A stretch of 64,000 bases of DNA from an uncultured Clostridia bacterium (GTDB lineage Bacteria; Bacillota; Clostridia; Christensenellales; CAG-917), in assembly GCA_944372795.1 (NCBI GenBank), contig CALWAF010000002.1, positions 1 to 64,000 on the forward strand. Direction: 5' to 3'. The stretch's first letter is position 1; the number at the start of each line of letters is the position of its first letter. Positions 1 to 64,000 of the stretch are shown here, one piece after another. The notes under the pieces are model-generated. The model was not told the origin of the DNA and did not search any database. It saw only the letters and a program-made list of their open reading frames with translations. Position numbers and translations under genes: made by a program.

Positions 1-100
1 GTTGGGGTAAAAGTCGGCGCCGCTAATACCTGCCCGTATTAGCAAGGCGAATGACGCAGTTCAGGCGGAAATCGGCGCCGCTGAACCCGGTTCGTATTAT
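1..100. repeat. Interspersed hairpin repeat, copy A
   Basis: A perfect 8-bp stem (GCTAATAC, 22-29; GTATTAGC, 36-43) is followed by a tail with the segments AATGACGC and CAGGCGGAAATCGG. The same order, a hairpin with an AATAC/GTATT stem and then an AGGCGGAAAT segment, recurs at 61939-62000, and related hairpins lie at 61651-61671 and 61791-61812. The motif CGGCGCCGCT occurs twice here (15-24 and 73-82). No gene is visible in 1-136. The left boundary may lie outside the window. Confidence 0.5.
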
Positions 101-136
101 TCCGCTCCGGCATGGCGGGGAATTTTTGCTATTTTC

Positions 137-165
137 TTGCATGATCGCGAAAAATGTGCTTAAAT
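137..165 (+). promoter_or_regulatory. Promoter of rnpB
   Basis: TTGCAT (137-142) and TTAAAT (160-165) are separated by 17 bp, a sigma-A-type arrangement. The predicted start of transcription, about 172, coincides with the 5' strand of the RNase P RNA P1 helix. Confidence 0.5.
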
Positions 166-167
166 GA

Positions 168-488
168 TTGCGCGAGATAGCCGGACGGCGGCACGGAAAC
201 GTGAGGAAAGTCCGAGCATCATAGGGCAAGGGTGCAGGTCAACTGCCTGTGAAGGCGACTTCAAGGAAAGTGCAACAGAAAAAAACCGCCCGCAAGGGTA
301 AGGATGGAAAGGCGAGGTAAGAGCTCACCCGCAAATCGGCGACGAGGCGCGATGTAAACCCCACCCGATGCAAGAAAGGAGCGTGAAATGCGGCCCGCAA
401 GCTCCCGTTCGCTGGAACCGTATGGCAACATGCGGTCAAGATAGATCGTCGTCCAAGACAGAACTCGGCTTACAGACTATCCTCGCAA
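168..488 (+). ncRNA. rnpB: RNase P RNA (bacterial type)
   Basis: Catalytic RNA subunit of RNase P, which removes 5' leaders from pre-tRNAs. The hallmark GAGGAAAGTCCGAGC is at about 202-216. The conserved 3' segment ACAGAACTCGGCTTAC is at about 460-475. The ends (GCGAGATAG at the 5' side, CTATCCTCGC at the 3' side) can pair as P1. The length, about 320 nt, is at the short end for bacterial RNase P RNAs. A promoter sits immediately upstream and a strong terminator immediately downstream, so it is a single-gene unit. Ends are estimated from P1 pairing and may be off by a few bases. Confidence 0.93.
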
Positions 489-520
489 ACCTTCGGACAC
501 CCGTCCGAAGGTTTTTCTTT
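489..520 (+). terminator. Intrinsic terminator of rnpB
   Basis: The stem ACCTTCGGAC (489-498) pairs with GTCCGAAGGT (503-512), with a 4-nt loop, and is followed directly by a T-rich run. Confidence 0.9.
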
Positions 521-591
521 GTGAGGGATATGGCAGCGTTTTGTGTGGCATGATGCAAAAGCCTTGTGGCAATCGGAAAGGGGAGGGAGAG

Positions 592-620
592 TATTCTAAA
601 TTTTCGGATTATTTAGAATA
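592..620. other. Perfect 10-bp palindrome downstream of the PBP gene
   Basis: TATTCTAAAT (592-601) and ATTTAGAATA (611-620) flank a 9-nt spacer in the gap between the rnpB terminator and the end of the penicillin-binding protein gene. There is no clear T-run, so it is at best a weak terminator for the minus-strand gene. The rest of 521-648 shows nothing recognisable. Confidence 0.35.
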
Positions 621-648
621 GTTGCTTTCGCAAACGAGAACGCTGCGG

Positions 649-3045
649 TCAGGGGAAGCACACAGCAGAGGCGGAACCCATCTCTTTGCCGCTTTCGGGA
701 AGGACTAGGGTCAGGGTGTAAGTCACCATTCCGCCCATGGAGAAAGGGGTGTGGGTGACGGTCACGGTGCGAGAGCGGAAGATATCCTCGCCCTTTTCCG
801 TGCCCGAGGCGAGAGGTATGCCGAAAATGCCGTCTCCGATGCGCGTAGGACGCGTATCCATGCCTTTTTCGCGTACGAAAACGCCCGTTTCTCCCGAGAT
901 GGTGCCCACCGTGCGGGTGCCGAGTGCGTCCGTGCAGGTGAGTTTTATATCGAATGCTGGCTCCGTCTGCACGTTGAGAGTGACCACGCCGTCCGAGGTT
1001 TCGGCCGTGAATCGCGGGAGAGGTGCTACGAATGCGGAGCCGTCCTCCGTTGGACGGAAAGATAAGGCGAAAAGCTCACTTTTCACATACTTCATCGGGG
1101 TGTCCGCGACTGAGAGCGTCACTTTTTTGTTGCGGAAAGTCGAATAAACGTCCACGTTTTCGCGTCTGACGCCGCGTGGAAGTAAGAATGCGGGCGGAGG
1201 GTCTCCCTCGCAAAGCGCCTTCCATATCTTTGCCGCCTGTTTTGTCGGATGTCCGCCGCCGAGTTCGGTCATATCGTCGCCGCCGTGCCATACCGCGAGC
1301 GTGTGGCGGGTGGTATAACTCACGCTCCACGCGTCGGAGTTTGCGGAGTCGCTTTTTTGCACCGTTCCCGTCTTGCCCGCGATGTCGAAGGGGAGCACGG
1401 AGAGGGAGCGCGCCGTACCGTCCCTCACCGTGTCTTTCAGACAGTCCGTGATGAGAGCCGACGTCTCCCGAGAGAAGACTTTTCGCGCGGTGATGTCTGC
1501 GGAGCGCACTTTTCTGCCGTCTTCAGAGATGCTCCTGACAAAGTGGGGTCTAACGAAATTCCCTTCGCGGGCAAAAGTTGCATAAGCTCCCGCAAGGGTC
1601 ACGGGGTCCAACCCTTTTTCGGTGGCGCCCAGCGCGAGCGCCAGATTTTCGTCGTTTTGAGTGAGGGGGAGCCCCAGCGCGCTGCCGCACTTCACGGCGC
1701 GCTCCGCGCCGATGTAAGTCATCACTTTGACGGCTGCGGTGTTCATGGATCTTTTCAGGGCTTCGCGAGGGGTGGTGTCGCCGTAGTAGACGCCGCCGAA
1801 GTTTTCGGGCGAGTAGCCCCCGAAATCCGTCCTTTCGTCGCGCAGAGGGGTGGCGAGAGTGACTGCGCCCGTTTCCAGCGCGGGCGCATAGACGACGAGC
1901 GGTTTTAATGCAGAGCCGCCCTGTCTTGCGATCTTATAGCCGAGGGTGCTGTGGTAGGCGAGCACTTCTCCCGTGGCGTTGTCCACGAGAGCCGCAGCTC
2001 CCGCGACATCGTCTGCGGAGTAGTTCGCGCGGTCGGAATTTTCGCGCACCAGCACCTCCTGCGCCTCGGGATCGTATGCCGTCGAGATGACGAGCCCGGA
2101 GTTGCCCAGCATATATTCCGTGATGCCGAGCATATTGCAAGCCTCTTTTATCGCTTCCGCAACGTAACAGCGCGCGGGGTCGTCCGCGCTTTCGTCTCCC
2201 GCGAGCACTAGTTTTTCCCCCTTCGCCGCGTCGCGTTCGTCTTCGTCGATATATCCCTCTCTGCACATCACGTCGAGGACGTGATCTCGCCGCTCCCTCG
2301 CCTTTTCGATGTCGTTTTTTGGGGAGTACGCCGACGGATTTTTGAGTATTCCCGCAAGAGTTGCAGCCTCCGCCACGGTAAGCTCCTCGGGAGTTTTCCC
2401 GAAATAGACGCGGCTTGCGTCGCCTATGCCGTACGCTCCCGCACCGAAATAGATGACGGAAAGGTACATGGAGAGGATCTCGTCCTTGGAGAACTCCTTT
2501 TCTATCTTCATCGCTAGGGCTATCTCTTTGAGCTTGCGCGACAGAGTGCGCTCCGAGCTCAAATGTGTGTTTTTGACCAGCTGCTGCGTGATGGTGGAGC
2601 CGCCTTCCACGGTGCGTCCCGCCCTGATATTGTTGAAGACGGCGCGCAGTATGCCTCTCGGGTCGTAGCCGTGATGGGAATAGAACCGCCTGTCTTCGAG
2701 AGCGACAAAAGCCGCTCCCACGTGTTCGGGGAGGGAGCCCGGGGCGACGTAGTCGTCGGTGGCGTAGCCCATATCGTTGCCGTTGCGGTCGAGCACGACG
2801 GGGATGGCGGTGGCGGTGGGAAGGAGAGAGGGATCGAGCTCGACGCCCTCCGCCCACGAGCGGAACCACAAAAATCCGCCCAGCATCACGATGCCGCAGG
2901 CGGCGAACATGACGGCAAATGTCACCGCCGCGATCTTTGCCGCTTTTTTCCCTTTGCCGCGGGTTTTTGTCGCGACACGGTCATTTCCTCCCGAGCCCTT
3001 CCGCTCGGCGGACTTTCGCGCCGCCTTTTCCTCTCCGTTTTTCAT
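649..3045 (-). CDS. Class A penicillin-binding protein (PBP1A type)
   Basis: Bifunctional peptidoglycan synthase of 798 residues that polymerises lipid II and cross-links stem peptides outside the membrane. A basic cytoplasmic tail (1-36) precedes one transmembrane segment (about 37-61). The glycosyltransferase-51 domain follows: ALEDRRFYSHHG carries the catalytic Glu117, and GGSTITQQLVKN follows it. The transpeptidase part shows the serine motif SALK (about 390), SMN, and KTGT. The C-terminal 130 residues are a beta-rich extension. The gene is divergent from miaB, and no clear ribosome binding site precedes the chosen ATG, so the start is less certain than the identity. Confidence 0.93.
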   Translation of the reverse strand: MKNGEEKAARKSAERKGSGGNDRVATKTRGKGKKAAKIAAVTFAVMFAACGIVMLGGFLWFRSWAEGVELDPSLLPTATAIPVVLDRNGNDMGYATDDYVAPGSLPEHVGAAFVALEDRRFYSHHGYDPRGILRAVFNNIRAGRTVEGGSTITQQLVKNTHLSSERTLSRKLKEIALAMKIEKEFSKDEILSMYLSVIYFGAGAYGIGDASRVYFGKTPEELTVAEAATLAGILKNPSAYSPKNDIEKARERRDHVLDVMCREGYIDEDERDAAKGEKLVLAGDESADDPARCYVAEAIKEACNMLGITEYMLGNSGLVISTAYDPEAQEVLVRENSDRANYSADDVAGAAALVDNATGEVLAYHSTLGYKIARQGGSALKPLVVYAPALETGAVTLATPLRDERTDFGGYSPENFGGVYYGDTTPREALKRSMNTAAVKVMTYIGAERAVKCGSALGLPLTQNDENLALALGATEKGLDPVTLAGAYATFAREGNFVRPHFVRSISEDGRKVRSADITARKVFSRETSALITDCLKDTVRDGTARSLSVLPFDIAGKTGTVQKSDSANSDAWSVSYTTRHTLAVWHGGDDMTELGGGHPTKQAAKIWKALCEGDPPPAFLLPRGVRRENVDVYSTFRNKKVTLSVADTPMKYVKSELFALSFRPTEDGSAFVAPLPRFTAETSDGVVTLNVQTEPAFDIKLTCTDALGTRTVGTISGETGVFVREKGMDTRPTRIGDGIFGIPLASGTEKGEDIFRSRTVTVTHTPFSMGGMVTYTLTLVLPESGKEMGSASAVCFP

Positions 3046-3056
3046 CGCGATTATTA

Positions 3057-3085
3057 TTGTGTTTTCGGCGTTTTTTATGTATAAT
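3057..3085 (+). promoter_or_regulatory. Promoter of the miaB-mutS-mutL-miaA operon
   Basis: TTGTGT (3057-3062), a 17-bp spacer, and a consensus TATAAT (3080-3085). It lies in the divergent gap between the PBP gene and miaB, about 55 bp ahead of the miaB ATG. Confidence 0.55.
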
Positions 3086-3140
3086 GATTGGACACGGAAG
3101 GCGCGTATGCGCGCGTGCGTATTCGCACAAAGGAAGTAAG

Positions 3141-4490
3141 ATGCTTTACAGGATCGTCACATACGGCTGTCAGATGAATGTCCACGAGTCCGAGAAGATA
3201 GCGGGACTGCTGGAAGGGATGGGCGCGGCAGCAGCAAAAGATGGAGAGAGGGCGGACATCGTCGTCTTCAACACCTGCTGCATACGCGACACCGCAGAAA
3301 GACGCGCTCTCGGCAACATCGGCGTCATCAAAGGGGAGAAGAGGAAAGACCCCTCTCTCATCATTGCCGTCTGCGGGTGTATGACCCAGCAGGAGGGCGC
3401 TGCGGAGACGATAAAGGAGCGCTATCCTTATGTTGACATCGTCCTCGGCACCCGCAATATATTCAGGCTTCCCGAAGAGATAAAGAGAGTGCAGGATGCC
3501 CGCGCGGCGATGAAAAAGCGCTCCGACAAGCGCTATCGCGCCTTTGACACGGAGTATGCGGAGGATTATCTCGCCCTCGACGAGGCGACCCCCGTCACCC
3601 GCACCAGCTTCCCCAACGCGTGGGTGAACATCATCTACGGATGCAACAATTTCTGCACCTACTGCATAGTGCCGTATGTGCGCGGAAGGGAGCTTTCCCG
3701 CCCCATGCCCGCCGTGCTCGACGAGGTGAAAAGAGTGGTGGACGAGGGGTATAAGGAGATCACCTTGCTCGGTCAGAACGTCAACTCCTACGGACACGAT
3801 CTCTCGGGCGGTGAGAGTTTCGAGGCGCTTCTTCGCGCCATAGACCGCATCGACGGGAAATTCCGCGTGCGCTTTATGACCTCGCATCCAAAGGATCTCA
3901 CCGACGGAGTCATCGCTGCGATGGCGGAGTCGGACAAGATATGCTCGAACATCCATCTGCCCGTGCAGTCGGGCTCGGACAAGGTGCTGCGCGACATGAA
4001 CCGCCGCTACACCCGCGACAGATATTTTTCGCTGATAGAGAAACTTCGCGCCGCGATGCCCGACATCGGCATCACCACGGACGTCATGGTCGGCTTCCCG
4101 ACCGAAACGGAGGATGACTTTGCCGACACGATGGATCTTGTGCGGAGAGTGCGCTTTTCAAACGCGTTCACCTTCATTTATTCGCCGCGCAAAGGCACTC
4201 CCGCAGCCTCTATGACGCAGATCCCGTACGCAGTCAAGCGCAGAAGGATAGGGGAACTTATCAAACTGCAAAATTCCGTGACAAAGGAATTGTCCGAAGA
4301 CTACGTCGGCGGAGTTTACGAGGTGCTTGCCGAGGACGTCTCTCCCAAACACGAAGGTATGCTGTGCGGCAGGACGGAGAGCGGCAGGCTCGTCACCTTC
4401 CCGGGAGCCCCCGAAAGGATAGGCGAATTCGTGAAGGTGCGCATAAACGAGGCGCGTTCCGCCTCGCTTACAGGCACCACGGAGGATTGA
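3141..4490 (+). CDS. miaB: tRNA-2-methylthio-N6-dimethylallyladenosine synthase MiaB
   Basis: Radical-SAM methylthiotransferase (449 residues) that converts i6A37 to ms2i6A37 in tRNA. The ATG at 3141 follows AAGGAAG and begins directly with the conserved N-terminal domain (TYGCQMNVHES), so the longer upstream reading frame is not needed. The three Cys of the auxiliary cluster are in YGCQMN, FNTCC and CGCM. The radical-SAM cluster motif CNNFCTYC is near residue 165. A TRAM-like RNA-binding domain occupies the last 65 residues. Its stop directly abuts the mutS ATG. miaA, which makes its substrate, is the last gene of the same operon. Confidence 0.96.
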   Translation: MLYRIVTYGCQMNVHESEKIAGLLEGMGAAAAKDGERADIVVFNTCCIRDTAERRALGNIGVIKGEKRKDPSLIIAVCGCMTQQEGAAETIKERYPYVDIVLGTRNIFRLPEEIKRVQDARAAMKKRSDKRYRAFDTEYAEDYLALDEATPVTRTSFPNAWVNIIYGCNNFCTYCIVPYVRGRELSRPMPAVLDEVKRVVDEGYKEITLLGQNVNSYGHDLSGGESFEALLRAIDRIDGKFRVRFMTSHPKDLTDGVIAAMAESDKICSNIHLPVQSGSDKVLRDMNRRYTRDRYFSLIEKLRAAMPDIGITTDVMVGFPTETEDDFADTMDLVRRVRFSNAFTFIYSPRKGTPAASMTQIPYAVKRRRIGELIKLQNSVTKELSEDYVGGVYEVLAEDVSPKHEGMLCGRTESGRLVTFPGAPERIGEFVKVRINEARSASLTGTTED

Positions 4491-7127
4491 ATGGACATTG
4501 ATGTAAACAGCCTTTCCCCAATGATGCGGAGATATTTCGCGATCAAAGCCCAATATCCCGACTGTCTTCTCTTTTTCAGGCTCGGAGACTTTTACGAGAT
4601 GTTCTTCGAAGACGCCGAAAAGGCGTCCCGCGTCCTCGATCTCGTGCTCACGGGACGCGACTGCGGACTGAAAGACAGACGGGCTCCTATGTGCGGCGTG
4701 CCGTATCACGCGGTGGACAACTATATCCGCCGCCTCATCGACGCAGGCTTCCGCGTTGCTATATGCGAGCAGCTCTCCGACCCCGCCACCACCAAAGGAA
4801 TGCTGGACCGCGATGTCGTGCGCGTCGTCACCCCGGGCACGGTGATGGAGGAGGATATTCTTGACGAAAAGTCCACCAACTATCTCGCTTCCGTCTGCCT
4901 TCAAGGGGAGGCGTTCGGGCTCGCGTGGACGGACATCAGCACGGGGGAGTTCTGCGTCTACGAATACGGCGGGAGCGATTGGGCGACCAAGCTCTCGGAC
5001 GTGCTCTCATCGGTGCGGCCTTCCGAATTCGTGTGCGACGAGGATTTCGAGTCGGCATGGCGGAACGTGCCTTATTTTTCCTCTTCGGACGCAAGACCCC
5101 GCTGTTGGCAGGGCTATGCCTACAACTTCCGCACTGCGGAAAAGAAACTTTGCGACGCCCTCGGCGTGGTGACGCTTGCGGCATTCGGATGCGCCGACAA
5201 GAAACTTGCCGTGTCCGCTGCGGGCGGGCTGCTTGAATATCTCACACAGACGCAGAAGCGCACTCTTGCGCAGATCAACGGCATCACTTATCTCAACGAC
5301 GACACATTCATGTTGCTGGACGCGGCGACCAGACGCAACCTCGAGCTCACCGCCCGCGCCCGCGACGGCAAAAAGACGGGATCGTTGCTGGGGGTGCTTG
5401 ACCGCACCCGCACCGCGATGGGCGCGCGCACGCTGCGCGCGTGGCTGGAGCGTCCTCTGCGGGACGAAAAGGCGATAAATGCCCGTTTGAGTGCGGTGGA
5501 AACGCTGGTGGGCGCAAGGGAGGCGAGGGACAAGATCGCACAGCTTCTCGGCGACGTGAGAGACCTCGAACGTCTTGCGGGAAGGCTGGCTTACGGCTCG
5601 GCATCGCCCTCGACCTTGCTTTCGATCTCCGACACGCTCAATGTGCTTCCCGCCCTCAAAAAGGAGCTGGGGACACTGAAAGACCCGCTCATCAAACGTA
5701 TCACTGCGGACATCGACCCGTTGCCCGACGTCGCCTCCGTCCTGAATGCGGCGCTCGAGAGGGCGGAACGCAAGCTTGATAAGGACGCTGCGGGTGCGCA
5801 CGTCGTGGCGCGCGGTTACGACGAAACGCTGGACTCTCTGCGCGACGTGAAGAGCACGGCACAGACTTGGCTCAAAAACCTCGAACAGCGCGAGCGCGAA
5901 TCCACGGGGATACGCAATCTGCACGTCGGGTTCAACAAGGTGTTCGGCTATTACATCGAAGTCACCAATTCCTTCCTCGACAAGGTGCCGTACCGCTATC
6001 AGCGCAAACAAACGCTGGTGGGCGCAGAGCGTTTCATCACCGACGAGCTCAAAGAGCTCGAGACCCGCATACTCACCGCGGGCGACGAAGCGGCGGCGCT
6101 GGAAAACAAGATCGTCGAGGAACTGAAAGCCATGACGCTTGCAAAACTCGTCGAACTGCAACGCACCGCAAGAGCGCTTGCCGCTCTCGACGTTCTGCAG
6201 TCGTTTGCCGCGGTCGCAGTGCGAGGAAATTACGTGCGTCCCGTGATCGGCAAAAAGGTGAAAGCCATAGATATAAAGGAGGGCAGACATCCCGTCGTCG
6301 AGACCTTGATGGAACACGGAGCATACGTCCCCAACGACACTTTGCTGGACGGCGATGAGAACCGCACCATCATCCTGACCGGTCCGAATATGGCGGGGAA
6401 AAGCACTTATATGCGACAGGTCGCGCTCATTACGCTCATGGCGCACATCGGCTGCTTCGTCCCTGCAAAGAGCGCGGAGATAACCCTCACGGACAGGATA
6501 TTCACGCGCATCGGCGCAAGCGACGACCTCTCGGGCGGGCAGTCCACTTTCATGGTGGAGATGATCGAAGTCGCCACCATACTCAACTACGCCACGTCCT
6601 CGTCGCTGCTCGTGCTGGACGAGATAGGGCGAGGCACTTCCACCTACGACGGGTTGAGCATCGCGTGGGCGGTGCTGGAATACATCACGTCCGAGATCCG
6701 CGCGAAGACCCTTTTTGCGACGCATTTCCACGAGCTCACCGATGCGGAGAGTTTCGGCGGCGTCAAAAATTACAGAGTGCTTGTCGGCGAAGCGCAGGAT
6801 AAGATCGTCTTCCTGCACAAGATCGCGCGAGGCAGCGCGTCGCAGAGTTTCGGCGTGGAAGTCGCCTCGCTTGCCGGCGTCAAAAAGTGCGTCATCGAGC
6901 GCGCGGGACGCATAATGCGGGAGCTGGAACGCAGGGCGGAAGGTCGCGATTCCAACAGTATGTTGCTCGCCTCCGGCGGCAGCGGAAGACAGGTGCAGCA
7001 GACCAGCCTCTTCGACCGCGAAGAGTCTGAAGTGGAAAAGGAACTCAAAGATATAGACCCCGAGAACCTCACGCCCTTGCAGGCGCTCACCGTTCTCAAC
7101 GATCTGAAAAAGAAATTGAGAGACTGA
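4491..7127 (+). CDS. mutS: DNA mismatch repair protein MutS
   Basis: Mismatch sensor ATPase of 878 residues, close to the usual MutS1 length. The mismatch-wedging Phe-X-Glu is in GDFYEMF (F34, E36). The connector, lever and clamp regions follow. The ATPase shows Walker A GPNMAGKST (about 631-639) and Walker B LDEIGRGTS (about 708). The C-terminal tail holds QTSLFDREESE, resembling the beta-clamp-binding and tetramerisation tail of Firmicutes MutS. The ATG follows the miaB stop with no gap, and mutL starts 1 nt downstream, so the repair pair is probably translationally coupled. Confidence 0.97.
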   Translation: MDIDVNSLSPMMRRYFAIKAQYPDCLLFFRLGDFYEMFFEDAEKASRVLDLVLTGRDCGLKDRRAPMCGVPYHAVDNYIRRLIDAGFRVAICEQLSDPATTKGMLDRDVVRVVTPGTVMEEDILDEKSTNYLASVCLQGEAFGLAWTDISTGEFCVYEYGGSDWATKLSDVLSSVRPSEFVCDEDFESAWRNVPYFSSSDARPRCWQGYAYNFRTAEKKLCDALGVVTLAAFGCADKKLAVSAAGGLLEYLTQTQKRTLAQINGITYLNDDTFMLLDAATRRNLELTARARDGKKTGSLLGVLDRTRTAMGARTLRAWLERPLRDEKAINARLSAVETLVGAREARDKIAQLLGDVRDLERLAGRLAYGSASPSTLLSISDTLNVLPALKKELGTLKDPLIKRITADIDPLPDVASVLNAALERAERKLDKDAAGAHVVARGYDETLDSLRDVKSTAQTWLKNLEQRERESTGIRNLHVGFNKVFGYYIEVTNSFLDKVPYRYQRKQTLVGAERFITDELKELETRILTAGDEAAALENKIVEELKAMTLAKLVELQRTARALAALDVLQSFAAVAVRGNYVRPVIGKKVKAIDIKEGRHPVVETLMEHGAYVPNDTLLDGDENRTIILTGPNMAGKSTYMRQVALITLMAHIGCFVPAKSAEITLTDRIFTRIGASDDLSGGQSTFMVEMIEVATILNYATSSSLLVLDEIGRGTSTYDGLSIAWAVLEYITSEIRAKTLFATHFHELTDAESFGGVKNYRVLVGEAQDKIVFLHKIARGSASQSFGVEVASLAGVKKCVIERAGRIMRELERRAEGRDSNSMLLASGGSGRQVQQTSLFDREESEVEKELKDIDPENLTPLQALTVLNDLKKKLRD

Positions 7128-7128
7128 T

Positions 7129-9069
7129 ATGGGCAGGATAAACATTCTTCAACCCGGCGTATTCAACATGATCTCCGCGGGAGAGGTGGTGGAGCGTCCC
7201 GCGTCCGTCGTAAAGGAGCTGGTGGAAAACAGCATCGACGCGGGCGCCACCGACATCTCCGTCACCGTGGCGGAGGGCGGCACGCGGCTCATCAGAGTCA
7301 GCGACAACGGCACGGGCATATTGAAAGAGGATATGCGCACGGCGTTCCTGCCGCACGCCACCAGCAAACTCGCCGAGATAAGCGACCTCGACACCATCGC
7401 TACGCTCGGCTTCCGCGGCGAAGCGCTTGCCAGCATAGCGTCGGTGAGCCGAGTGACCATGGTCTCGCACGCGGACGGCGCCGAGACGGGCTGCAAGATA
7501 GTCCTCGAGGCGGGGAAAGTGACCGAAGAGAGCGCGGACAGCAGGGCAAAAGGCACCTCCGTCACCGTCGAAGACCTCTTTTTCAACACGCCCGCCCGCC
7601 TGAAATTTCTCAAAAAAGCGTCTACGGAGCTCGGATATATCGCCGACACCGTGGAAAAGATAGTGCTTGCAAATCCATCACTCCGCATCACGCTCGAGAG
7701 CGAGAAAGGCGTGGTGCTCGAGCACGCGGGAGGCGATCTTCGCGACGCGATCGCATCCGTTTATCCCAACCTCGACATATCAAGATTCATCGCCGTGGAC
7801 AGGACTGCGTCCTCGGGCGTCAGAGTCACGGGATATATCTCCGAAGTGGACTATACCTCGCCCACGCGCTCCCGTCAGACCGTCATCGTCAACGGAAGAG
7901 TCGTAAGCTCCGACACAGTTTCTGCTGCCGTGGACAAGGCGTATGCGGACTTTCTCGTCAAGCGCACATATCCGATGTACGTGCTGGACGTCGTCGTCCC
8001 GTTCGAGGAAGTGGACGTCAACGTGCATCCCGCCAAGTCCGAAGTGCGTTTCCGCAACAAAAACGCGGTGTTCGGCGCGGTTTTCAGGGCTGTGGACGAA
8101 GCGTTGAAAGGCGCTTTTTGCGAGACGGAACACGGTTTTGCGCCTCGCCAAGCGGCATCCGACGCGGCTTTTCCCGCATATGAACAACAAGCTCTCGACA
8201 CCGCCGCATTGTACGCTCCCCAAGGCACTTATTCGCCGTACGGCGAGGTGGACACGGCGGCGCCCGCAGGCGGCATTTCGCGTGCCGATGAGCCCTTCGA
8301 TCTGTCTTCGCTGCGCGGTTTCGGCGGCGTATCGCACACGCCCGTCATCCGCCGCAACAACGTCGCTCAAAACGCCGTCGGTGCCTATTCGGACGAGCTT
8401 TCTCGCGGTCTCGCTGCCGAAGATAGATACATGTTCGTTTTTTCGGAAACCGATGATGAGGATTTAGCGAATAGTTTGAACAACAGGTTTCGCCTCTTCG
8501 ACGGCGCTGTCGTCGGACAGGTCTTCGACACCTATCTCATCGTCGAACGCGCGAACGTCGTTTACGTCATCGATCAGCACGCCGCGCACGAACGCATACT
8601 TTTCGACAAGCTTTCGGCGTCGCTGTCCTCCGAATATTCGCAAACGCTGCTCATCCCGCACAAACTGCGTCTTTCGGGTGCGGAAGGGGAATATTTCGAG
8701 AAGATGATGCCTGTGCTCAACGGGATGGGCTTCTCCATTGAAAAGAACGCGGGCAATTTCATCGTCTACGCCGTGCCGGAGCCCGTCGTCCGCATGGACT
8801 TCAACCGCTTTCTTGCGGAGCTCTTCTCGCATATGCTCGACGACGGCGAGCTAAAACTCGCAGATCTCGTCAAAGAAGTCGTGTGCCGCGACGCGTGCCG
8901 CGCGGCGATCAAAGGCGGCGAGCATCTGACGAAACGCCAGATCGAGTTCGTCCTTTCAAACCTCATCGACAAGAATGGTGATCTGCCGCAGAAATGCCCG
9001 CACGGCAGACCCGCCGTGGTCGCGCTCACCAAGCGCGACTTCGAAAAGATGTTTTTGAGGATCGTATGA
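7129..9069 (+). CDS. mutL: DNA mismatch repair endonuclease MutL
   Basis: Partner of MutS (646 residues). The GHKL ATPase N-terminus shows ENSIDAGAT, DNGTGI and GFRGEAL. A variable linker covers about 330-460. The C-terminal dimerisation/endonuclease domain has DQHAAHERILFD (from about 482), ACRAAIKGG and CPHGRP (about 623). This is the nicking type of MutL found in bacteria without MutH. The nuclease motif is usually DQHA-x2-E-x4-E; here the final acidic residue is Asp, a conservative change. The gene overlaps miaA by 4 nt (ATGA). Confidence 0.96.
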   Translation: MGRINILQPGVFNMISAGEVVERPASVVKELVENSIDAGATDISVTVAEGGTRLIRVSDNGTGILKEDMRTAFLPHATSKLAEISDLDTIATLGFRGEALASIASVSRVTMVSHADGAETGCKIVLEAGKVTEESADSRAKGTSVTVEDLFFNTPARLKFLKKASTELGYIADTVEKIVLANPSLRITLESEKGVVLEHAGGDLRDAIASVYPNLDISRFIAVDRTASSGVRVTGYISEVDYTSPTRSRQTVIVNGRVVSSDTVSAAVDKAYADFLVKRTYPMYVLDVVVPFEEVDVNVHPAKSEVRFRNKNAVFGAVFRAVDEALKGAFCETEHGFAPRQAASDAAFPAYEQQALDTAALYAPQGTYSPYGEVDTAAPAGGISRADEPFDLSSLRGFGGVSHTPVIRRNNVAQNAVGAYSDELSRGLAAEDRYMFVFSETDDEDLANSLNNRFRLFDGAVVGQVFDTYLIVERANVVYVIDQHAAHERILFDKLSASLSSEYSQTLLIPHKLRLSGAEGEYFEKMMPVLNGMGFSIEKNAGNFIVYAVPEPVVRMDFNRFLAELFSHMLDDGELKLADLVKEVVCRDACRAAIKGGEHLTKRQIEFVLSNLIDKNGDLPQKCPHGRPAVVALTKRDFEKMFLRIV

Positions 9070-10010
9070 CGCGCGGTGTTTTGGACGGAAACCCGTTTGC
9101 CGCACCTTCTGCGGTGTTCGTCATGGGACCTACCGCGTCCGGCAAGTCCGCTTTTGCCGTAGAGCTAGCGCGTGAGATAGGCGGCGCCGTCATCTCCGTG
9201 GACAGTATGCAGATCTACCGCGGTCTCGACATCGGCACCGCAAAAGAAAGCGCGAGCGTGCGCGCGGAAGTGCCTCACGCGATGATAGACGTCGCGGATC
9301 CCGACGAGGAATATTCCGTGGCGCGCTTCAGAGATGAGGCGACCGAAGCGGGCAAAAAAGCGCAGGAAAACGGCCTTATCCCCATATTTGCGGGAGGCAC
9401 GGGGCTTTACTTTGAAAGTCTGTTCTATCCGTTGAGTTTCGGCGGCACCGACAAGGACGCGAAACTTCGCGGCGAACTCGAGGCGGAGGCGGAACGCGAC
9501 GGAGCGCACGTCTTGCACGCGCGCCTTGCCACTCTCGATCCCGCAAGCGCGGCGCGCCTGCATCCCAATGACACCAAACGCGTGATACGTGCGCTGGAAG
9601 TCGCGCTTTTGTCCGAAAACAAGGTGTCCGATGCGGAAAAACGCGTCGAACCCGACGTGATCGCCGTGAAATTCGAGCCCTCGGACAGAAAAAAGCTGTA
9701 TGAACGCATAAATGCCCGCGTGGACGAGATGTTCGCAGCGGGTCTGGTGGACGAGATAGCGGCGTTGCGACCTTCCCGCGAGTGGCAAAGTATGCAGGCG
9801 ATCGGCTATAAGGAATTCATGCCATATCTTTCAGATGGACGTTTTCCGCCGTCACCCGATGCGCTTCGGGACATCGCAGAGCTTATCAAGAAGCACACCC
9901 GCAATTACGCGAAACGTCAGCTGACTTGGTTCAGAAGATACGCCTTTGCAAAGAGCTTCGACACCTGCGACTTCGAAGGCGCAGCATCCTACATCCGCTC
10001 CCGTCTTTGA
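9066..10010 (+). CDS. miaA: tRNA dimethylallyltransferase MiaA
   Basis: Transfers the dimethylallyl group to N6 of A37 in tRNAs reading U-starting codons (314 residues). The P-loop GPTASGKS is at about residues 20-27. SVDSMQIYRGLDIGTAK follows it, then the AGGTGLYFESL motif, and DTKRVIRALEV with the catalytic-core basic residues. The ATG at 9066 overlaps the mutL stop as ATGA; a start further upstream would lie inside mutL and is unlikely. With miaB it completes the ms2i6A37 pathway in one operon with mutSL, an arrangement common in Firmicutes. Confidence 0.96.
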   Translation: MTRGVLDGNPFAAPSAVFVMGPTASGKSAFAVELAREIGGAVISVDSMQIYRGLDIGTAKESASVRAEVPHAMIDVADPDEEYSVARFRDEATEAGKKAQENGLIPIFAGGTGLYFESLFYPLSFGGTDKDAKLRGELEAEAERDGAHVLHARLATLDPASAARLHPNDTKRVIRALEVALLSENKVSDAEKRVEPDVIAVKFEPSDRKKLYERINARVDEMFAAGLVDEIAALRPSREWQSMQAIGYKEFMPYLSDGRFPPSPDALRDIAELIKKHTRNYAKRQLTWFRRYAFAKSFDTCDFEGAASYIRSRL

Positions 10011-10094
10011 CCCACCGCCGAAGACGAAAAAATATAGGGATAAAAACCGAAAGCATTATAAAAAAAAGCAAAATCAAGAATACTTCGAGAGTCT

Positions 10095-11339
10095 ATGAAA
10101 AGAGAAAAAGCCGAAAAACTTGTCAACGAATGCATCGCGGAGCTTGCTCCGGAGTTCGCACACATAGCCGAAAACGCCCTTTTCAATCAGGAAAAGGTGC
10201 TTAACGCGTTCAGGAAAAATGCCGTTCAGGCGCGTCATTTTACGGGAAGTACGGGTTACGGCTACGACGATGCCGGCAGAGATACGCTGTCGCAGGTGTT
10301 CGCGGATGCCCTCGGCGCAGAAAGCGCCGTAGTTTCGCCCATGATCACTGCGGGGACACAGGCGCTCACGCTCATGCTGTTCGGCGTCCTGCGCCCGGGC
10401 GACCTTTTGGTTTCGGTGTCCGGCAAGCCGTACGACACTTTGACGGACGTCATCTCGGGGGAAAACTGCGGGTCTTTGAAAGAATTCGGCGTGGATTTTG
10501 AGGTGATAGACCTGAAATTTGACGGTCTTACCCCCGTGTTTGATTACGAAAGCATCGAAAAAACGTTGAAAAAACGCACTGTAAAGGCGATATTCGCAGG
10601 TCGGAGCCGCGGTTATGAGTGGCGTAGCGCGTTGAGCGTCGCCGCCATCGGCGAGATGATCGCGTTTGTCAAAAAAATAAGCCCGAACACCTTGGTTTTG
10701 GTGGACAATTGTTACGGCGAGTTTGTCGAGAAGACGGAGCCCACGGCGGTGGGCGCCGACCTCATCGCGGGATCGCTCATCAAAAATATCGGCGGAGGCA
10801 TCGCGCCTACGGGCGGCTATATCGCGGGCAAAAAAGAGCTTGTGGAGCTTGTCGGCAAGCGGTTTACCGCGCCGTCGTTGGGCACCGAAGTAGGCTCTTA
10901 CGAAGGCGGCTATTCTCGTTTTTATCAAGGGCTGTTCCTCGCGCCGCAAGTCACCGAAAACGCACTGAAAAGTGCATTTTTGTTCGCCAAAGCCTACGAA
11001 AAACTCGGGTTTGATACGCTGCCGAAAGCCGGGATGCCGGCGTACGACATCGTCACGAGCATACATATGGATTCGGCAAAACAGCTTACCGATTTCTGCG
11101 AGGCGATCCAGAGCGTTTCGCCGGTGGACAGCAATGTGATCCCGGTGCCGTGGGCGATGCCGGGCTATCAACACGATGTCATCATGGCGGCAGGCGCCTT
11201 CGTGCAAGGCTCGTCCATCGAGCTCAGCGCCGACGCGCCCATCAAGGAGCCGTACATCGTCTATGTGCAAGGCGCCTTGACATTCGAACACGCGTGCATA
11301 GCGGTCCGGGAGACTTTGCAGCGAGTGATAGCCGACTAA
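10095..11339 (+). CDS. Methionine gamma-lyase family PLP enzyme (YnbB/aluminium-resistance type)
   Basis: A 414-residue fold-type I PLP enzyme of the group that often lies downstream of miaA in Firmicutes. Supporting segments are TGYGYDDAGRD near the N-terminus, SPMITAGTQAL (cofactor phosphate region), LVDNCYGEFVE (Asp contacting the PLP ring), and GSLIKNIGGGIAPTGGYIAG, where Lys (about residue 231) should form the Schiff base. Members are annotated as methionine gamma-lyase or aluminium-resistance proteins. The substrate cannot be told from sequence, and sulfur amino acid cleavage is only the family default. It follows miaA by 84 nt of A-rich DNA with no obvious ribosome binding site. Confidence 0.8.
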   Translation: MKREKAEKLVNECIAELAPEFAHIAENALFNQEKVLNAFRKNAVQARHFTGSTGYGYDDAGRDTLSQVFADALGAESAVVSPMITAGTQALTLMLFGVLRPGDLLVSVSGKPYDTLTDVISGENCGSLKEFGVDFEVIDLKFDGLTPVFDYESIEKTLKKRTVKAIFAGRSRGYEWRSALSVAAIGEMIAFVKKISPNTLVLVDNCYGEFVEKTEPTAVGADLIAGSLIKNIGGGIAPTGGYIAGKKELVELVGKRFTAPSLGTEVGSYEGGYSRFYQGLFLAPQVTENALKSAFLFAKAYEKLGFDTLPKAGMPAYDIVTSIHMDSAKQLTDFCEAIQSVSPVDSNVIPVPWAMPGYQHDVIMAAGAFVQGSSIELSADAPIKEPYIVYVQGALTFEHACIAVRETLQRVIAD

Positions 11340-11771
11340 ATAAAGTTAATCATCATTAAACGCGCTGCGGGCTGCAAAACACATCAAACGACCTGTCGCA
11401 AACACGACCATATACCTCCGCAGTGCACGAATATAAGTCGGAAAACCGCCGCGCAGCGCAGGAAAACGCAGCAGATCGACACCCGAATAAAGCGGCTCAT
11501 CGGCGGCAGCGTGTTCGTCAAGCCGAATGGTCGTATGTGTTTGCCGCATAGCGCCGTGTAAAAAGGGATCACATGATTTGTAGCAAAACAACGGGATAAT
11601 ACGGCTTGTTACAAGATGCATCGCATGACTCATAGTAAAACCAGGTCATTTTATTCGGTCGCAAAACGGATCAAACAATCAAACAATTCATCATAAAACG
11701 GATCACGTCGTTTATCGCTGAATAACTTCAAATTTTCCGAAACCCACCTAAAAAGCGGCTTTTTGCGCTTT

Positions 11772-11801
11772 CTATTCGCAAAAGCTGTGTTTTGCGAATA
11801 G
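11772..11801. repeat. Perfect 12-bp hairpin
   Basis: CTATTCGCAAAA (11772-11783) and TTTTGCGAATAG (11790-11801) form a 12-bp stem with a 6-nt loop. It is preceded at about 11749-11763 by AAAAAGCGGCTTTTT, itself nearly palindromic. No gene end lies close enough to call it a terminator. Confidence 0.5.
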
Positions 11802-11942
11802 TATCCCGCCCTCTCTGCCCTCAAATTTTTTGAAAATTTTCAAAAATTTTTCGGGATAAAGTGTCCGAAATGTCCTCACCGAGTGTTTCAATCGACCTCG
11901 CAAAACGCTTGATTTTATCGTCGCGGAGTATAAAAATCGTCC

Positions 11943-12119
11943 TCAATGTTCCTGGCGGAGTATTATGAAATCTTCCGTTTCTTTATACACCGTCATGCCG
12001 GTGCAGCGTTCCTCGATCTGCTCTGCGGAAAGGTTCAGCACCTCTTTCGTCTTCGTCTTAAGTATCGAGTAAACATATAATCAAGGCATCAACCACCCGA
12101 TAATGCTGTCGAGAGCTTT
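11943..12119 (-). pseudogene. Fragment of an unrecognised gene (C-terminal part)
   Basis: The minus strand reads KALDSIIGWLMP, then an in-frame TGA, then about 45 protein-like residues containing LNLSAEQIEERCTGMTVYKE and ending in RQEH before a TGA at 11943-11945. Codon choice in the second part looks coding. There is no start codon with a ribosome binding site and an internal stop is present, so it is read as the decayed 3' end of a gene. The family is not recognised. Confidence 0.3.
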
Positions 12120-12149
12120 CTAATTATAATATATCATCATAAAATTAAC

Positions 12150-12188
12150 ACATTGTATTGACAATGTATATATTTTGCACTACATTGT
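12150..12188 (+). promoter_or_regulatory. Promoter and palindromic operator of the toxin-antitoxin pair
   Basis: TTGACA (12158-12163), 17 bp, TACATT (12181-12186). A perfect inverted repeat ACATTGT-ATTG-ACAATGT (12150-12167) covers the -35 box, and a third ACATTGT half-site (12182-12188) covers the -10 box. This is the layout expected for autorepression by the antitoxin or the toxin-antitoxin complex. Confidence 0.6.
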
Positions 12189-12212
12189 ATATGATAATAC
12201 AGGAGGCGCGTT

Positions 12213-12497
12213 ATGCTTAAAGAGAAGGAAACAACAACCGTCAGCATCCGCATTGACAAAGATCTTAAAGCGAAGTCTGAACGTCTTTTTGACGAATTGG
12301 GCCTTAACATCAGCTCCGCATTTACGATTTTTCTCAAACAATCCGTGAGAGAAAACGGACTTCCTTTTGCCGTAAACCTCAATGTCCCTAACGCCACTAC
12401 TCTCAAAGCCATGGAGGAAGCGAGTCGCATAAGCCGCGATACTTCCGCAAAGACTTATGCAAGTTTTGAAGATGTCGTTAAGGAGCTTGATGATTGA
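12213..12497 (+). CDS. RelB/DinJ-family antitoxin
   Basis: A 94-residue antitoxin with an N-terminal ribbon-helix-helix DNA-binding segment (TTTVSIRIDKDLKAKSERLF, then LGLNISSAFTIFLKQSVR), typical of DinJ/RelB proteins that bind their own promoter as dimers. The C-terminal half (about 50-94), with FEDVVKELDD, is the expected toxin-wrapping region. AGGAGG at 12201-12206 precedes the ATG. The stop overlaps the toxin start by 8 nt, giving translational coupling. The antitoxin looks intact although its partner is frameshifted. The three ACATTGT half-sites upstream are its probable operator. Confidence 0.9.
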   Translation: MLKEKETTTVSIRIDKDLKAKSERLFDELGLNISSAFTIFLKQSVRENGLPFAVNLNVPNATTLKAMEEASRISRDTSAKTYASFEDVVKELDD

Positions 12498-12773
12498 TGT
12501 GTACACGCTGAAAATCACCAGCGCTTTCAAAAAAGATCTTAAAACATTGCTAAAACAAGGCAAAGATCTGAACAAGCTGAACAGCGTTGTAAACAAACTT
12601 GCGGCAGGCGAAGAACTGCCCGAAAAATACCGCGATCACAAGCTATCGGGGAACTACGACGACTTTCACGAATGTCACATAGAGCCTGATTGGCGTTGAT
12701 ATATCTGCTTGAAGAGTCGGTGCTTACGCTGACACTCACCAGAACAGGCAGTCACTCGGATCTCTTCCGATAA
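12490..12773 (+). pseudogene. YafQ-family mRNA interferase toxin, frameshifted
   Basis: A ribosome-dependent RNase toxin paired with the antitoxin. The in-frame product stops after 69 residues at a TGA (12697-12699) right after HIEPDWR. Moving to the next frame restores the family C-terminus: LIYLLEESVLTLTLTRTGSH, then SDLFR and a TAA at 12771-12773. One base appears to be missing near 12695. The visible part keeps the conserved DH, the CHIEPDW motif with its His/Asp/Trp, and the basic helices. The shifted part carries the conserved His of GSH and the final Phe, both needed for activity in E. coli YafQ. The truncated product is therefore predicted inactive, unless this is a sequencing error. 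Confidence 0.8.
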
Positions 12774-12914
12774 GTAGCACAAGCCCATAAGTAGCACGAG
12801 CCTCGCCGAAAGATGGGGTTTATTCTTTGATCATACACTGCTCTATTTGTCCATGAACGAAAAGGTCACGGAAGTTCCTACCGTGGATTTTTTGACCTAG
12901 CCGTCGGATGGAAG

Positions 12915-13757
12915 TCAGTCGTTGTCGGTGTCTGCGGGGTGCAAGTCGGAGGGAGAGACCGGTTTTTGCTCGTTTTTTGACTCTGGGGTCGAGTCGGTCT
13001 GCCCTTCTTCGGTGGCATCCGATCCCGTGAATGCGGCAGGTTCACCGCATGGTATCGCCCGAATGGCGGGCTCGGCTTCGGAAGAGGTGTTTCCGCGACC
13101 CGCTCCGGCGCGAAGGCGGGTGACGGCGCGCATGACGAGATTTTCTATTCCCTTTCCTACAAGGTTTGCGAGCGGGTCTATGACGTACTTTTCCGCAGTG
13201 GCTTTGTAGACGAGCGCGATGAGGGTGCTGCCAACAAAGAATATCGCCGCAAGCACCAATATCGCGGGAAGGAGCGCGTCCGCACCGAATTTGCCTATGG
13301 CGTAGTCAAAATACTCCCCTTGCAGATATTTCACGAAGAGGTTGTTGCGGTGGATGATGTAGACAAGCATGGAAAGCGCGCCCAGACGATTGATAGGCTT
13401 TGAGACGAAATTCCTGCGGTTTGCAAGGCTGAAAGCCGAGATGCCGAAAGCGAGCATAACGGGGTTGTTGACGTGCACCCATTTGTGCAGTTCGCCCTGC
13501 AAGGTGCCCGCCTCGAGCCCGATGTAGTTCATGGCGATGCGCATGGCGAGGTACAGCGCCGCACTCACCGCAAGCATCACGGCGTTTGCCTTGAAGGACG
13601 AGGTGAATCTTGCCCCGTATAGTTTGAGCCATGCGACGATGAAATAGATGGCGACAAAGACGAGGATGCGCAGCACTCCGAGCCGAACTCCCGCGCCCCA
13701 GATGACGCCGAAACACATTATGCCTAGCAGCAGCGCCGCGATGCCATAAGAGTTGAC
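12915..13757 (-). pseudogene. 5'-truncated acyltransferase-3-type membrane protein
   Basis: About 280 recognisable residues with six hydrophobic segments and a segment like the end of acyltransferase-3 (OatA/WecH-like) proteins: LGALSMLVYIIHRNNLF. A long charged, Ser/Glu-rich cytoplasmic tail closes the protein. The N-terminal half, including the expected catalytic His region, is missing: upstream of about 13757 the frame has no membrane character and soon runs antisense through the XRE regulator gene. The frame stays open to 14012, but that part is unlikely to be genuine. It is read as a remnant whose 5' half was replaced when the regulator region arrived. Confidence 0.6.
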
Positions 13758-13857
13758 CCTACTGTTTGACCCTGTCCCATACCGCAATCGTACCATCGCG
13801 CGCGCATAGAACGCTGCCCATAAACTTTTGTTGATGTCGGCTATTCGGGACTGCGGC

Positions 13858-13886
13858 TTTACAATCCGCGCCCTCCGCGTTATAAT
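13858..13886 (+). promoter_or_regulatory. Promoter of the XRE regulator (leaderless arrangement)
   Basis: TTTACA (13858-13863), a 17-bp spacer, and a consensus TATAAT (13881-13886). The predicted transcription start, 7-8 nt beyond the -10 box, falls on the ATG at 13894. Confidence 0.65.
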
Positions 13887-13893
13887 GATTTCG

Positions 13894-14130
13894 ATGGGTT
13901 TAGGAAACAGGATAAAGGAGCTCCGCATCATGAGCGCTCTCACCCAAGCGGAGCTTGCCGAAAAAGTTGGAGTGGATCCGAGCGCGGTCTCTCTGTGGGA
14001 AAACGACGTCAACGAACCGAAGGCGAGTTATATCGTGCGGCTCGCGCTTGTTTTCGACGTGTCGTCCGACTATCTTCTGGGCATAGAGGACGAGGCGGGA
14101 GTGCGAATGGACAGCCGCGATCTGCGCTGA
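13894..14130 (+). CDS. Small XRE-family helix-turn-helix regulator
   Basis: A 78-residue protein made almost entirely of an HTH_3 domain: MGLGNRIKELRIMSALTQAE, then LAEKVGVDPSAVSLWEND and FDVSSDYLLGIEDE. The ATG at 13894 keeps the first helix of the fold. An internal ATG at 13930 has a good-looking AAAGGAG ahead of it, but starting there would delete helix 1, and that stretch simply encodes IKELR. With the 13894 start the mRNA would have no leader. A role as a repressor is likely for the family; its target is unknown. It lies where the 5' half of the acyltransferase should be. Confidence 0.85.
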   Translation: MGLGNRIKELRIMSALTQAELAEKVGVDPSAVSLWENDVNEPKASYIVRLALVFDVSSDYLLGIEDEAGVRMDSRDLR

Positions 14131-14193
14131 AGCGTCTTTAGGCGGGTCACACCGCGATCGGGATTAAAAGAAAAGCAACATATTAAAAGAAAA

Positions 14194-14217
14194 GCCACGC
14201 TGTCGCGTGGCGTTTTT
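14194..14217. terminator. Bidirectional terminator
   Basis: GCCACGC (14194-14200) and GCGTGGC (14205-14211) enclose a TGTC loop. GTTTTT follows on the plus strand and TTTTCTTTT on the minus strand. It can serve both the XRE gene (plus) and the end of the 19-kb rpsB-nfo superoperon (minus). Confidence 0.85.
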
Positions 14218-14241
14218 CGCGTCTGTTCGGTTATTTGCGGT

Positions 14242-15126
14242 TCATTTGCCGCTTGCGGTAAGCCAGATGTCCCGCATCGCGGCGGCGTCCTCCGCCTGTG
14301 TGCCCGCAGACTCCGAGAGCACGTGCGGGGTCAGTCCGTACTTCACGATGACTTCGGCGAAAGGTTCGAACTCGGGGCCGTAGACGTCGTCGGCGAAAGT
14401 GAGATGTCTGATCTCCCCTTTCGCGCCGTACTGTATCTTGGAAAAGTGCACCTGCATACCCTTCGTCTTTTTCTCCCCCACGGTGTCCATCAGCTTTTTG
14501 ACGATGAGCTCGAAGTCGGACGCGGCTTTGAGAGAGCCGCCGTAGAGCGCGTTGATGTGCCCGAAATCGACGCAGGGATAGACGTTGTCACCCAGCGTGC
14601 ACAGCTCGGCGACCTCTTCCACGGTGCCTAGCTGCGCCTGTTTGCCCATGGTCTCCGGACATAGGATGAGGTCGGAATAGGCGGGTTCTTCCGCCACGAG
14701 CTCGAGGGTGCGGGCGAACATCTCCTTTGTGCGCGCGAATGCCGCCGCGCGCTCGTCTTTCCCCTGCGCACCTGCGTGGAAGACGCAGCGCTCTCCGCCG
14801 AAGCATTTCAGGATCTTGAGGGAAGACAGGATATAATTTACGGAATTTTGCGCTTTTTCGGGTTCGGGAGAGGCAAAATTGATGAAATAAGGCGCGTGGA
14901 CGCTCATTTCGATGCCGAACTCCGCGCACTTTTCGCCGATGGCAGTTGCGGTGGCGGACGAGACGTGCACCCCTCTTCCGAAGGAATACTCGAATATATC
15001 CAGCCCTCGTGCCGCGATCCATGCGGGCATATCGGAGGTGGAAGTGTGCCCTTCCGCCGCATAACTTTCGGAGTGCCCGGAGGGTCCGAAAAGCGGGCGT
15101 ATGCCTGAAAACCTGTTTCTGTTCAT
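14242..15126 (-). CDS. nfo: Endonuclease IV-family (Nfo-like) AP endonuclease
   Basis: A 294-residue TIM-barrel protein of the endonuclease IV/xylose isomerase superfamily, expected to cut DNA at abasic sites. Metal-ligand segments match the family: VHAPYFINFASP, CVFHAGAQG, CPETMGKQAQLGT, CVDFGHINA and HFSKIQYGAKGEIRH. The length is near the usual 280-290. It is the last gene of the rpsB superoperon, overlapping ribF by 4 nt. Endonuclease IV is not a standard member of the nusA-infB cluster, so the position is a lineage-specific addition. The exact substrate range is inferred from the family only. Confidence 0.85.
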   Translation of the reverse strand: MNRNRFSGIRPLFGPSGHSESYAAEGHTSTSDMPAWIAARGLDIFEYSFGRGVHVSSATATAIGEKCAEFGIEMSVHAPYFINFASPEPEKAQNSVNYILSSLKILKCFGGERCVFHAGAQGKDERAAAFARTKEMFARTLELVAEEPAYSDLILCPETMGKQAQLGTVEEVAELCTLGDNVYPCVDFGHINALYGGSLKAASDFELIVKKLMDTVGEKKTKGMQVHFSKIQYGAKGEIRHLTFADDVYGPEFEPFAEVIVKYGLTPHVLSESAGTQAEDAAAMRDIWLTASGK

Positions 15127-16037
15127 TGGTATTCCTCCGCAAAAAGTGCTCTTATGTTCTCTTTATCGCGCCCCAGCTGTGCTGCAAGCGCCTCCGCCGA
15201 GCCGAAATCTTCTATGCCGCGCAGGCGCTTGAAGAATGCGAGCTTGACGTCTCTTCCGTAGATGTCGCCGCAAAAATCCAGAATGAACGTCTCCACGGAC
15301 GGCGCGGTGTCGCCGAAGGTGGGTTTTGAGCCTATATTGGTGCCTCCGAGATATGTCTGCCCGTCCACGGTGAGTTTCGTGGCATAGACGCCGGGCGCGG
15401 GATACAGCCTCGTTTCGTCATAGGGGATGTTCGCCGTCGGATAGCCGAAGGAGCTTCCTCTGCCATGGGCGTGCGACACTTTGCCCAACACGAAATAAGG
15501 CTCCGAGAGCATGGCGTTCGCGGCGGATATATCGCCTGCGGCAAGCGCCTCTTTCACTCGTGTGGAGGATATCTTTTCCCCGTCCGATTTGAGGACTGGC
15601 ACGACATCGCAGCGTATGCCGCGCGCCGCGGCGTAAGCGGCAAGGGTCCCCGCGTTGCCCGAGGCATGTGCGCCGTAGGTGTAATCCTCGCCGCAGACCA
15701 GAGCTTTGACGTCCAGAGTGTCGGTGAGAATACGGCAAAACTCTTCTGCGGAAAGCTCCGAAAACGCGGCATCGAAAGGCGCGTGCACCACAAGATCCGC
15801 ACCGAGGTCGTCAAGCGCCGCCACGCGCTCGCGGAAGGTGTATATGCGTTTCTTTTTGCCGAGCAATGCGCCGGGGTCGTTAGAGAAGGTGAAAACGGCG
15901 CACTCCCCGCCGCAAGCGGCAGCCTCTTCGAGCGCGCGCGAGATCACGGCGGCGTGTCCCAGATGCACGCAGTCGAAAAAGCCGAGCGCCAGCGTCACGG
16001 GCGCGGCGTATCTTTCGCCGAATCTCAAGTCTTTCAT
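15123..16037 (-). CDS. ribF: Bifunctional riboflavin kinase / FAD synthetase RibF
   Basis: Makes FMN and FAD from riboflavin (304 residues, usual length). The N-terminal adenylyltransferase shows LGFFDCVHLGHAAVI, a variant of the GxFDGxHxGH motif with Cys in place of the second Gly, and FCRILTDTL with LVCGEDYTYG. The C-terminal kinase part shows RGSSFGYPTANI and GVYATKLTVDG. ISSTRVKEAL marks the domain junction. It overlaps truB upstream and nfo downstream by 4 nt each, in the standard rbfA-truB-ribF order. Confidence 0.95.
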   Translation of the reverse strand: MKDLRFGERYAAPVTLALGFFDCVHLGHAAVISRALEEAAACGGECAVFTFSNDPGALLGKKKRIYTFRERVAALDDLGADLVVHAPFDAAFSELSAEEFCRILTDTLDVKALVCGEDYTYGAHASGNAGTLAAYAAARGIRCDVVPVLKSDGEKISSTRVKEALAAGDISAANAMLSEPYFVLGKVSHAHGRGSSFGYPTANIPYDETRLYPAPGVYATKLTVDGQTYLGGTNIGSKPTFGDTAPSVETFILDFCGDIYGRDVKLAFFKRLRGIEDFGSAEALAAQLGRDKENIRALFAEEYQ

Positions 16038-16927
16038 AGTCTGATGGTCAGTCGCGTGCCGCGCGCGGAGGCGGTGCCGATGCCGAGCAGAGCCCCCGAC
16101 GGGTCTTTTACTATGGCGCGCTCGCCCTTGTTGAGAGAGGTTTCAACGGGGACGCCGTTGAGGATGCGACGCGCCTCGTCGGATGTCAAAAACACCGTTT
16201 GTATACCTTCAAGCGCCGTTTCGACGGGAAGAACGTACGTTTCCGGCGAAGCCTTGAATTGCTCGACGGTGACGGCGTCTTCGATGCGGAAGGCTCCGGA
16301 GCGCGTCCTCGTGAGTGCGCTCATGTATGCGCAGGTGCCGAGGGCGTCCGCGATATCGCGTGCGAGGGAGCGGATGTAGGTGCCTCCGCCGCACTCGATG
16401 TCGAATGTGAAAGTGTCCCCTTCCGCTTGCGTGAGAGAGAGCGAATAGACGCTCACCGTCTTGGGCGCAAGTTCCACCGTTTCACCGCTTCGGGCATAGG
16501 AATAGGCGCGCCTTCCTCCGACGGATTTTGCGGAATATGCGGGAGGGGTCTGCTCGATGTCGCCGATGAAGCGCGCCAGCACCTCTTGCATTTCTTCGGC
16601 ATCGGGGACGCGACCCTTTTCGTCTAGGAACGCGCCGCCCGCGTCCAAAGTGTCCGTCGTCTTGCCGAAGGTGAAACGCGCGGTGTAACGCTTCCTCTTG
16701 AACGCAAGCAGCTCAAAGAGCGCGGTCGCCTTCCCTAGAGCTATGGGCAGCACTCCCCGCGCAAGAGGGTCGAGGGTGCCGAGGTGCCCCGTCTTTTGGC
16801 GTCCGCCTATCCTGCGGGACAAAACGCCGCGCACGATGCACACGGCGTCGGATGATGTCATGTCGGTGGGTTTGTTGAGGTTGACGAACCCTGTCAGCGA
16901 ATCGGGCGAAGAGTGGCGTGCCATCAC
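16034..16927 (-). CDS. truB: tRNA pseudouridine-55 synthase TruB
   Basis: Forms pseudouridine 55 in the T-loop of tRNAs (297 residues). GFVNLNKPTDMTSSDAV opens the catalytic domain, and HLGTLDPLARGVLPIALG contains the nucleophilic Asp. CGGGTYIRSLARDIADALG is the conserved KGTYIRSL-like segment. A C-terminal PUA-type region ends the protein. It overlaps both ribF and nrnA by 4 nt (ATGA junctions), so it is certainly part of one transcript. Confidence 0.96.
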   Translation of the reverse strand: MMARHSSPDSLTGFVNLNKPTDMTSSDAVCIVRGVLSRRIGGRQKTGHLGTLDPLARGVLPIALGKATALFELLAFKRKRYTARFTFGKTTDTLDAGGAFLDEKGRVPDAEEMQEVLARFIGDIEQTPPAYSAKSVGGRRAYSYARSGETVELAPKTVSVYSLSLTQAEGDTFTFDIECGGGTYIRSLARDIADALGTCAYMSALTRTRSGAFRIEDAVTVEQFKASPETYVLPVETALEGIQTVFLTSDEARRILNGVPVETSLNKGERAIVKDPSGALLGIGTASARGTRLTIRL

Positions 16928-17877
16928 ATTCTGTCCCGCGCGGCTTTAAGGAGCTTGTCGATGACATCCTCGTAAAAGCCGTTCATCCTGCATCCGGCGG
17001 CGCGGGAGTGACCGCCCCCTCCGAATGCGTAAGCGATGTCGCTTGCATCCGCTCTTTCCTTGGTGCGGACGCTCACTTTGAAATTCTTGTCGGCGACCTC
17101 GGAGACCGCGAACGCCACTTCCACTCCGTCCACGTCGATGGCAGAGGCTATCATCCCCTCCGTGTCGGCGGGAGACGTCGAAGTCGCCTCGAAGTCCGAG
17201 CGCATGAACGTGAGGACCGCGATGGCGCCGTCGTCATAGAATTTGCAACGGGAAAGCACACGGTTTTTGAGTGCGAACACGTTGGGAGTGAGTCTGCGAT
17301 GGACGCGGTAGATGATGTCTGCGGCGTCGATGTCGTATGCCATGAGCCGTCTTGCGATGTCGTGGGTGCGCGCCGTGGTGGACGGATATTGGAAACAACC
17401 CGAGTCCGCAACGATGCCCGCAAAAAGCAGGGCTGCGACCCTGTCGTCGATGAGCCCCATGCCGTCAAGCAGCAGGAAGACGATCTCCGCACAGGCGGAG
17501 GCGTCCGCTTCGACGTAGTCGAACTGCGCGAAATTCTCGTGCGATTTGTGGTGATCGACAGCCGCTCGGCGCTTTGCCGAAAGGAAGCACTTCCCCGCGC
17601 CGCCCAGACGCGAAAGATCGCTGCTGTCCACCGCGAACGCGAGCTCGTGCGCCCGCTTATCGGGAAGCGTGAAACTCTCCGCTCCTTCCATGAAGGCGTA
17701 CTTTTCGGGCACGGGAGAGTCGCACACGGGGATCGCCGTTTTGCCGGCATTGTTCAGCGCTCTGCACACGGCAAGGGCGCACGCGATGGTGTCGCCGTCG
17801 GGATTGGTGTGACAGAAGACGGCGATGTCCTTCGCGCTACTTAACATATCGGCGATCTTTTGCAGCTTGTCGTTCAT
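16924..17877 (-). CDS. nrnA: DHH-family oligoribonuclease / PAP phosphatase NrnA
   Basis: Degrades nano-RNA and pAp (317 residues). The DHH metal motifs are visible: CHTNPDGDTIACAL near residue 20, AVDSSDLSRL, VDHHKSHENFAQF and, for the DHHA1 domain, FGGGGHSRAAGCRM near the C-terminus. In many Clostridia nrnA sits between rbfA and truB, as here. It overlaps both neighbours by 4 nt. Confidence 0.94.
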   Translation of the reverse strand: MNDKLQKIADMLSSAKDIAVFCHTNPDGDTIACALAVCRALNNAGKTAIPVCDSPVPEKYAFMEGAESFTLPDKRAHELAFAVDSSDLSRLGGAGKCFLSAKRRAAVDHHKSHENFAQFDYVEADASACAEIVFLLLDGMGLIDDRVAALLFAGIVADSGCFQYPSTTARTHDIARRLMAYDIDAADIIYRVHRRLTPNVFALKNRVLSRCKFYDDGAIAVLTFMRSDFEATSTSPADTEGMIASAIDVDGVEVAFAVSEVADKNFKVSVRTKERADASDIAYAFGGGGHSRAAGCRMNGFYEDVIDKLLKAARDRM

Positions 17878-18257
17878 TTTTCCTTTGCGGTGTCCCCTGC
17901 GTCTTCCGCGGGGATGTCGATGGTCTTCAGGATGCTGTCGATATGCATACCGTAGTCCACGCTGGTGTCGAGGACGAAGTTGAGCTCCGGAAGCAGCCTT
18001 ATCTCCACCAGCTCTTTCAAGCGGTTGCGGATGAAAGTGCGGGAGCGTTTCAGCGTTTCTATGGCGCCCGCCCTCTCATCTTCGGAGGCTGCATAGACCG
18101 AGACGTACACTTTCGCGAATTTGAGATCGGGCGTCGTGGAGACTTTTGTCACGCTCACGATGCCCGACCCGAGGCGGGGATCCTTGAGGTCATGCGAGAT
18201 GACGGCGGCGATCTGCCGCTGCAGCTCGGAATTGACGCGTTCGATCCTAATCTTCAT
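17874..18257 (-). CDS. rbfA: Ribosome-binding factor A
   Basis: A 127-residue KH-fold factor for maturation of the 30S subunit and 16S rRNA 5' end. [20 protein letters not shown] starts the fold, and DPRLGSGIVSVTKVSTTPDL with AKVYVSVYA follows. LLPELNFVLDTSVDYGMHID matches the conserved end. A short acidic/Lys tail follows. It overlaps infB by 11 nt, tighter than usual. Confidence 0.95.
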   Translation of the reverse strand: MKIRIERVNSELQRQIAAVISHDLKDPRLGSGIVSVTKVSTTPDLKFAKVYVSVYAASEDERAGAIETLKRSRTFIRNRLKELVEIRLLPELNFVLDTSVDYGMHIDSILKTIDIPAEDAGDTAKEK

Positions 18258-20988
18258 TGATCTGCTCCATTACGAAGGCTTCGATGACGTCGCCCACTTT
18301 GATGTCCTGATAGTTCAGGAGCATGATGCCGCAGTCGAAGTTCTTCGCCATTTCTTTGACGTCGTCCTTGCCGTGACGGAGGGAAGCGATCTCCGAGGTG
18401 ATCTGCACCGCACCGCCGCGCAGCAGCCTTGCTTTCGCGCCGCGCACGATCTTGCCGTCCGTGACATGGCAGCCCGCGATGATGCCGACTCCCGTGATCT
18501 TGAACAGCTCTCTGACCTCGGCGCTGCCCAGCACGTTCTCGCGGAACTTGGGCTCCAAGAGACCCTTGACCGCCTTTTCGATGTCCTCGATGGCGTTGTA
18601 GATGATGTCGTAGAAGCGGATGTCGATGTGCTTTTGAGCGGCAAGCGCTTTGGCATTTGCGTCGGGACGCACGTTGAAGCCGATGATGATGGCTTTCGCG
18701 GTGTCCGCAAGCGTGACGTCGCTCTCCTTGATGGCGCCGACTGCCCCGTGGATGATGTCGATGTCCACTTCCTCGTTGCCGAGTTTGGAAAGGGACTGCT
18801 TGACCGCCTCGAGGGAGCCTTGGACGTCCGCTTTGATGATGAGCTTGACGGACTTGAGCTCGCCCTTCTTGATCTTGTCGAAGAGGTCGTTGAGGGAGAC
18901 GGAGCCGGAGTCGTCGGAGGATGCCGCGAGTTTCAGGCGACGTTCCTCTGCAAGCTCTCTTGCGAACTTCTCGTCCGCGACGACGTCGATGATGTCGCCG
19001 GCTTCGGGCACTTCGTCCCAACCCGTGACGGACACGGGGGTGGAGGGACCTGCCTTTTTGACCTTTCTGCCCTTGTCGTCCACCATAGCCCTGATCTTGC
19101 CGGTGGAAGTGCCTGCAACGACGTTGTCGCCTATGCGCAGCGTGCCCGTCTGCACGAGTATTGTCGCCACTTTGCCCACGCCTTTGTCGAGGCGGGCTTC
19201 GATGATGGTGCCGCGTGCGGGACGGTCGGGATTGGCTTTGAGCTCTCTTATCTCCGCCATGATGAGGATGTTTTCCAAGAGGCTTTCCACGCCCTCGCCC
19301 GTCTTTGCAGAGACGCGGACGACGGGGGTCTCGCCGCCCCATTCTTCGGGCAGCAGATCATAGTTGGTGAGCTGTTGCAGCACCTGATCGGGATTGGCGC
19401 CCTGCTTGTCTATCTTGTTGATAGCGACGATGATGGGCACTTCCGCCTGTTTTGCGTGGTTGATCGCCTCGATGGTCTGCGGCATTATGCCGTCGTCGGC
19501 GGCGACCACCAGCACGGCGATGTCGGTGACCTGCGCGCCGCGCGCTCTCATGGACGTGAACGCCTCGTGACCGGGAGTGTCCAAGAAAGTGATGGGCGAG
19601 CCTTTCAAGGAGACGGTGTACGCGCCGATGTGCTGCGTTATGCCGCCCGCTTCGCCGCCCGCGACGTTCGCCTTGCGGATGTAGTCGAGAAGGGACGTCT
19701 TGCCGTGGTCGACGTGACCCATGATGGTGACCACGGGAGGACGGGGTTTGAGTTTCGCGGTGTCTTCGTCGTCGATGACGAGTTTCGCGGAAAGAGTGTC
19801 CTCGAAAGTGACCTCGGGCTTGAGTTCGAGAGTGATGGGACGCCCTTTTGTGATCTCGCCGATGACGAGTTCCGCAGTGGCGAAGTCCACGCTCTCGTTG
19901 ATGGTCTTGATGATGCCCAGCATGAACAGGGTCTTGATTATCTCCGCTCCCGCTATGCCCGTCTTTTCGCTGAGGACTTTGATGGGCACGGGATCGCTGG
20001 TGATGACGGCGTGGTCGATGACCGTCACCTGACCGCCGCCGGAGGACTTGGAACGCGCCTTGAACACGCGCACTCTGGTCTCTTCGTCATCAAGCGCCAT
20101 CTTGGTGTCGTCGACGATGTAACCCTTCTTCATCAGATCGCGTTTGCTGAGTTTGCCGCGATCGTCACTGCGCTGCACAGAGGTCTTGCCGCCGTTCTTG
20201 CCCTTCTGATTGGAGGACTTGCCCGCAGGTATATTGGCGGGAGGCATCACGCTGCCCGTTCTCATAGCGCCCTGACCGAAGGGACGAGTGCCCGTCTGGG
20301 GTCTGTCACCCTGCGGACGCGGCGATCTGCCGCCCGAATAGCCGCCCTCGAAGACGCGGGTCTTTATGGACCCCTGCGACTTGGGTGCGGGAGTGGGCGG
20401 GACGTATATCCTTCTCACCTGACCGTCGGGGAGGATCTCCTCCTTGACAGAGGGATTGGAGGTGGGGAGGATCTTACGCTCCTGCTTTTCGGGAGCTTTC
20501 GCGGTTTCCTTTGCCTTTTTTTGCTCCTTCTTTTCCTCTGCCTTGACCTCGGGAGCGGGTTCCGCGACGGGTCCCGCTTCCTTTTCGGGTGCGGGCTCGG
20601 GTGCGGGCGCCTCTTTTTCGGAAGGTGCCTGCGCGGCGGCTTTCTCTGCCTCTTCCGCCTCGCGCTCTTCCGCTTTTACCTCGGGAGCGGGCTCCGCGAC
20701 GGGCTCCGCTTCCTTTTCGGGTGCGGGCTCGGGTGCGGGTGCCTCTTTTTCGGAAGGTACCTGTGCGGCGGCTTTCTCCGCCTCTTCAGCAAGACGCTCC
20801 TCTTCCAGCCTCTTTGCTTCTTCCTGCGCAACGAGAACGGCGCGGCGGCTCCTGACCGTCGCGATGAGGGCGTCGGCTTTGGCGCGTTCCTCCGCGATGC
20901 GGGAGATCAGCTCCGCGAGCTTTCCCGACTTGTAAGCGCCGATCTGTTTGACGGCGTCTTGGGTGATTTCCTTTTTCGTTTCGCTCAT
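18247..20988 (-). CDS. infB: Translation initiation factor IF-2
   Basis: GTPase that places initiator tRNA on the 30S subunit (913 residues). The ATG at 20988 follows GAGGTAGCT and begins MSETKKEI; a longer upstream frame lacks any IF-2 character. A charged N-terminal domain (1-340) contains a 44-residue tandem duplication rich in Ala, Pro, Glu and Lys. The G domain has GHVDHGKTS (G1, about 421), DTPGHEAFT (G3) and NKIDK (G4). Domains II-IV follow, including [19 protein letters not shown]. It lies 2 nt after ylxQ. Confidence 0.97.
20540..20800 (-). repeat. 132-bp tandem duplication inside infB
   Basis: The phrase starting GGGAGCGGG at 20551 recurs at 20683, a 132-bp (44-codon) period. Both copies encode a block running from EKAAAQ through [16 protein letters not shown] to EVKAEE. 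Few substitutions separate them, so the duplication is recent or homogenised. Confidence 0.75.
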
Positions 20989-20990
20989 AG

Positions 20991-21272
20991 CTACCTCGTA
21001 AGGTTTATGATCGCCGCGGCGAGGGATGCGTCGGTGACGGCGATCGCTTTGACGTTGTCGCGATGCGTTGCTTCGGGGAGGTCTTCCACCTCGATGTAAG
21101 GCACCGCGGCGCATTTTCTTTTCAGCTCTGCCCTGAACTTCTCGGGAGCGGCGGCGTCCGCCAGCACCACGAGCGGTTTTGCGCGCTTTTCGGTGATGCG
21201 CTCCGCACCGTACAGCACGGAGCCCTTCCTTTGCGCGAAGCCGATGTAAGGGGCGATGTCAGATGCGTGCAT
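20991..21272 (-). CDS. ylxQ: YlxQ-type L7Ae-family RNA-binding protein
   Basis: A 93-residue L7Ae/L30e-fold protein found between ylxR and infB in Firmicutes; members bind kink-turn RNA. GFAQRKGSVLYGAERITE is the conserved N-terminal element, followed by PLVVLADAAAPE and, near the end, NVKAIAVTDASLAAAII. It overlaps ylxR by 14 nt and stops 2 nt before infB. Its cellular role is not well defined; ribosome-associated is the usual inference. Confidence 0.88.
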   Translation of the reverse strand: MHASDIAPYIGFAQRKGSVLYGAERITEKRAKPLVVLADAAAPEKFRAELKRKCAAVPYIEVEDLPEATHRDNVKAIAVTDASLAAAIINLTR

Positions 21273-21516
21273 AAAGCTCCTTTGCGACCTCTTCGGGGAC
21301 GGCGCATTTCAGCGCGGCGTTGATAGCCCTCTTTTTAAGAGCGAGATCCACGCACGCTTTGGTGGGGTGTATCCACACGCCTCTGCCCTCGGCTCTTCCG
21401 GTGTCGTCCACGAATATCCTGCCGTCGCGCGATCTGCACACGCGGATGAGCTCGGACTTCGGAGCGTGTTCGCGGCAAGCCGCGCATTTGCGGATGCAGG
21501 GCGCGTTACTCGGCAT
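21259..21516 (-). CDS. ylxR: YlxR (DUF448) nucleic-acid-binding protein
   Basis: An 85-residue YlxR-fold protein with the signature CIRKCAACREHAPKSELIRV and GRGVWIHPTKACVDLALKK. The nusA-ylxR-ylxQ-infB order is standard. Work in B. subtilis links YlxR to RNase P RNA binding and modulation, which is of interest because rnpB is in the same window; no direct link is visible here. It overlaps nusA by 11 nt. Confidence 0.92.
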   Translation of the reverse strand: MPSNAPCIRKCAACREHAPKSELIRVCRSRDGRIFVDDTGRAEGRGVWIHPTKACVDLALKKRAINAALKCAVPEEVAKELYARI

Positions 21517-22585
21517 CCGTGCTCTCTTCCGCGGGCATCTCTTTCATGATGGCGGAATAGGGCTTGACGTCTATCTTCCAGCCGGTGAGTTTTGCCGCAA
21601 GGCGGGCGTTTTGCCCGTTTCTGCCGATGGCGAGACTGAGTTTCTCGTCGGGGACGACCACGCGGGCGGTCTTGTCCTCTTCGTTGATGGAGACCATGAG
21701 CACCTGCGCGGGGCTCAACGCTCTCGCGATATACTCTATGGCGTCGGAGCACCACTCGATGACGTCCACTTTTTCGCCGCCGAGCTCGCCGACCACCGCG
21801 TTGACGCGCACGCCCTTGTTGCCTATGCAGGAACCGACGGCGTCCACGTTGGGATCTTCGGAATAGACCGCGAGTTTGGTGCGGAAGCCACCCTCTCTCA
21901 CGATGCCCACGATCTTGACAAGACCCGCCTTGATCTCGGGCACTTCCAGCTCAAACAGCCTCTTGACAAAGCCTGCGGAGCTTCTGGACACCATCACCTG
22001 CGGGCCGTTCCTGCCCTCGCGGATCTTCTTGATGTACACCTTGATGACGTCGCCGACGTTGTAGGTCTCGGTGGGGATCTGGTCGCTCTGCGCCATGACG
22101 CCCTCCATCTGCGAGCCGCTTATCTCGACATAGACTGTGGGACCTTCCTTGCGGCGCACGATGGCGTTCAGGATCTCGCCCTGACGCTCCGTCATCTCGT
22201 TGCGGACGTATTCCTTCTTGGCGTCGTTGAGTTTCTGCATGATGACCTGCTTCGCGGTCTGCGCCGCGATGCGGGAAAAATCCTTGGGAGTGATGTCCTC
22301 GACGACGACGTCGCCCACCTTGTAGGAGGGTTTGATCTCGTGCGCTTCTTCGAGAGAGATCTGCTCGTCGGGGTCTTCGACCTCTTCGACGACGATCCTG
22401 TGCGCGTAGACGTTGACAGCCTGTTTTTCCTCGTTGAACCTGACGGCGATGGGTTTGCTCTCGCCGTATTCCTTCTTGTAGGCTGCAGCGATGCCCGACT
22501 CGAGGGCGTCGACAAGCACTTCTTTGGAGATTATCTTCTCTTTTGCGAAGTCTTCGAGTGCCTGAAAGAATTCCTTGTTGATCAT
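21506..22585 (-). CDS. nusA: Transcription termination/antitermination factor NusA
   Basis: An RNA polymerase-associated factor (359 residues, the short Firmicutes form without the C-terminal acidic repeats). The N-terminal domain begins MINKEFFQALEDFAKEK. The S1 domain is around VYVEISGSQMEGVM and GDVIKVYIKKI. The KH domains contain GSCIGNKGVRVNAVVGELGG and LSLAIGRNGQNARLAAKLTG. GGAGGAAAAA precedes the ATG. It lies 9 nt after rimP. Confidence 0.97.
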   Translation of the reverse strand: MINKEFFQALEDFAKEKIISKEVLVDALESGIAAAYKKEYGESKPIAVRFNEEKQAVNVYAHRIVVEEVEDPDEQISLEEAHEIKPSYKVGDVVVEDITPKDFSRIAAQTAKQVIMQKLNDAKKEYVRNEMTERQGEILNAIVRRKEGPTVYVEISGSQMEGVMAQSDQIPTETYNVGDVIKVYIKKIREGRNGPQVMVSRSSAGFVKRLFELEVPEIKAGLVKIVGIVREGGFRTKLAVYSEDPNVDAVGSCIGNKGVRVNAVVGELGGEKVDVIEWCSDAIEYIARALSPAQVLMVSINEEDKTARVVVPDEKLSLAIGRNGQNARLAAKLTGWKIDVKPYSAIMKEMPAEESTDAE

Positions 22586-22594
22586 TTTTTCCTC

Positions 22595-23080
22595 CTAAAA
22601 CCCGATGTACGGTTGCACCTTGGTTTTGTTATTTCTGTTTATGGTTTTTTCTTTTTCGTATTTGCCGAGGGTGACGATGGTGAAATCCTCCGCCGTGTAC
22701 CCCGTGAGCGTGCCTCGGAATGTGCAGTCGGGAGTGATGGCCTCGATCTCGGTGCCGAGTGCGCGCCTGAAATCGTCGTCCGTCACGATGGGACGGTCCA
22801 GCCCCGACGAGGATACGTTGAGGATGTAGTCGTCGGGGAAAAGCTCCGCCACGGTGTCGAGTGCGTCGGAAACTGCGCCGTGCACCTTCTCGCAGTCGTC
22901 GAGGGTGACCTCGTCGGGATGCCAGATGAACACGGTGAGGTTGAATTTGCCGTATTCCTTCGTATAGCGGATCTCTACGGTCTCGTAATCCGCACCGAGG
23001 GACGCGACCGCATCCTCCACCAGCTTCTCGATCTTGCTTCGCGCGTCTTCGGACAGCGCGGAACGGGCGTCTCTTGCCAT
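22595..23080 (-). CDS. rimP: Ribosome maturation factor RimP
   Basis: A 161-residue factor for 30S assembly. The N-terminal alpha/beta domain has LVEDAVASLGADYETVEIRY. The central motif DDCEKVHGAVSDALDTV and LNVSSSGLDRPIVTDDDF (usually SSPGLDRPL) are diagnostic. An Sm-like C-terminal domain follows. AAGGAGA stands 5-6 nt before the ATG. It starts the nusA section of the superoperon directly after a terminator-like hairpin. Confidence 0.95.
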   Translation of the reverse strand: MARDARSALSEDARSKIEKLVEDAVASLGADYETVEIRYTKEYGKFNLTVFIWHPDEVTLDDCEKVHGAVSDALDTVAELFPDDYILNVSSSGLDRPIVTDDDFRRALGTEIEAITPDCTFRGTLTGYTAEDFTIVTLGKYEKEKTINRNNKTKVQPYIGF

Positions 23081-23090
23081 GATCTCTCCT

Positions 23091-23120
23091 TAAAACAAAG
23101 AGTGAGCGGCTGCTCACTCT
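23091..23120 (-). terminator. Terminator-like hairpin ahead of rimP
   Basis: AGAGTGAGC (23099-23107) and GCTCACTCT (23112-23120) form a 9-bp stem with a 4-nt loop. On the minus strand TTTGTTTT follows, running directly into the rimP ribosome binding site. It can end transcripts from the upstream exonuclease gene or attenuate entry into rimP-nusA. A weak promoter (TTGCGC, 17 bp, TATTTT) can be drawn upstream of it. Confidence 0.65.
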
Positions 23121-23265
23121 CAGTAGTTCCTACTTAAAGCATATATAAAATAACACATAAAAGAAGCTCGCGCAAGCGTTTTTGCACCCGTTTTGCACAA
23201 TTTTGCGCGAATTTTCTCTTTTTCGTCTTTTACGCGCCCTTTTCGCGCCTTTTGACCTACGAATG

Positions 23266-24849
23266 TCAGATGCGCTCCGCTATCACCCGCAGCAGTTCCA
23301 CCGTCGCAAAGACGTCTCCCATCGCGCGGTGGGCTTCGATGTGCGTGATGCCCAGCATCTTGGTCAGCGCCTCGAGTCCGACGTGGCGCGCCTCGGGGAT
23401 ATATCGCCTTGCGAGCAAGAGCGTGTCTTCGAGCTCGTTGTCGAAGATATATCCTTCCGCCTGCGCATATTTGTTGAGCAGCGGGAAGTCGTAGGAGGAT
23501 ATGTTGTGCCCCACCAGCACCGCGCCTCGCGTAAATTTGAAAAAGTCGGGCAGCACCTCTTTGAACGTGGGCATCCCCCGCACCATGGAGTCGGTGATGG
23601 AAGTCGTCTCGGTGACCACTTCCGGGATGTGGCACTTGGGGTCAAGCAGCGTGGAAAAGGTCTCTGTGATCTTGCCGTCCTTCACCTTCGCCGCGCCTAT
23701 CTCGATGGGTTCGATGGTGGGGATATCCAGCCCCGTTGCCTCGAAGTCGAAGATGACGAAGGTCTTGCCGAGGAAATATCCCGGCGTCTTTTTCGCCTCG
23801 CCGTCGTCGAACAGCGTCTTTTGAGAGGTCGGCTCGGTGAAAGGCTGCGGACGTATCAGCGAATATTTTGCGGGCACAGGCTTCGATGCCGCCGCCTGTA
23901 TGGAGGAAAAGTCTATCTTTGCCGAGAACATCGCGTTGATGGCAAAGCTCGGTGCGCCGTTATATGAGGATATGGTCACCTTCCCCGTGCACACCACCTC
24001 GTCCTTTTCGCCTACGGAGTCGAACACGGATGCCTCTTCCGCGCGCGGGAAGCAGACGCAGTCCATCCTCCCCGTGGTGTCGTCCAAGAAGAAGCGGACG
24101 AGAGGCAGTTCCTCGGGCCCGTTCTTCGGGTCGTCCGGGGTGTACTTTTTGTTCTTGTAAGTGCGTTTCGTGAGCCCCGTCACCCTTCCGCACAGCACCA
24201 CATTGTCCACCGCCGCTTTCACGTCCGCGATGTAAGCGGGCATACGTGATATCCCCGCGATCTTGCCCCGCGCATATATCTTTTTGCCCGTTTCCACGGT
24301 GATGAGGCGCATATTCGGGTCTTTGACCACCACGCTTTCGCCTAGGTCGTCGAAGACGGGAGGTGTCGCGCTCTCCGTCTCTCGCAGGGTCACGGATATG
24401 TGCTGATTGAAATTGTTGTCCAAAAAGTCGCGGAGCCCGCCCGTTCCGTCCGCAGTCTGCAGCATCTTGCAAAGAGGCGGCTCCAACGACAAAGTCACCG
24501 AAACGGTGTCGGTGTCGGCAGAGACCGCGACGTTTTCCGCCGAAAGCGCCCTGAACACTATGGCGTTGGTAGCGTTGAAGTACTCCATCACCTTGTTGCG
24601 CACGGTGCCTTCGTCGGCAAACGTCCTTATGTATTCGGCGTGCACGTCAACTCCCGCGAATATCTCGGAAAGGACTTCGTCCACTTTCTTTTTCTTGTCG
24701 TCATCGAAAGCTCTCGCGTCATACGCAGATATGAGGAAACGCACGGTGAGAATGCCCGTGTCCTTTTGATAGAGCGCGGATCTGAATTTGAGCATGGGGA
24801 ACGCTCCTCCGCTCGCTCTTTCGAATTCCTCGGTAAATTTGTTGTGCAT
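23266..24849 (-). CDS. PolC-like N-terminal/OB/DEDDh-exonuclease protein at the polC locus, lacking PHP and polymerase parts
   Basis: A 527-residue protein occupying the exact place of polC (between ispG/rseP and rimP). Residues 1-200 resemble a PolC N-terminal region. About 215-305 form an OB fold (VVLCGRVTGLTKRTYKNKKY, then VRFFLDDTTGRMDCVCFPR). About 360-527 form a DnaQ-type exonuclease with all DEDDh residues: D368 and E370 in FDFEATG, D454 in GHNISSYDFPLL, H507 and D512 in HRAMGD. The protein stops right after the exonuclease, and only 155 bp of non-coding DNA precede rimP. Full PolC is about 1,400 residues and carries PHP and polymerase domains. GGGAGGATAAT precedes the ATG at 24849. 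Proofreading in trans is an inference. Confidence 0.85.
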   Translation of the reverse strand: MHNKFTEEFERASGGAFPMLKFRSALYQKDTGILTVRFLISAYDARAFDDDKKKKVDEVLSEIFAGVDVHAEYIRTFADEGTVRNKVMEYFNATNAIVFRALSAENVAVSADTDTVSVTLSLEPPLCKMLQTADGTGGLRDFLDNNFNQHISVTLRETESATPPVFDDLGESVVVKDPNMRLITVETGKKIYARGKIAGISRMPAYIADVKAAVDNVVLCGRVTGLTKRTYKNKKYTPDDPKNGPEELPLVRFFLDDTTGRMDCVCFPRAEEASVFDSVGEKDEVVCTGKVTISSYNGAPSFAINAMFSAKIDFSSIQAAASKPVPAKYSLIRPQPFTEPTSQKTLFDDGEAKKTPGYFLGKTFVIFDFEATGLDIPTIEPIEIGAAKVKDGKITETFSTLLDPKCHIPEVVTETTSITDSMVRGMPTFKEVLPDFFKFTRGAVLVGHNISSYDFPLLNKYAQAEGYIFDNELEDTLLLARRYIPEARHVGLEALTKMLGITHIEAHRAMGDVFATVELLRVIAERI

Positions 24850-24905
24850 ATTATCCTCCCGCGTGGCGGAACATCTTCCGTTTTTCGACGAAACTACTCT
24901 ACAAT

Positions 24906-25994
24906 TCAATGATTTTTAGAATAGTCTGCAATATACTCATCCAACATTGACATAAACAGCGGCATCAGCATATTCGTGTCCACAGTGGTGACTATCTCGC
25001 CGTCCCGCATTATCACCGATCTCTCCTTGCCGCCCGCGATGCCGAGGTTGCTGTGCTTCCCCTCGCCTATGCCGTTGAGAGGACAGCCCATCACCGAGAT
25101 CTTGAGCGGAAGACGGACGTGCGCAGTCGCGCGCTCCACCGCAAGTGCGAGGCGCTCTACGTCTATCTCGGTGCGCGCGCAGGTGGGACATGATACCACT
25201 TCCACGCAGTCCTGTTTGAGTCCCAAGGAACGCAGCAGCGTCTTGCATGCCAGCACTTCTTCCACGGGAGAGTCGGAAAGAGAGATGCGCACGGTGTCCC
25301 CTATGCCCTCTTCGAGCAGGATCCCGATGCCGAGCGCGGATTTGACCAGACCGCTGCGCAGTGTGCCTGCTTCGGTGACGCCGAGGTGGAGAGGATAGTC
25401 GCACGCAGCGGCAAGGGCTCTGTTTGCCGCGATCATGGTGCGGACGTCGGAGGCTTTGACTGCGACGACTATGTCGTGCATATTGCAGCTCTCGAACACG
25501 TTTGCGCACTCGAGGGCGCTTTCGACAAGAGCTTCGCACTCCCCTTTTCCGTCGAATTTGGGGTCGCGGGAGCCGCCGTTGACTCCGACGCGCACGGGGA
25601 TGCCCTCGTCCGCCATCCTGCGGGCGAGCTCGCGTATCTCTTCCGCGTTGTGCATGTTGCCGGGGTTCATCCTGATCTTTTTCGCGCCGCCGGCTATGGC
25701 GAGATGCGCAAGTTTGCAGCTGTAATGGATGTCCGCGATGAGCGGCTTTCCCGTCGCTTTTGCGATCTTGCCGAACGCCTCTGCCGACGCCTCGTCGGGG
25801 ACGGCAAGGCGGATGAGGTCGCATCCTGCGTCCGAAAGCTCTTCTATCTGCCGCACGCAGCCGTCGATGTCGGTGGTGCGGGTGTTGAGCATGGACTGCA
25901 CGGTGACGGGAGCTCCACCGCCTATGGCGACGGTGCCCACTTTTACGCGCCTTGTGACGCGGCGTTTCGGCGTGTTTTTCTCTTCTTTGGTCAT
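24906..25994 (-). CDS. ispG: 4-hydroxy-3-methylbut-2-en-1-yl diphosphate synthase IspG (GcpE)
   Basis: Iron-sulfur enzyme of the MEP isoprenoid pathway (362 residues). VGTVAIGGGAPVTVQSMLNT opens the TIM barrel. The 4Fe-4S ligands are in SCPTCARTEID and VMGCPLNGIGEGKHSNLGIA. It sits with dxr and uppS in the same operon, so three isoprenoid and lipid-carrier steps are co-transcribed. It lies 53 nt downstream of rseP. Confidence 0.96.
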   Translation of the reverse strand: MTKEEKNTPKRRVTRRVKVGTVAIGGGAPVTVQSMLNTRTTDIDGCVRQIEELSDAGCDLIRLAVPDEASAEAFGKIAKATGKPLIADIHYSCKLAHLAIAGGAKKIRMNPGNMHNAEEIRELARRMADEGIPVRVGVNGGSRDPKFDGKGECEALVESALECANVFESCNMHDIVVAVKASDVRTMIAANRALAAACDYPLHLGVTEAGTLRSGLVKSALGIGILLEEGIGDTVRISLSDSPVEEVLACKTLLRSLGLKQDCVEVVSCPTCARTEIDVERLALAVERATAHVRLPLKISVMGCPLNGIGEGKHSNLGIAGGKERSVIMRDGEIVTTVDTNMLMPLFMSMLDEYIADYSKNH

Positions 25995-26047
25995 TATATC
26001 GCCTTTATTGTCCTGTTTCGAGGACGTTATATGCGCTTTTTTCTATC

Positions 26048-27277
26048 CTATCCTCGCACTAGGTGGAAGATGTCTAGGAAGACAGCCAGCACGAGGATGA
26101 GCACCAGCCCCACTACGTGGATGACCGCCTCGATCTTGCGCGGCACGGGTTTTCGGAATATCATCTCTATCAGCGTGAACACCATCCTCGAGCCGTCCAG
26201 CGACGGGATGGGCAGCAGGTTCATGACCGCGAGGTTCGCCGAGATGATCGCCACCACATACAGGAAGGAACCTATGCCCGTGGAGCTGAACTCCGCAATG
26301 GTGGTGATGACGGTGATGGTCCCGCCCGCAGCTTCCAGCCCTATCTGTCCCGTGAGCAGCGCGCCCAGCGACGCCAAGATCTTGAACACGATGAAGAAAC
26401 TGAAGCCGAATGAGCGACCGAAGGAGCGGAAGAAGCCGAGTTTGACGTTCTGCACTCCGTAGACTACGCCCACTCCCGTGCGCTCCGCGGACTCTCCTTC
26501 CTCGAGATATTTGTCGCCGAGGACGTAGTCGCCGACGGTGACGGTGACGGTCATGGTCTCGCCGTCCCGCAGGATCTTGAATTTGGTGCCCGTCTTCACG
26601 TCCTCGAAGGCGGAAGTGACGTCGTCGCCCGTCATGATGTTGACCTGCATCCCGTCCTTTGCCAGGATGACGTCGCCGGGACGGAAGACGTTCTCAACGC
26701 CGTTCACCGCGTAGACGTCGGTGACGACGGGGAGGATCTGACCGTAGGCGGTGAAGTATATCGTGATGATGAATATGGCGCTCAGGAAGTTGAACAGCGC
26801 GCCCGAAAAGAGCACGATGAGCCGCTTCCACGGTTTTTGTCGGTTGAAAGCGCCGTCGTCCGCGCCCTTTACGGCTGCGGGAGCGGGTTCACTCCCCGGG
26901 GGCGGAAGCGCCGCGGTGCCGTCGGGCGAGGCGACGATGTCCGTCTCTCCCTTTTTCAGGCGTCTGTACGGGAGATTTTTGTCCGCTTCCTTGATGTCGT
27001 TTTCGTCCTCATCCTCGCCGTGGAAGGCGCAGAACCCGCCCAGCGGGAAGGGACGGACGGTGAAGAGTTCCCCCGTCTTTTTATTGCGTTTTTTTATGAT
27101 GGGCGGCCCGAAGCCTATGCCGAATTCGTCGATCCTGAACCCGAGCAGTTTGCCCGCGAGATAGTGCCCCGACTCGTGCACCACGATCATGAACATGAGC
27201 GCTACGAGGGCGAGGAGAATGTAGCCGATGTAGGTGAAGACTTCACCCGCCGTGGCAGACGTCAGCGAAAGGATCAC
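26048..27277 (-). CDS. rseP: Site-2 intramembrane metalloprotease RseP/RasP
   Basis: A 409-residue membrane protease that cleaves anti-sigma factors and signal peptides within the membrane. The zinc motif HESGH is in FMIVVHESGHYLAGK, close to the first transmembrane segment. FGIGFGPPI follows. A PDZ domain lies near 180-250 (FRPGDVILAKDGM). The third metal ligand region is NLLPIPSLDGSRM, and a final helix pair ends the protein. The stop codon is TAG. A cytoplasmic loop of about 60 residues (DEDENDIKEADK onward) is longer than in RasP. It lies 1 nt from dxr. Confidence 0.95.
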   Translation of the reverse strand: MILSLTSATAGEVFTYIGYILLALVALMFMIVVHESGHYLAGKLLGFRIDEFGIGFGPPIIKKRNKKTGELFTVRPFPLGGFCAFHGEDEDENDIKEADKNLPYRRLKKGETDIVASPDGTAALPPPGSEPAPAAVKGADDGAFNRQKPWKRLIVLFSGALFNFLSAIFIITIYFTAYGQILPVVTDVYAVNGVENVFRPGDVILAKDGMQVNIMTGDDVTSAFEDVKTGTKFKILRDGETMTVTVTVGDYVLGDKYLEEGESAERTGVGVVYGVQNVKLGFFRSFGRSFGFSFFIVFKILASLGALLTGQIGLEAAGGTITVITTIAEFSSTGIGSFLYVVAIISANLAVMNLLPIPSLDGSRMVFTLIEMIFRKPVPRKIEAVIHVVGLVLILVLAVFLDIFHLVRG

Positions 27278-27278
27278 T

Positions 27279-28445
27279 TCATTTTACTCCTATGGAATAA
27301 GTGTATTTGCGAGCCTCTGCGTCTATTCCGATTATATCCTCCGGCGCGACGTCACCTATGCGTGCGAACTTTCGCTCCACCTTGTCCAGCACGACGGCGA
27401 TGTCGGTAAATTTGATCGTTCCCGCAAGGAAGGCGTCCACCAGCACCTCATCCGCCGCGGAGACGGCGATGCACGCGCCCTCGCCCGCCCTTGCTGCGCG
27501 CATGGCGACTTCGAGGCAGGGATAACGCGTAAGATCGGGGGCGTCGAATTCCAGAGTGCCGAGTTTGGTGAGGTCGAGCTCCGGGACGGCGCCCGCCGCT
27601 TTATGAGGATAGAAAAGCGCGGTCTCGATGGCGAGCGCCATGTCGGGCGCGCTCAAAAGCGCCTTGACGCTGCCGTCGACGAATTCCACCATGCCGTGCA
27701 CGATGCTCTCGCGGTGCATCACCACCTTGACCCTGTCAGCGTCCACGGAGAAGAGGCGCATCGCTTCGATGACTTCGAGCCCTTTGTTGAAGAGGGTCGC
27801 AGAGTCTATGGTGACCTTTTTGCCCATGCTCCATACGGGGTGATTGAGCGCCTCCCGCGCAGTCACCCTCGAGAGCTTTTCGACGGGAAGGTCGCGCAGA
27901 GCTCCCCCGCTTGCCGTAAGGATTATGCTTTTCACGGTCTTGGGATCGGCTCCCGCAAGGCACTCCGCGATGGCGGAATGCTCGGTGTCGAGGGGGATGA
28001 TCCTGCCGCCGTGTTTCTTTTCCAAAGCTTTAAGGTATCTGCCCGCGCAGACGATGGTCTCCTTGTTCGCGATGGCGAGGGTGCCGCCGCGTTTCAGCAC
28101 CGCGACCGCAGCCCAAAGCCCCGCGATGCCGCTCACCGCGGACACGGTGATGTCGGCAGGATAGTCGGCGAGCTCCTCAAGACTGCCCACGCACTTGGAG
28201 GCGAATTTTTCGTCGTCGAGGAAATCGAAGAGACTGCTCTGGATCTCCACTCCGCCTGCGGGATAATAGTAGTGTTTCGGACAATATTTGTCTATCTGGT
28301 CACGCAGCGCCTTTTCGGACGTGAACGCGGAAAGCCCGACCACTTTGAAGCGGTCGGGATGGCGGTCCACTGCGGCGAGCACCTGTTTTCCCACCGAACC
28401 GGTGCTGCCCAGCACGGTGATGGTAGTAAGTTTCTTTTCAGCCAT
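27279..28445 (-). CDS. dxr: 1-deoxy-D-xylulose 5-phosphate reductoisomerase
   Basis: First committed enzyme of the MEP pathway (388 residues). The NADPH-binding motif is TVLGSTGSVGKQVL. ANKETIVCAG, PLDTEHSAIAECL and LTASGGALRD cover the metal/substrate site, and NHPVWSMGKKVTIDSATLFNK is the conserved flexible-loop block. It lies between cdsA and rseP as in most Firmicutes. Confidence 0.97.
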   Translation of the reverse strand: MAEKKLTTITVLGSTGSVGKQVLAAVDRHPDRFKVVGLSAFTSEKALRDQIDKYCPKHYYYPAGGVEIQSSLFDFLDDEKFASKCVGSLEELADYPADITVSAVSGIAGLWAAVAVLKRGGTLAIANKETIVCAGRYLKALEKKHGGRIIPLDTEHSAIAECLAGADPKTVKSIILTASGGALRDLPVEKLSRVTAREALNHPVWSMGKKVTIDSATLFNKGLEVIEAMRLFSVDADRVKVVMHRESIVHGMVEFVDGSVKALLSAPDMALAIETALFYPHKAAGAVPELDLTKLGTLEFDAPDLTRYPCLEVAMRAARAGEGACIAVSAADEVLVDAFLAGTIKFTDIAVVLDKVERKFARIGDVAPEDIIGIDAEARKYTYSIGVK

Positions 28446-28481
28446 TTTATCTCCGTCATCCGCGGCGGCTGCCGCAGGATG

Positions 28482-29360
28482 TCATATGCCGTATATTATC
28501 GTGAAAGACACGAGCAGCACGATTATCCCCGCCATTATGCTGTCGAAGCGGTCCATTATGCCGCCGTGTCCCGGGAATATCTTGCCGAAATCCTTGATGC
28601 CGAGCGCGCGTTTCAGACGGGAGGCGGCGAGGTCTCCCAGCTGTCCCGCAAGTGAGCCCACAAGACCTATCGCGAGATAGATGAGAGCGGAGCTCCACGC
28701 CGCGTCCGTGAACGGGACGTAGCCCGCGCGCGGGAAGAGCGCGAACTGCTCGAAGAGCAGGAACATGATGACGGACACCAGCATCCCGCCGAACAGTCCT
28801 CCGACAAATCCCGCGACCGTCTTTTTCGGACTGATTGTAGGGCAAAGTTTCTTGCCGCCGATCATGCTGCCGAACCAATAGGCGAAAGTGTCCGCGCCGA
28901 CGGGAAGGAAGATGGCGAAGGGGATGGCGTAGACTGCCGAATAACGCTGCACCAGCATCCACGCAAGGGAGATGATGAAGCCCGGATACACCATCACGAA
29001 CACGGTGGCGAAGAGGTCTTTGGCGTGGTTGCGCTCGGGGTCCGCGAAGGTGAAGACTACAAGCGCGGCAAAGACACCCGCCGCAAAGCAGATCACAAGA
29101 CCCAGGAACCCCTGCCTCGTGAAATGCTCCATGAGATACATCACGGGGTAAGAGGTGACGAGGAATATCGCAAGCGGCACGCGGAAGAGCTTGAAACCCG
29201 CCTCCTGCATGCAGAAATACATCTCTCTCACCGCTCCGACGAGGAGGATCCAGATGAAGAGGTCAAGGAAAATGTTGCCGTGATCGACAAAATAGCTCAA
29301 GGCGAAAAGACCTATGAGCAGTGCGATAAGACAGACAGCCGTAACCGTGCGTTTTAGCAT
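28482..29360 (-). CDS. cdsA: Phosphatidate cytidylyltransferase CdsA
   Basis: Makes CDP-diacylglycerol for phospholipid synthesis (292 residues, about eight membrane segments). The signature near the C-terminus is present: KDFGKIFPGHGGIMDRFDSI, preceded by PVGADTFAYWFGSMIGGKKL and SPKKTVAGFVGGLFGG. The ATG at 29360 starts with MLKRTVTAVCL; the longer frame upstream overlaps uppS and lacks membrane character. It follows uppS by 7 nt. Confidence 0.95.
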   Translation of the reverse strand: MLKRTVTAVCLIALLIGLFALSYFVDHGNIFLDLFIWILLVGAVREMYFCMQEAGFKLFRVPLAIFLVTSYPVMYLMEHFTRQGFLGLVICFAAGVFAALVVFTFADPERNHAKDLFATVFVMVYPGFIISLAWMLVQRYSAVYAIPFAIFLPVGADTFAYWFGSMIGGKKLCPTISPKKTVAGFVGGLFGGMLVSVIMFLLFEQFALFPRAGYVPFTDAAWSSALIYLAIGLVGSLAGQLGDLAASRLKRALGIKDFGKIFPGHGGIMDRFDSIMAGIIVLLVSFTIIYGI

Positions 29361-29367
29361 AAGCGAT

Positions 29368-30021
29368 CTATGCGCCGAATTTGCGCGTGCGCCGGGCGAA
29401 TTCGCCGAGGGCGGCATCGACGTCCTCCGCCGTCATATCCGGCCAGAGTTTGTCGACGAAAAGCAGCTCGGAGTAAGCAGCCTCATAGAGCATAAAGCCC
29501 GAGAGTCTCTTCTCCCCGCCGCTCCTTACGATGAGATCCAGCGGAGGCAGACCGTAAGAAGAGAGCGCCATTTCAAGACTCTCCGCAGTCACTTCCCCGG
29601 TGCGTGCGGCGGCGTTCGCCGCATCTACGATGTCTTCTCTCCCGCCGTAGGCGAGAGCGATGTTCAGCCGCATACCCGTCCCGTCCGCGGTGCGTTTTGC
29701 AAGCGCCTCCGCGCTCTTACGCAGACTTTCGGGCAGAAGTCCCGATCGTCCCATGAACGTGACGCGGCGGTCGCCCGAATAGGCGTCGCACCACTCCTTC
29801 ACGACGGAAAATATTGCCGAAGACTCTTCGTCGGGCCTTGCAAAGTTTTCCGTCGAAAAGGCATAGACGGTGGCGGCTTGCACTCCCCTTTCCTCCGTGC
29901 GGCGCAGCACTTCGAGCATGGCTTTCAGCCCCTCTTTGTAGCCTGCGGAGCGCGGAAGACCGTGGAGGGTCGCCCACCTGCCGTTGCCGTCCATGATGTA
30001 GCCGACGTGACGGGGGATCAT
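29368..30021 (-). CDS. uppS: Isoprenyl transferase (undecaprenyl diphosphate synthase)
   Basis: A cis-prenyltransferase of 217 residues making the lipid carrier for cell wall synthesis. VGYIMDGNGRWA contains the catalytic Asp. VYAFSTENFARP and DLIVRSGGEKRLSGFMLYEA carry the conserved Arg and Glu of the pyrophosphate site. It is slightly shorter than the usual 230-250. It overlaps the frr stop by 1 nt. Confidence 0.95.
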   Translation of the reverse strand: MIPRHVGYIMDGNGRWATLHGLPRSAGYKEGLKAMLEVLRRTEERGVQAATVYAFSTENFARPDEESSAIFSVVKEWCDAYSGDRRVTFMGRSGLLPESLRKSAEALAKRTADGTGMRLNIALAYGGREDIVDAANAAARTGEVTAESLEMALSSYGLPPLDLIVRSGGEKRLSGFMLYEAAYSELLFVDKLWPDMTAEDVDAALGEFARRTRKFGA

Positions 30022-30596
30022 CAGACGGAGAGGATCTCCTGTTCCTTATCCTTCGTGAGCTTGTCCACGTCTTCTATCTCGGAAGAGAGGGCTTTGTCCA
30101 CGTCGGCGGTGAAATCCTTGAGGTCGTCCTCGGTGATCTCGGAGTCTTTTTCCAGCTTCTTCAAGGCGTCGATGGCATCGCGGCGCGCGTTGCGCAGGAC
30201 GATCTTGGTGTTTTCCGCATTGCTCTTGAGCTCCTTGACGAGGGCTTTTCTGCGTTCCTCGGTGAGCTCGGGGAAAATGAGGCGGATGACGTTGCCGTCG
30301 TTGTTGGGCGTGATGCCGACATTGGCGGCGAGGATGGCTTTCTCGACGTTTTTGAGCGCGCTCTTGTCCCACACCGAGATGACGAGCAGCCTCGCCTCGG
30401 GGACGGTGATGTTTGCCATATTGTTTATGGGAGTGGGCACGCCGTAGTAGTCGACTGTGATCTTGTCGAGAATGTGGGGATTTGCGCGGCCTGCGCGCAT
30501 GCTCTTGAGCTCCGTGGAGAAGTTGTGCACCGTCTTTGAGAATTTTTCTTTCATTTCCTCGAAAACGAGATCGACGGTGTCAATTCCGTATGCCAT
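30021..30596 (-). CDS. frr: Ribosome recycling factor
   Basis: A 191-residue factor splitting post-termination ribosomes with EF-G. STELKSMRAGRANPHILDKI is the diagnostic N-terminal block. PTPINNMANITVPEARLLVI, and the LTEERRKALVKELK helix follow. AGGAGGAATCTT precedes the ATG. It is separated from pyrH by a terminator-like hairpin. Confidence 0.97.
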   Translation of the reverse strand: MAYGIDTVDLVFEEMKEKFSKTVHNFSTELKSMRAGRANPHILDKITVDYYGVPTPINNMANITVPEARLLVISVWDKSALKNVEKAILAANVGITPNNDGNVIRLIFPELTEERRKALVKELKSNAENTKIVLRNARRDAIDALKKLEKDSEITEDDLKDFTADVDKALSSEIEDVDKLTKDKEQEILSV

Positions 30597-30665
30597 AAGA
30601 TTCCTCCTAGTCTTTTTTTACGATTATATCAAATATGCGCGCATAAATCAACACGAAAATGTAAA

Positions 30666-30689
30666 GAACGCACCTATAAAGGTGCGTTC
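30666..30689 (-). terminator. Hairpin between pyrH and frr
   Basis: GAACGCACCT (30666-30675) and AGGTGCGTTC (30680-30689) form a perfect 10-bp stem with a 4-nt loop, followed on the minus strand by TTTACATTTT. It is probably a partial terminator reducing expression beyond pyrH. Confidence 0.75.
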
Positions 30690-30709
30690 CCGTTTGGTCG
30701 GTGCAAGGG

Positions 30710-31423
30710 TCACTTGCCGATGTAGGTGCCGATCTTCTCTCCCGTGATGGCACGCTTTATGCCGTCGTCCTCGCCGAGGCTGAATGCGATGATGGGGATG
30801 TCGTTGTCCATGCACATAGTGATGGCAGTGGTGTCCATGGCTTTGAGCCCCTTGGAGATGACCTGCATATAGGTCAGAGTGTCGAACTTCACCGCTGCGG
30901 GATTGAGCTTGGGGTCGTCATCGTAGACGCCGTCCACGTTCTTTGCGAGCAGCAGCGCGTCCGCACCTATCTCGGCGGCGCGCAGAGCCGCTCCCGTATC
31001 CGTGGAGAAATAGGGATTGCCCGTGCCGCAGGCGAAGATTACTATCCTGCCCTTTTCAAGATGACGCAGCGCTTTGCGGAGGATGTAGGGCTCCGCCACC
31101 TTGGTGACGGTGAGCGCGGTCTGCACTCTCACCTCGGCGCCTTTGCGCTCTATGCAGTCCTGCAAAGCGAGGGCGTTGATGATGGTGGCGAGCATACCCA
31201 TGTGGTCTGCGGTGCTGCGGTTCATCTCCTCGTCCGCCTGTCTGCCCCTCCAGAAGTTGCCGCCGCCGATGACGACGCCGACCTGTGCGCCCATATTCTT
31301 CACTTCCACGATCTGTTCCGAGACCTTGGCGAGTTTTGCGTGGTCGATGCCCGCGCCGTTTTCACAGGCGAGAGCCTCGCCCGAGATCTTGATTATAACA
31401 CGTTTGAATTTGAGTCCTGCCAT
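30710..31423 (-). CDS. pyrH: UMP kinase
   Basis: Phosphorylates UMP to UDP (237 residues). FKRVIIKISGEALACENG starts the amino acid kinase fold. GVVIGGGNFWRG, GMLATIINALALQD and VIFACGTGNPYFSTDTGAAL are typical of bacterial PyrH. It is flanked by terminator-like hairpins on both sides, so its level may be set separately from tsf and frr. Confidence 0.97.
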   Translation of the reverse strand: MAGLKFKRVIIKISGEALACENGAGIDHAKLAKVSEQIVEVKNMGAQVGVVIGGGNFWRGRQADEEMNRSTADHMGMLATIINALALQDCIERKGAEVRVQTALTVTKVAEPYILRKALRHLEKGRIVIFACGTGNPYFSTDTGAALRAAEIGADALLLAKNVDGVYDDDPKLNPAAVKFDTLTYMQVISKGLKAMDTTAITMCMDNDIPIIAFSLGEDDGIKRAITGEKIGTYIGK

Positions 31424-31454
31424 ATCCTGTCAGCGGCGTCCCGCCCTCCGGAGT

Positions 31455-31483
31455 GAAAAAAAGGAACGCTTGCGCGTCCCTTT
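31455..31483 (-). terminator. Terminator downstream of tsf
   Basis: AAAGGAACGC (31460-31469) and GCGTCCCTTT (31474-31483) pair with one mismatch around a TTGC loop. The minus strand continues with a run of T. It separates rpsB-tsf from the rest of the superoperon. Confidence 0.8.
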
Positions 31484-31493
31484 CCGCGTTTGT

Positions 31494-32156
31494 TTACTTG
31501 TTGAGTCCTGCCTGTGCCATGACCTCTTCTGCGAAGTTGTCCTCGCGCTTCTGGAGGCCTTCGCCCATCTGATAGCGGACGAAACGTCTCACCGTGATCT
31601 TCTCGCCGATGGAGGCGATGGCTTCGGTGACCAGCTGGCTGATGGTCTTGGAGGAGTCGCGGACGTAGACCTGCTCCATCAGGCAGACGTCCTTGTAGTA
31701 CTTCTGGATCCTGCCGTCGACCATCTTGTGGATGATGGCATCGGGCTTGGGATTGGGCTCGTTCTTCGCCTGCGCGATGAGGATCTCTCTCTCCTTCTCG
31801 AGCTCTGCGGAGGGGACTTCCTCCTTGGTGACGTAGCTGGGAGCTGCGGCTGCAATGTGCATCGCGATGTTGTGCACGAGCTCCTTGAAAACGGGGCTCA
31901 TCGCCACGAAGTCGGTCTCGCAGTTGACTTCGAGCAGCACGCCGATCTTGCCGTTCATGTGGATGTAGCTGTCCACGATGCCTTGGGACGCGATCCTGCC
32001 CTGCTTCTTCGCTGCGGAGGCAATGCCCTTTTCGCGGAGATAGTCGATCGCCTTCTCCATATCGCCGTCGGTCTCGACGAGCGCCTTCTTGCAGTCCATC
32101 ATGCCAACGCCGGTGCGCTGACGGAGTTCCATAACGTCTTTGCTGGTAAATGCCAT
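31494..32156 (-). CDS. tsf: Elongation factor Ts
   Basis: Nucleotide exchange factor for EF-Tu (220 residues, the short Gram-positive form). The UBA-like N-terminus [20 protein letters not shown] is followed by [36 protein letters not shown] lies in the core. The ATG at 32156 follows AGGAGAATATT; a longer frame upstream would run into the rpsB end and is rejected. Its terminator lies 10 nt downstream. Confidence 0.97.
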
Positions 32157-32224
32157 AATATTCTCCTGTTTTCCGTCTTTATCTTTCCGAAAATGCGTGC
32201 GCCCTTCGACGCACGCACCAATTG

Positions 32225-33079
32225 TCATTCGGCTTCGTTCTCTTTCTCGGCGATCGCCTTCTCGAGGGCTTCTTCGGGAGTGAGAGCGACTTCCTGCGCC
32301 GCTTGCTCGACAGTGACTTCGGGCTCTTCCGCCTTCTCTTCTTCCACGGTCTCTTCGACTGCGGCGGGAACTTCTTCTTTCGCTCCGCCGAAGGACTCAC
32401 CCTGACGGCCTTCGATGACCGCGTCGGCGATTATGGACGCGAACAGCTGTATCGCGCGGATGGCGTCGTCGTTGCCGGGGATGACGTAATCGACAAGGTC
32501 GGGATCGCAGTTGGTGTCCACCACCGCGACGATGGGGATGTTGAGCTTGCGGGCTTCTCTCACCGCGTTCTCTTCACGCTTCAGGTCGACGACGAAGAGA
32601 CAGCCGGGAAGGGTGCGCATGTTCTTGATGCCGCCGAGGTTCTGTTCCAGCTTGTCGCGCTCCGCCTTGAGCTTGAGCACTTCCTTCTTGGGGAGCAGCT
32701 CGAACTCGCCGACGAGCTCCATCTGATTGATCTTGTTCAGCCTGTCGATGCGGGTGCGGATGGTCTTGAAGTTGGTGAGGGTGCCGCCCAGCCATCTCTG
32801 GTTGATGTAGTACATATCGCAGCGCTCGGCTTCGCTCTTGATGGCGTCCTGCGCCTGCTTCTTGGTGCCGACGAAGAGCACGGATTTGCCCTCTGCCGCC
32901 ACGCTCTTGACGAAGCGATAAGCCTCTTCGACATGATCGACGGAGATCTGGAGGTCGATGATGTGAATATCATTCCTCGTCGCGTAGATGTACTTTGCCA
33001 TCTTGGGGTTCCAGCGCTTTGTCTGGTGACCGAAGTGCACGCCTGCTTCCAGCAGGGCTTTCATTGTTGTGACTGCCAT
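32225..33079 (-). CDS. rpsB: 30S ribosomal protein S2
   Basis: A 284-residue S2. [20 protein letters not shown], then [15 protein letters not shown], and the signature [15 protein letters not shown] are clear. The last 55 residues are an acidic, Glu/Ala-rich extension not found in typical 230-250-residue S2. AAAGGAGGACTGAT precedes the ATG. It is the first gene of the superoperon with its own promoter and a structured leader. Confidence 0.97.
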
Positions 33080-33082
33080 ATC

Positions 33083-33171
33083 AGTCCTCCTTTTTCGTTT
33101 TTACCTCCCCCGGTCTCAACGCTGCGGCTACCTTACGGAACGTCCGCGGCTCCGCCGGGGTGTGCGGTGCA
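33083..33171 (-). promoter_or_regulatory. Structured 5' leader of rpsB
   Basis: The about 90-nt leader can fold through CCCCGG near its 5' part pairing with CCGGGG close to the ribosome binding site, with internal GC-rich stems. Such a leader is expected where S2 represses its own operon. The match to a known S2-leader class was not tested. Confidence 0.45.
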
Positions 33172-33177
33172 TTTGCG

Positions 33178-33206
33178 ATTATATTATATAAAAGAATTTT
33201 TTGCAA
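33178..33206 (-). promoter_or_regulatory. Promoter of the rpsB superoperon
   Basis: Read on the minus strand: TTGCAA (33206-33201), a 17-bp spacer, and a consensus TATAAT (33183-33178). It is one of the best sigma-A-type promoters in the window, as expected for a ribosomal protein operon. Confidence 0.8.
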
Positions 33207-33268
33207 GAAAATTCAAGCAAAAAAATCGCGCTTTTCGGGGGAAATTGCCGCCGTACGGATGCCTACGT

Positions 33269-33586
33269 TCACTCCGCCCCTTCTTCGTCCTCGAGGCTTT
33301 CGACTTCCGCCATGAATTCGTCGAAGACTTTCTGCAAAAGAGCCTCGTCTTCGATGGCAACGAAAACGTCGCCGTCCTCGCCGTCTCGCACTTCGTAGAT
33401 GAGCACTTCGTCTTCCGCGATGTCGGGAAGCTCTTCAACGGGTTTGAGCACGACGAACCACTTGTCGTCCACGTCAAGAGTGGCGAGATGATAGAAATCC
33501 TCGTCGCAGTCGCGTTCCTCGTTATAGAGGGTTATGATGTCGTCGTCTTCTTCCATGTTGTTCTGATCTTCGAAAAAGTCAGCCAT
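33269..33586 (-). CDS. DUF1292 protein (YrzB-like)
   Basis: A very acidic 105-residue protein. The DUF1292 core is DDIITLYNEERDCDEDFYHL, then ATLDVDDKWFVVLKPVEE and DEVLIYEVRDGEDGDVFVAI. The ATG at 33586 starts MADFFEDQ after AAAGGAGCTC; the longer frame overlaps ruvX. The ruvX-DUF1292 pairing is widespread in Firmicutes. Function unknown. Confidence 0.88.
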   Translation of the reverse strand: MADFFEDQNNMEEDDDIITLYNEERDCDEDFYHLATLDVDDKWFVVLKPVEELPDIAEDEVLIYEVRDGEDGDVFVAIEDEALLQKVFDEFMAEVESLEDEEGAE

Positions 33587-33635
33587 TTTGAGCTCCTTTC
33601 GGGCGTCGCGCCCCGTTTGTGATATGATTTTACCC

Positions 33636-34061
33636 CTAACGGCGTCTGCCGTCAAGGTAGGATTGCAAAATTATCGTAGCAGCCACCTTGTCGATGACCT
33701 TTTTGCGTTTGTCGCGTCTGACGTCGGCGTCGATCAGCATGCGCTCCGCAGACACCGTGGTCAGCCTCTCGTCCGTGTAGATGACGGGAAGTCCGCTGAC
33801 CTCGTTGAGCAGTTCTCCGAAAGCGCGCGTGACCTCCGCGCGGGGGCCTTCGGTGCCGTCCATGTTTTTGGGCAGCCCCAGCACGAAAGCGTCGGCGTCT
33901 TCGCGCTTTGCGTATTCGGCAAAATACGTCGCGTCCGCAGCCGCATCGTCCTTTTTGCGCAGATACGTCTCGCGGGGATTCGCGCATATGCCCATAAGAT
34001 CGCTCACCGCGACACCTATGCGCACATCGCCGACATCCAGCCCTATCTTGCGTTTTTCCAT
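33636..34061 (-). CDS. ruvX: Holliday junction resolvase-like RuvX (YqgF)
   Basis: A 141-residue RNase H-fold nuclease implicated in 16S rRNA 5'-end maturation. IGLDVGDVRIGVAVSD carries the first catalytic Asp. FVLGLPKNMDGTEGPRAE and PVIYTDERLTTVSAERML contain the remaining acidic site. It stops with TAG and follows the ABC permease by 8 nt. Confidence 0.94.
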   Translation of the reverse strand: MEKRKIGLDVGDVRIGVAVSDLMGICANPRETYLRKKDDAAADATYFAEYAKREDADAFVLGLPKNMDGTEGPRAEVTRAFGELLNEVSGLPVIYTDERLTTVSAERMLIDADVRRDKRKKVIDKVAATIILQSYLDGRRR

Positions 34062-34069
34062 AGCTTCTC

Positions 34070-35797
34070 CTACCTCAAAAATCCGTTTTTGCCGATATTT
34101 ACGAGACGGCTCTTCTGCACCGCCCTGTTTTCGCCTATCTTGTCGTAGAGGGGTACGCCCTTTTCGTAGAGGATGTAGAGCCCCGCGGCAGCCACCGCCG
34201 CGGACACTAGTATGATAAGACACCAATACAGCGCCAGCACGCCGTCGCGTCCCATGGCATCCTCAAGCCCAGCCATGAAAATGCCCGCGACGACAAAGCC
34301 TATGGCGGGAAGGATGCATATGAGCATGGGTATGAGGGCGGTGATGCCCCCACCCGCTCCCGCACGCATATCCGACTGCGACTTCCAGTGCACGTTGCCC
34401 TTTTTGATGTCGAAATAGATGTGCAGCGCGCCCGAGCCCGTCCCGAAGAGCAGCGAGACCAGCACGATCGCGACGGAGGAACCTACGCCTATGCGGTAAA
34501 GGGCTGCGGAAAGCACGAATATCACCGCGAGCGCCGCTCCCGAACTCATTAGCGAGAAGAGAAGTTTCGCATTCACGGAGGTCTTTGCGGGGATAGGGAG
34601 CGCCTTTGCCACGAAGAAAGACTCCCCTTCCCGAGAATAGGCGGTCATCGCCACCATGTTTGTGCCGCATAGGAATATGACGGGATAGATGAGCACTATG
34701 CCGCGCATCATCATGTCGGTGGCGAATTCACTCATCGTTCTGTCGCCGTCGCCGCTGATGAAGAAGTACATCACCACCATGACGATGGGCGCCAGCACGA
34801 TGTTGGAAAAGGTCCCCATGGCGGCGGAAGGATCGCGCATGATGGTGAGAAAGTCCTTGACGACGAGGGAGATGACGAGCCTGCGGCGTTTGTAAACGGG
34901 CGCGGCGTGTCCTTCCTCGGCGGGCGCCTCCACGCGCCTTGAAGATATGCGGCGGTAAAACAGCATCGCGAAAACCACCGTCGCGATGATGAGCCCCGCC
35001 CATATGGCGAGGGATATGCCGAAGTTGACGGCGGCGTCTATGCCGAGGCACATAGACACGAGCACGGTGTTGGGATACATCACGTCCGAGAGCAACCGAA
35101 GCCCCTCGAGCGCGGTGTCGGAAACTATGTTTCCGTTCTGCCCGAATCCTTCGGTGTTGATGAAGAAGACCAGCACCATATACGCCGCCATGAGCACGAT
35201 GTAGAACAGCAGCGAGAAGACGGTCTTCACCGTGGCTCTGCCCTTCAGGCGGGAGCCTATCCACATCACGGGCAGCGAGAACAGCACCACGATGAAGAGC
35301 GGGAGCAGCGGCGCCGCGGCGATTATGAGCAGGATGAGGGGGAAGAAGCCGTAGAACATCGGGTTGCCGAACGCGGAGTAGGTCACGGACACCGTGAGCA
35401 TGGACGGCAACAGGAGCACCGCCGCGATCTTCAGCGCGGATATATACACCAAAAGGAGTTTGGCGAAAAACACCGACGTTGTGCGAAGAGGCAGAGAGGC
35501 AAGAAATGCCGCGTCTTCGGAGGTGTAAAGCGTGCTCATCACCGTGGGAAGGGTCATGAAGAGGATGAAGAGCTGCACGGCGGAGAGGATGGCGTTGAGA
35601 AGGGTCATCGCCGAATATCTCGTGGTGAGCTCCGACGCCGCAAAACCCAGCATGACGCAGATGACCGCCACCATGGGCAGCAGTGAAAGCAGCATCACCG
35701 TAGGCTTTGTCAGCCTGCGCTTCCCCGAATTGCTCTCCTTTTCCACGGCGTAGCGGTTGCGGTACAACACGCGGAAGACCAGAAGGAAATCTTTCAT
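34070..35797 (-). CDS. ABC exporter permease (about 12 membrane segments)
   Basis: A 575-residue integral membrane protein that starts with the basic cytoplasmic stretch MKDFLLVFRVLYRNRYAVE and contains about twelve hydrophobic helices in two halves separated by a charged loop near 290-310 (EAPAEEGHAAPVYKRRRLVI). It overlaps the ATPase gene by 4 nt, so the two form one transporter. The architecture fits ABC-2-type exporters of Gram-positive bacteria. The cargo is unknown; drugs, lipids and peptides are all possible. Confidence 0.85.
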   Translation of the reverse strand: MKDFLLVFRVLYRNRYAVEKESNSGKRRLTKPTVMLLSLLPMVAVICVMLGFAASELTTRYSAMTLLNAILSAVQLFILFMTLPTVMSTLYTSEDAAFLASLPLRTTSVFFAKLLLVYISALKIAAVLLLPSMLTVSVTYSAFGNPMFYGFFPLILLIIAAAPLLPLFIVVLFSLPVMWIGSRLKGRATVKTVFSLLFYIVLMAAYMVLVFFINTEGFGQNGNIVSDTALEGLRLLSDVMYPNTVLVSMCLGIDAAVNFGISLAIWAGLIIATVVFAMLFYRRISSRRVEAPAEEGHAAPVYKRRRLVISLVVKDFLTIMRDPSAAMGTFSNIVLAPIVMVVMYFFISGDGDRTMSEFATDMMMRGIVLIYPVIFLCGTNMVAMTAYSREGESFFVAKALPIPAKTSVNAKLLFSLMSSGAALAVIFVLSAALYRIGVGSSVAIVLVSLLFGTGSGALHIYFDIKKGNVHWKSQSDMRAGAGGGITALIPMLICILPAIGFVVAGIFMAGLEDAMGRDGVLALYWCLIILVSAAVAAAGLYILYEKGVPLYDKIGENRAVQKSRLVNIGKNGFLR

Positions 35798-36564
35798 TCC
35801 GCACTCTCTCCCGCTTGGTGTGCCTCATCCGAGGGGTGTTCCGCCTCGTCGGTGAGTTTCAGGAAAAGCTCTTCCAGCGACTCGTTGAGCCCCGTGGTCT
35901 TCAGCTCCGAGAGGGTGCAGTCGGCAAGCAGTCTGCCGCCGTCGATGATGCCCACTCTGTCGCACACCTTTTCGACGACGTCGAGGACGTGGGAGCTGAA
36001 AAAGACACAGTTGCCTTTGTCCGCGTGCTCGCGCATCAGACGTTTGAGCTCGAATGAGGACTTGGGGTCCAGCCCCGTCATGGGCTCGTCGAGGATCCAT
36101 ATCTTGGGCTCGTGCACGAGGGAACCGATGATGTTCAGCTTCTGCTTCATCCCGTGGGAATAGGTCTTGATCTGCTTGCCCATGGCGTCGCGGAGGGAGA
36201 AGAGGTCGAGATACCTCTCCAGCCGCTCTTCGCGCACGGCGGAGGGGACGTCGAAGACGTCGCATACGAAATTGACGAATTCACGCCCCGTGAGCCCCTC
36301 GTAAAGGACGTGGTCGTCCGATACGTAGCCGATGAGCCGCTTTGCCGCGATGGGATCGTCTTTGAGCGGAGTGCCGCACACGGTGACGGAGCCGCTCTCG
36401 AAACCGACGATGCCGGTGATACACTTTATGGTGGTGGACTTCCCCGCTCCGTTCGGTCCTATGAAGCCGTAGATCTCCCCTTCGCCGACGGAAAGGGTGA
36501 GGTCGTCCACGGAGGGCGCGGGATTGCCGGAATAAGTCTTGGTCAATTTGTAGATGTCGAGCAT
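35794..36564 (-). CDS. ABC transporter ATP-binding protein
   Basis: A 256-residue ATPase. Walker A is GPNGAGKST, the Q-loop YVSDD follows, the signature is YSHGMKQKL (SHGMKQ variant of LSGGQ common in ABC-2 exporters), Walker B is IWILDEPMTGLD, and the switch His is in FFSSHVLD. The ATG at 36564 starts MLDIYKLTKTY; sequence further upstream is not protein-like. It is paired with the permease gene downstream. The 200 bp upstream (36565-36762) show no recognisable element. Confidence 0.94.
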   Translation of the reverse strand: MLDIYKLTKTYSGNPAPSVDDLTLSVGEGEIYGFIGPNGAGKSTTIKCITGIVGFESGSVTVCGTPLKDDPIAAKRLIGYVSDDHVLYEGLTGREFVNFVCDVFDVPSAVREERLERYLDLFSLRDAMGKQIKTYSHGMKQKLNIIGSLVHEPKIWILDEPMTGLDPKSSFELKRLMREHADKGNCVFFSSHVLDVVEKVCDRVGIIDGGRLLADCTLSELKTTGLNESLEELFLKLTDEAEHPSDEAHQAGESAE

Positions 36565-36762
36565 GAGGAAATTATAGCAAAATTCCCTTTTCTTGTAAAG
36601 AAAACAGAGATATAAACCGCCCTCGCACTCCGTATCGTTTTCTGCGCACGCTCTTACTCTGTCCGCCAAGTTTTGCACGAAAGGCGGGAGCTCGCTCCGC
36701 GTATCGTAAATCGGCCGCGCACATCACGGCGCACGTTTTTGACGGCGTGTTGCGCTCCCGAA

Positions 36763-38142
36763 TTACTTTGTAAAAAAGCGGATGTCGAGAGGGCGCTCTC
36801 CGAGAGTCACCGAGGGCACTCCCGTCATCTTCGTGCCGTTCACGAATACGCACTCTTCGCCCCTTTCAATGTGTACGTTGTGCTTCACTCCGCGGTGGAC
36901 CAGCACGAAGTCCGCGCTCTCCGTCTCCTTCGGGAGGGGCGCGCCGAGAGAGAGGCGGTCTCCGTTCAGCACAAGCCCGCAGGCGGCGAGATCGTTTCTG
37001 ATTTTAGGCATAAAACTACTCTTGATTTTTGCATTTTTGATAATACTTCCCGACTTTTCCCTGTGTCCGAAGAGGATTTCCATCATCTCGGGGGAAGAAA
37101 GCGCTCTCGCCGGCATGATGAGGTCGTCATCGAAGTGCATGATGACGATGCTCCCCCCTCCCACATGAGCACGCAACGCTTTCAGCGGAGGGAGTCTGCC
37201 GTAGTCGCCGAAGGAGGCGAGGCGCACGGCGTAGGCGTATTCGTCCAGATTCTCCCGAGTGCTCAACTCCCCCAGCTTCTTTGCAAAAGCCGCTCTCGTT
37301 TGTGCGGGAGCGGAGGCGTAGGCATCGAAACGGGCAAGCAGTCCGCATGGCTCGTAGAATGCAGAAAAGTCGAAGAGGGCTACATTGTCGAGGGAGTCGA
37401 TGACATTGTTCAGATAAAACGCCGTCTCGTCGGTGACGGTCCGGTAGCGTTTGCGAAAGGTCGCGGTGTCATAGCCCAGCTCTCCCGCACAGAAGAGGGA
37501 GAACACCGTCCCGCGCAAAATGCGGCATCTTTTCTTCCCGCCGAGGAGTCTCGGGTGTCTTGCGACGCGCAGCGACGCCCTGCGCAACTTATCCGTCGTG
37601 GTGATGCGTGCGCAAAGGAAAGACAATTTCTCCAAGAGCACGAACTCGAACGCCGTGCGCATTTGCTCCGTTTCCGCAAAAGTCAGGGTGCGCACCGCAT
37701 TGAACGCGTCCAACACGATCTCCGCCCTCTCGGCGCAAAAGATGTAGCGCGAAGGCTCGAGGACCGTACGAGCGACCGCGACGCACCGTGCTTCTCCCTC
37801 GACATAAGGCAGCGTTTGCAGGACGGAAAAATCCCGCTTTGCAAGCGTTTTCAATTCGGTTTCGCGGTCTTTCAGGATGTTGAGCAGCCTTGCCGCCTCG
37901 GGATCGCCGCTTTTCTCTCCGGATAGGGAGAGGGCGCGCAATACTCTTCTTTTTGTTGCTGCGGTGTCGGGAGGAGAGCCTCCGTCGGAGGGCGCGGGAA
38001 GGGAGCGCGCGACGGATTTTGCGTGCGCCTTGAAAGTTTCCTCGTCCTCCGCCTCGGAGAAGCGCTCCCTCTCTTTCGGACGGGAAAGGATATAGATCAC
38101 CACAAAAAGCGCCGTGACGGCGCCTGCCAGTGCATATTCCAC
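36763..38142 (-). CDS. Unrecognised membrane-anchored protein, 459 residues
   Basis: One N-terminal transmembrane segment (about 3-19) with a short extracellular start, then a long soluble, mostly helical region. The stretch FNAVRTLTFAETEQMRTAFE followed by FVLLEKLSFLCARI resembles, by eye, the helical N-terminal part of cyclic beta-glucan synthase-like proteins, but no catalytic domain is present. The C-terminal 60 residues look beta-rich. It is monocistronic, between the ABC operon and thiI. No function can be assigned. A cell-envelope role is only a guess from the anchor and neighbours. Confidence 0.75.
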   Translation of the reverse strand: MEYALAGAVTALFVVIYILSRPKERERFSEAEDEETFKAHAKSVARSLPAPSDGGSPPDTAATKRRVLRALSLSGEKSGDPEAARLLNILKDRETELKTLAKRDFSVLQTLPYVEGEARCVAVARTVLEPSRYIFCAERAEIVLDAFNAVRTLTFAETEQMRTAFEFVLLEKLSFLCARITTTDKLRRASLRVARHPRLLGGKKRCRILRGTVFSLFCAGELGYDTATFRKRYRTVTDETAFYLNNVIDSLDNVALFDFSAFYEPCGLLARFDAYASAPAQTRAAFAKKLGELSTRENLDEYAYAVRLASFGDYGRLPPLKALRAHVGGGSIVIMHFDDDLIMPARALSSPEMMEILFGHREKSGSIIKNAKIKSSFMPKIRNDLAACGLVLNGDRLSLGAPLPKETESADFVLVHRGVKHNVHIERGEECVFVNGTKMTGVPSVTLGERPLDIRFFTK

Positions 38143-38195
38143 ACCGAGATCATCGACAATGCGGAAAGTTTTTATTCGAGGGAAGCTCTTCTAAA

Positions 38196-38217
38196 GAAAA
38201 ACCCCGCTTTCGCGGGG
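38196..38217 (-). terminator. Terminator of the pheST-thiI operon
   Basis: CCCCGC (38202-38207) and GCGGGG (38212-38217) with a 4-nt loop. On the minus strand TTTTTCTTT follows. It lies 16 bp beyond the thiI stop. Confidence 0.9.
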
Positions 38218-38233
38218 CGTAGGGATGTGCGCG

Positions 38234-39409
38234 TCAGCACTCTTCCGCAGCGGCGAGAGCCTCTTCCACCAGCGTCTCGACGTCGAGAGCCGCTTCCGCC
38301 TTGCGCACCGCGGCGAGGGAGGGATGGATGACGGGCGATTTCGGCAAAAAGACCGTGCAGCAATCCTCGTAAGGCTGTATGGACGTCTCAAAAGTGCCGA
38401 TGCGCTTTGCGATGTCCACGATCTCGTCCTTATCCATGCCGATGAGGGGGCGGAACACGGGCAGGGACGCCGTGTCTTCGGTGCAGGTCATGCTCTCCAC
38501 CGTCTGCGAGGCGACTTGTCCGAGGCTCTCCCCCGTTATGACGGCGCCGCACTCGAAGCGCTGTGCCAGACGACAGGCAATGCGCATCATGAACCTGCGC
38601 ATGATGGTGATCATGAAGTTTGCGGGACAATTCTTGTGGATGGCAAGCTGTATCTCGGTGAAAGGCACGACAAAGAGTTTGACTCTGCCCGTATAAGCGG
38701 AGACGATGTCTTTGAGTTCCACCACCTTTTCCCTTGCTTTTTCGGAGGTGTAAGGCGGGGAGGCGAAATGGACGGCAAAGAGGCGCATACCGCGTTTTGC
38801 CATCATGTATGCCGCAACGGGAGAGTCTATGCCGCCGGAGAGCAGCAGCATCCCCCTGCCCGAGCATCCGACGGGCAGTCCGCCCGCGCCCGCGATGACG
38901 TCCGTGTAGACGAGGGCGAAGCCGTTCTCGCGGATGTCCACCTTGAAGTCGCAGTCGTAGTCGGTGAGATCCACCTTGAATTTGCCTAGGGAAAGCACCG
39001 AGCCTCCGAGGGCTGCGGCGATCTCTGCGGAAGTCATCGGGATGCGCTTGTCGGCGCGTTTCACCGTGACGCGGAAGCGCAGTTTCCCCTCCGCATTTTC
39101 CGCTCTTTCGGATGCGGCGCGGATGAGGGAGGCGCGGATGTCGGGGAAATCCTCGTCCGCTCTCACCGCCACCTTGTCCGCGACGGAGAGGGAGTGGATG
39201 CCGAACACCTTTTTCAGGCGGTCTATTATCTCGTCGCAGTCGTCTTCTGCGAAGTTTTCCACGAAATATCTGCCCTGCGAGCGCTCGAAGACGCAATCTA
39301 CGCCCTCCAAAGCCCACTTTATGTTGCGCACGAGCATGGACTCGAAATAGTCGCGGTTCTTTCCTTTGAGGAAGAGCTCGCCGAACCTTATAACTATGAC
39401 TCTTTCCAT
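38234..39409 (-). CDS. thiI: tRNA 4-thiouridine synthetase ThiI
   Basis: Sulfurtransferase for s4U8 in tRNA, and in some bacteria thiazole synthesis (391 residues). MERVIVIRFGELFLKGKNRD begins the ferredoxin-like region, a THUMP domain spans about 60-165, and the PP-loop ATP motif is LLSGGIDSPVAAYMM. There is no C-terminal rhodanese domain, as usual in Gram-positives, so the sulfur would come from the cysteine desulfurase encoded just upstream. The ATG at 39409 follows GGGAGGCAAG. Confidence 0.95.
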   Translation of the reverse strand: MERVIVIRFGELFLKGKNRDYFESMLVRNIKWALEGVDCVFERSQGRYFVENFAEDDCDEIIDRLKKVFGIHSLSVADKVAVRADEDFPDIRASLIRAASERAENAEGKLRFRVTVKRADKRIPMTSAEIAAALGGSVLSLGKFKVDLTDYDCDFKVDIRENGFALVYTDVIAGAGGLPVGCSGRGMLLLSGGIDSPVAAYMMAKRGMRLFAVHFASPPYTSEKAREKVVELKDIVSAYTGRVKLFVVPFTEIQLAIHKNCPANFMITIMRRFMMRIACRLAQRFECGAVITGESLGQVASQTVESMTCTEDTASLPVFRPLIGMDKDEIVDIAKRIGTFETSIQPYEDCCTVFLPKSPVIHPSLAAVRKAEAALDVETLVEEALAAAEEC

Positions 39410-39420
39410 CTTGCCTCCCT

Positions 39421-40557
39421 TCATTTTCTCGCGTATTCGACGAGTTTTTTGGCCTCTTCCGCGCAAGCCTCCGCCACGACGGGCACCTCGCTCTCTTCAT
39501 TGAACTCCGACACGCTGAAACGGACTATCCCGTCGCGGTGTCTTTCGTCCAACCCGAGCAAGGTCTTGAACCTGCTCTCGCGGTGGGAGGAACACGCAGA
39601 GCCCACTCCCACGAGGATGCCGCGCTTTTCAAGCGCGTGCAACAGCACCTCCCCTCTCACTCCGCCGAATGCGACGGTGAGGATGTGCGGGGCGCTCTTT
39701 TCCGTGTCCGTGATGACGACAAGGTCCATGCCGGAGGCGAGAAGCGCCCTTTTCAATTCGAGTGTATAAGCGCGTTTTTTTGCGTTTATAGCGTCAAAAG
39801 TCTTTGCCGTGCGCTCGGCTGCTGCGGCGAATGCCTCCACGGCGGGTCCGTTCTCCGTCCCGGAGCGGAAACCCTTTTCCTGTCCTCCGCCGTAGACCAG
39901 CGGATGTACGGACGTGCCTTTTGCCACATACAACGCGCCTATGCCCTTGGGACCGTGTATCTTGTGAGAGGACAGGGTGTAAAGATCGACGCCGAGAGCG
40001 CGCAGATCGACCTTCACCTTGCCGAAAGCCTGCACGCCGTCGCTGTGGAAGAGCGCAGTCGGAGCCGCTTTCTTTGTCATAGAGGCAAGTTTTTTTATGT
40101 CGTTGACGGCGCCCGTTTCGTTGCTGACGTGCATGACGGAAACGAGGGACACCTCCGGGGTGAGCAGCGACGCGAATTTCTCCTCGTCCACACTGCCGTC
40201 GGGACGTATGGGAGCGAACACGACGTCATAGCCCTGCTCTTTCAGCACTTTTGCGGGGTTTATGACCGCGTCGTGCTCCCCTTCTCCCACGATGATGCGG
40301 CTGCCCTTCGGCTTTCTGGTGCACATGAGAGCGGTGTTGTCCGCCTCGGTGCCGCCGGAGAGGAAATATATCTCGCCGCCCGAGGCTCTCAATATGCCGG
40401 AGAGCGTCTGCCTTGCCGACCTTATGCTCACGCTCTCGTCCGACGCCTGCTTATAGAGCGCGGACGCGTTGAACCAGCGCTCCCTGTTCGCCTCGGTGAG
40501 GACGTCGAGCGCGGTGTCGTAGATGGGTGTCGTTGCGGCGTTGTCAAGATATATCAT
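39421..40557 (-). CDS. Cysteine desulfurase (NifS/IscS family)
   Basis: A 378-residue PLP enzyme releasing sulfur from cysteine. MIYLDNAATTPIYDTAL is the typical start. FHSDGVQAFGKVKVDL holds the PLP-contacting residues, LSSHKIHGPKGIGALYV holds the Schiff-base Lys, and GSACSSHRESR holds the active-site Cys in the mobile loop. Placement 11 nt upstream of thiI suggests it is the dedicated sulfur donor (NifZ-like role in B. subtilis). It overlaps the upstream membrane-protein gene by 4 nt. Confidence 0.94.
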   Translation of the reverse strand: MIYLDNAATTPIYDTALDVLTEANRERWFNASALYKQASDESVSIRSARQTLSGILRASGGEIYFLSGGTEADNTALMCTRKPKGSRIIVGEGEHDAVINPAKVLKEQGYDVVFAPIRPDGSVDEEKFASLLTPEVSLVSVMHVSNETGAVNDIKKLASMTKKAAPTALFHSDGVQAFGKVKVDLRALGVDLYTLSSHKIHGPKGIGALYVAKGTSVHPLVYGGGQEKGFRSGTENGPAVEAFAAAAERTAKTFDAINAKKRAYTLELKRALLASGMDLVVITDTEKSAPHILTVAFGGVRGEVLLHALEKRGILVGVGSACSSHRESRFKTLLGLDERHRDGIVRFSVSEFNEESEVPVVAEACAEEAKKLVEYARK

Positions 40558-41066
40558 TGTGCCTCCGAAGGGAGCGCTCCGCGTTGCTCGGTGCGGAGCT
40601 TGGACATGAGAAGTGCGTGGAGATAGTTGTCGGGCTCGAAGAGAAGGCGATGTTCTGCGCCCTCCGCCGTAAAGACGATGACTTTGACCCCGGGTGCGTT
40701 CACGCTGCCTGCGGCGACGAAGTCACTAGGCATCTGCATGTCGTAAAAACCGTCGTAGGAGCTGACGTCGGCAAGCGCGATCTCGAGCATCCTGCGCCCT
40801 CTGCCGACAAGGTTCGCACGGGAGACGATGAGGCGGCTCCCCGAAAGCGCGTATTCGTACTCGCGCGGAGTCGAATAGAACTTCTGCGTCAGCCATATCC
40901 CGAAGGCGAGGGCGACCCCTGCCGCCGCAAACACCCAATAGTTGAGATAGATGGCGACGGGAATGAGCCCCAGCCCCATCAGCTGGAACACTATGCCCAA
41001 GATCTGATCGCGCCGAGCACCGTGACGCAGCTCTACTTCCACTTTTTGCACATATCTTTCTGTCAT
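40554..41066 (-). CDS. Membrane protein of unknown function, 170 residues
   Basis: A short N-terminal cytoplasmic part, two adjacent hydrophobic segments (about 21-60, ILGIVFQLMGLGLIPVAIYL and WVFAAAGVALAFGIWLT), then a beta-rich soluble half (YEYALSGSRLIVSRANLV onward) resembling PH-like or YcxB-type domains. The family is not firmly recognised; DUF6106-like proteins have a similar plan. It is locked between mutS2 and nifS by two 4-nt overlaps, so it is certainly expressed. Confidence 0.8.
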   Translation of the reverse strand: MTERYVQKVEVELRHGARRDQILGIVFQLMGLGLIPVAIYLNYWVFAAAGVALAFGIWLTQKFYSTPREYEYALSGSRLIVSRANLVGRGRRMLEIALADVSSYDGFYDMQMPSDFVAAGSVNAPGVKVIVFTAEGAEHRLLFEPDNYLHALLMSKLRTEQRGALPSEAQ

Positions 41067-43111
41067 TTCACTTTGTAATAGTCGCCGGGCTTCACCTTGA
41101 CGGTGAGCTTACCGAAGACGACTTCTGCCTCCCCCCTTGCGCTCACGGCTTTTAGGGTGCCGCGCTTTGAAAGGGACTTCACCCACACATTGTCGCCGGG
41201 ACGCAGCGGCGAGTCGTCGGGCTCGTCTTCCACGATGCTTTCGGTGTCGTATTTCGCGGACATATTGACGAGCTTCTTGCGAAGAGAACGCGCCTCGAAG
41301 ACGTCCTTGTCCTCAACGACTTCCTTTGCGGCAAGCTCTTTGAGCTTGTCGATGATCTCGTCCGCCTCTTCCACGGAATCCTCAATGAGCCGCTTGGTCT
41401 CGCGGCGGATGCTTTCGTCCAGCTTCTCGCGTTTTTCCGCGATGATACGCTTTTCGTTCTCTGCCTCACGCAGTGCGCTCGCCGCGCGTTCGCGGTCGAG
41501 AGAGGCGTCCGACACCAGCTGTTCGGCGCGGCGACGGGTCTGTTCCGCTGCGGAAAGCACGTTGTCGAACTGCCTTTTTTCCGCCGATATCCTCCCACGC
41601 GCCCTTTCCACGATGCCCTTGTCCAGCCCCAGCGTGGTGGCGATGTCGAGGGCGTTGGAAGTGCCGATGGCGCCCATCACCAGCTTGAAAGTGGGACGGA
41701 AAGTCGCGGTGTCGAATTCCATGGACGCAGCGACGACGCCGGGTGTCGTTAGAGCGTATTCTTTGAGGTCGTTGAAGTGCGAGGTCACCAGAAACTTGGC
41801 GCCCGTGGACATGACGTAGTCCGAGATGCTGACGGCAAGCGCCGCACCTTCGCCGGGGTCGGTGCCCGCGCCCAGCTCGTCGAAAAGGACGAGGGAACGC
41901 GAGGTGATCCTGCCCAAGATCCCGATGATGTTCTTGATGTGCGCAGAGAAAGTCGAGAGGCTTTGCTCTATGCTCTGCTCGTCGCCGATGTCGCTGTAAA
42001 CGCCGTCGAAGACGGGCACCTTCGCGCTCTTTGCGGGAAGATAGAGCCCCGAGAGCGCCATGCACACGAAGAGCCCCGTCATTTTCAGGGTGACTGTTTT
42101 TCCGCCCGTGTTGGGACCCGTTATGAGCAGCATCCTCTCGTCCGCGCGCATAGCGAGGGTGAGCGGCACCACTTTTTTAGCGTCGATGAGGGGGTGTCTT
42201 CCCTCTTTTACGGAAAGGGCGCCCTCGCGATCGAGCTCCGGGCGCACCGCTTTCATCGCGTGTGCAAGCTGTGCGCGCGCAAATATCGCGTCCATCTCCA
42301 CGATGGTGGCGTAGCTCGCTTTCAGTCTGTCCGCATGTGCGCTGACCGCGGTGGAAAAATTGCGCAGGATGCGCTCTATCTCCGCCTGTTCGTTGAGTTT
42401 TTCGGTCTTGAGCTCGTTGTTGAGCTCGACTATCTGCATGGGCTCGATGTAAAGTGTCGCGCCCGAGGCGGATTGGTCGTGCACCAGCCCGTTTATCGCG
42501 CCTTTGAACTCGCTCTTCACGGGGATGACGTATCTGTCACCGCGCACGGTCACGATGCTGTCCTGAAGATATTTGTGATAGGTGGGCGAGGTGACGAAAA
42601 GCTGAAGTTTGGTCTTGACGTTGTCGCCGAGTTTCCTTATGCGAAGACGGATGGCGCGAAGCTCGGGCGTGGCGTTGTCCGCCACTTCCGTCTCGGAGAT
42701 GAAGGAGTCGAAGATGTCCTTTTCCAGCTTATCGTCCGAATACAGCCCCGCGAGCATAGCGTGCAGCCCGGGCACCCCGATGACGGGCGTGAGTGACTTT
42801 CCTACCCTTCGCGCTACACGGAGGGCGCGTCCCACGCGCAAAAGTTCCGGGATGGAGAGCACGGCGCCCTTTTCCGCCTTGACCACGGTCTCTTCGATGT
42901 CGTCCACGGCAAAGGAGGGCGAGACGGAAAACTCAAAGAGAGTCCTGTCCGCTTCCGCCGTCATGTCCAGCGCGAGCTCCGCCTCACCTATATCGGAGGT
43001 GGGCAGAAGGGCGCGGCAAGCCGCCTTGCCGCCCTCCGACTGTGCGTGGGCGGCAAGCATATCGAGGATCTTGCCGTATTCGAGCGTATTCAGGCTCTTT
43101 TCGTTGAACAT
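41063..43111 (-). CDS. mutS2: MutS2 ATPase lacking the Smr domain
   Basis: A 682-residue MutS2. The core shows YVIPVKSEFKGAINGLVHDQ, then SASGATLYIEPM, Walker A TGPNTGGKTVTLK, and Walker B SLVLFDELGAGTDPGEGAAL. A long coiled coil (about 510-625) and a KOW-like segment (LRPGDNVWVKSLSKRGTL) follow. The protein then ends with KPGDYYKVK. Family members such as B. subtilis MutS2 are about 785 residues and finish with an Smr nuclease domain that is absent here. ATP-dependent ribosome or DNA-junction handling could remain; nuclease activity should be lost. Overlaps its neighbour by 4 nt. Confidence 0.93.
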   Translation of the reverse strand: MFNEKSLNTLEYGKILDMLAAHAQSEGGKAACRALLPTSDIGEAELALDMTAEADRTLFEFSVSPSFAVDDIEETVVKAEKGAVLSIPELLRVGRALRVARRVGKSLTPVIGVPGLHAMLAGLYSDDKLEKDIFDSFISETEVADNATPELRAIRLRIRKLGDNVKTKLQLFVTSPTYHKYLQDSIVTVRGDRYVIPVKSEFKGAINGLVHDQSASGATLYIEPMQIVELNNELKTEKLNEQAEIERILRNFSTAVSAHADRLKASYATIVEMDAIFARAQLAHAMKAVRPELDREGALSVKEGRHPLIDAKKVVPLTLAMRADERMLLITGPNTGGKTVTLKMTGLFVCMALSGLYLPAKSAKVPVFDGVYSDIGDEQSIEQSLSTFSAHIKNIIGILGRITSRSLVLFDELGAGTDPGEGAALAVSISDYVMSTGAKFLVTSHFNDLKEYALTTPGVVAASMEFDTATFRPTFKLVMGAIGTSNALDIATTLGLDKGIVERARGRISAEKRQFDNVLSAAEQTRRRAEQLVSDASLDRERAASALREAENEKRIIAEKREKLDESIRRETKRLIEDSVEEADEIIDKLKELAAKEVVEDKDVFEARSLRKKLVNMSAKYDTESIVEDEPDDSPLRPGDNVWVKSLSKRGTLKAVSARGEAEVVFGKLTVKVKPGDYYKVK

Positions 43112-43127
43112 AACTTTTATCCCGCGG

Positions 43128-45521
43128 TCACGCGCGGATCTTTGCGTCGAATTTTCCTTCGAGAAGGGCGAGGATCTTCGCCATTTCGGAGGCTATCGCG
43201 TCGTCGGTGAGAGTGCGGACGGGGGATGCGAAGGAGAAGTTCATCGCGATACTCTTCATCCCCTCTCCGACCTGCGCTCCGCGATAGACGTCGAAGACCT
43301 CGGCATCCGTCATATCCGCGATGCCCGCCTCCTTGACGGCGGCTATCATGTCGCCCGCCTGCACGTCGTCGCTCACCACGACTGCGAGGTCGCGCTCGAC
43401 GGGAGGATATTTGGAGAATTCCTTGAAACGGGCGCCCGCGGTGCAGAGTTTGACAAGAGCGTCGAGGTCGAGCTCTGCTGCATACAGTCTGACGTCCGCG
43501 CCGTATTCCGAGGCGACGTCGGGATGGATCTCGCCCGCATAGCCGATGACGCTGCCTTCGACCTCGATGTCCGCTCCCCTTCCGGGATGCAGGAACGCGA
43601 GGGAGGAACGCGTATATCCAGGCTCGACGCGCAGGGCACGGAAGAGCCCGTCCAGCACGCCTTTCAGTGCGAAATAGTCGGCATCGGCGCCGTACATCCC
43701 GATGACTAGTTTTTCCTTCTCTTCGGGCAGTTCCGTGAGGGGAAGGGACTTCGGATGATAGGTCTTTGCGATCTCGAAGAGAGAGGCGCTCTTGTTGAAG
43801 TGTGCAGCATTGTATGCGAGCACTTCCAGCATACTGTGCGTGAGCACCGTGCGCATCACGCTCAAAGCCTCACCGAGAGGATTGACCAGCTCCACCGTTC
43901 GTCTTAACTCGCTGTCTGCGGGGATGCGCAGCCTGTCCGCAAAGACGGGAGAAGTGAAGGAATAGGTGATGCATTCGTTGAGCCCGAGGGAAACGAGCTC
44001 CCCTTTCACTCTGTTGCGGAAGGCTATGTCCGCAGGCACCCCGCCTCTCGTCAGCGCCGAATGTGCAAAGAGCGTGGGCTTCACGTGGGAGTAGCCGTAG
44101 ACGCGGATGAACTCCTCCGCGATGTCGTTGACGCCTTCGATGTCCGACCTTGCGTCGGGCACGTGCGCCGTAAACACGCCGTCCTCTTCCTTTTCCACGG
44201 GGATGCCGAGGCGGGAAAGTATGGCGACCAGCTGTTTTTCGGGCACCGCGCAGCCGAGGATGCGGCGGAGTTTCGCGGTGGTGAACCTGACGTCGCGCAC
44301 CTTCTCATAGTTCACTTTGACGTCGATGACGCCCTTGCCTATGACGCCGCTGCCCGTCTCGTAAACGAGGGTGAGAGCGCGTTCGAGTCCGTATTCCTGC
44401 GAGGCGAAGTCGATGCCCTTTTCAAAACGAGCGGAGCTGTCCGAGCGCAGGTTCAATGCGCGAGATGTGCGGCGCACGCTGTCGCGCGCGAATTTAGCGG
44501 ACTCGAAGACGATGGTGGAGGTGTCGGGTTGGATGCCGCTGTACTCTCCGCCCATGATGCCCGCAACCGCCACGGGTTTTTCCGCGTCGCAGATGGCCAG
44601 CATGGAAGAGTTGAGCGTGTTGTCCTTGCCGTCGAGGGTGACGATGTGCTCCCCCTCTTCCGCCCTGCGCACCACGATCTTCCCTCCCGCAAGATAGCGG
44701 GAATCGAAGGCGTGCATGGGCTGACCTATCTCGATGAGGACGTAGTTGGTGATGTCCACTATGTTGTTGATGGGACGGATCCCCACCGCGCGCAGTCTGC
44801 GGCGGATCTTCTCGGGAGACGGGAATATCTTCACGTCTCTGACGCACGCCGCCATATATCTGGGGCAAAGATCCTTGTCCTTCACCGTCACGCTTACGAC
44901 CTCGTTCACGCTCGCGCCCGTCGCTTTATAGCCGATCTCGGGCTCGCGGCACTCCGTACCGAGTGCGACCGCCACTTCCTTTGCCAGCTTGTAGATGCTG
45001 TTGCAGTCGGGGCGATTCGCAGTGACGGAGACGTCCAGCACCACGTCGTCGAAACCGAGTGCGACGGCGGCGTCGATGCCGAGCTCCGTGCCCTCCGCAA
45101 AACGCAGGATGTCGTCCTCCTTCTGTCCGTCGATGTCGGCGGCGGTGAACCCGATCTCTTCGGGACCGCAGAACATACCCTCGGAAAGCACTCCGCGCAG
45201 TTCCCCGCGTTTTATCGTCTTGCCGTCCGCGAGCACGGCGCCGTCAAGGGCGACGGCGGTGTATTCTCCGCCCTCCACCGCAACGTTCGTGACCACCTGT
45301 ATGGTCTTGCCTCCGATGTCCACCTGCGCCACGCGCAGTTTGTCCGCGTTGGGATGTTTCTCGACAGAGAGTATCTTGCAGGTCTTGACCGAGGTCGCTT
45401 TCTTTGCCTGATATTCTATGCCCTCCACTTCAAAGCCTATCGCCACGAGTTTTTCGGCGAGCTTTTCGGGAGAAACGTTGATGTCCACATAATCTTTGAG
45501 CCATGAAACGGGTGCCAGCAT
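43128..45521 (-). CDS. pheT: Phenylalanyl-tRNA synthetase beta subunit
   Basis: A 797-residue subunit, the usual length. The N-terminal OBD (tRNA-binding) domain has LSVEKHPNADKLRVAQVDIG. B3/B4 editing region, B5 and the catalytic-like B6-B7 core follow (RPINNIVDITNYVLIEIGQP). The C-terminal ferredoxin-like anticodon-binding domain begins FSKYPPVERDLAVVVSDD. It overlaps pheS by 1 nt and precedes mutS2 by 16 nt. Confidence 0.97.
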   Translation of the reverse strand: MLAPVSWLKDYVDINVSPEKLAEKLVAIGFEVEGIEYQAKKATSVKTCKILSVEKHPNADKLRVAQVDIGGKTIQVVTNVAVEGGEYTAVALDGAVLADGKTIKRGELRGVLSEGMFCGPEEIGFTAADIDGQKEDDILRFAEGTELGIDAAVALGFDDVVLDVSVTANRPDCNSIYKLAKEVAVALGTECREPEIGYKATGASVNEVVSVTVKDKDLCPRYMAACVRDVKIFPSPEKIRRRLRAVGIRPINNIVDITNYVLIEIGQPMHAFDSRYLAGGKIVVRRAEEGEHIVTLDGKDNTLNSSMLAICDAEKPVAVAGIMGGEYSGIQPDTSTIVFESAKFARDSVRRTSRALNLRSDSSARFEKGIDFASQEYGLERALTLVYETGSGVIGKGVIDVKVNYEKVRDVRFTTAKLRRILGCAVPEKQLVAILSRLGIPVEKEEDGVFTAHVPDARSDIEGVNDIAEEFIRVYGYSHVKPTLFAHSALTRGGVPADIAFRNRVKGELVSLGLNECITYSFTSPVFADRLRIPADSELRRTVELVNPLGEALSVMRTVLTHSMLEVLAYNAAHFNKSASLFEIAKTYHPKSLPLTELPEEKEKLVIGMYGADADYFALKGVLDGLFRALRVEPGYTRSSLAFLHPGRGADIEVEGSVIGYAGEIHPDVASEYGADVRLYAAELDLDALVKLCTAGARFKEFSKYPPVERDLAVVVSDDVQAGDMIAAVKEAGIADMTDAEVFDVYRGAQVGEGMKSIAMNFSFASPVRTLTDDAIASEMAKILALLEGKFDAKIRA

Positions 45522-46555
45522 TATCTTTCCACCTCCCCGTTGAATTGTTTGAGAAAACGCACGTCGTTTTCATAGAAGAGCTTGATGTTGGGGATGCCGT
45601 ATTTGATCATCGCGATACGCTCGAGCCCGAGCCCGAATGCAAAACCGCTGTACTGTCTGCTGTCTATCCCGCACATTTCGAGCACGGCGGGGTTCACTAT
45701 GCCTGCTCCGAGGATCTCCACCCAGCCAGTGCCTTTGCACACTCTGCAGCCCTTGCCGCCGCAAATGGCGCAGGTCACGTCCACTTCGACGGAAGGCTCC
45801 GTGAAAGGGAAATAGGAGGGACGCAGACGGATCTTCGTCTCCTTCGTGAACATCTGCTGCGCAAACGCCGTAAGACAGCCCTCGAGGTCGCCCATGGTGA
45901 TATACCTGTCCACGGCAAGACCTTCTATCTGATGGAAGATGGGGCTGTGAGACGCATCGTCGTCCGAACGATAGACTCTGCCCGGGATGACGACACGTAT
46001 GGGGGGCTTTTTCGTCGTCATCATGCGCGCCTGCATGGGAGAGGTGTGGGTGCGCAGGACGTAAGAATCGTTGACGTAAAAGGTGTCCTGCATGTCCCTT
46101 GCGGGGTGATCCTTGGGGACGTTCAACAGCTGGAAGTTGTAAAGGTCGCTCTCGATCTCGGGACCTTCCGCCACTTCGAACCCCATGCCGAGGAAGACCT
46201 TTACGATATCTTCCCTCACCTGCGTGATGGGATGCAACGTGCCCGTGCGGGGCGCCCTGCCCGGCAGGGTGACATCCACCGCTTCAGCTTGGAGGCGCGC
46301 CGCTTTTTCGCTCTCGCGCGCTGCGGCGAGCTTGAGTTCCAGCGCGGCTTCTATCTCCGTGCGCGCTTCGTTGAGCAGTTTGCCCATCTCGGGACGCTCC
46401 TCTTTGGAGAGCGCGGAAAGCCCTTTCATGAGGGAGGTCATCTCGCCGCTCTTGCCGAGGAAACGCACTCTGACTTCGCCTAGCGCCTGCGTGCCGTCGG
46501 CTTCTTCCACCGCGGCGAGCGCAGCCTGTTTGATGCTGTCGATTTGTGCTTTCAT
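45521..46555 (-). CDS. pheS: Phenylalanyl-tRNA synthetase alpha subunit
   Basis: A 344-residue class II synthetase subunit. An N-terminal coiled coil is followed by HPITQVREDIVKVFLGMGFE (motif 1 region), VYRSDDDASHSPIFHQIEGL (motif 2), and FGLGLERIAMIKYGI (motif 3). A CxxC-type sequence CAICGGKGCRVCKGTGW is present, as in many bacterial PheS. It is the first gene of the pheST-mutS2-nifS-thiI operon. The 197-bp divergent gap shows no T-box. Confidence 0.97.
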   Translation of the reverse strand: MKAQIDSIKQAALAAVEEADGTQALGEVRVRFLGKSGEMTSLMKGLSALSKEERPEMGKLLNEARTEIEAALELKLAAARESEKAARLQAEAVDVTLPGRAPRTGTLHPITQVREDIVKVFLGMGFEVAEGPEIESDLYNFQLLNVPKDHPARDMQDTFYVNDSYVLRTHTSPMQARMMTTKKPPIRVVIPGRVYRSDDDASHSPIFHQIEGLAVDRYITMGDLEGCLTAFAQQMFTKETKIRLRPSYFPFTEPSVEVDVTCAICGGKGCRVCKGTGWVEILGAGIVNPAVLEMCGIDSRQYSGFAFGLGLERIAMIKYGIPNIKLFYENDVRFLKQFNGEVER

Positions 46556-46752
46556 GTAAACTCCGTATTATGCGTGCACGCCGAGCGCGCACGAAAATTT
46601 AACTTGATTATCATATCAATTTTGTCCCCCGCAGTCAACCGAACCGAGCAAATAGTGCGAAATTCCGTGTACGGCGAGAAAAACGACGCCGTTTTACACT
46701 TGTGATGACCTCCCCCGTGCTCTTGCGGAGGCGACGGCGCATATAATGTCGC

Positions 46753-47424
46753 GTGCAGAAAAACGTGCGACGCTTGAAACCCGGCATATTCCGCATCGCC
46801 GTGGCGCTGACGCTGTTCGTGGCGGCGTTCATCTTCTGCACCGTCTATTTCCGCAACAACATCGTCCCCACCGTCATGGGGAGCGCCATTGCCGAAGTGC
46901 GCGCCATGTGCACCAATTCCGTCAACCTAGCGGTCACCGCCGTGGTGGGAGGCGGGCTGGAGTACGACGATCTGTTCAGTGTGGTGAAAAACGAGGATGG
47001 GGACATCGAAATGGTGCAGGCAAACTCCCCCGAGATCAACATGATCGCAAGAGAGATCGCAAACCTCGCGCAGGCAAATCTCGATGAGCTGGGTCTGAAA
47101 GAGATCTCCATTCCCATCGGCACCTTCACGGGACTTGCCCTGCTCATGGGGCTCGGGCCCGACGTGACGATAAGCGTGATGCCGATAGGCTCCGCGCTTT
47201 GCGACTTTGTCAGCTATTTCACTTCCGCAGGAATTAACCAGACCCTGCACAAGATATACATCGACGTGCACGCCACCATCAACATCGTCACCCCCATCGA
47301 CGAGCCCACCATCACGGTAAAGGCGGAAGTGCTGGTGGCGGAGAATCTGATCGTGGGCAACGTGCCGCAATTCTACTTCGGCGGCACCGTGCAAAACGGC
47401 GGATTTTTGGATCTTGCTCCCTGA
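46753..47424 (+). CDS. yunB: YunB-family sporulation protein
   Basis: A 223-residue protein with an N-terminal transmembrane segment (about 14-32, IAVALTLFVAAFIFCTVYF) and an extracytoplasmic part. YunB features include the start of the ectodomain with the repeated IAEVRAMCTNSVNLAV, IPIGTFTGLALLMGLGPDV and ICVHATINIV-like segments (YIDVHATINIVTPIDE). In B. subtilis yunB is expressed in the mother cell and needed for normal spores. The start is a GTG with no ribosome binding site; CATATAAT at 46740-46747 resembles a sporulation or sigma-A -10 box and lies only 5 nt upstream, so the true start may be different or the mRNA leaderless. Confidence 0.85.
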   Translation: MQKNVRRLKPGIFRIAVALTLFVAAFIFCTVYFRNNIVPTVMGSAIAEVRAMCTNSVNLAVTAVVGGGLEYDDLFSVVKNEDGDIEMVQANSPEINMIAREIANLAQANLDELGLKEISIPIGTFTGLALLMGLGPDVTISVMPIGSALCDFVSYFTSAGINQTLHKIYIDVHATINIVTPIDEPTITVKAEVLVAENLIVGNVPQFYFGGTVQNGGFLDLAP

Positions 47425-47550
47425 CACAAAAACGCACTAAAACAAGAGATCGCCTCAAAAGAAGGTGGCAAGCGAGCGGATGCGACTGCTCTCGCCGACA
47501 CGGGCATCACGACAAATAAAATGAGTCAAAAAAAGAGTTGCGGCAGCAAA

Positions 47551-47573
47551 AAAAAGGCGACAAAGTCGCCTTT
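47551..47573 (-). terminator. Terminator of the spoVA operon
   Basis: AAAGGCGAC (47553-47561) and GTCGCCTTT (47565-47573) with a 3-nt loop; the minus strand continues with eight T. Confidence 0.9.
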
Positions 47574-47607
47574 ACGATAGTTGGATCGCGCGGTATTTGC
47601 CTTTAAG

Positions 47608-47979
47608 TCAGATTTTTTTCGACCGCGACCTGAACACCAGCGCGAAGAGAAACCCGAAGAGTATGACGGCGGACACCCCGGGAGCCGCGGCTTTGAGCCC
47701 TCCGCTCACCGCGCCCAAAAGACCGCCCTCGCGGCCCCCCTCCAGAGCGCCCTTCGCGATGGCACTCCCGAACCCCGTGATGGGGACGGTGACGCCCGAA
47801 GACGCAAACTCTTTGATCGCATCGAAAACGCCCGCCACTTCCAGCACCAGCCCCAGCAGCATGAATGTGACAAGGATCCGTGCGGACGACATTTCCGTTT
47901 TGTTGATGAGCAGCTGCCCCAGCGCGCACAGTCCGCCACCCACCGCAAACACCTTCAGATAAGTGAGGAAAACGCTCAT
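47608..47979 (-). CDS. spoVAE: Stage V sporulation protein AE (SpoVAE)
   Basis: A 123-residue integral membrane protein of the dipicolinic acid channel in the spore inner membrane. Four hydrophobic segments are separated by FAVGGGLCALGQLLINKT and GVTVPITGFGSAIAKGA, both typical of SpoVAE/AC. The ATG at 47979 follows GGGGAGGGTGAT at good distance and overlaps the stop of a small upstream ORF by 4 nt; a start six codons earlier is possible. Last gene of spoVAC-AD-AE. Confidence 0.93.
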   Translation of the reverse strand: MSVFLTYLKVFAVGGGLCALGQLLINKTEMSSARILVTFMLLGLVLEVAGVFDAIKEFASSGVTVPITGFGSAIAKGALEGGREGGLLGAVSGGLKAAAPGVSAVILFGFLFALVFRSRSKKI

Positions 47980-48107
47980 ATCACCCTCCCCGGACACCGC
48001 TTTGCGGAACTCGGCGTGTACATGTCGGCGCCTTTACTAACGCAACATTTTAAGTCAAAGTATTCTTGATTTCGGCGAAAAGTATAATACTTTTGGGCGT
48101 TTTTCAT
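47976..48107 (-). CDS. Candidate small ORF (43 residues) between spoVAD and spoVAE
   Basis: Reads MKNAQKYYTFRRNQEYFDLK, then CCVSKGADMYTPSSAK and RCPGRVI. GGAGG, 9 nt ahead of the ATG, overlaps the spoVAD stop TAG, and the ORF's stop overlaps the spoVAE start as ATGA. This is the spacing of a coupled operon gene. Codons in the first half are AT-rich, unlike the neighbours. A palindrome (48078-48094) lies inside the coding sequence. The residues are basic, with Lys/Arg/Tyr-rich start and three Cys. No family is recognised. It could instead be an untranslated linker. Confidence 0.5.
   Translation of the reverse strand: MKNAQKYYTFRRNQEYFDLKCCVSKGADMYTPSSAKRCPGRVI
48078..48094. repeat. Perfect 17-nt palindrome AAAAGTATAATACTTTT
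   Basis: Two 8-nt arms around a central A. AAGTATT/AATACTT half-copies flank it (about 48058 and 48108). It lies within the candidate small ORF. Confidence 0.6.
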
Positions 48108-48119
48108 AATACTTTCCTC

Positions 48120-49370
48120 CTAAACGTAAGGTTCGCTCTCTGCCGTGAAAGCATGAGCAATGCCCGGGATATTCTCCTTTTGCAAAGGCGTATCCTTGTT
48201 CAAAAGAGCGCCCGTGGCGATGACGAGCACGCGTCCCAGCTCCCCTCTCTCCATACGTTTTGCGATGTGTCCGTTGAAGACGACGTTCACGCATCCGGCT
48301 CCCGAGCCGCCCTGAAAGGTCTTCTGCTCCGGTTTGAAAAATCCCGCACCGCAATCGAAGTGGTTGTCGAGCGTTATGCCCTCCTTGGAGAGAAGATAAC
48401 AAAAAGCCTCCGTGCCGAACCGTCCGAGGTCGCCCGTGACTATGGCGTCGTAATATCCGGGGGTCCTGCCAGTGTCCTCAAGGTGCGCGATGAGAGTGTC
48501 TGCGGCAGCCGGTGCCATCGCGCCTCCCATGTTGCTCTCGTCGTCTATCCCGAAGTCCGTCACTTTGCCCAGCGTACCGCCCGTGATCTTTACGATGTGC
48601 GTGCGCCTGTACGCGAGGTCGCAATCGGGCTCTATGAGGCTCGCAGGGCGAAGTGTGCGAAGGAGTTTGTGTTTCATCCTCTCCAACGCATCCCCTCCTC
48701 TTTTCGCAAAAGGATTCTCTATGCCGCCGCCTTTTCCGCACTCGGAGTCTTCTGCCGAAGCCGCGCGCATACACTCGTCGCGCATGGCTTTCATCTTCTC
48801 TTTGAAATGCGTTCTGCACTCTTCGTCGTCCTCCGTCGTCGGCCGCACCGAGCTCAACACCGAGCATCCCGCTCCCGTCACCGTCCATTGCGACGTAGGA
48901 GTGCGTTGGTTGCCGAGCTCCAAAGGATAGCGATACTGCCTTTCGGCGGATGCGAAATGGCTGGACGAAGAGCAAGCCGCCGTGCGAGCCATGCCGCAGT
49001 CGATGAGTGCGGAGCCCACGATCACCGCCTCCGCAAACGTGGCGCAGGCGTTGTAAAGACCGAGGAAGGGGGATTTGAAATAGCGCATGGCAAGCCCCGA
49101 GGCGCTGATCTCGTTGAGCAGATCGCCGGCAAGGCAGACGTCTATGCCGTCCGCATCGCAGCCCGCAAGACAGACGGCTCCGCGCACCGCCTCGCGGTGC
49201 ATCTTGCTCTCCGCTTTTTCGTAGGAACGCTCTCCCCAGAGGTCGTCGGGGAGCACGGTGTCGAATCGGTCTCCGAAATTGCCGTCGCCCTCTTTGGGCC
49301 CCACTATGGTGTAAGACGAGCGCAGGTATATCGGATGTTCGGCAAAAAAGCTCTGTCTTCCCGCTCTCAT
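48120..49370 (-). CDS. spoVAD: Stage V sporulation protein AD (SpoVAD) with an insertion
   Basis: A thiolase-fold DPA-binding protein of the SpoVA channel (416 residues; usual about 338). Conserved blocks: FKSPFLGLYNACATFAEAVI, AACSSSSHFASAERQYRYPL, QWTVTGAGCSVLS, and GTLGKVTDFGIDDESNMG. Between residues about 174 and 257 lies an inserted charged helical stretch (TTEDDEECRTHFKEKMKAMR onward) with no counterpart in typical SpoVAD. The C-terminus ends in HAFTAESEPYV and stops with TAG. It starts 4 nt after the spoVAC stop. Confidence 0.93.
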   Translation of the reverse strand: MRAGRQSFFAEHPIYLRSSYTIVGPKEGDGNFGDRFDTVLPDDLWGERSYEKAESKMHREAVRGAVCLAGCDADGIDVCLAGDLLNEISASGLAMRYFKSPFLGLYNACATFAEAVIVGSALIDCGMARTAACSSSSHFASAERQYRYPLELGNQRTPTSQWTVTGAGCSVLSSVRPTTEDDEECRTHFKEKMKAMRDECMRAASAEDSECGKGGGIENPFAKRGGDALERMKHKLLRTLRPASLIEPDCDLAYRRTHIVKITGGTLGKVTDFGIDDESNMGGAMAPAAADTLIAHLEDTGRTPGYYDAIVTGDLGRFGTEAFCYLLSKEGITLDNHFDCGAGFFKPEQKTFQGGSGAGCVNVVFNGHIAKRMERGELGRVLVIATGALLNKDTPLQKENIPGIAHAFTAESEPYV

Positions 49371-49374
49371 ATCC

Positions 49375-49812
49375 TCACCCTATGAGCCCTAACACGCCGA
49401 CGAGGATGCCCGCAACGATACCGAACACGATGATGGGTCCCGCGATGACGAACATCTTCGCGCATATGCCGAAAAAGACGCCTTCGCGGTTGTATTCGAG
49501 CGCGGGCGATACGACGGAGTTGGCAAAACCCGTGATGGGGATGATGGAGCCGCCTCCCGCAACGCGTCCTATCTTGTCGTAGACGCCGATGGCGGTGAGG
49601 AATGCGCCGACGAAGATCATCACCACAGTAGTCCAGCTGCCGACATCTTCGTCGGGAAGCGCGGGAAACAGCGCCGAGATCGCGTCATGCACGCCTTCTC
49701 CCGCCATGCAGATGAGCCCGCCCACGACGAACGCCGCAAAAAGCGAACGCCACATCGGCGACTTCGGAGAATTGCGTTTGACAAAAGCACGGTACTCCGC
49801 CTTATCGGTCAT
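49375..49812 (-). CDS. spoVAC: Stage V sporulation protein AC (SpoVAC)
   Basis: A 145-residue membrane protein forming the mechanosensitive part of the DPA channel. Segments LFAAFVVGGLICMAGEGV, VVMIFVGAFLTAIGVYDKIG and GSIIPITGFANSVVSPALEY match the family. The ATG at 49812 follows AAAGGAGGAAGAGGCG. spoVAA and spoVAB are not between sigF and spoVAC, a gene set typical of Clostridia. Confidence 0.94.
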   Translation of the reverse strand: MTDKAEYRAFVKRNSPKSPMWRSLFAAFVVGGLICMAGEGVHDAISALFPALPDEDVGSWTTVVMIFVGAFLTAIGVYDKIGRVAGGGSIIPITGFANSVVSPALEYNREGVFFGICAKMFVIAGPIIVFGIVAGILVGVLGLIG

Positions 49813-49904
49813 CGCCTCTTCCTCCTTTGACGCGCGCATCCGGGCGGACGCTCTCGTCGGGAGCCTCCGTCTCGCGGAAAATCTCCGTAGTTTCGGGGTT
49901 TTCG

Positions 49905-49936
49905 GTAAAAAATACGTCCACGCTTAAAGTGTGGAC
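49905..49936 (-). terminator. Terminator between sigF and spoVAC
   Basis: GTCCAC (49916-49921) and GTGGAC (49931-49936) form the base of an imperfect 9-bp stem (one A-C mismatch), followed on the minus strand by GTATTTTTT. It separates the early spoIIA transcript from the forespore-late spoVA genes. Confidence 0.65.
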
Positions 49937-49996
49937 AAATTTAGGGTTAATATGCGTTTGAGGTGTGCCGCGCGCAGTTCGCAACAGAACGCACCT

Positions 49997-50716
49997 TTAT
50001 TCTTCGTCGGCGAGTTTTTCTTTCATTTTGTTGAGGATGCGGCTCTCCAGCCTGCTCACCTGCACCTGCGACACTCCGAGCTCCGCTGCCACTTCGCTCT
50101 GCGTCTTGTCGCGGAAATAGCGCAAAATGATGAGCTTCCTTTCGCGCTCCGGCAGTTTCTTTATGCTGTCGCGCAGCATCATCCCGTCCATATCCTCGTC
50201 GGGAGACTCCGCGCCCACCAGCCTGTCGCCGAGGGGCGTGCCGTCTTCGTCGCCCGCTTCGTTGAGGGACACGACGAATCTCCCCGTGTCGAGGGCGAAC
50301 ACGACTTCTGCGGGCTCGCATCCGAATTTTTCCGCAAGCTCGTCCACGGTGGGCTCGGGACGGTTGTTTTTGAGCTGCTCGTCGGTGTACGCCGCGATCT
50401 TCCCCGCAAGCGACTTTGCCCATCTCGACACCTTCACCGCGCCGTCGTCGCGCAGGAAACGTTTGATCTCGCCCATGATCATGGGCACGGCGTAAGTGGA
50501 AAAGCGCACCCCGAACGAGGTGTCGAAGCCCGCGACCGCTTTCAGGAATCCCACCATGCCCAGCTGCATGAGATCGTCGTATTCCAGCCTGCCCTTGAAC
50601 CGCTTCACCACGGATCTGACAAGAGGCAGATTTTCCCTGACGAGGGTCTCTTTGGCGTCCTCTTCGCCGTCTTGGGCGCGCTTTATCAACCCCAGCGTTT
50701 CGTCATGTGCGAGCAT
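49997..50716 (-). CDS. sigF: RNA polymerase sporulation sigma factor F
   Basis: First forespore-specific sigma factor (239 residues). Region 2: ENLPLVRSVVKRFKGRLEYD, DLMQLGMVGFLKAVAGFD, and FSTYAVPMIMGEIKRFLRDD. Region 3: PEPTVDELAEKFGCEP. Region 4: ERERKLIILRYFRDKTQSEV and AAELGVSQVQVSRLESRIL. It is held by SpoIIAB until SpoIIAA is dephosphorylated. It overlaps spoIIAB by 14 nt. Confidence 0.96.
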   Translation of the reverse strand: MLAHDETLGLIKRAQDGEEDAKETLVRENLPLVRSVVKRFKGRLEYDDLMQLGMVGFLKAVAGFDTSFGVRFSTYAVPMIMGEIKRFLRDDGAVKVSRWAKSLAGKIAAYTDEQLKNNRPEPTVDELAEKFGCEPAEVVFALDTGRFVVSLNEAGDEDGTPLGDRLVGAESPDEDMDGMMLRDSIKKLPERERKLIILRYFRDKTQSEVAAELGVSQVQVSRLESRILNKMKEKLADEE

Positions 50717-51149
50717 TGCCGCCGATCCTCTTGCGCATCACCACGGTCGTACCCTTGCCGGGCTCGGAGTCCACTGTGAGTTCGTCCATGAAAGTCTCGA
50801 TGACGGTGAATCCCATCCCGCTGCGCTCGTCGTCGGGTTTGGTGGTGAAAAAGGGCTCGCGCGCGGCTGCGACGTCCTCTATGCCGCGCCCGAAGTCCCT
50901 GACGCTCACCGTAAGCGTCCCGTCGTCGTCGATATCGGCGCATATCTCGATGAGGTTCTCTGCGCGCTCCGCGTCGTAGGCGTGCACGACGGCGTTGGTC
51001 ACCGCTTCGCTGACGGCGGTCTTGATGTCGCTTATCTCGCTCACCGTCGGCGAGCATTCCACCGCAAATCCCGCCACGGCGTTGCGAGCGAAACTCTCGT
51101 TCTTGCCGAGGGCGGGGATCTCCATCTTCATATGGTTTCCGTTCATCAT
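50703..51149 (-). CDS. spoIIAB: Anti-sigma F factor SpoIIAB
   Basis: A GHKL-type kinase and anti-sigma factor (148 residues) that binds SigF and phosphorylates SpoIIAA. The N-box is AVSEAVTNAVVHAYD, the G1 box is VRDFGRGIED, and the G2/ATP lid is DDERSGMGFTVIETFMD. KGTTVVMRKRI ends the fold. It overlaps spoIIAA by 4 nt. Confidence 0.95.
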   Translation of the reverse strand: MMNGNHMKMEIPALGKNESFARNAVAGFAVECSPTVSEISDIKTAVSEAVTNAVVHAYDAERAENLIEICADIDDDGTLTVSVRDFGRGIEDVAAAREPFFTTKPDDERSGMGFTVIETFMDELTVDSEPGKGTTVVMRKRIGGNART

Positions 51150-51454
51150 TTCACCTTCTCCACAACAGAATAGACGCCGCTCGCGCGCAGCACTTTATCC
51201 ACCTGCGGCGGGACGTCTTTCAGGCGCAGCACACCGCCCGATGCGTTAAGTTTTTTGTACCTGCCGAGGATGAGTCCCAGCCCCGTACTGTCCACGAACG
51301 TGACGTTTTTCAGGTCGAACACCACCTCGGAAGGCGACTTTTCAAGGATGAGCGCGTCGATCTCGCCGCGCAGCGTGCGACAGGCGAATTCGTCGATGTC
51401 GCCGCAAAACGCCACGGTGAGTTTCCCGCGCTCCGATCTGCTCTCGATGCTCAT
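51146..51454 (-). CDS. spoIIAA: Anti-anti-sigma F factor SpoIIAA
   Basis: A 102-residue STAS-domain protein that frees SigF when unphosphorylated. The phospho-acceptor is Ser56 in VTFVDSTGLGLILGRYK. The ATG at 51454 (MSIESRSERGK) follows GGAAGGAGGCTGT; the longer upstream frame is not conserved. First gene of the operon. A weak sigma-H-like upstream element (GGAATG about 80 nt ahead) can be drawn but is not convincing. Confidence 0.94.
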   Translation of the reverse strand: MSIESRSERGKLTVAFCGDIDEFACRTLRGEIDALILEKSPSEVVFDLKNVTFVDSTGLGLILGRYKKLNASGGVLRLKDVPPQVDKVLRASGVYSVVEKVK

Positions 51455-51574
51455 ACAGCCTCCTTCCCCCATGCTACACCGAGGCGACGCGCGCTTTTTC
51501 GGAGCTTTTGCGGCATACATTCCGCAGGTGTCGCATTTTGTCAATAAAATCTCGCAAAATCCACCGCAAAAAAG

Positions 51575-51603
51575 TTGACATTCCCGCGCCCGTATTGTAT
51601 ATT
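51575..51603 (+). promoter_or_regulatory. Promoter of the tRNA cluster
   Basis: Consensus TTGACA (51575-51580), 17 bp, TATATT (51598-51603). The predicted start is about 22 nt ahead of tRNA-Pro. Confidence 0.85.
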
Positions 51604-51631
51604 GTCATAGTCGCGGATCGATTCCGGCTCA

Positions 51632-51708
51632 CGGGGTGTGGCGCAGCTTGGTAGCGCACATGGTTTGGGACCATGGGGTCGGAAGTTCGAATCTTCTCAC
51701 CCCGACCA
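51632..51708 (+). tRNA. tRNA-Pro (anticodon TGG)
   Basis: 77 nt with encoded CCA. Acceptor CGGGGTG pairs with CACCCCG. The anticodon loop TTTGGGA gives TGG, and the T-loop TTCGAAT is intact. Confidence 0.96.
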
Positions 51709-51741
51709 TCTCGCGACAAAACGGGATCCCACCCCGGATGA

Positions 51742-51818
51742 GGGCCTTTAGCTCAGTTGGTTAGAGCGGTCGGCTCATAACCGATTGGTCCGCGGTTCGA
51801 GTCCGTGAAGGCCCACCA
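51742..51818 (+). tRNA. tRNA with anticodon CAT (Ile2 or elongator Met)
   Basis: 77 nt with encoded CCA. Acceptor GGGCCTT pairs with AAGGCCC. The anticodon loop is CTCATAA. The body is close to the tRNA-Ile2 (lysidine-modified CAU) type of Firmicutes, but elongator Met cannot be excluded by eye. Confidence 0.9.
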
Positions 51819-51826
51819 ATATATAC

Positions 51827-51903
51827 GGTCCGGTAGTACAGTTGGTTAGTACGCCAGCCTGTCACGCTGGAGGTCGAGGGTTCGAGCCCCTTCCGGATCG
51901 CCA
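51827..51903 (+). tRNA. tRNA-Asp (anticodon GTC)
   Basis: 77 nt with encoded CCA. Acceptor GGTCCGG pairs with CCGGATC (one G-U), with discriminator G. The anticodon loop CTGTCAC gives GTC. Confidence 0.96.
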
Positions 51904-51910
51904 AAGGTCG

Positions 51911-51937
51911 AGTGGCAGTGACACCGTCACTGCCACT
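51911..51937. repeat. Perfect hairpin between tRNA-Asp and tRNA-Phe
   Basis: AGTGGCAGTGAC (51911-51922) and GTCACTGCCACT (51926-51937) form a 12-bp stem with a 3-nt loop and no T-run. It is inside the tRNA transcript, so it may be a processing element rather than a terminator. Confidence 0.75.
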
Positions 51938-51951
51938 TCCCTAGACCGCAT

Positions 51952-52027
51952 GCCTCGGTAGCTCAGTTGGTAGAGCAAGGGACTGAAAATCCCTGTGTCG
52001 GTGGTTCAAGTCCGCCCCGAGGCACCA
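51952..52027 (+). tRNA. tRNA-Phe (anticodon GAA)
   Basis: 76 nt with encoded CCA. Acceptor GCCTCGG pairs with CCGAGGC. The anticodon loop CTGAAAA gives GAA. Confidence 0.96.
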
Positions 52028-52087
52028 CAAAACAAGCCGGTGACCGCGCCTCACCGCTCCCGCCGTCGGGCGTCGCACCGCACAAAC

Positions 52088-52163
52088 GCTGGTGTAGCTC
52101 AATAGGCAGAGCAGCTGATTTGTAATCAGCAGGTTGATGGTTCGATTCCGTTCACCAGCTCCA
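52088..52163 (+). tRNA. tRNA-Thr (anticodon TGT)
   Basis: 76 nt with encoded CCA. Acceptor GCTGGTG pairs with CACCAGC. The anticodon loop TTTGTAA gives TGT. Confidence 0.96.
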
Positions 52164-52200
52164 CAGACCTCGCCGACTGCCCTCTTCGTGGGGACAAAAG

Positions 52201-52296
52201 ACGGGGTCCCCGCAAAGTACCACAGCGAAGCGAGGACACTTTGTGGGGTAATATTCGGGGTCCCCATCAAATTTCGCTCCGAAATTTTATGGGGTA
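52201..52296. repeat. Tandem pair of palindromic units (REP-like)
   Basis: Unit 1: CCCCGCAAAGT (52208-52218) against ACTTTGTGGGG (52238-52248). Unit 2: CCCCATCAAATTTCG (52262-52276) against CGAAATTTTATGGGG (52280-52294). Both are preceded by CGGGGT and followed by TA, and are spaced by ATATT. They share the terminal GGGGTCCCC/GGGGTA frame but differ in the stems. They lie between tRNA-Thr and tRNA-Tyr. Confidence 0.7.
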
Positions 52297-52302
52297 TCAC
52301 AT

Positions 52303-52373
<71 letters not shown>

Positions 52374-52387
<14 letters not shown>

Positions 52388-52435
52388 AGCAATAGCCCAG
52401 CCGATTGGCTGGGTTTTTGCTTGGTGGGAGGAGGT
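52374..52435. repeat. 62-bp palindrome that includes the tRNA-Tyr 3' end
   Basis: A perfect 19-bp inverted repeat: ACCTCCTCCCACCAAGCAA (52374-52392) against its complement at 52417-52435, around the terminator stem. The left arm is the T-arm edge, acceptor strand and CCA of tRNA-Tyr. Confidence 0.9.
52396..52418 (+). terminator. Terminator of the tRNA cluster
   Basis: CCCAGCC (52396-52402) and GGCTGGG (52407-52413) with a GATT loop, then TTTTT. It sits at the centre of the larger palindrome 52374-52435. Confidence 0.9.
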
Positions 52436-52841
52436 CAGGGTATGCGAACCATGCGCGCAAATGTTTGCTCATTGCGTGATAAATCCTTTGCAATGTATTC
52501 TACCCTTGCGGGCAATTCTTCAATGCGCGCAGGTTCGGCGGCACGCTTTGCGTGACGCTTTCGCCCTTTCCAGTCGTCCGCGATGGGATGTGACATCTGC
52601 CCAAACACTCCCCTTTTCAATCCCCTACCCTTATGGCGAACATCCACCTCCTCTTGTTTAAGTCACAAATTATATTTTGATCATCACTTTTTACGGATAA
52701 AGCAAACAATACAGACGATGAAAGTATTGACAATTGAAAATTAAACACTACAAATTCGATGATAATTCTTTAATTCTACGGAGCGTAGACTTTCTTTGAT
52801 TTGCCATAATTGTCGTGATTTTCTTGTCAATTATTAGTAGG
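52436..52841. other. Non-coding stretch between the tRNA cluster and the XRE-HEPN gene
   Basis: About 400 bp. The first 220 bp are GC-balanced; a short minus-strand frame (52435-52593, starting MSHPIADDWKGRKRHAK) is open but unrecognised. From about 52670 the composition becomes strongly AT-rich, marking the edge of the islet. No attachment-site direct repeat was seen. Confidence 0.4.
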
Positions 52842-52870
52842 TTTACTTTTTGTGACGATTTTGCTAAAAT
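52842..52870 (+). promoter_or_regulatory. Promoter of the XRE-HEPN gene
   Basis: TTTACT (52842-52847), 17 bp, TAAAAT (52865-52870), 28 bp ahead of the ATG. Confidence 0.5.
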
Positions 52871-52898
52871 GAAATCAATAAAACCAAGGGGTGAAAAT

Positions 52899-54809
52899 AT
52901 GGGCAAACACAGCATCGGGAAAACTATAGCTAGTTTACGCAAATCAAAGGGGTGGACGCAGGTCGAACTCGCCGAAAAACTGGATATTAGCGATAAAACG
53001 ATAAGTAAATGGGAAAGCGAGGCAGGTATGCCCGAAATTTCCCAGCTCCCTGCGCTTTCAAAACTATTCGATGTCAGCATTGATTTCTTGATGACAGGTA
53101 AAATAGACGAAATGATTTCACTAGACGATATGGATTCTGTAAAGCGTATGTTTTATCTAATCAAAAATGATGATGCGGAAAACTATATCAAATATGGCTA
53201 TACTGCGACTACATATTTTAATGATTTTAATAGCGCGAATTCCGCAATTGCTAGTATAATTGAAAACAAAAGTACAAAGATTTTCAACGCTTGTGTTCAA
53301 AACGGCATTAAGTGTAAACAGTCGCCTTATCACCAATACGCTTTAGTTGGTGCAATGTATGATCACATCGATACTCTAATTAAAATGGCTTGTGATTCGG
53401 ACTGCCTTGAATTCTTGGAGGCTATTGATTTTTTGAGTTTCGCTGTCGGGGATAAAACGCAACAATTAAAATCAAACGATTTAGGCCATCGTAAGTACAG
53501 ACCATATGATCCAAATACGGCGTATCTTGTGTCACCTGAAGTTTTCGAATACATATTCAACTCTTCTACGGTTTCGAACAGAATTATAGAGTATATTTCC
53601 ACATATAGGGCCTTCCAACCTAATTCTATAAAATACGGGACAAGCGTTGCAGATAGGGGTGATATAATCGGAATCTTTTACCATTTGGAGCAAAACATAA
53701 TTGAGCAACTGTACAAAACGCGGCGCTTTGAACTGTTGAACAATTACATACAACAAATTAGCTCAGATGCAGCACATACATTGGGATTCTTTAACAAAGC
53801 AACAGCTGGACGAGACATTTCCTATAGCCTGCAAAATGGCTATTTGTTAAGGAACGACGACACCGGCTATTATGGCAGAACCACTATTATCGGTAAACTA
53901 ATTGCTATAGATAAGCAGATGATCGAGTTGGCCATTTCAAACCTTGATGACCGATGGGCTAATATTTTTATTGCCTATAACCGTAAAATCATAGAAGAAT
54001 TGAATGCAGCTAGGAAAAGTTTTTCGTGTAAAAATATATTCGCCCCAAACACTTCGGAACTTAACGCTTTGTTTGATGAGGCAAAACGTCAAAAGCGAAT
54101 CAGAAAAATAAAAGAAAACTCTTCAATCACGGACAAACAGCGCAGAGAACAACTGTTTGAGGAAGATGCATTATCGATTTCGGATGCCATTAAATCCGAT
54201 GACTATGATTTGTTTGCAAAGTTCCCGGAAGAAAAAACTAATGCCGTGACATTATCGGATATTGCCAATGCAGATTGTAACGATATCAGATTCTATATTC
54301 ACGCTTTGAATGTAGATGATAGTTCTCAAAATCTGAACGATGCGCTAAAAAGCGTATTGGAAAAACACTTCGACCGATACGACATTTTAGACGCATTGCT
54401 TTCTGCAGGAGCAATAATAGACGACAATATAGTCATTACAAACATTTTGAAACAAAATGTTGCTTTGCATTTTAACGGCAAAGAAACTTCTGCTTCAAAT
54501 ATTGAAATCGACGACAGTGCAACGAAGGACACTTTACTAAAAAGTTTAAAAGACGGAAAGCTTGAGTTCGTTATAGTCAACTTGACAATGGTATTGGAAC
54601 GCAAATTGAAAAGCAAGCTCGCAGAGCAAAGTTCAGACTTAATTGATATGATCGACAAAACCCATGACCTGAATGAAATTAGCGATTTTGAGTGCAAAAT
54701 GCTGCACAATTTAAGAAAAGCACGAAATGGCATTCTGCACCAAAGCGGAAAGTTTTACTATACCGAACCAATTATAAAAACTTGGATTAGAATTGTATAT
54801 TCATTATAA
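52899..54809 (+). CDS. XRE helix-turn-helix protein with a C-terminal HEPN-like RNase motif
   Basis: A 636-residue protein in AT-rich DNA unlike its surroundings. Residues 5-62 form an XRE DNA-binding domain (GKTIASLRKSKGWTQVELAE, then KLDISDKTISKWESEAGMPE). The long middle region (about 70-550) is mostly helical and not recognised; LDALLSAGAIIDD looks ankyrin-like. The last 90 residues form a helical block with LRKARNGILHQ, where R609-NGIL-H614 fits the R-x4-6-H motif of HEPN ribonucleases. AAGGGGTG precedes the ATG; a longer upstream frame crosses the promoter. It is followed by a bidirectional terminator, so it stands alone. A self-contained sensor/effector in phage defence is an inference. 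Confidence 0.8.
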   Translation: MGKHSIGKTIASLRKSKGWTQVELAEKLDISDKTISKWESEAGMPEISQLPALSKLFDVSIDFLMTGKIDEMISLDDMDSVKRMFYLIKNDDAENYIKYGYTATTYFNDFNSANSAIASIIENKSTKIFNACVQNGIKCKQSPYHQYALVGAMYDHIDTLIKMACDSDCLEFLEAIDFLSFAVGDKTQQLKSNDLGHRKYRPYDPNTAYLVSPEVFEYIFNSSTVSNRIIEYISTYRAFQPNSIKYGTSVADRGDIIGIFYHLEQNIIEQLYKTRRFELLNNYIQQISSDAAHTLGFFNKATAGRDISYSLQNGYLLRNDDTGYYGRTTIIGKLIAIDKQMIELAISNLDDRWANIFIAYNRKIIEELNAARKSFSCKNIFAPNTSELNALFDEAKRQKRIRKIKENSSITDKQRREQLFEEDALSISDAIKSDDYDLFAKFPEEKTNAVTLSDIANADCNDIRFYIHALNVDDSSQNLNDALKSVLEKHFDRYDILDALLSAGAIIDDNIVITNILKQNVALHFNGKETSASNIEIDDSATKDTLLKSLKDGKLEFVIVNLTMVLERKLKSKLAEQSSDLIDMIDKTHDLNEISDFECKMLHNLRKARNGILHQSGKFYYTEPIIKTWIRIVYSL

Positions 54810-54846
54810 AGCAAATTCGTTTTAGTTTACCTCTTTCTCCGTCAGG

Positions 54847-54872
54847 AAAACCGCACTGTTTAGTGCGGTTTT
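54847..54872. terminator. Bidirectional terminator
   Basis: AAAACCGCACT (54847-54857) and AGTGCGGTTTT (54862-54872) form an 11-bp stem ending in A/T runs on both sides. It serves the XRE-HEPN gene (plus) and the thioesterase operon (minus). Confidence 0.9.
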
Positions 54873-54898
54873 CTCATGTTTTAGGTGGTGAGATAAGG

Positions 54899-55381
54899 TC
54901 AATAGTTCTCGGTGCGGCGCTGTTTGCGGAGGGCACGGCGGCGGGCGCCGGCTTTCCATTCCTCTAGTTCTGACTCGGTGACGGGAAGGAGCTCCGGCAC
55001 TTCGGTGGGCTGCTCGTTCTCGTCGAGGGCGACGAGGATGAGGTAGGCGACGTTGATGAGTTTGCGGTCGCCGGAGAGCTCCTCGACGAAGGTCTTGACG
55101 CACACTTCCATCGAGGTTTTGCCGGCGTATGTGAGCTTGCCCGTCATATAGATGGTGTCGTTGACGCGGGCGGGAGCGCGGAATTCCAATGTATCTACAA
55201 AGACAGTGGTGACGTTGCGTTCCGAATGTCTGCGTGCGACGACGGCGGCGAGGATGTCTATCCACGCCATGAGCGCGCCGCCGAAGAGGCGGTCGAAGCC
55301 GTTGATGTCCGACTGAGTGATGATGTGCACCTGTTCGGTGTAAGAATCCGAAGGATGTTTGACCTTTCTTTCCTTTTCCAT
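54899..55381 (-). CDS. Acyl-CoA thioesterase (hotdog fold, YkhA/YciA type)
   Basis: A 160-residue hotdog-fold hydrolase. QSDINGFDRLFGGALMAWID carries the family's Asn/Asp region with the catalytic Asp in AWIDILAAVVA. FVDTLEFRAPARVNDTIYMT and VKTFVEELSGDRKLINVAYL follow. The C-terminus is an Arg-rich tail (ARRRALRKQRRTENY). The ATG at 55381 starts MEKERKVKH. It lies 26 nt downstream of ligA and closes the pcrA-ligA operon. The substrate acyl chain is not deducible. Confidence 0.88.
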   Translation of the reverse strand: MEKERKVKHPSDSYTEQVHIITQSDINGFDRLFGGALMAWIDILAAVVARRHSERNVTTVFVDTLEFRAPARVNDTIYMTGKLTYAGKTSMEVCVKTFVEELSGDRKLINVAYLILVALDENEQPTEVPELLPVTESELEEWKAGARRRALRKQRRTENY

Positions 55382-55407
55382 TATGCCTCCTGCGGCGCGC
55401 AGACCCG

Positions 55408-57372
55408 TCAAAGCGCGGGTGCGATGCCGAGCATACGCTTGAATTCCTCTTCGTCGATGATCCTGATGCCGAGCTTCTGCGCCTTTTCGAGTTTGCTGCC
55501 CGCGTCGGAGCCCGCGAGGACGAGGTCAACGGTCTTTGACACGGACGAGGCGACTTCTCCCCCGTTTTCCTCGATGAGCGCCGTAGCCTCGCCGCGCTTG
55601 TAGGTGGGGAGGGAGCCCGTGAGCACCACTCGCATACCCTCGAATACTCCGCTCTTTTTCTCCGCCTCGCGCACGGTGACCCCGCTTGCGAAGAGATCCG
55701 CGATGAGGCGAAGATTATCTTCGTCGGCGAAATAGGAAACGATGTTGTCTGCAAGTATCTCCCCTATGCCGTCCACGGCAGTGAGCGCATCGCGATCCGC
55801 CTTTTCCAGCGCCTCGAAGGTGCCAAAACGCGCGGCAAGGTCCTTTGCCGTCTTCTTGCCTATGCCGTCGATGCCGAGGGCAAACAGCAACCTGTCCATG
55901 GTGGTGTCTTTTGCTGCGGCGATGGCGGCGATGAGGTTGTCCGCCTTTTTGTCGCCGAAGCGCTCGAGCCCCACGATATCCTCTTTTTTGAGCCTCATCA
56001 GACCGACGGGAGAGGTCATGTGCAGCTCGTTGTAGAACTGCTCCGCCGTCTTCTCGGAAAAACCGTCAATGTCCATGGCGTCCTTGGACGCGAAGTGGTC
56101 GAGGCAGGAGACGATCTGCGGCGCGCAATGCTCGCCCGTGCAATAGAGGAACGCGCCTTCCTCGCGGACGGGAGCGCCGCACGCGGGACAAACGGTGGGT
56201 TTCTCCACCTCTTTCGCGTCGGGAGCTTCCTCGGCGACGCCCATTATCTCGGGGATGACGTCGTTGCTGCGGCGGATAAAGACGCGGTCGCCTATTTTCA
56301 CCTTCTTTTTCAGAATGTCGCCGTAGTTGTTGAGCGTCGCTCGCCGCACCGTGACGCCGCCGATGTCCACGGGGTCGAGCACGGCAAGAGGATTGAGTTT
56401 TGCCGAACGCGAGACCTGCCACACCACGTCGCGCAACACGGTGGTCATCTCGTCCGCCTTGAATTTGTAGGCGATCGCCCACTTCGGGAACTTTTCTGTG
56501 TAGCCTATCTCGTCGCGGAGGGCGGTGTCGTTGACCTTGAATACCACTCCGTCAATGAGGAAATCGAGAGAGGGACGCAGCTCGCCCACCTTCTCCGCGA
56601 ACGCGAACGCGGCATCCGCGCCTTTGAGCACGGCGAAGTCGCTCTCCGTCTCGAAGCCCTCTTCCGTGAGGAAATCGTGCATCTCGCGCTGGGACGCGAA
56701 GTGACGGTCGCTGTAACCGATGTTGTACGCCATAAACGAGAGATTGCGAGAGGCGGTGACTGCGGGATCGAGGTTGCGTATGGCGCCCGCAGCACCGTTG
56801 CGCGCGTTTTTGAGAGGCTCGTCGCTCTTGGCGTTGTAGGCGGCAAGAGCGCTCAAACGCATTATGCCCTCGCCTTGGATCTCTATCCTGCCCGTGTAGG
56901 AGATGGTGCGAGGCACGCCGGCTATCGTCTTCACCTGCGCGGTGACCTCTTCGCCCGTGACGCCGTCGCCGCGGGTGGCTGCCTTCACCAGCTTCCCGCC
57001 CTCGTAAAGGATGTTGAGCGTGAGCCCGTCGAACTTGTATTCCGCGGTGATCTCGGGCTCTTTCCCCACCGCTTTGACTATGCGTTCATACCACTCCGCG
57101 ATCTCCCCTTCCGTCTTGCACTTGTCCAGACTGTAAAGCCGCAGGAGATGGCGGGAGGGCTCGAATTTCTTTTGCGGAGCGCCGCCGACGCGATGGGTGG
57201 GCGAGTTTTTCAGCGTATAGCCCTCCCTCTCTTCAAGCGCGCGCAGCTCGTCGTACATGGCGTCGTACTCGGCGTCGGAGATGACGGGCGCGTCCTCTTC
57301 GTAATAGAGGGCGGCGTAACGGTTGAGCTTTTCCACCAGCTCTTTCATTCTGTCGTAAGGTTTCATGTTCAC
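55408..57372 (-). CDS. ligA: NAD-dependent DNA ligase LigA
   Basis: Seals nicks in replication and repair (654 residues). The nucleotidyl-acceptor Lys113 is in EYKFDGLTLN. RGDGVTGEEVTAQVKTI, an OB fold, a zinc site (CPACGAPVREEGAFLYCTGE, HC), helix-hairpin-helix repeats (IDGIGKKTAKDLAARFGT) and a C-terminal BRCT domain (GMRVVLTGSLPTYKR) follow in the normal order. It overlaps pcrA by 4 nt. Confidence 0.97.
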   Translation of the reverse strand: MNMKPYDRMKELVEKLNRYAALYYEEDAPVISDAEYDAMYDELRALEEREGYTLKNSPTHRVGGAPQKKFEPSRHLLRLYSLDKCKTEGEIAEWYERIVKAVGKEPEITAEYKFDGLTLNILYEGGKLVKAATRGDGVTGEEVTAQVKTIAGVPRTISYTGRIEIQGEGIMRLSALAAYNAKSDEPLKNARNGAAGAIRNLDPAVTASRNLSFMAYNIGYSDRHFASQREMHDFLTEEGFETESDFAVLKGADAAFAFAEKVGELRPSLDFLIDGVVFKVNDTALRDEIGYTEKFPKWAIAYKFKADEMTTVLRDVVWQVSRSAKLNPLAVLDPVDIGGVTVRRATLNNYGDILKKKVKIGDRVFIRRSNDVIPEIMGVAEEAPDAKEVEKPTVCPACGAPVREEGAFLYCTGEHCAPQIVSCLDHFASKDAMDIDGFSEKTAEQFYNELHMTSPVGLMRLKKEDIVGLERFGDKKADNLIAAIAAAKDTTMDRLLFALGIDGIGKKTAKDLAARFGTFEALEKADRDALTAVDGIGEILADNIVSYFADEDNLRLIADLFASGVTVREAEKKSGVFEGMRVVLTGSLPTYKRGEATALIEENGGEVASSVSKTVDLVLAGSDAGSKLEKAQKLGIRIIDEEEFKRMLGIAPAL

Positions 57373-59573
57373 TCCTTGACGATCTTCAAACTGTTTATCG
57401 CGATCGCGAGCGCGAATCGCTTGACGCCCAGCCCTTCGAACTCGATGGCGGCGGTCTTGTTTTCGCCCTCGCCCACGGTCTCGCGCACCACACCTTTTCC
57501 GAAGCGTTTATGCTCGACGACGACGCCTTTCTCGAACTCCGAAAAATCGGGTGCGTCGGCATTGCGCTGCGGCGCGGACACGAATCCGCTCATCCCTCGC
57601 CCTATGCCGTCGAGGGAGGGCTTGCGCGCGGGAGACGACGTGCGCTGCTCCGATGACGGAAACGCCGCACGCATCCTTATCGAGGCTTTTTCCCCTTGCA
57701 TTTCGGAGATAAACCTGCTTTTCGGGAAAGTTTCCACTTTTCCGAATCTGAACCGCGAGCGCGCCCACGACACGGTGAGACGCTGTTTTGCGCGGGTGAT
57801 GGCGACGTACATCAGACGTCGCTCTTCCTCGATGTCGCCGTTCGTGACTGCGGTCGAGGTGGGGAATATGCCGTCCTCCAGACCCACCACGAAGACGTTG
57901 TCGAATTCCAGCCCTTTCACCGCGTGTACGGTGGCGAGAGTGACATAGTTTTCGCCGTCCATCTCGTCCGTGTCCGAAACTAGGGAGACGGACTGCATGA
58001 AGTCGGATATGGTGGCTTCGGGATTGTCGTCAACGAAGTTCTGCACTGCGGCGACGAGCCCTTCAATGTTATCGTAGCGGTTCCTGTCTTCGGGATCGTC
58101 GCTGAGCTTCAGCGTGTTCTCAAGTCCGCTCTCTTTGATGACGTATTGCATGAAGTCTACGGGCTTCATCTCCCCTATCCCTTCCGCGATCTTATCTGCT
58201 ACGGCGGCGAAAGCGGCGAGCTTTCTCGCGCTCGCGGGAGAGAGGGACTCGGCGTGTTTTGCAGCCGCGAGGTAGGACACGCCGAGGCGGGCGGAGACCA
58301 TCGCCACTTCCGCGACGGCGGAAGGTCCTATGCCCCTTCTGGGATAATTGACCACACGCAGGAATGCGTCGTTGTCGTTGGGGTTGATGGCAAGTCGCAC
58401 ATACCCCAGCGTATCTTTTATCTCCTTGCGCTCGAAGAATCTGAAGCCGCCGAACACTTTGTACGGGATGCCGTGCAGTGTGAAACTCTCTTCAAAAAGC
58501 CGCGTAAGAGCGTTTGCTCTCACCAGCACGGCGGTGTCGCGGTAGTTCTCCCCCTCCGTGAGAAGGGAGCCGATCGCGCGGGTCACGTAATCGGCTTCGT
58601 CGCGGTCGGTGCGCGCCTCGTAATAGCGCACGTCATAGCCTTTGCCCAAGGCGCTCCACAGCGTTTTCTCGTTGCGGGCGTTGTTGTGCTTTATGACATT
58701 GTTCGCCGCCTCCAATATATTCTTGGTGCTGCGATAGTTCTGCTCCAGCTTGTAGACCTTCGCCCCCTTGAACGTCTCGGGAAACTCGAGTATGTTGCGG
58801 ATCTCGGCGCCGCGCCAGCTGTAGATGCTCTGATCCTCGTCGCCCACCACGAACACGTTTCCCCACTTCGCCGCAAGCAGCGACACCAGACGCAACTGCA
58901 GACGGTTGGTGTCCTGAAACTCGTCCACGTTGATGTAGCGGAAGCGGTTCTGCCAGCGCTCAAGAACGTCGGGACAGGTCTCGAACAGCTCCACCGTCTT
59001 CACGAGCAGGTCGTCAAAGTCCATTGCATTGGACTTTTTCAGTTCCCTCTCATACGCTGCATACACGAGGGCTACGGCTCTTGCGTCCGTCACGTCGTCT
59101 TTGATCGCTTCGTAGTACTCGTCGGGTTTCAGCGCCGCAGTCTTCGCGCGGGAGATATGGTTGACGTAACTCCCTCTGCGCTTCGGATCGGCGCCCTGCA
59201 CCTCGTCCGCGACGCGCTTTACGACGCGTTCGCTCTCCAGCTCCGTATATATCGTGAAATCGCGGGAATAACCCAGCCTCTCTCCGTCCATGCGCAACAT
59301 ACGCGCGCACATGGAATGGAAAGTGCTCGTCCATACATCGTATCCGCTGCCGCCGAGTTCGCGTTGGATGCGCTCCTTCATCTCGTTTGCGGCTTTGTTG
59401 GTGAAAGTGATCGCAAGGATATTGTAGGGCGACACTCCCGCCTCCACCAGCGCGCAGATGCGCGCGGTGAGCACTCTGGTCTTGCCGCTGCCCGCTCCCG
59501 CAATAACGAGTATGGCACCGTCGCGGTCCTCGACGGCTTTCATTTGTTCAGGATTGAGTCCGAAATCACGCAT
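57369..59573 (-). CDS. pcrA: ATP-dependent DNA helicase PcrA/UvrD
   Basis: A superfamily 1A 3'-5' helicase (734 residues). Motif I is AGAGSGKTRVLTARI, Ia TFTNKAANEMKERI, II VDEFQDTN, III GDEDQSIYSWRGAE, IV LEQNYRSTKNIL, V TVHAVKGLEFDNVFV, VI RRLMYVAITRAKQRL. The C-terminal 60 residues contain the tudor-like tail (VVEHKRFGKGVVRET) used to bind RNA polymerase in PcrA. It is the first gene of pcrA-ligA-thioesterase. Confidence 0.97.
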   Translation of the reverse strand: MRDFGLNPEQMKAVEDRDGAILVIAGAGSGKTRVLTARICALVEAGVSPYNILAITFTNKAANEMKERIQRELGGSGYDVWTSTFHSMCARMLRMDGERLGYSRDFTIYTELESERVVKRVADEVQGADPKRRGSYVNHISRAKTAALKPDEYYEAIKDDVTDARAVALVYAAYERELKKSNAMDFDDLLVKTVELFETCPDVLERWQNRFRYINVDEFQDTNRLQLRLVSLLAAKWGNVFVVGDEDQSIYSWRGAEIRNILEFPETFKGAKVYKLEQNYRSTKNILEAANNVIKHNNARNEKTLWSALGKGYDVRYYEARTDRDEADYVTRAIGSLLTEGENYRDTAVLVRANALTRLFEESFTLHGIPYKVFGGFRFFERKEIKDTLGYVRLAINPNDNDAFLRVVNYPRRGIGPSAVAEVAMVSARLGVSYLAAAKHAESLSPASARKLAAFAAVADKIAEGIGEMKPVDFMQYVIKESGLENTLKLSDDPEDRNRYDNIEGLVAAVQNFVDDNPEATISDFMQSVSLVSDTDEMDGENYVTLATVHAVKGLEFDNVFVVGLEDGIFPTSTAVTNGDIEEERRLMYVAITRAKQRLTVSWARSRFRFGKVETFPKSRFISEMQGEKASIRMRAAFPSSEQRTSSPARKPSLDGIGRGMSGFVSAPQRNADAPDFSEFEKGVVVEHKRFGKGVVRETVGEGENKTAAIEFEGLGVKRFALAIAINSLKIVKE

Positions 59574-59769
59574 GTGTTCATATTAGCACAATCCGCCTCG
59601 GATTTCAACGCAAAACGACCATATCGCGCGGGCATTCTGCGCGTGTCCCGACTTTGTCCCGCATCATCCCGCAACGCCTTTTATCTCTCTGCCGGCAACT
59701 TTTTTGCATTAAATTATTATCGCCCGACATAGCTATATAAAAAAGTCAAAATTAAAAATCTGACATTTG

Positions 59770-59798
59770 TTGAAAATTGCGCACACGTATGATATTAT
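59770..59798 (+). promoter_or_regulatory. Promoter of the DUF1508 gene
   Basis: TTGAAA (59770-59775), 17 bp, TATTAT (59793-59798), followed by CGGAGG (59815-59820) ahead of the ATG at 59828. Confidence 0.65.
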
Positions 59799-59827
59799 AA
59801 TTTTGATTTGTCTTCGGAGGATGAATT

Positions 59828-61216
59828 ATGGCGGATTATCTTGACAATTACGATGATATCGTCTTTTTGGACAGCGAACTTGACGATGACGACGACACCG
59901 CTCCCGTAGGAGAGCTCATCAAAGTCGTGGACGGATAGGTCTCCCGCGCAAGCGACCTTGCGGCGGAGGAAACTCCCGCTGCGGAGAAAGCGCTTCCCGT
60001 TGAAGAAGCCGCAGCCCCTGCGCAAGAGCCCGCGCCCCTGCCCGAAGTGTCCGCAGCGGAAGAGGCACCTGCTCCTGCGGAGGAAGCGCCTGCAGCGCCT
60101 GCGGAGCCGGAGTCCCCTGCGTCCGAAACACAGGAAGAAGAGCTGCCCGCTCCCGATCCCACCTATCTTTACGCCTACGGCATCACGCCCGCATCGGAAG
60201 AAACTCCCGTGCAGGAAGAAGTCGCCGCGGCGGCGCCCGAGACGGAAGAAACTCCCGCTCCCGTTCATTACGAGGAAGCGCCTGCCGAGGAGCCCGCTCC
60301 CGTCTATGAAGAGCCTACGGCGGAAGAGGAAGTCCCCGCAGAAGAGCCCGTTCCCGCGCAAAAGACCAAAAAACCCGTATCTCACACCATCATCCAGTCC
60401 GGTGCGGGCGGTGGCGACGTTTGGGGAGCCGCGGTCATAAAACCCGCAAAGAAGAAGGCGGAAAAAACCGAAAAGACGGATAACGCGAAAGCCGAACCCG
60501 AAAAGGAGGAAAATAAAGTGGCAAAAGAAAAAGCGACGGCAGACAGCGCCAAGAAGACCAAGACTGCGGCAAAACCCGCGGCGGAAAAGAAACCTGCGGC
60601 GAAGGCTGCGGCAAAGGCAGAGCCCAAGAAAGCTCCCGCAAAGGCTGCGACGACCGCAAAAGCGGCTCCCGCGAAGAAAGCGGAGAAGGCTGCTCCCACT
60701 CCCAAGGCTCAAGAAAAGAAAGCCGCAAAACCTGCCAAGGAAGACACCAAGGCGGCAGCAAAGGCAGTCAAAGAGGACACCAAACCCGCCGAGCAGGTCA
60801 TCGAGGCAGGCGACGAGAGCATCCCTCACGGCAGGTTCGTCATCAAGAAGACGGACAAGGGCAACTTCGTCTACAAGCTCTACTCTTCCAACTACAGAGT
60901 GGTCGCCATCGGCGCAGGGCTCTACACCTCCATCTCCAGCTGCAAGGTCGGCATCAACAGCGTGCGCAACAATGCCGACTCCGCTCCCATCGAGGATCAG
61001 ACGCTGCAGAAGTGGGAAGAGCTCAAGTTCCCCAAGTGGCAGATCTACACCGACAAGCAGGGTGAGATCCGCTTGAGACTGCTCGCCTCCAACGGCAACA
61101 TCGTCGCGACCACAAACGACGGCTATCTCTCCAAGGAAGCCGCAAAGAAAGGCATCGCCGCCATCGCACGCGCAGCCAAAGGTGCTGCCATCGTCCGCAA
61201 CGACGATCTGTGGTAA
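59828..61216 (+). pseudogene. DUF1508 (YegP-like) protein interrupted by an in-frame TAG
   Basis: Translation from the ATG at 59828, with a good ribosome binding site, gives MADYLDNYDDIVFLDSELDD and then D/T/V-rich residues to a TAG at 59936-59938 (codon 37). The same frame continues unbroken for 425 more codons: an Ala/Pro/Glu/Lys-rich linker (about 38-330) and two DUF1508 modules (HGRFVIKKTDKGNFVYKLYS and WQIYTDKQGEIRLRLLASNG). A GTG at 60047 could restart translation but has no ribosome binding site. TAG is an ordinary stop in this genome (rseP, ruvX, spoVAD). Either a nonsense mutation, a sequencing error, or readthrough. Function of the family is unknown. Confidence 0.75.
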
Positions 61217-61342
61217 ACCTCCCTGCCGCAAAAGCGGCGGGATAACACCCGCCGAGGTACATATGAGGGCGCAGAGATACCTCCCGCCCATAGTACTACA
61301 GCGCAAAAACACAAAAGATAAATCGGCACTGCCGACACCTGC

Positions 61343-61370
61343 GAAGAGAGCGGAAACATCCGCTCTCTTC
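61343..61370 (+). terminator. Hairpin downstream of the DUF1508 gene
   Basis: GAAGAGAGCGGA (61343-61354) and TCCGCTCTCTTC (61359-61370), a perfect 12-bp stem with an AACA loop, followed by TCTTTC. Confidence 0.75.
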
Positions 61371-61470
61371 TCTTTCCCGTAAATTCGAACGCATTATCCC
61401 GACACGCCGCAGTCAATGCCATAACACCGAAAAAGGCATACCCGAGCGCTTGCGTAAAAATGACTCCGAT

Positions 61471-61525
61471 CAAAACACGGGCGGAACCGATACACGCAAT
61501 TTAATAAATTAAAAACGCGCGGCGA
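61471..61525 (+). repeat. Direct repeat, copy 1 of 2
   Basis: Begins CAAAACACGGGCGGAACCGA and ends AAAAACGCGCGGCGA. It is identical to 61824-61879 except for one missing T in the central T-run. Confidence 0.9.
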
Positions 61526-61640
61526 AGGGAGGAACGATGAAAACAATGTCGTTCACTCTATAAAATATTGAAAGATATGCCGAAGCGAAGGGAGAAGCAC
61601 CCTTCCCGTGAGCGAGAGATTTTCGGATGATTTTGCGCAA

Positions 61641-61671
61641 AAACGCTGCAGCCAATAGTATACATATTGGC
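61641..61671. repeat. Interspersed hairpin repeat, copy B
   Basis: GCCAATA (61651-61657) pairs with TATTGGC (61665-61671), flanked by AAACGCTGCA and AAAACGCTT. Confidence 0.5.
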
Positions 61672-61780
61672 AAAACGCTTCCACAAACGCGGGCTCAAAG
61701 TGCGAATCGCGATCCCGACACGGGCGGCGAAGGTAGGAACGGTGAAGGAAGGATCTTGAACATTTTCGTTCGTGCGCGAA

Positions 61781-61820
61781 AGGCGCCGCAGCCAATACCC
61801 GTGGGTCTTGGCAAGGCGGC
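61781..61820. repeat. Interspersed hairpin repeat, copy C
   Basis: GCCAATACC pairs imperfectly with GGTCTTGGC (61791-61812). It is flanked by GGCGCCGCA and AAGGCGGC, like copy A. Confidence 0.5.
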
Positions 61821-61823
61821 TGA

Positions 61824-61879
61824 CAAAACACGGGCGGAACCGATACACGCAATTTTAATAAATTAAAAACGCGCGGCGA
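61824..61879 (+). repeat. Direct repeat, copy 2 of 2
   Basis: 56 bp, matching 61471-61525 with a single extra T. The copies are 353 bp apart. Confidence 0.9.
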
Positions 61880-61920
61880 GAGTGTGATGTCGTGCTAGCG
61901 CGTCAAAATATTTTCGTATC

Positions 61921-62000
61921 GGCAAGGCGGCATACGCAGGCAATACCTGTATGGTATTGTCAAGTGCGCCAACGCCGTCGAGGCGGAAATAGGTGGCGCA
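61921..62000. repeat. Interspersed hairpin repeat, copy D
   Basis: GGCAATACC (61939-61947) pairs with GGTATTGTC (61953-61961), followed by AACGCC and GAGGCGGAAATAGG in the same order as in copy A at the left edge. Confidence 0.55.
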
Positions 62001-62037
62001 CGAGGGCGGCGTTCGCGCTCTCGCCGCGCGTGAAATA

Positions 62038-62075
62038 GCAAAAGACGGAGGCCCTGTTGACCGTCCGTCTTTTGC
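62038..62075. terminator. Terminator-like hairpin downstream of the YitT-type gene
   Basis: GCAAAAGACGGA (62038-62049) and TCCGTCTTTTGC (62064-62075) form a perfect 12-bp stem with a 14-nt loop and TTTT in the arm on either strand. It lies 39 bp beyond the minus-strand stop. Confidence 0.6.
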
Positions 62076-62113
62076 CGAATCCAGGAAGAGATGAAACAGG
62101 CTTTCGTAAGATT

Positions 62114-62881
62114 CTAAAAAGGAGGGTTATTATGAATGGACAGTTGGCTGTCGCTTGTCGGCTCTTTTGACGCTCTCACGTAGGCGAGTCGCGCCGATCC
62201 CGCCATATACGGCGGATACACTCCCATCTTGCCGAAGAGACGGCGGGCGGGCTTTTGCAGAATGTCCAGCATAGGCCCGTGGATGAGGAATGCGATCGCA
62301 GTGCCCTCGCGGACGGTCCACGGGAGGTCCGCAAGCGGGGTGATGACGGCGATGAACACGACGAATATCACGTCGAATGCCATCCTCACCTGCCCCATCG
62401 TGAAGGGGGTGCGCTCCGCAATGCAGACGCAGAAGCCCTCCATAGGCACTCTGATGAGGTAGGACTCGATCACGGTGATGAGCCCTACGGCTTTGCACAT
62501 TATCGCGGCGGCGAGCACGAATATTTTCGCCGCATAGTTTTCCACGCTGACGCCATTGAAGACGTGTTCGGTGAATATCGCGGTGAAGAACCCGCTGCCG
62601 AACACGAACACCAGCTGGAAGAGCTCGGTGAGGCGGAAGCGTTTACGCTCGATGACGATCTGCCCCAAGAGGAAGAATCCAGACATCGCGGCGTAAATTA
62701 TGCTGACGTCCACGCCCGATACATGCGACACGGTGAGCCCGAAGGCGTCGTAGGCGCCGATGCCGATGTCGGGGATCATGCTGAGCGCAACGCCGAAGTG
62801 TGTGATCGCGACGCCGATGACGAGAAGGGCGAACTTCTTGACGAAGAGGATGGCAGCCTCCCGCGTCGGCGCGCGCATCAT
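62114..62881 (-). CDS. YitT/YczE-family membrane protein
   Basis: A 255-residue protein with about five hydrophobic helices. FGVALSMIPDIGIGAYDAFG and VPMEGFCVCIAERTPFTMGQ resemble the YczE/YitT group (GIGPWDVL-type loop). Members are integral membrane proteins of unsettled function; some YczE proteins are linked to natural-product export. The last 30 residues are hydrophilic and may be junk extending to the stop. Its start overlaps the xylulokinase stop by 4 nt, so they are co-expressed; a sugar-related role is only suggested by this. Confidence 0.8.
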   Translation of the reverse strand: MMRAPTREAAILFVKKFALLVIGVAITHFGVALSMIPDIGIGAYDAFGLTVSHVSGVDVSIIYAAMSGFFLLGQIVIERKRFRLTELFQLVFVFGSGFFTAIFTEHVFNGVSVENYAAKIFVLAAAIMCKAVGLITVIESYLIRVPMEGFCVCIAERTPFTMGQVRMAFDVIFVVFIAVITPLADLPWTVREGTAIAFLIHGPMLDILQKPARRLFGKMGVYPPYMAGSARLAYVRASKEPTSDSQLSIHNNPPF

Positions 62882-64000
62882 TTCAGGCGGGCGTAGAGCT
62901 CTTTGAACGCCGCAAATTTTTCCGCATAGGCGCGATGCTCGCTCTCGGACGGGAGGAAGACATCGGTGTCGCGGATGAGCCTGTCACATGCCTCGTCGAG
63001 GCTCGGGACGGCGCCGGTGCCCACCATCGCGAGGATGACGGCTCCGAGGCCCGCTCCGTCCGACGTGTTGATGCGTCGAAGCTCCAACCCCGTGATGTCG
63101 GACAGGATCTGCATCCATTTGTCGGAGCGCGACCCTCCGCCGATGACGCGAGCGTAGCCTGCTTCGGCACCCATACCGAGGATGTTGTCGTAGCAATCCT
63201 TGAGCCCGAAGCATATGCCGTCTACGACGGCTTTTGTCAGATCGGCACGTTTATGCGCAAGATTGATGCCGTAAAACGCGCCTTTGGCGTCGGGATCGTT
63301 GATCGGGCTGCGCTCGCCCATGAGGTAAGGCAGAAAGATCGGCGCGTCGGTGCACACGCCGGGCATTTCGTCCAGAAGGTCGCCGACGGACATCCCCGTC
63401 ACCTCTTCCGACCACCATTGCATGGAGCCCGCAGCGGACAACATGCAGCCCATAAAGTGGAATCTGCCGTTGGCGTGGCGGAAGACGTGCATGCCTCCGT
63501 TGGTGCTTGCAGCAAACTCCGCGCAGGGCGCGAACACGACGCCGCTGGTGCCGAGGGAGAAGAACATCCTGCCCTCTTTCACGGTGCCGGTGCCGACGGC
63601 TCCGACCGCCTGATCGCCGCCTCCCATGACGACCTTTGCCGACACGGGAAGTCCGCTTGCCGCGGCGAACTCTTCCGAGACGTGTCCTATGACGTCGGTG
63701 GACTCGAAGATGGCGGGAAGCTGCTCTTCCGTTATGCCGATGATGCCGAGCATCGGCGCGCTCCAAGCGCGGTTTTTGACGTCGAAGTAGAGCGTGCCGC
63801 TGTCGTCGGATACATCACTGCCGAAGACGCCGCTCATCTTGTAGGCGACGTAGTCCTTCGGGAGCATTATCTTTGCGATGCGCGCGAAGTTTTCGGGTTC
63901 GTGGCGCTTCATCCACATGAGCTTTGGCGCGGTGAACCCGGTGAAGGCGACGTTGCCCGTCCACTCGAGCAGCTTATCTTTGCCGACGACGTCGTTGAGA
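62878..64000 (-). CDS. Xylulokinase-like FGGY sugar kinase (partial, N-terminus beyond the window)
   Basis: The frame is open to the window edge; 374 residues are visible. NVAFTGFTAPKLMWMKRHEP is the typical xylulokinase N-domain segment. VVMGGGDQAVGAVGTGTVKE, FFSLGTSGVVFAP, MQWWSEEV and ARVIGGGSRSDKWMQILSDI match the FGGY C-domain with its ATP site. The missing part is about 120 residues. D-xylulose is the likely substrate, but other FGGY sugars are possible. It is the upstream partner of the YitT-type gene. Confidence 0.9.
   Translation of the reverse strand, partial: LNDVVGKDKLLEWTGNVAFTGFTAPKLMWMKRHEPENFARIAKIMLPKDYVAYKMSGVFGSDVSDDSGTLYFDVKNRAWSAPMLGIIGITEEQLPAIFESTDVIGHVSEEFAAASGLPVSAKVVMGGGDQAVGAVGTGTVKEGRMFFSLGTSGVVFAPCAEFAASTNGGMHVFRHANGRFHFMGCMLSAAGSMQWWSEEVTGMSVGDLLDEMPGVCTDAPIFLPYLMGERSPINDPDAKGAFYGINLAHKRADLTKAVVDGICFGLKDCYDNILGMGAEAGYARVIGGGSRSDKWMQILSDITGLELRRINTSDGAGLGAVILAMVGTGAVPSLDEACDRLIRDTDVFLPSESEHRAYAEKFAAFKELYARLK

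Follow-up and report, generated by a model that had tools for sequence, protein, structure and literature searches.

At the genomic position occupied by full-length PolC in sister families, nearly all sampled members of 15 related families of Clostridia encode a short protein which is PolC by descent, without the polymerase that defines PolC. The best explanation of this protein, which we regard as probable though short of established, is that of a PolC-derived, clamp-tethered proofreader for DnaE which, in addition, fulfils a non-catalytic role in the replisome.

Gene context and domain composition of the short form

The window, i.e., the whole stretch of 64,000 nucleotides that was analysed, harbors on a single strand, in the order of transcription, tsf, pyrH, frr, uppS, cdsA, dxr, rseP, ispG, the short-form gene, rimP, nusA, ylxR, an L7Ae-type gene, infB, and rbfA, the names of the neighboring genes having been assigned from sequence and order. 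The short-form gene extends from position 24849 to 23266 on the minus strand, stop codon included, and specifies 527 amino acids. Its neighbors ispG (24906 to 25994, minus strand), located upstream in the direction of transcription, and rimP (22595 to 23080, minus strand), located downstream, are conserved in the locus comparison. Because only 185 bp separate the short-form stop codon from rimP, a polymerase remnant between the two genes can be excluded.

Four parts are distinguished in the encoded protein. The N-terminal region (NTD; approximately residues 1 to 157, positions 24379 to 24849, minus strand) comprises two tandem KH-II-like subdomains homologous to NI-NII of PolC, as judged by HHalign, pLDDT, and fold matches, and is followed by an OB fold (approximately residues 185 to 312, 23914 to 24297, minus strand), which is supported by a subthreshold Pfam match, HHalign, the AlphaFold2 model, and a VIA/Foldseek match to PolC (PDB 9qpc) from residue 189 onwards. 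A linker then carries the putative beta-clamp-binding motif QKTLF (residues 343 to 347, 23809 to 23823, minus strand) and precedes a DEDDh 3'-5' exonuclease domain (approximately residues 360 to 527, 23269 to 23772, minus strand), identified by Pfam and Foldseek, in which D368, E370, D454, H507, and D512 are all present on a DEDDh fold. Pfam assigned RNase_T to the 527-aa protein with an E value of 9e-33 and returned no match to PHP, Pol3, or HhH. These results bear out an earlier note, according to which the gene between ispG and rimP encodes only a PolC-like N-terminal part, an OB fold, and an intact DEDDh exonuclease. The protein scored below the cut-off of every NCBIfam model: 114 to 126 bits against the PolC models (cut-offs of 873 to 1043), 69.6 bits against the DnaQ model TIGR00573 (cut-off of 71.5), and far below the cut-off for the other curated DnaQ families. 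The AlphaFold2 model (P0001) had a mean pLDDT of 91.9 and a pTM of 0.61, with a block of lower pLDDT at residues 341 to 350, which contains the QxxLF-type motif.

Ancestry of the short form

Similarity to PolC is not confined to the exonuclease. When the region preceding the exonuclease was compared by HHalign with the NTD and OB fold of PolCs from sister families, a collinear match over 308 columns was obtained (probability of 99.8%, E value of 8.6e-28), and the NTD alone matched that of PolC with a probability of 96 to 97%. The top Foldseek match of the whole model was the PolC of Enterococcus faecium (9qpc), with 400 columns covering the OB fold plus the exonuclease, and VIA-align superposed residues 189 to 527 on PolC residues 218 to 590.

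Since the NTD of PolC is unresolved in the 9qpc structure (PMC12592400), residues 1 to 165 of the short form were folded alone, and they were also searched by themselves, exonuclease matches having crowded out others when the full model was used. The resulting model (pLDDT of 94.7) displays two beta-beta-alpha-alpha-beta units, the second of which resembles the type II KH domains of Era, S3, and NusA with a middling score (Z of 7 to 9 over approximately 70 to 83 residues); domain V of tau had no entry among the fold matches listed. The modelled fold of the short-form NTD agrees with published accounts (PMC3919608, PMC12926913), in which the PolC NTD consists of a pair of KH-II-like subdomains that are related to domain V of tau.

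Loss of full-length PolC, for which a single event suffices

The search for another full-length PolC in the genome of the window yielded none. The PolC model TIGR01405 was not matched at its cut-off in any of the 43 genomes of the same family, compared with 88 of the 297 genomes of the order (at least 90% completeness) and 267 of 293 in a sample of the class. Within the order, PolC is distributed by family: it was present in 91/93 genomes of 12 sister families (a count which takes in three PolCs that fell below the cut-off, being fragments on split contigs) and in 0/204 genomes of 15 related families. Both groups share the gene order dxr-rseP-ispG-X-rimP-nusA; in the sister families, X is full PolC, and in the 15 families, it is the short form. 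Gene order could be judged only where a contig covers the locus, and some neighbors went undetected in some loci.

In a maximum-likelihood tree of DnaE from 29 genomes, a single branch with a support of 100/100 separates the 17 PolC-less genomes from all others; the class outgroup falls among the PolC holders, and one partial row (G044) was left out. As the PolC-less families constitute one DnaE clade, a single loss suffices, and loss is inferred to be the simpler direction of change because PolC is general in the class.

Several further observations were made on PolC-related proteins. On contig C38 of the window's own genome, a PF07733 match (L003:4468-5514, minus strand) corresponds to a DnaE-like protein of 348 aa which matches Pol3 and the fingers only partially and in which the palm aspartate motif is seemingly lost (PETPFSFY where PDFDIDF would be expected); five genomes of the family contain intact frames of 364 to 375 aa with 50 to 89% identity. 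It was rejected as the missing part of PolC, being a DnaE-like remnant of patchy occurrence (6/43 genomes of the family). Near it on the same contig lies the gene for a 459-aa protein (L003:2373-3752, plus strand) that begins with a zinc-ribbon-like segment and has a DEDDh exonuclease near the PolC type at its C terminus. In sister family f9, four full-length PolCs (L131, L132, L137, and L138) have no detectable DEDDh exonuclease insert and represent the mirror image of the short form. Elsewhere in the class sample, neither PolC nor the short form was found in families f91 (4/4 genomes) and f57 (2/2), apparently representing independent losses of PolC; outside the order, the PolC-less f57, f91, and single genomes of f56, f74, and f85 yielded only plain exonucleases or fragments when a protein resembling the short form was sought.

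Conservation of the short form

A protein search detected the short form in 38/43 genomes of the same family, among which were 25/25 good assemblies and 10/10 genera, and the extracted frames stop right behind the exonuclease, with a rimP-sized frame next in most. Across the 15 families it was present in 202 of the 204 PolC-less genomes (at least 90% complete; tallied across several searches), no match being found in G276 and G282, which may reflect assembly gaps or true losses. Its length is approximately 520 to 550 aa within the family and 492 to 600 aa in nearly all of 80 species loci drawn from a named collection. That collection includes Christensenellaceae, Coproplasma, Gallimonas, Stercoripulliclostridium, and the isolate Anaerocaecibacter muris (Pumilibacteraceae), from which the carrying clade is inferred by name to be a Christensenellales-like group of Clostridia. 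In the A. muris isolate, strain CLA-AA-M11, the short form at locus L088 comprises 499 aa, with the linker motif QSSMF and all DEDDh residues in place. In a structure alignment of 59 diverse short forms, the DEDDh residues were invariant.

The remaining polymerase

The earlier note had further inferred that another polymerase, a DnaE, replicates the chromosome. In support of this, the genome of the window encodes one full DnaE of 1188 aa, its only full C-family polymerase, in which the PHP metal-site residues, read by eye, are intact and a clamp motif, QMSLF, is present. A single strong DnaE match was likewise obtained in each of the 17/17 PolC-less genomes sampled. In a sample of DnaEs from 30 genomes, dead-exonuclease genomes (see below) among them, the PHP motifs searched were present in nearly all and a QxxLF-type motif in most. 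Clostridial DnaE1 is reported to combine all the properties expected of a sole replicase, and DnaE1-only members of the Clostridia exist (PMC3919608).

A putative clamp motif in the linker

The pattern Q-x-x-[LMIF]-[FLYW], in most cases with F at the final position, occurs in the linker preceding the exonuclease in 67/80 species, 16 to 22 residues ahead of the exonuclease start, compared with a mean of 4.4/80 and a maximum of 11 in 1000 rounds of linker shuffling. It was absent from the 40 residues before the exonuclease in all 14 full PolCs of sister families that were inspected, nearly all of which carry a QxxLF-type motif at the C terminus. The new linker thus contains a counterpart of the motif that disappeared with the polymerase end, and whether the motif moved there or newly arose is undecided. 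The linker QxxLF is likely a docking motif for the sliding clamp, physical binding to DnaN being inferred. In some close relatives of the window's species, K or R replaces the motif glutamine (KKTLF, RKTLF), and clamp binding may be weak in these.

Lineages with a dead exonuclease

Orthologues missed by the first profile were recovered with a profile built from divergent members. In the alignment, 34 genomes belonging to three lineages, namely, family f14, most of f17, and a single genus of f26, show other residues at the DEDDh positions, apart from an isolated D that survives in a few cases. The same neighbors surrounded the gene in the six loci checked, with rimP and nusA undetected in one of them. 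The dead-form frames span 485 to 605 aa and retain the motif glutamine in 33/34 cases, mostly as QxxFV or QxxLY and without a canonical motif. Where computable, dN/dS was approximately 0.03 to 0.16, the pseudo-exonuclease part included, with dS saturated. Family f17 also contains strong matches to the active profile (G173, G182, and G301). In the DnaE tree, f14 lies beside the active f5, and genus 71 of f26 beside the active genus 63 of the same family; because dead lineages sit beside active ones, the exonuclease was inactivated independently at least two times, and probably three.

The persistence of dead variants in these genomes signifies that catalysis, or proofreading, is not the sole selected role of the protein. 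Many dead-form genomes encode small (approximately 190 to 220 aa), separate DEDDh-like exonucleases, e.g., L276, L268, and L273 (G058, G190, and G230), which are possible replacement proofreaders; none of the few recovered by the extraction rule contained a clamp motif.

Proposed function and alternative interpretations

It is proposed that in the ancestor of the approximately 15 families polC would have lost its PHP, polymerase, and HhH portions while keeping the two KH-like domains, the OB fold, and the DEDDh exonuclease, and that the QxxLF clamp motif, C-terminal in full PolC, would now reside in the pre-exonuclease linker. A single DnaE1-type polymerase, which has its own QxxLF and whose PHP site is intact, would replicate the entire chromosome. 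Most likely, although these steps are inferred in the absence of biochemistry, the short protein would hold the sliding clamp via QxxLF, its NTD would contact the replisome or the clamp loader (the latter contact having been proposed for the NTD of PolC [PMC3919608]), and the exonuclease, in a presumed complex with DnaE, would trim mismatched 3' ends left by that polymerase, as epsilon does in E. coli. A non-catalytic replisome role in addition is inferred from the retention of the protein by three lineages after loss of the active site. The claim of the earlier note that PolC has been reduced to a stand-alone proofreader is supported, the reduction resting on ancestry, locus, and the loss of PolC, and neither of the two conditions under which that note would have given it up, namely, another full-length polC in the genome or a lack of PolC similarity beyond the exonuclease, was fulfilled. 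It is subject to two qualifications: the proofreading function is an inference, and it cannot be the sole role, since three lineages lost the exonuclease residues yet keep the protein. It could also be held against this explanation that the PHP site of DnaE might proofread unaided.

The most serious competitor, for which we would claim tentative standing only, is that the protein acts mainly as a non-catalytic adaptor which ties together clamp, clamp loader, and DnaE, its exonuclease being optional. The 34 genomes without DEDDh residues, which in three lineages keep the locus, the length, the motif glutamine, and purifying selection, speak for such a function, as does the KH-like nature of the NTD, described for both the PolC NTD and tau domain V (PMC3919608); the invariance of DEDDh in 59/59 diverse short forms, however, indicates that selection maintains the catalytic activity in most families. 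The course of evolution that can be envisaged from replicative polymerase to replisome adaptor, first as a clamp-tethered proofreader and then, repeatedly, as a dead scaffold still needed by the replisome, is similarly a possibility that falls short of our preferred explanation.

Recruitment by the clamp to repair, e.g., mismatch repair, with DnaE proofreading through its own PHP domain, is considered unlikely. Repair proteins also carry clamp motifs, and the PHP residues retained in the DnaE of the window and in nearly all sampled DnaEs would suit such a division of labor, but the short form descends from the proofreading domain of a replicative polymerase, at whose locus it resides, and it is kept in almost all PolC-less genomes of the clade. 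Still less credible is an activity on RNA, which the KH and OB folds, the DEDDh nuclease, and the rimP-nusA-infB neighborhood within a translation/ribosome operon might suggest, since that neighborhood is simply the ancestral polC locus and the clamp motif indicates DNA. Finally, the idea that the gene is a full polC disrupted by misassembly or a frameshift, or one that has recently become a pseudogene, for which only the 52 contigs of the window's genome could be invoked, is refuted by the equal short length across 10 genera of the family and approximately 15 families, by rimP directly after the stop codon, and by the absence of the PolC polymerase domain elsewhere (TIGR01405 over cut-off in 0/43 and 0/204 genomes).

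Significance and comparison with known systems

Surveys recognize three bacterial replicase sets, namely, DnaE1 alone, PolC with DnaE1, and PolC with DnaE3 (PMC3919608, PMC12926913). The clade described here has, as a whole, shifted from PolC with DnaE1 to DnaE1 alone, retaining the proofreading end of PolC as a separate protein, and no published description of a polymerase-less (short) PolC was found in the open-access literature searched, which leaves out most subscription journals. The 2026 survey was based on complete genomes, and the clade is represented mostly by metagenome assemblies, which may be the reason for the oversight. The clade provides a natural test of the roles of the PolC NTD, OB fold, and exonuclease without the polymerase, and of whether the DnaE1 of Clostridia alone can replicate a genome; it is also predicted that gut Clostridia belonging to it lack the target of the PolC inhibitors in clinical development (PMC12592400).

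Among known systems, the short form is closest to the PolC-type DNA polymerase III of Bacillus subtilis and E. faecium, with which it shares the locus, the NTD-OB-exonuclease order, sequence, and fold; it differs in the absence of PHP, palm, thumb, fingers, HhH, and the C-terminal clamp motif, and in the possession of such a motif between OB fold and exonuclease. By inference, it resembles epsilon (DnaQ) of E. coli in that a DEDDh proofreader equipped with a clamp motif exists as a protein of its own beside a DnaE-type polymerase, but it is derived from PolC, carries KH-like and OB domains, and has its motif before rather than after the exonuclease, and an alpha-binding tail of the epsilon type was not seen in it. 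The non-canonical X-family polymerases cited in PMC12926913 are likewise members of a polymerase family reduced to an exonuclease with polymerase activity absent, but they belong to a different family, employ a PHP exonuclease, and are not encoded at a replicase locus. The exonuclease-less PolCs of Clostridia and Negativicutes (PMC3919608) also separate polymerase from proofreader in the evolution of PolC and constitute the mirror case, in which the polymerase was kept and the exonuclease lost.
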